From an uncultured Eubacterium sp. (GTDB taxonomy: Bacteria > Bacillota > Clostridia > Peptostreptococcales > Anaerovoracaceae), in assembly GCA_947367725.1 (NCBI GenBank), contig CANBFZ010000036.1:1-10174 (forward strand): DNA of 10,174 nucleotides, in the 5' to 3' direction. Under the pieces are notes generated by a model. That model searched no databases. It was not told the DNA's origin and worked only from the letters and a program-made list of their open reading frames with translations. The position numbers were made by a program, and so were the translations under genes. Of the stretch, positions 1 through 10,174 are shown piece after piece (within the stretch, counting starts at the first letter, position 1; every line of letters starts with the position of its first letter).

Positions 1-66
1 GTAAAGAATTCCTTGGAGACAGAAATCAGCAGTGTAAAGAATTCCTTGGAGGCAGAAATCAGGAAT
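1..66 (+). repeat. Two tandem 33-bp units encoding 11-residue coiled-coil repeats
   Basis: Bases 1-33 and 34-66 are identical at 30 of 33 positions and stay in frame with the coding sequence. A third unit (67-99) is recognisable only at protein level. The array may extend upstream of the window. The high DNA identity, against the diverged third unit, points to recent duplication or slippage. Confidence 0.8.
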
Positions 67-246
67 ATAAAATTGACTTTGGAAAATGAGATCGTCCCTC
101 GGTTGGAAACGACAGAAAACTGCTATACCACTACCTATGAACGCTATGCTAGCGGCATCAATACGTTAGACGGTCTGAAAGCTGATGTGGAAATTCTGAA
201 AAAAGTAGCAGCGGAGCATTCGCGAAAACTACAGAGCATATCCTAA
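1..246 (+). CDS. C-terminal part of a small coiled-coil protein (hypothetical)
   Basis: An open frame runs from base 1 to a TAA at 244-246, so the 5' end lies outside the window. A TTG at 13 could act as a start, but no ribosome binding site is visible and the repeat pattern already begins at base 1, so I treat the gene as 5'-partial. The visible 81 residues open with two near-identical 11-residue units (VKNSLETEISS, VKNSLEAEIRN). A diverged third unit (IKLTLENEIVP) follows, which is a hendecad pattern expected to form an alpha-helical coiled coil. The rest (to KLQSIS) is also charged and helical, with no membrane segment, Cys/His cluster or catalytic motif. Short proteins with an 'IKLTLENE' core are common in Firmicutes and have no assigned function. 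An intrinsic terminator follows 10 bp after the stop. Function unknown. Confidence 0.6.
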   Translation, partial: VKNSLETEISSVKNSLEAEIRNIKLTLENEIVPRLETTENCYTTTYERYASGINTLDGLKADVEILKKVAAEHSRKLQSIS

Positions 247-255
247 ACAGTAAGC

Positions 256-297
256 CTATTTGTATGAAGAGAGAAATTCATGCAAATAGTCTTTTTT
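256..297 (+). terminator. Intrinsic terminator of the coiled-coil gene
   Basis: A 13-bp stem (256-268 with 277-289, one G-U pair) has an 8-base loop and is followed by T-C-TTTTTT (290-297). It lies 10 bp after the stop codon at 246, in the right direction to end that transcript. Confidence 0.88.
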
Positions 298-322
298 GAT
301 TGAAAAGCGAAATTCTATCCTT

Positions 323-347
323 TGTTTCAGTTCACTGAACTGAAACA
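323..347. repeat. 25-bp palindrome, 12-bp arms around one base
   Basis: Bases 323-334 (TGTTTCAGTTCA) are the exact reverse complement of 336-347, with C335 at the centre. No T-run follows on either strand, so it is not a normal intrinsic terminator. Its outer half-sites, GTTTCA and TGAAAC, are the same as those in the activator-type palindromes at 2458-2473 and 8017-8032, but the spacing is 11 instead of 4 bases. It lies between the two convergent terminators at 256-297 and 400-426, where no gene starts. It may be a protein-binding site or simply a cruciform-capable repeat. Confidence 0.6.
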
Positions 348-399
348 CTTCACGCTCGCGCCTTTTCAGGTTCGATTCCTTCCTGATTCTATCGCACAC

Positions 400-426
400 A
401 AAAACGACTGGCAAAGCCAGTCGTTT
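400..426 (-). terminator. Intrinsic terminator of the tRNA-Arg gene
   Basis: Bases 402-412 and 416-426 form a perfect 11-bp stem (AAACGACTGGC with its complement) around a 3-base loop. Read on the minus strand, the stem is followed by a run of T (404 down to 400). It begins at the last base of the tRNA CCA end and so ends the tRNA transcript. It may also stop readthrough from the activator gene upstream. Confidence 0.88.
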
Positions 427-501
427 GGTGCGCCAGACAGGAATCGAACCTGCGGCCTTCACATTCGGAGTGTGCTACTCTATCCCCTGAGCTACTGGCG
501 C
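426..501 (-). tRNA. tRNA-Arg, anticodon CCG
   Basis: A 76-base cloverleaf is readable on the minus strand. The acceptor stem GCGCCAG (501-495) pairs with CTGGCGC (436-430). The D-arm is GCTC-AGGGGATA-GAGT. The anticodon loop is CTCCGAA with anticodon CCG (468-466), which reads the Arg codon CGG. The variable loop is AGGCC. The T-arm is GCAGG-TTCGATT-CCTGT. Discriminator A (429) and an encoded CCA (428-426) follow. The top pair of the anticodon stem (position 27 with 43) is a G-A mismatch and the other four pairs are canonical. The gene has its own promoter (513-542) and terminator (400-426), so it is probably a monocistronic unit. It lies 65 bp downstream of the activator gene on the same strand. 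Confidence 0.96.
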
Positions 502-512
502 ATGACTCTAAT

Positions 513-542
513 AGTATAACACAGATTTTAGTAAAATGTAAA
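513..542 (-). promoter_or_regulatory. Sigma-70-type promoter of the tRNA-Arg gene
   Basis: On the minus strand, TTTACA (542-537) is followed by an 18-base spacer and TATACT (518-513). Each hexamer matches 5 of 6 consensus bases. The predicted start site, near 506, is just upstream of the mature tRNA 5' end at 501. Confidence 0.7.
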
Positions 543-566
543 GCAAAATTATTGTGGAAGCAAGAC

Positions 567-2360
567 TCAGTTAGTGCTGGCGTCGTTTTCCAGTTTTTTC
601 AATTTTCGATAGAGGGAGGTTCTGCTGATGCCTAGTTTTTTTGCCAATTCTTCTCGAGTCATTTTGCCGCTTTTTAAATCTTGCAGATGTTTATGAAGCA
701 CCAAGTTTTCGTATTTTTCTACGTTGGATTTTAGGGTTTCTTTTTCGGTCAGACCCGTTTCTGAATTTGCCAGAGAATGAAACAGTGGCGGAAAGTCGGC
801 TGGCACGATGCAAGGTTCCTGCGCTACGTTAGCAATATATTCCACGACATTTTCAATTTCTCGCACATTGCCTGGCCAGCGATGCAGGGTGAGAAGATTT
901 GCCGCTTCCGCAGAGAAGTCACGCAGTTCTTTTCCCAGCATCTGCGCATATTTCTTTAAAAAGTATTGTGCTAGCGGAAGAATGTCATCCGTTCGTTCCC
1001 GCAGCGGTGGTATGGTAATCGGAATGACATTGAGACGGTAATATAAATCCTCACGAAATTCCTTTGTTTTACACATTTCAGCCAAGTTTTTATTGGTGGC
1101 AGCAATGATGCGTACGTCTATATCAATGAGTTTGTTGCTGCCGATTCGCTCTATCTGTCTGTTTTGAATCACATGGAGCAGCTTGACCTGCATGGCAAGG
1201 GGCAGTTCGCCAATTTCGTCGATGAAGATCGTGCCGCCGTTTGCTGCCTCAAATTTTCCGATATGTCCGCCCTTGGATGCGCCGGTGAAGGCGCCGTCGA
1301 CATAGCCGAAGAGTTCGCTTTCAATGAGATTTTCTGGAATTGCGCCGCAGTTGATGGTAATAAACGGCGCACTGAACCGAGGACCTTCTGCGTAGATGGC
1401 TCTTGCGAACATTTCCTTACCCACGCCGCTTTCTCCGGTAATCAAAACAGTGGAGGTGCTGGCGGCAATCTTGCGGGCAAATTCTTTTACTTTGGAAAGT
1501 TCTATGCTGTCACCGATGATGGAATCGAAGTGCATCGTATTGGAGCCGAGCACTTTGTAGGCAGTCTTTTTAACTTCAGCGATGTCATCAAAGAAGATGA
1601 TAACCCGCTGCAGGGCGTTTTCGTTGTAGACCGGTTTGCAGGATGCCATAATCTTGATATTTTCTTCTTTAAAGTGCAGCTCTCTGTTTTGAAATCCTGT
1701 TTTTGTATTTAAAAAAATAGCGGTGGCAGCAGGCCAGAAGGCATCCAGGTGTAGTCCCGAAAGTCCCCAGCTCAGGTTTGCGCTGGTGAGGATGTGAGAC
1801 TCTGCTTTTTTGTTGGCATTGGTAATATAGCCGTTGCTGTCAATGACGATGATACCCTGGGGAGATCCGTTGACAATTTCGGTCAGTAGGTTGGACTGTA
1901 CGTTCAGATCACGTAGATGATCGATATTGCCAAGATAGGAGGAAAGGAGGGTCGCCATGTTTTTCAGATAGTTGCAGATGGAAAACTGATTGTCGATGAG
2001 ATGTCTGTATTGGACGTCGGTAAAAGCGACCAGAGAGATAATGCCAATGTGTTTTTCATGGTAGGAAATGGTGCAGCAGATTTCACCTTTCTCTCCACTA
2101 ATCCATTCTGCCGGTCCGTAGAGTGGATCGTTGATATCATCTACCACATAGGTGCCGCCCACGCGAAGCAGATATTTATATAAAAATTCTTCTACATAGC
2201 GGCTCTCAGCCTCGTAAGTGCCGATGCGTTCCTGATACTGTCCTGTACCTGCGATAATCTTCAGACTCTCGTCCAGAATCAGGGTTTCGATATTTAAGAC
2301 GGTGGATATGGCGTTGGCGACCTGCTGTACGGTCGGCTGAATATTTACTAATCGGCTCAT
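567..2360 (-). CDS. Sigma-54-dependent transcriptional activator (sensor/PAS - AAA+ - Fis-type HTH)
   Basis: This is a 597-residue enhancer-binding protein that remodels RNA polymerase-sigma-54 using ATP. Residues 1-150 look like a GAF-type ligand-sensing region, with no receiver domain and so probably no phosphorelay. A PAS-like domain covers about 155-262 (NGSPQGIIVIDSNGYI). The AAA+ domain covers about 280-520, with Walker A GESGVGKE (309-316), the sigma-54-contacting GAFTGA (356-361), Walker B TIFIDE (377-382), arginine-finger segment REDLYYRL (436-443) and WPGNVRE (495-501). A Fis-type helix-turn-helix sits near 568-590. The ATG at 2360 is chosen because AAGGAG (2376-2371) precedes it. 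The upstream in-frame codons would run through both promoters in the intergenic region. It is divergent from the transporter operon, which starts with a -24/-12 promoter, so it most likely activates that operon and the molybdenum hydroxylase gene. No hairpin is seen after the stop. Confidence 0.96.
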   Translation of the reverse strand: MSRLVNIQPTVQQVANAISTVLNIETLILDESLKIIAGTGQYQERIGTYEAESRYVEEFLYKYLLRVGGTYVVDDINDPLYGPAEWISGEKGEICCTISYHEKHIGIISLVAFTDVQYRHLIDNQFSICNYLKNMATLLSSYLGNIDHLRDLNVQSNLLTEIVNGSPQGIIVIDSNGYITNANKKAESHILTSANLSWGLSGLHLDAFWPAATAIFLNTKTGFQNRELHFKEENIKIMASCKPVYNENALQRVIIFFDDIAEVKKTAYKVLGSNTMHFDSIIGDSIELSKVKEFARKIAASTSTVLITGESGVGKEMFARAIYAEGPRFSAPFITINCGAIPENLIESELFGYVDGAFTGASKGGHIGKFEAANGGTIFIDEIGELPLAMQVKLLHVIQNRQIERIGSNKLIDIDVRIIAATNKNLAEMCKTKEFREDLYYRLNVIPITIPPLRERTDDILPLAQYFLKKYAQMLGKELRDFSAEAANLLTLHRWPGNVREIENVVEYIANVAQEPCIVPADFPPLFHSLANSETGLTEKETLKSNVEKYENLVLHKHLQDLKSGKMTREELAKKLGISRTSLYRKLKKLENDASTN

Positions 2361-2391
2361 ATGGCTTGTTCTCCTTGTACTATATGGTAGA

Positions 2392-2420
2392 ATTATAAGA
2401 CCGACACGGTTGGCTGTCAA
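2392..2420 (-). promoter_or_regulatory. Consensus sigma-70 promoter of the activator gene
   Basis: On the minus strand, TTGACA (2420-2415), a 17-base spacer and TATAAT (2397-2392) match the housekeeping consensus perfectly. The predicted start is near 2385, leaving a leader of roughly 25 bases that includes the AAGGAG at 2376-2371. Such a strong promoter suggests constitutive synthesis of the activator. This is expected if its activity, rather than its amount, responds to the signal. Confidence 0.87.
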
Positions 2421-2457
2421 GGAGAATGTTACTTTTTTAGGACTAAAAAAATATAAT

Positions 2458-2473
2458 GTTTCAAATATGAAAC
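2458..2473. promoter_or_regulatory. 16-bp palindrome, probable upstream activator site 1
   Basis: GTTTCA-AATA-TGAAAC is a perfect inverted repeat with a 4-base centre. Its centre is about 105 bp upstream of the GG of the -24 element and about 130 bp upstream of the predicted start at 2595, the usual enhancer position for sigma-54 activators. It differs from the palindrome at 8017-8032 at only one base. It lies 38 bp upstream of the activator gene's own -35 box, so an effect on that gene is also possible. Confidence 0.75.
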
Positions 2474-2567
2474 GTAAAATGACGGAAAAATCAGGCATAA
2501 TTCTGTTTGTTTTCATGAAATGCCCCGCAGACCGCTGTTTTTCAAGAGGTACTTCGAAAATACGGCA

Positions 2568-2583
2568 TTGGCACATTCTTTGC
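2568..2583 (+). promoter_or_regulatory. Sigma-54 (-24/-12) promoter of the transporter operon
   Basis: TTGGCAC-ATTCT-TTGC has the invariant GG (2570-2571) and GC (2582-2583) at the required separation (11 bases from the last G of GG to the G of GC). It matches the sigma-54 consensus at every conserved base. The predicted start is about 2595, giving a leader of about 54 bases before the transporter ATG. It faces the operon and lies next to a gene for a sigma-54 activator. Confidence 0.92.
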
Positions 2584-2648
2584 GTAAAATATGCGAAAGG
2601 ACAGCAAGCAGCTGTCTAAAGTGCCATAATTCATGAAGGAGGATACAT

Positions 2649-4049
2649 ATGGACAAGAAATTATCTTTAAAAGCCAAAATTGCCTATAGTATGGGCGGAT
2701 TTGGCGAAGCGATGCCACTGAACTTATTTAATGTTTACTTCGTATATTTTATGACCGACGTGGCTGGCGTTCCTGCTGCCTTTGCAGGTACCATTGCCTT
2801 AATCGGCGTATTGTGGGACGCAATTACAGATCCGATTGTGGGTAAGCTGTCGGATACCTGCACATCTCCAATGGGAAGAAGAAGGGCATACATGTGTCGA
2901 GCTATCATTCCGCTGGCACTATTTGTGATTATGCTCTTTACGCCAGTAAATTTGACGGGCGTTGCACAGATGGCATACTATATTGTGGCTGCACTGGGCT
3001 TCTGGCTCACCCTGACGATGTGGGTCATTCCGTTCTTTGCGTTTGGTGCTGAGATCACTTCCGACTATAACGAAAGAAATACGCTGCGTACGGTAGTTAT
3101 GATTCTGGAAAATGCGATTTTGATTTTATGTACATCGGGTCCGATGTGGGTACTCAGCTGGACCCTCAATCATGGTGGGCAGGAAGCCGATGCATGGAAA
3201 TATACCGCATGGATTACAGGCGCAATTCTTCTGATTACCTGTGTAATCTGCGTGTACTTTACCAAGGGATGGGATCAGCCATATCAGAAGGCGGAAAACG
3301 TCAAAGCAGAGAACCTGTTTGTCACGTTCAAAGAACTGTTTAAGATCCGCACCTTTAGATTTCTGACGATTTCTATGATGCTAGCGTTGTTTGGACTGCT
3401 CTTAATTTCTACCAATTTGGTTTATATTATGAACAATTTGGCAAGACTGACGCCAGAAGAACAGAGCTTATTCTGGATTGTATTTAGCGTGGCGATTATG
3501 GTGATGCTGCCATTTGCCAATAAATTGTGCAATACCATCGGTAAGAGAGAAGTTTTGATCGGTGTAGTAGTGATTCAGGTCATTGCAGGCATCATTTGTT
3601 TCTTCATGAGCCTGGAAAACAGAATCGCATTCTATATTTACATCGTTGCGTTGGTACTGTGCAATGGTTGTCTTGTAGCGCACTATGTTACCTTAGCCTA
3701 TGACAGCTGTGAAGTGGATGAGTTTGTCAATGGAAAACGTCGTGAGGGCAGTATCGTCGCATTGATGTCTTTCATTCAGAAAGCTGGCGGCGCGCTGGCA
3801 ATGTGGATTGCGGGCATCTCACTGTCAATGATCGGTTACGACGGGATGGCAGTAGAACAGACGCCGGAAGTATTGTCAGGACTCAATACCGTCATTACAG
3901 TGATTCCGACGATCTTCTTTATCTTGGCAGCGATCGCACTGTATAAATATCCTGTAACCAAAAAGAATTTTGCGGCACTGCAAGAAGCGCTGGAAAAGAA
4001 AAAGGCTGGAGAGCCATATTCGACAGATCGCTTCCAGGAATTGCTGTAA
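2649..4049 (+). CDS. GPH-family (MFS_2) cation symporter
   Basis: This 466-residue inner-membrane carrier has about 12 hydrophobic segments and is the usual length for the glycoside-pentoside-hexuronide:cation symporter family. Diagnostic motifs are DPIVGKLSD followed by GRRR (61-79) and the central-to-C-terminal signature ending in GKRREGSIVALMSFIQKAGG (about 350-381), with Asp and Glu residues just before it. AAGGAGG (2636-2642) lies 6 bases before the ATG. It is the first gene of a sigma-54-controlled operon and is followed after 16 bp by the amidohydrolase, so it probably imports that enzyme's substrate or a precursor. Known family members carry mostly sugars and uronides, but no carbohydrate enzyme is present here. 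The cargo is therefore probably not a simple sugar, and the substrate cannot be read from the sequence. Confidence 0.92.
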   Translation: MDKKLSLKAKIAYSMGGFGEAMPLNLFNVYFVYFMTDVAGVPAAFAGTIALIGVLWDAITDPIVGKLSDTCTSPMGRRRAYMCRAIIPLALFVIMLFTPVNLTGVAQMAYYIVAALGFWLTLTMWVIPFFAFGAEITSDYNERNTLRTVVMILENAILILCTSGPMWVLSWTLNHGGQEADAWKYTAWITGAILLITCVICVYFTKGWDQPYQKAENVKAENLFVTFKELFKIRTFRFLTISMMLALFGLLLISTNLVYIMNNLARLTPEEQSLFWIVFSVAIMVMLPFANKLCNTIGKREVLIGVVVIQVIAGIICFFMSLENRIAFYIYIVALVLCNGCLVAHYVTLAYDSCEVDEFVNGKRREGSIVALMSFIQKAGGALAMWIAGISLSMIGYDGMAVEQTPEVLSGLNTVITVIPTIFFILAAIALYKYPVTKKNFAALQEALEKKKAGEPYSTDRFQELL

Positions 4050-4065
4050 TGGAAGAAGGGGAAAG

Positions 4066-5256
4066 ATGATGACAGAGAATAAGATTTTGCTTGCAAGTGC
4101 AAATGTGTTAGACGTGTATCAAGGTGAGAGTCGCCTACAGCACGATGTTTATATTGAAGGAAATACCATAAAGGAAGTTTGCCCCCATGGGCAGCTTTCC
4201 TTTGGAGAAGATGTAGAGGTAGTGGATTGCACGGGAAAGACAATTATGCCGGGACTGATGGATTGTCATGTACATTTGTGCATGGATCCTGCTTGTGCAG
4301 ATCCAGCTGTCATAGCGGCGAAAAGTGATGCGGATCTTACCATTGACGCCATAAACCATATGGATGCACTGCTGAAAAATGGAATCACGTATGTGCGTGG
4401 GATGGGCGATCCGAGAAATATTGATATTGTACTTTCCCAGGCGAAAAAAGAGGGAAAGATCGATGGTCCAGATATTCTGCCCTGTGGAAAACTAATCTGT
4501 ATGACCGGTGGTCACGGCTGGCAGCTCGGTGATGAAGTAGATAGTCCCGATGAGATGCGAAAGGCTGTACGAAAGCTTTTGAAGGCTGGCGCCGGACATA
4601 TCAAAATGATGGCAACTGGCGGTGTGATGACCCGCGGTGTCAAGACCACATCCACGCAGCTGACCTATGAAGAACTGAAAGCGGGCATTGAAGAGGCGGA
4701 ACATGCAGGCATCAAGACTGCCACCCATGCCCAGGGCAACGCAGGCATCAGAAATGCGGTGCGCGCAGGGATTCACTCGGTAGAACACGGCTTTTATCTG
4801 GACGAGGAGATTGTCAGCTGGATGATTGAGAAGGGCACTTTTTATGTGCCGACGCTGGTGGCAGTGTATGAGATATTAAATCAAAAAGACAGCCTGCCAT
4901 CCTATCTCGTAGAAAAAGCGGAAGTGGCAAAGGACGCCCACAGAGCAAGTTTTCAGCTTGCTTTAAAGTCCGGTGTAAAGATTGCACTGGGAACAGACGC
5001 AGGTACGCCGTTCAACCAGTTTGGAAGCGCTAGAGATGAGTTTCTCTATATGATTGAAGCAGGTATGAGCCCGGTGCAGGCGGTCAGAAGTGCTACCTGC
5101 ATAGCGGCGCAGCTTTTAGATGTAGAAGACCGGTTCGGCAGTATTGCGCCGGGAAAAGCTGCAGATCTGTTGATTTTGCAGAATTGTATTTATGACGAGC
5201 CGGGGACGATCAAGGCGCCATTTGTCGTTTACAAAGGGGGAAAACGCTATGTATAA
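4066..5256 (+). CDS. Amidohydrolase-superfamily metal hydrolase (prolidase/imidazolonepropionase-like)
   Basis: This is a 396-residue cytoplasmic TIM-barrel hydrolase. All the metal-site residues of a binuclear amidohydrolase are visible: HxH in MDCHVHL (H68, H70), a probable carboxylated lysine in HIKMMATGG (K180), H221 in THAQG, H241 in VEHGF and the catalytic Asp D311 in LGTDAGTP. The overall pattern, including the GGHGW stretch near 148-152, fits the group that contains Xaa-Pro and Xaa-Arg/Lys dipeptidases and ochratoxin-type amidases. That suggests cleavage of an amide or C-terminal peptide bond, but the substrate side chain is unknown. Two ATGs occur in tandem (4066 and 4069) after a G-rich AAGGGGA (4056-4062), and I use the first. 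No signal peptide is seen. The 3' end overlaps the tldD-like gene by 8 bp, so the two are translationally coupled. Confidence 0.92.
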   Translation: MMTENKILLASANVLDVYQGESRLQHDVYIEGNTIKEVCPHGQLSFGEDVEVVDCTGKTIMPGLMDCHVHLCMDPACADPAVIAAKSDADLTIDAINHMDALLKNGITYVRGMGDPRNIDIVLSQAKKEGKIDGPDILPCGKLICMTGGHGWQLGDEVDSPDEMRKAVRKLLKAGAGHIKMMATGGVMTRGVKTTSTQLTYEELKAGIEEAEHAGIKTATHAQGNAGIRNAVRAGIHSVEHGFYLDEEIVSWMIEKGTFYVPTLVAVYEILNQKDSLPSYLVEKAEVAKDAHRASFQLALKSGVKIALGTDAGTPFNQFGSARDEFLYMIEAGMSPVQAVRSATCIAAQLLDVEDRFGSIAPGKAADLLILQNCIYDEPGTIKAPFVVYKGGKRYV

Positions 5257-6589
5257 CTTCCCAGAAAATCTTTATACCGATATACGAATTGACAACTACA
5301 ATGAAACCCAACTAACCTATGATAGGGAGGTTTTAGCAGAGATTAAGGAAAAAGATGTAGAAGGCGTCTTTCTTCGCATTTATGACGGACATCGCTGGTA
5401 CTACAGTTCTTTTACGGGAAAATCGCAGATTCAGGAGGAAATCGATGCGCTGGCAGCAAAGGCGTCACCGAATCCTTCGGTATACGACTGTCCAGTGGTA
5501 AAGAAACTGGAAGCAAACCAATATCGGCGGCTAGCCTATGAAGACGGATTCGGCAAATTGCCTTTGGATGACAAAATTGCGGTAGTCTCCAAATATCCTG
5601 TTCAGTACATGTCGCAGTGCAGCCTGATGACCGATTTGACTACACAGCTGCTTTTGATTCACAATGTGCGGGAGTTTTACTCCAGCAAGGGTGCAGACCT
5701 TTATTATGATGAAGAGGTTCTGTCGCTGGTGCTGTCGGGTACTTTTGCCTGCGGTGAGAATGTGCTGGTGGAAAATTACGAGAAATTTGGCCATAAACTT
5801 TCTGATCTTGATGCGCGTGTGGACAGAGAGATCACAGAGCATATCCAAAAAGCAGAAGAATATGTACGGGAGTGCGTCAGCGTTGAGCCGGGCACGTATC
5901 CGGTTGTCTTTTCTCCGGAAAATACAGGTCTTCTCTGTCATGAAAGCGTAGGACACAAGAGTGAAGGTGATTTCTTTGTGGATGCGCCAGGCATGGAACG
6001 CATCTGGACCATGGGTGAGGAAATCTGTGATGGAGGGATTTCTATTGTAGATGACGGAGAAATCGAATCCTCTATTTATCTGCCTTTTGATGATGAAGGC
6101 ACCAAATCCAGACCGACGGCTATCGTAAAAGAGGGCTGTGTGGGCGATCGCATGACAAATGCCGCTGCAGCGGCAGAACTGGATCTGCCGATGACAGGCA
6201 ATGCGAGAGCCATCGACTACACTTGGGAGCCTATGGTGCGAATGACGACCGTATACCTGAATCCTGGCACTTTACCAATGGAGGATTTGTTCAAAGGCAT
6301 CGAAAAAGGAATCTTTGCGGATACCTATATTGCAGGCGGCGGTCTGGATGTGTTCAGCATCGCGCCGGGCAGATGTTATTTGATAGAAAATGGAAAAATA
6401 ACAAAACCGGTAGCAGTATCGCTGATTTTTGCCAGATGCAAAGACGCGCTGGCGTCTATCGAGGGCAGAACGAAGGAAGTCATTCTAAAACCGGCATATT
6501 ACATTCGCTGCGGGAAACCGCCGCAGCTTGGACTTGCTACATCAGACGGCGGACCATATGTGCGATTTAAGTCGCTTAGTGTCGTATAG
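5249..6589 (+). CDS. tldD: TldD-type metalloprotease, catalytic subunit
   Basis: This 446-residue protein is close to the usual TldD length. The zinc motif HExxxH is present as HESVGH (231-236), followed by KSEGD as in TldD (EGD). A conserved Cys near the C-terminus (C421 in IRCGKPPQLG) is the expected third metal ligand, so the subunit should be active. TldD-TldE heterodimers are cytoplasmic proteases with a buried active site that degrade unfolded peptides and, in known cases, mature peptides such as microcin B17. The ATG at 5249 lies inside the end of the amidohydrolase gene, and the AAAGGGGG at 5233-5240 upstream of it decides the start. The partner gene follows 12 bp later. The sequence is diverged from the housekeeping type and its operon is inducible, which suggests a dedicated peptide or amide substrate. 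The symbol denotes the family, not proven orthology with E. coli TldD. Confidence 0.92.
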   Translation: MYNFPENLYTDIRIDNYNETQLTYDREVLAEIKEKDVEGVFLRIYDGHRWYYSSFTGKSQIQEEIDALAAKASPNPSVYDCPVVKKLEANQYRRLAYEDGFGKLPLDDKIAVVSKYPVQYMSQCSLMTDLTTQLLLIHNVREFYSSKGADLYYDEEVLSLVLSGTFACGENVLVENYEKFGHKLSDLDARVDREITEHIQKAEEYVRECVSVEPGTYPVVFSPENTGLLCHESVGHKSEGDFFVDAPGMERIWTMGEEICDGGISIVDDGEIESSIYLPFDDEGTKSRPTAIVKEGCVGDRMTNAAAAAELDLPMTGNARAIDYTWEPMVRMTTVYLNPGTLPMEDLFKGIEKGIFADTYIAGGGLDVFSIAPGRCYLIENGKITKPVAVSLIFARCKDALASIEGRTKEVILKPAYYIRCGKPPQLGLATSDGGPYVRFKSLSVV

Positions 6590-6601
6590 GAGGGAGCAGA
6601 T

Positions 6602-7897
6602 ATGATTCGAGAAAAGTATGAAATAAACAGCACCGAGTATGCGGCCGTGTTCCTCAATTCGAAACTGGATGCGACGCGCCGGCGGGTTTCGAGAAAAAAG
6701 GGGTTCCGCGTCTACGACAAGGGATGCATCGGACTGAAATATTCAGAAAGTGACTGCGACGAAGAAAAGATGTTTCGCAGGGCAGAAGAAATGCTTTGTT
6801 ATCAAGTGCCATATGAACCGACGCCGGAAACTGAACGTGTGTGCCATATGGATATGACAGCGGGCGAAAAAGCACCGGACTATCAAGTCTTTGAGGATCA
6901 GTGTGAAGATCTCATCATTCGTCTGAAAAAGAGATTCCCCGGTATTATTTTCAGTAATTCTATTCGGATCGTGGAAGAGGAGCATAAGCTGGTAAACAGC
7001 CAAGGGCTGGACTTGTCATTTAAAGATCGCTATTATTTGGGAGAAATTAGCCTGAAAATACGCGATGGCATCAATATCACCGATGGTGCAATTCCGTACA
7101 AGAGCAGAACCTTTGATCCGGAGGGAATTTTTGCCCATGTAGAAAAAGTGCTCGCAAATTATGAAAACGTAATTACGGTGGAGGAAGGAAAGTCCTATCC
7201 GATGATCATATCGACCATGGATGCTTTCAACCTTTATTATGGGTTCATCAACACCTGTTTTGAGCGGGAACTGAATGGACAGCACTACGGTGCAGGCGGA
7301 TCGCTGCTCACCGGGCAGCAGGGAAAGCAGGTATTTAACGAGAATTTTAATCTAGTGCAATACAGCGATCCTGCGAAGTATATTGGCAGACCGTTTTTTG
7401 ATGCAGAGGGTACCATCATTGACAGCGGCGTGGTGGATTTTGTGAAAGACGGTACATTCTTAAGACCGTACACAGATAAAAGCGTCAGCCTGAAATATGG
7501 GTTTGAGAATACGGGCAGCGCAGAGGCGAAACCAGAAAATGTCCCTTGCCTTGGCGGCATTGGCGGAACGGGAATTCCGCAGATTCGTCCGGTGGGTTTA
7601 ACGATCACTGGGCAGCATCAGAATCTAGATGCATTGGTGGGCAGAGAACGTGCGATTTATGTGTTCTTCTCTCTGGCAGGCTCTTATAATAACATGGGCG
7701 GTTACGCCCTGCCGGTACAGTTCGGTTTGGTATACGAAAATGGCGAATTTATAGGAAGAACCCAGGAATTGATGTGCAATACCACCATATGGGATATGTA
7801 CGGAAAGCGTTATCGGGGTCTTGCTGAGAATACTTTGATGCCGACCTCTGCCCATGACTATATGGTCATCGACATGGTGGCAAATCAGAATGGATAA
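6602..7897 (+). CDS. pmbA: PmbA/TldE-like partner subunit of the TldD protease
   Basis: This is a 431-residue member of the TldD/PmbA family. The N-terminal region has the family pattern of a variable strand followed by GFRVYDKGCIGLKYSES (34-50). The middle has GAGGSLLTGQQGKQVF, like the corresponding region of PmbA. The C-terminal domain has ENGEFIGRTQELMCNTTIWDM (about 379-399). There is no HExxxH where TldD has it, so this should be the non-catalytic half of a TldD-TldE heterodimer that shapes the substrate channel. AGGAGGG (6588-6594) lies 7 bases before the ATG and overlaps the stop codon of the tldD-like gene, giving tight co-expression and suggesting a 1:1 complex. A strong terminator follows 11 bp downstream, so this is the last gene of the operon. 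The symbol denotes the family only. Confidence 0.9.
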   Translation: MIREKYEINSTEYAAVFLNSKLDATRRRVSRKKGFRVYDKGCIGLKYSESDCDEEKMFRRAEEMLCYQVPYEPTPETERVCHMDMTAGEKAPDYQVFEDQCEDLIIRLKKRFPGIIFSNSIRIVEEEHKLVNSQGLDLSFKDRYYLGEISLKIRDGINITDGAIPYKSRTFDPEGIFAHVEKVLANYENVITVEEGKSYPMIISTMDAFNLYYGFINTCFERELNGQHYGAGGSLLTGQQGKQVFNENFNLVQYSDPAKYIGRPFFDAEGTIIDSGVVDFVKDGTFLRPYTDKSVSLKYGFENTGSAEAKPENVPCLGGIGGTGIPQIRPVGLTITGQHQNLDALVGRERAIYVFFSLAGSYNNMGGYALPVQFGLVYENGEFIGRTQELMCNTTIWDMYGKRYRGLAENTLMPTSAHDYMVIDMVANQNG

Positions 7898-7908
7898 AAT
7901 GCGCATAG

Positions 7909-7940
7909 AGACGGCACAGCCTTTGGCTTTGCCGTCTTTT
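7909..7940 (+). terminator. Intrinsic terminator of the transporter-amidohydrolase-tldD-pmbA operon
   Basis: An 8-bp stem AGACGGCA (7909-7916) with TGCCGTCT (7930-7937) continues after one mismatch into AGCC/GGCT around a TTT loop. TTTT (7937-7940) follows. It separates the four-gene operon from the molybdenum hydroxylase gene, which has its own promoter. Confidence 0.9.
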
Positions 7941-7986
7941 GCGTTTACGCGTCTATACACCATGTTAAAATACTGCGCTCATAGAT

Positions 7987-8013
7987 GTTTCAAGTTTGTG
8001 TCTTTTGTGAAAC
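7987..8013. promoter_or_regulatory. Accessory activator half-sites / imperfect second palindrome
   Basis: A GTTTCA half-site (7987-7992) and a TGAAAC half-site (8008-8013) flank 15 bases. The 16-mer ending at 8013 (GTGTCTTTTGTGAAAC) is an imperfect version of the 8017-8032 palindrome, with centres 19 bp apart (about two helical turns). It may be a weaker or cooperative binding site for the same activator. Confidence 0.5.
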
Positions 8014-8016
8014 TTC

Positions 8017-8032
8017 GTTTCGAATATGAAAC
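8017..8032. promoter_or_regulatory. 16-bp palindrome, probable upstream activator site 2
   Basis: GTTTCG-AATA-TGAAAC matches the site at 2458-2473 at 15 of 16 bases, including the AATA centre. Its centre is about 100 bp upstream of the -24 GG and about 124 bp upstream of the predicted start at 8148, almost the same geometry as in the first regulatory region. Shared control by the activator encoded at 567-2360 is inferred from this match. Confidence 0.75.
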
Positions 8033-8121
8033 AAACGAAAGAGGAAGCCATGGATCCTTTGATCGCTATAACCATTGCAATTTACAGCAAAACGAGCATT
8101 ACAGCGGTACAGGTCTATGGC

Positions 8122-8136
8122 TGGCACACATTTTGC
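8122..8136 (+). promoter_or_regulatory. Sigma-54 (-24/-12) promoter of the molybdenum hydroxylase gene
   Basis: TGGCAC-ACATT-TTGC carries GG (8123-8124) and GC (8135-8136) at the required spacing and fits the -24/-12 consensus. The predicted start is about 8148, leaving a leader of about 28 bases with a GAAGGAG ribosome binding site before the ATG at 8176. Confidence 0.92.
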
Positions 8137-8175
8137 TTTATATAGAAGTACAACGGATAGGAAGGAGTATCAGCG

Positions 8176-10174
8176 ATGGAGAAGTGTAAAATACGCTACG
8201 TGCCAAGAGAACAGAAGCAGTATATGGGCACCTACAGACCGAAGATAGACGCAAAAGAAAAGACCCTTGGAAAAACGCAGTATCTGGATGATATTACCCT
8301 GAAAGGGAAATTGCCCGGCATGCTGTATGCAAAGATTTTGGAGTGTCCTTATCCCCATGCCAAAATCCTAAAAATGAATACAGAAAAGGCGGAGTCGCTG
8401 CCAGGCGTATGGGCGGTACTTCGCTGTGATGACCCGGAAATTCGCGCCCTGGGAAGAACAACCCACTGCTGGACGGACATTGCCATTACGCCGAAAGATG
8501 TGGATACCGTAATGCGGTATTGGGATCGAGAGTTTTTACCGGAGACCGGACTTTGGGTAGGCGATCATATGGGTGTAGCGGTAGCGGCTGAAACACCGGA
8601 ACTTGCAGAGGAAGCCTTGAAACTGGTCGATATCAAGTGGGAAATCCTGCCTGCTATTTATGAGATGGAGGCGTCGAAAAGGGAAGATGCGGTGATCATT
8701 CATCCCGAACTGAATCCTGCGACAAACCAGCTTAGACACAGTGAGGATGGCATCATTGACGATCTTTATTATAGTCGAGGCGATGTGGATCAAACCATGG
8801 CAGAGGCGGATTTTGTACTGGAAGTGGATAAAACCTATGGCGGTGTGACAACCCATGGCTGCCTGGAATACCGGGGTTGTGTGATCGACTGGCGGGAGGA
8901 CAAGATGGATGTTTGGACGAACCACTATATGTCCGACCAGACCAGAATGTTTCTTCACGATTATACCCATGTGCCGCTTGCCAAAATTCGTGTCAGAAAC
9001 GGCAACAGCGGCGCCCATATGGGCAAATGGAACACCGGTGAAGATATTTTCTTTCTGATCACCGCTTACCTCTCAAAACGGGCGGGAAAACCGGTGCGCT
9101 ATAAGATGACCAATCATGAGGAATTTCATGAAACGAGAAATCTCAATCGCTACAGAGTCAAAGCCAGCTGCACCAAAGAGGGGAAAGTCCTGGGCATGGA
9201 TATGATCTGTGAAGGCAATACCGGTGCCTATATCGGCGCCTGCGATCACAATGTAGAATTTCTGGTGCGGGAAGTGTTGGATCGAGATTTTGCGCCGATA
9301 GAACATATCCGCATGCATTCGTATACCTGGTTTACCAACAGGATGCCCGGCGGCGTGGTGCGCGGTATCGGCAATGTACAGCTTTGCTGGACCTTTATGG
9401 CACTCCTTGACGAGTTGGCAGAGAAGACCGGCATTGATGTGCTGGACATACTGAAGATGAACTGCGGCAATGATGTCAACTGGCCTGGAGAGCAGAATCA
9501 CAGCATCTGCAGAATTCTGGATTTGGGCGCAGAAGCCATCGGCTGGAAAAACCGGCACAAGGCAGCCGAAGGACCGTGCATAGATGGATATAAGAAAAGA
9601 GGGATCGGCGTTGCCATCTGGAATCAGTGGCATGCGGAACTCAACGAACTGACCCGCGGATTTTATGAGGTGAGCATCCGGCTCAACCCGGATATGACAG
9701 TGATTATTCAGGCGCCGACTTCAGAAACCGGTGCCGGCGGCAACAGCGCGGCAGTGTTTGCCTGTGCGGAAAACCTTGCCTATTTGGATGTGAAACCGGA
9801 AGACATTCTCTGGACGCCGCTTGGAGATACAGAGCTGGGGCTTCGGGACAATGCGCCGACTGACAGCGTTATTTCTTTTCTTTATGCGGAAGCCATGGTT
9901 GAAGCCGCAGAAAAGCTGAAAGCAGAAATTCTGCGCAGAGTAGGGGAATACATGGGAAAGCAGCCGTCTGAACTGGATATTACACACGGTATGGTTTTTG
10001 AAATCGCGGATCCGCAAAACTGTATTGGTGTGGAATGGTTCATGCTGCACACAGATTGCGTGCCGATTCATATTCACCACGCCAGACATAATGTGCGTGA
10101 GCAGGCGGGACTGCCGTTCGGCGCTTGGTTTGTCGAGGTAGAAGTGGATGTAGAGCTTGGTACAGTGGAAGTGG
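8176..10174 (+). CDS. Xanthine dehydrogenase/aldehyde oxidase-family molybdenum-cofactor-binding subunit (3' end outside window)
   Basis: The frame is open for 666 codons and runs off the window. GAAGGAG (8161-8167) precedes the ATG by 8 bases. The N-terminal a/b hammerhead domain (about 29-160) has LGKTQYLDDI, CPYPHAKI (57-64), LPGVWAVL and VGDHMGVAVAAET (128-140). The cofactor domain follows, with THGCLEYRG (226-234), KPVRYKMTNHEEF, GNTGAY (347-352), GGVVRGIGNVQ (392-402) and SETGAGGNSA (516-525), the counterparts of the family's RGFG and GQG-type loops. The usual GGGFGGK loop is replaced by GNSGAHMGKW (276-285), which is atypical. The catalytic Glu loop expected near the C-terminus is not reached. 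Such subunits hydroxylate purines, N-heterocycles or aldehydes with water. They need [2Fe-2S] and usually FAD subunits, which are not seen here and may follow downstream. The gene has its own sigma-54 promoter. Confidence 0.92.
   Translation, partial: MEKCKIRYVPREQKQYMGTYRPKIDAKEKTLGKTQYLDDITLKGKLPGMLYAKILECPYPHAKILKMNTEKAESLPGVWAVLRCDDPEIRALGRTTHCWTDIAITPKDVDTVMRYWDREFLPETGLWVGDHMGVAVAAETPELAEEALKLVDIKWEILPAIYEMEASKREDAVIIHPELNPATNQLRHSEDGIIDDLYYSRGDVDQTMAEADFVLEVDKTYGGVTTHGCLEYRGCVIDWREDKMDVWTNHYMSDQTRMFLHDYTHVPLAKIRVRNGNSGAHMGKWNTGEDIFFLITAYLSKRAGKPVRYKMTNHEEFHETRNLNRYRVKASCTKEGKVLGMDMICEGNTGAYIGACDHNVEFLVREVLDRDFAPIEHIRMHSYTWFTNRMPGGVVRGIGNVQLCWTFMALLDELAEKTGIDVLDILKMNCGNDVNWPGEQNHSICRILDLGAEAIGWKNRHKAAEGPCIDGYKKRGIGVAIWNQWHAELNELTRGFYEVSIRLNPDMTVIIQAPTSETGAGGNSAAVFACAENLAYLDVKPEDILWTPLGDTELGLRDNAPTDSVISFLYAEAMVEAAEKLKAEILRRVGEYMGKQPSELDITHGMVFEIADPQNCIGVEWFMLHTDCVPIHIHHARHNVREQAGLPFGAWFVEVEVDVELGTVEV

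Follow-up and report, generated by a model that had tools for sequence, protein, structure and literature searches.

Conserved GTTTCA-N4-TGAAAC dyads at three sigma-54 promoters of a molybdenum-hydroxylase gene cluster in Anaerovoracaceae and their putative enhancer-binding protein

The closest described systems are the Clostridiales regulons of sigma-54 enhancer-binding proteins (EBPs), as presented in the main text and Table 1 of Nie, Dong and Yang 2019 (PMC6615313). There, EBP genes adjoin their targets, sigma-54 promoters follow the consensus TTGGCATN5TTGCT, and upstream activating sequences (UAS) lie mostly 100-250 bp upstream, are multiple in 32 of 39 EBP groups and have motifs specific to these groups. 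For PrdR, the proline reductase regulator, the reported motif is an inverted repeat of TGT/ACA whose halves are 10-12 bp apart, and the DioR regulon includes ygeW-ygfK-ssnA-ygeY and a cluster with xdhC, among others.

The window, i.e. the whole analysed stretch of 10,174 bp from an uncultured Eubacterium sp., resembles these regulons in its EBP gene beside the targets, its sigma-54 consensus and its upstream, often multiple UAS (Table 1). We consider it likely that this EBP serves as pathway-specific activator for an island of molybdenum-hydroxylase genes, acting via dyads at three sigma-54 promoters (A, B and C). Such a regulon is new, its type already known. It is similar to the DioR regulon in that a sigma-54 EBP set includes genes around molybdenum hydroxylases (xdhC), and differs from it in its target genes. 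No target operon in Table 1 of PMC6615313 equals the present gene set, and the terms "xanthine dehydrogenase" and "molybdenum" do not occur in its main text; it is possible that the dyad is identical to a motif in its logos or supplement. Literature listings searched for the cluster and the dyad motif contained nothing specific.

Table 1. Coordinates of the features in the window
Feature	Position	Strand	Remarks
EBP gene, 597 aa	567..2360	-	N-terminal sensor region, PAS-like region, AAA+ sigma-54 activation domain, Fis-type HTH
EBP gene sigma-70 promoter	2392..2420	-	consensus TTGACA-17-TATAAT; pattern match
Weak second dyad GTTACTTTTTTAGGAC	2428..2443	.	arm bases 7/12 (direct reading); 30 bp 5' of dyad A
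Dyad A (UAS) GTTTCAAATATGAAAC	2458..2473	.	arm bases 12/12
-24/-12 element, promoter A, TGGCACATTCTTTGC	2569..2583	+	TGGCAC-N5-TTGC
GPH/MelB-type MFS transporter (operon A)	2649..4049	+	MFS_2 265 bits; TIGR00792 219 bits, under cut-off 231
Amidohydrolase, Xaa-Pro dipeptidase / arginine carboxypeptidase / ochratoxinase group	4066..5256	+	Amidohydro_1 158 bits
TldD-like metallopeptidase subunit	5249..6589	+	PmbA_TldD_3rd, PmbA_TldD_1st
TldE/PmbA-like partner	6602..7897	+	PmbA_TldD_3rd 60 bits; no match in NCBIfam search
Weak dyad GTTTCAAGTTTGTGTC	7987..8002	.	arm bases 9/12; 30 bp 5' of dyad B
Weak dyad GTGTCTTTTGTGAAAC	7998..8013	.	arm bases 10/12; 19 bp 5' of dyad B
Dyad B (UAS) GTTTCGAATATGAAAC	8017..8032	.	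arm bases 11/12
TTGCAATTT, variant of phased element	8075..8083	+	38 bp before T of TGG, promoter B; block conserved in three genomes
-24/-12 element, promoter B, TGGCACACATTTTGC	8122..8136	+	TGGCAC-N5-TTGC
Molybdenum hydroxylase, Mo-cofactor-binding subunit 1	8176..10174	+	MoCoBD_1, MoCoBD_2, Ald_Xan_dh_C; continues past window end

The protein has both hallmarks of a sigma-54 EBP: an AAA+ domain (Sigma54_activat, PF00158, 233.5 bits) with the GAFTGA loop at residue 356, and a C-terminal Fis-type HTH (HTH_8, PF02954, 23.0 bits against a cut-off of 22, the match being confined to the second half of the profile). PAS_8 scored 19.7 bits, under its cut-off of 21.8, and the AlphaFold model has a mean pLDDT of 76.5 and a pTM of 0.47. 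The best NCBIfam match is PrdR (NF041552, residues 154-589); its 394.3 bits fall under the equivalog cut-off of 795, the PrdR motif differs from the present dyad, and no prd-type gene was found among the cluster genes scanned. The EBP was not taken for PrdR.

Both palindromes and both -24/-12 elements are located where the initial annotation had put them. Its 16-mer, GTTTCRAATATGAAAC, occurs in only two places of the window genome (2.12 Mb, 360 contigs, 73.6% complete), both here, and in none in the reversed control. As a motif this 16-mer was rejected as too narrow, since the four bases at its centre differ from promoter to promoter and from genome to genome; the conserved part consists of the arms, GTTTCA-N4-TGAAAC. 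The two sites are confirmed. Another contig of the window genome has a further promoter built in this way (C), before the genes of the iron-sulphur and second molybdenum subunits.

Promoters A, B and C with their dyads were likewise found in Emergencia sp. 1XD21-10 (G334) as well as in a single MAG from a different genus (G028). The -24/-12 boxes precede the A, B and C operons in all three genomes, and rpoN (PF04552) scored above cut-off in each. A possible fourth promoter, of a brnQ-like gene, was detected in one of them. The regulon, initially described as comprising two operons, therefore has at least three. The proposed tie between the transporter/amidohydrolase/TldD/TldE operon and the molybdenum hydroxylase stands, given the shared dyad at two sigma-54 promoters with the EBP gene adjoining. 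For a terminator separating operon A from promoter B, the scan reported none, but a hairpin was seen by eye near 7910-7940.

Dyad and element are 111 bp (A) and 105 bp (B) apart from start to start, with gaps of 95 and 89 bp from the last dyad base to the T of TGG; the start of the nearest good dyad copy is 89-123 bp upstream of the -24 box. Second dyads are often found 30 bp upstream of the first, about three helical turns, and at promoter C tandem dyads are exactly 30 bp apart in all three genomes. The weak second dyad at A has 12 of 16 columns invariant in the three genomes (G028 equivalent: GTTTCGTTTTTTGAAC, arm bases 9/12). Because this site is just upstream of the sigma-70 promoter of the EBP gene, its conservation may have another cause, and it may alternatively belong to that gene's own promoter region. 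Perfect TTGACA/TATAAT hexamers at equal spacing also precede the orthologous EBP gene in both other genomes.

Alignment of the three genomes reveals that spacer DNA is scrambled between conserved dyads and -24/-12 boxes. Invariant columns amount to 14/16 (dyad), 24/95 (spacer) and 12/15 (-24/-12) at promoter A, and to 11/16, 15/74 and 15/15 at promoter C, where the upstream dyad has 12/16. Promoter B (dyad 10/16, second site 5/16, spacer 28/89, -24/-12 13/15) displays the least conserved footprint, partly since the alignment left its best dyads unpaired. Loss of the palindromes from genomes that keep activator and genes, named initially as contrary evidence, was not seen: both other cluster genomes retain them. 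A shared upstream dyad is kept with the EBP, as in sigma-54 regulons, across these three genomes, the specificity of the EBP for it being putative.

Chance occurrence of such dyads before two sigma-54 promoters, if they are common in AT-rich intergenic DNA, might be suspected, since GTTTCN6GAAAC with one mismatch is not enriched in the window genome (117 places against 113 in the control). Without mismatch, it occurs in six places, four of them inside three sigma-54 promoters. When 260 bp upstream of the nine promoters (three in each of three genomes) were shuffled 300 times each, the best real dyad score was matched by no shuffle for seven promoters and by one for two (C in the window genome and in Emergencia). 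A dyad with a -24/-12 element is present in nine of 349 family genomes (reversed control 0), more than one only in the window genome (3), G028 (3) and Emergencia (2), which are exactly those with an amidohydrolase orthologue of at least 85% identity. The six others (G123, G089, G266, G302, G106, G035) have one unrelated match each and were not counted as members. By eye, the dyad reads as a terminator hairpin at loci L187, L193 and L185 and partly so at L188 and L189, with no call for L186. These stray matches speak for chance; the multiple matches confined to cluster genomes, the conserved dyads amid scrambled spacers and the shuffles make it extremely improbable.

Looser searches were less discriminating. 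The half-site pattern TGAAAC-N72..102-TGGYA-N6-TTGC matched 44 of 148 genomes and was rejected; the other half was missing from 5/8 matches in G028, 1/4 in the window genome and 4/6 in Emergencia. Outside this phylum, three loci (L019, L026, L033) have a one-mismatch dyad 58-78 bp before a weak -24/-12 element; these were set aside. Tandem dyads with up to two mismatches, sought in 12 hand-chosen genomes, exceeded the control in Emergencia (16 vs 5) and G028 (9 vs 3). Since the window genome equals its control (5 vs 5) and two genomes without a close amidohydrolase orthologue exceed theirs (G336 8 vs 2, G340 5 vs 0), this search is weak alone. Among the matches listed, two tandems without mismatch are promoter C and one (G028, contig C27) is unrelated.

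As an alternative, some other DNA-binding protein, either a repressor or a further EBP, might use the dyads as operators, with the neighbouring EBP acting at sites elsewhere. Of 25 first-look candidates in the window genome, 8 were scored, which gives at least seven EBP matches besides the neighbouring one, and a small gene resembling XRE-type HTH proteins is nearby in G028 (L153 10170-10520, by eye). On the other hand, the EBP occurs together with the cluster: close orthologues (89-90%) were found in the window genome and G028 among 148 genomes searched, and also in Emergencia. The dyads are paired and at EBP-typical distance, and visual inspection of the ORFs listed for the Emergencia locus, with Pfam on part of them, showed no second regulator gene. 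The HTH region is 21-31% identical in the four other EBPs of the window genome compared and 77-79% in the two orthologues. We therefore regard a different protein as unlikely, and the divergent EBP, judging from sequence, as the likely activator of the dyad promoters. At loci L081-L108, with roughly 40%-identical family EBPs, dyad and promoter were nowhere found together; on the longer G123 contig there is the doubtful single match mentioned above.

In Emergencia the two Mo subunits are paralogues with 81% identity, so promoters B and C may share one duplicated ancestor. The dyad could then serve only the EBP gene and operon A, the B and C sites being functionless relics of promoter duplication. 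This is very unlikely, as both C dyads and the -24/-12 element stay conserved in three genomes although the spacer is scrambled, and the -24/-12 element of promoter B in 13 of 15 columns.

Conservation is not deep, since only three genomes are involved and their cluster proteins are close (80-93% alike). Because RpoN is only 59.5% alike, these values suggest that the cluster moved between genera; activator, sites and enzymes seem to travel as one unit. G028 (also L004) is a MAG and its cluster contigs may be misbinned, which would alter the donor genus, not the sites. In G028, one contig end carries the EBP gene and promoter A and another the remaining cluster genes (C37, C9); their adjacency there is inferred.

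Sigma-54 promoters of unrelated Anaerovoracaceae regulons repeatedly have another palindrome, TTGAAATTTCAA, a short way upstream, 22-48 bp before the -24 box, with spacings that follow a period of roughly 10.5 bp. It was found and tested on matches to one exact 9-mer, 42 in number. One promoter (G340) is counted twice among them and some promoters are orthologous; hand removal left 37 (R 0.59). The 28 palindromic matches alone fit best to 10.0 bp (R 0.68), the 14 others to 12.1 bp (p 0.03), and for palindromes farther off, at 60-90 bp, a common phase with the nearer ones is not clear. At promoter B, where the window has a variant, the other two genomes have exact TTGAAATTT at 37 bp. The literature listings searched did not show the phased palindrome in print. 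Tentatively, with somewhat less than even confidence, we propose that TTGAAATTTCAA is a second cis-element beside the EBP dyads, on one helix face relative to the core promoter and shared by regulons of unrelated EBPs, as a global co-factor site or RNA-polymerase contact.

The molybdenum hydroxylase belongs by sequence to the xanthine-oxidase family; it was not called xanthine dehydrogenase XdhA, as the NF043082 equivalog cut-off was missed (full-length Emergencia orthologue 334 bits against 780). PDB sequence matches of the amidohydrolase are 9kov (best), 2qs8, 3mtw and 4c5y. In the neighbourhoods of 46-47%-identical amidohydrolases, among listed ORFs (overlapping frames dropped), the amidohydrolase itself is the sole match at L208 and L209, and none was found at L210 (3.6 kb). 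From the enzymes, our guess for the pathway substrate is a compound that has an oxidisable ring and an amide or peptide link.

In the proposed model, with ligand control, binding, looping and operon limits taken from knowledge of the family, the EBP would be made from its own consensus sigma-70 promoter and its N-terminal/PAS region would sense a pathway compound. It would occupy the GTTTCA-N4-TGAAAC dyads, which often come in pairs with 30 bp spacing, and would loop the DNA and hydrolyse ATP to open sigma-54 RNA polymerase at the three promoters. Promoter A would drive transporter, amidohydrolase, TldD and TldE, promoter B Mo subunit 1, and promoter C the 2Fe-2S subunit, Mo subunit 2 and the FAD subunit. 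In Emergencia, C would also drive molybdate-uptake and cofactor genes, which follow this third set on the same strand.

An exact binding motif is thereby predicted for an EBP without a name. If the phased palindrome is confirmed, sigma-54 promoters in Anaerovoracaceae would generally have this feature, and the regulon of the molybdenum enzyme would combine a specific signal, via the EBP dyads, with a general one, via the promoter B variant. Transporter, amidohydrolase, TldD/TldE pair and two-Mo-subunit hydroxylase, joined in Emergencia by molybdate and cofactor genes, are brought into one probably inducible pathway of a gut-type anaerobe, and this grouping narrows the hunt for its substrate.

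The initial annotation placed two near-identical palindromes, each upstream of a -24/-12 element, in the window and took them as marks of a sigma-54 regulon. The positions of both dyads and both promoter elements are borne out by the window sequence, and the proposed 16-mer is confined to its window positions in the genome holding the window (G000, 73.6% complete). GTTTCN6GAAAC occurs there without mismatch at six places: the window and contig C278 account for two each, contigs C150 and C273 for one each. With one mismatch allowed, no excess over the control was seen in this genome (117 vs 113). The C278 dyads are spaced 30 bp apart, with their starts 90 and 120 bp upstream of a sigma-54 element, TGGCATATTTTTTGC; downstream of it are genes for a 2Fe-2S subunit and another Mo subunit. 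This third element with its dyad pair therefore brings such promoters in G000 to three: A before the transporter gene, B before Mo subunit 1 and C on C278.

The plus strand of the window encodes, in order, a GPH-type transporter, an amidohydrolase, TldD-like and TldE-like proteins and the Mo-cofactor-binding subunit of a xanthine-oxidase-family hydroxylase, which extends past the window edge. The amidohydrolase displays sequence likeness to Xaa-Pro dipeptidase, arginine carboxypeptidase and ochratoxinase structures; among solved structures, 4-hydroxybenzoyl-CoA reductase alpha scores best against the Mo subunit. The enhancer-binding protein (EBP) is encoded divergently from promoter A. The tRNA gene beside it is a possible island insertion point.

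Features of the proposed regulon and loci used in comparisons
Feature	Locus	Coordinates	Strand	Remarks
tRNA-Arg(CCG) gene	window	426-501	minus	adjoins EBP gene 3' end
EBP gene, 597 aa	window	567-2360	minus	Sigma54_activat domain, GAFTGA, Fis-type HTH
EBP gene promoter	window	2420-2392	minus	TTGACA-17-TATAAT, perfect hexamers
Weak dyad	window	2428-2443		directly upstream of EBP gene promoter
Dyad A	window	2458-2473
Dyad B	window	8017-8032
Element variant TTGCAATTT	window	8075-8083		promoter B
Mo subunits	window; L152	8176-10174; 1-2347		sigma-54 promoter upstream of each
Mo subunits	L183	10048-12435; 13133-15532		sigma-54 promoter upstream of each
FAD subunit of Mo hydroxylase	L183 (Emergencia)	15529-17892
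FAD subunit of Mo hydroxylase	L158 (G028)	3162-5528
Possible fourth promoter and branched-chain amino acid transporter gene	L153 (G028)	10593-10790; 10808-12127		adjoins EBP gene
Loci behind transfer comparison	window; L152; L158; L183	567-10174 (window)

Invariant columns were counted in aligned upstream regions of G000, Emergencia sp. 1XD21-10 (G334, assigned to the window's genus) and G028, a metagenome-assembled genome (MAG) of another genus of the family.

Invariant alignment columns and best dyad scores (of 12 arm bases; order G000, G334, G028)
Promoter	Dyad	Upstream site	Spacer	-24/-12	Best dyads
A	14/16	12/16 (30 bp upstream)	24/95	12/15	12, 12, 12
B	10/16 (dyad B set against a 9/12 site of G334, not its best dyad)	5/16	28/89	13/15	11, 11, 12
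C	11/16	12/16	15/74	15/15	11, 11, 12

The distance from first to second dyad is exactly 30 bp at promoter C of each of the three genomes, as well as at promoter A of G028. At promoter B the distance is 30 bp in G000 (second dyad 9/12) and 31 bp in G028 (8/12), and 19 bp separate the two dyad sites of G334. Since 30 bp make about three helical turns, two dimers would sit on nearly one face. Conservation of the weak dyad next to the EBP gene may be due to the adjoining promoter of that gene.

Perfect hexamers upstream of the EBP gene are also present in G334 and G028; such a consensus promoter suggests that the EBP is probably made constitutively and controlled by ligand. Dyads, promoters, tandem spacing, conservation, co-occurrence and the sigma-54 gene come from the present analysis. 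By analogy with established EBP behaviour, this EBP would bind the dyads, be brought to the promoter by DNA looping and drive promoter opening with ATP, with ligand control exerted via its N-terminal and PAS regions. Its AlphaFold model (mean pLDDT 76.5, pTM 0.47; low confidence over residues 1-60) agrees with an architecture of N-terminal domain, PAS-like part, AAA+ and HTH.

For Clostridiales, Nie, Dong and Yang (2019; PMC6615313) built 39 EBP regulons, in which upstream activator sites (UAS) mostly lie 100-250 bp upstream, are multiple in 32 of 39 groups and have group-specific motifs. Our set resembles these regulons in kind, and its targets are absent from Table 1 there; it thus appears to be a new regulon within a known EBP type.

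Further, we examined the reach of the regulon. In Emergencia, promoter C is followed on the same strand by genes for a 2Fe-2S subunit, Mo subunit 2 and a FAD subunit; a solute-binding protein, permease and ABC ATPase (ModABC-like); a molybdopterin-binding (MoeA-like) protein and MobA-like NTP transferase; and XdhC, MoaA, a MOSC protein and MoaC, along with two further ORFs of ~205 aa outside the domain scan. We infer that these form one transcript. In G000, operon C is seen only as far as its second gene, on C278; past the FAD subunit in G028, ModA and ModB exceed NCBIfam cut-offs and the ABC ATPase falls below that for ModC. The Emergencia cluster contains two Mo subunits, paralogues with 81% identity, but only a single 2Fe-2S and a single FAD subunit were observed. 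Over its length, the FAD subunit of G028 shares 80% identity with that of G334. The Emergencia FAD subunit carries a GltD-like module (Fer4_20 and Pyr_redox_2) between the FAD_binding_5 start and CO_deh_flav_C. A possible fourth regulon promoter belongs to the G028 branched-chain amino acid transporter gene, which has two dyads spaced by 30 bp (10/12 and 11/12) and, at 153 bp from where the nearer dyad starts, TGGTATATTTTTTGC.

Promoter B displays an additional block conserved in the three-genome alignment, around TTGMAATTTACAG. A search for TTGAAATTT with TGGCAYN5TTGC placed 18-48 bp further on yielded 42 matches in 31 of 349 genomes (19 of 92 genera) and none in the reversed control; at a gap of 60-90 bp, the pair gave 10 matches in 10 genomes. 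TTGAAATTT continues as TTTCA in 28 of the 42, and the 31 matches with loci have the majority consensus GTTGAAATTTCAA. Throughout the family, the palindrome TTGAAATTTCAA precedes sigma-54 promoters whose regulons are unrelated (matches in loci L226-L255).

The 42 spacers to the -24 box fall into clusters of 22-28, 34-39 and 44-48 bp, with none between. Their best periodicity is 10.5 bp (R 0.60), a value reached in 0 of 3000 simulated uniform sets with all periods from 7 to 16 bp permitted. Palindromic matches alone (28) fit best at 10.0 bp (R 0.68), the 14 non-palindromic ones are more weakly phased (p 0.03, best 12.1 bp), and for palindromes at the 60-90 bp gap a shared phase is not clear. Sequence around 20 of the element sites revealed an EBP at 9; since the HTH ends of these proteins differ greatly, the element probably does not serve a single EBP as its UAS. 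Nor is the palindrome a general repeat, given the scarcity of its matches (at 12 of 14 positions) in 319 kb of a contig of genome G123 (two places, reversed control two; one before a sigma-54 element) and in 80 kb of a G028 contig (two places, control none; neither before such an element). The element flanks are often complementary as well. Some palindromes upstream of sigma-54 promoters may represent hairpins.

A scan of genome contigs detected close EBP orthologues in Emergencia (locus L003, 90%) and one MAG (locus L004, 89%). Among 148 family genomes, G000 and G028 have the close orthologue, and the remaining matches listed reach at most 46% identity where they span the greater part of the query and 54% where they are partial. 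The L004 genome and G028 share their pattern matches, and the L003 genome agrees with G334 in contig and position. Nine of 349 family genomes match the dyad plus -24/-12 pattern (three sites each in G000 and G028, two in G334, one in each of six others), against none in the reversed control; promoter B of G334 escaped the pattern because its best dyad is 11/12 (GTTGCAATGATGAAAC). At 1e-90, the operon A amidohydrolase was retrieved from 6 of the 349: G000, G028 and G334 with at least 85% identity, and three genomes of another genus with 46-47%, at whose loci no further cluster gene appears among the ORFs listed. Thus, sites and cluster co-occur in 3/3 genomes, and 0 of the 346 remaining have more than one site. 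Within the window's genus, 2 of 13 genomes have the amidohydrolase at 85% or above.

Where compared, the cluster proteins of G000 share 85-93% identity with their counterparts in both relatives (89-90% for the EBP). RpoN identity to G000 is 94.7% for G334 and 59.5% for G028. With cluster proteins 80-93% alike between genera whose RpoN are 59.5% identical, passage of the cluster between genera seems indicated. Unless the G028 contigs are misbinned, it is likely that the cluster, its activator and their sites were horizontally transferred together.
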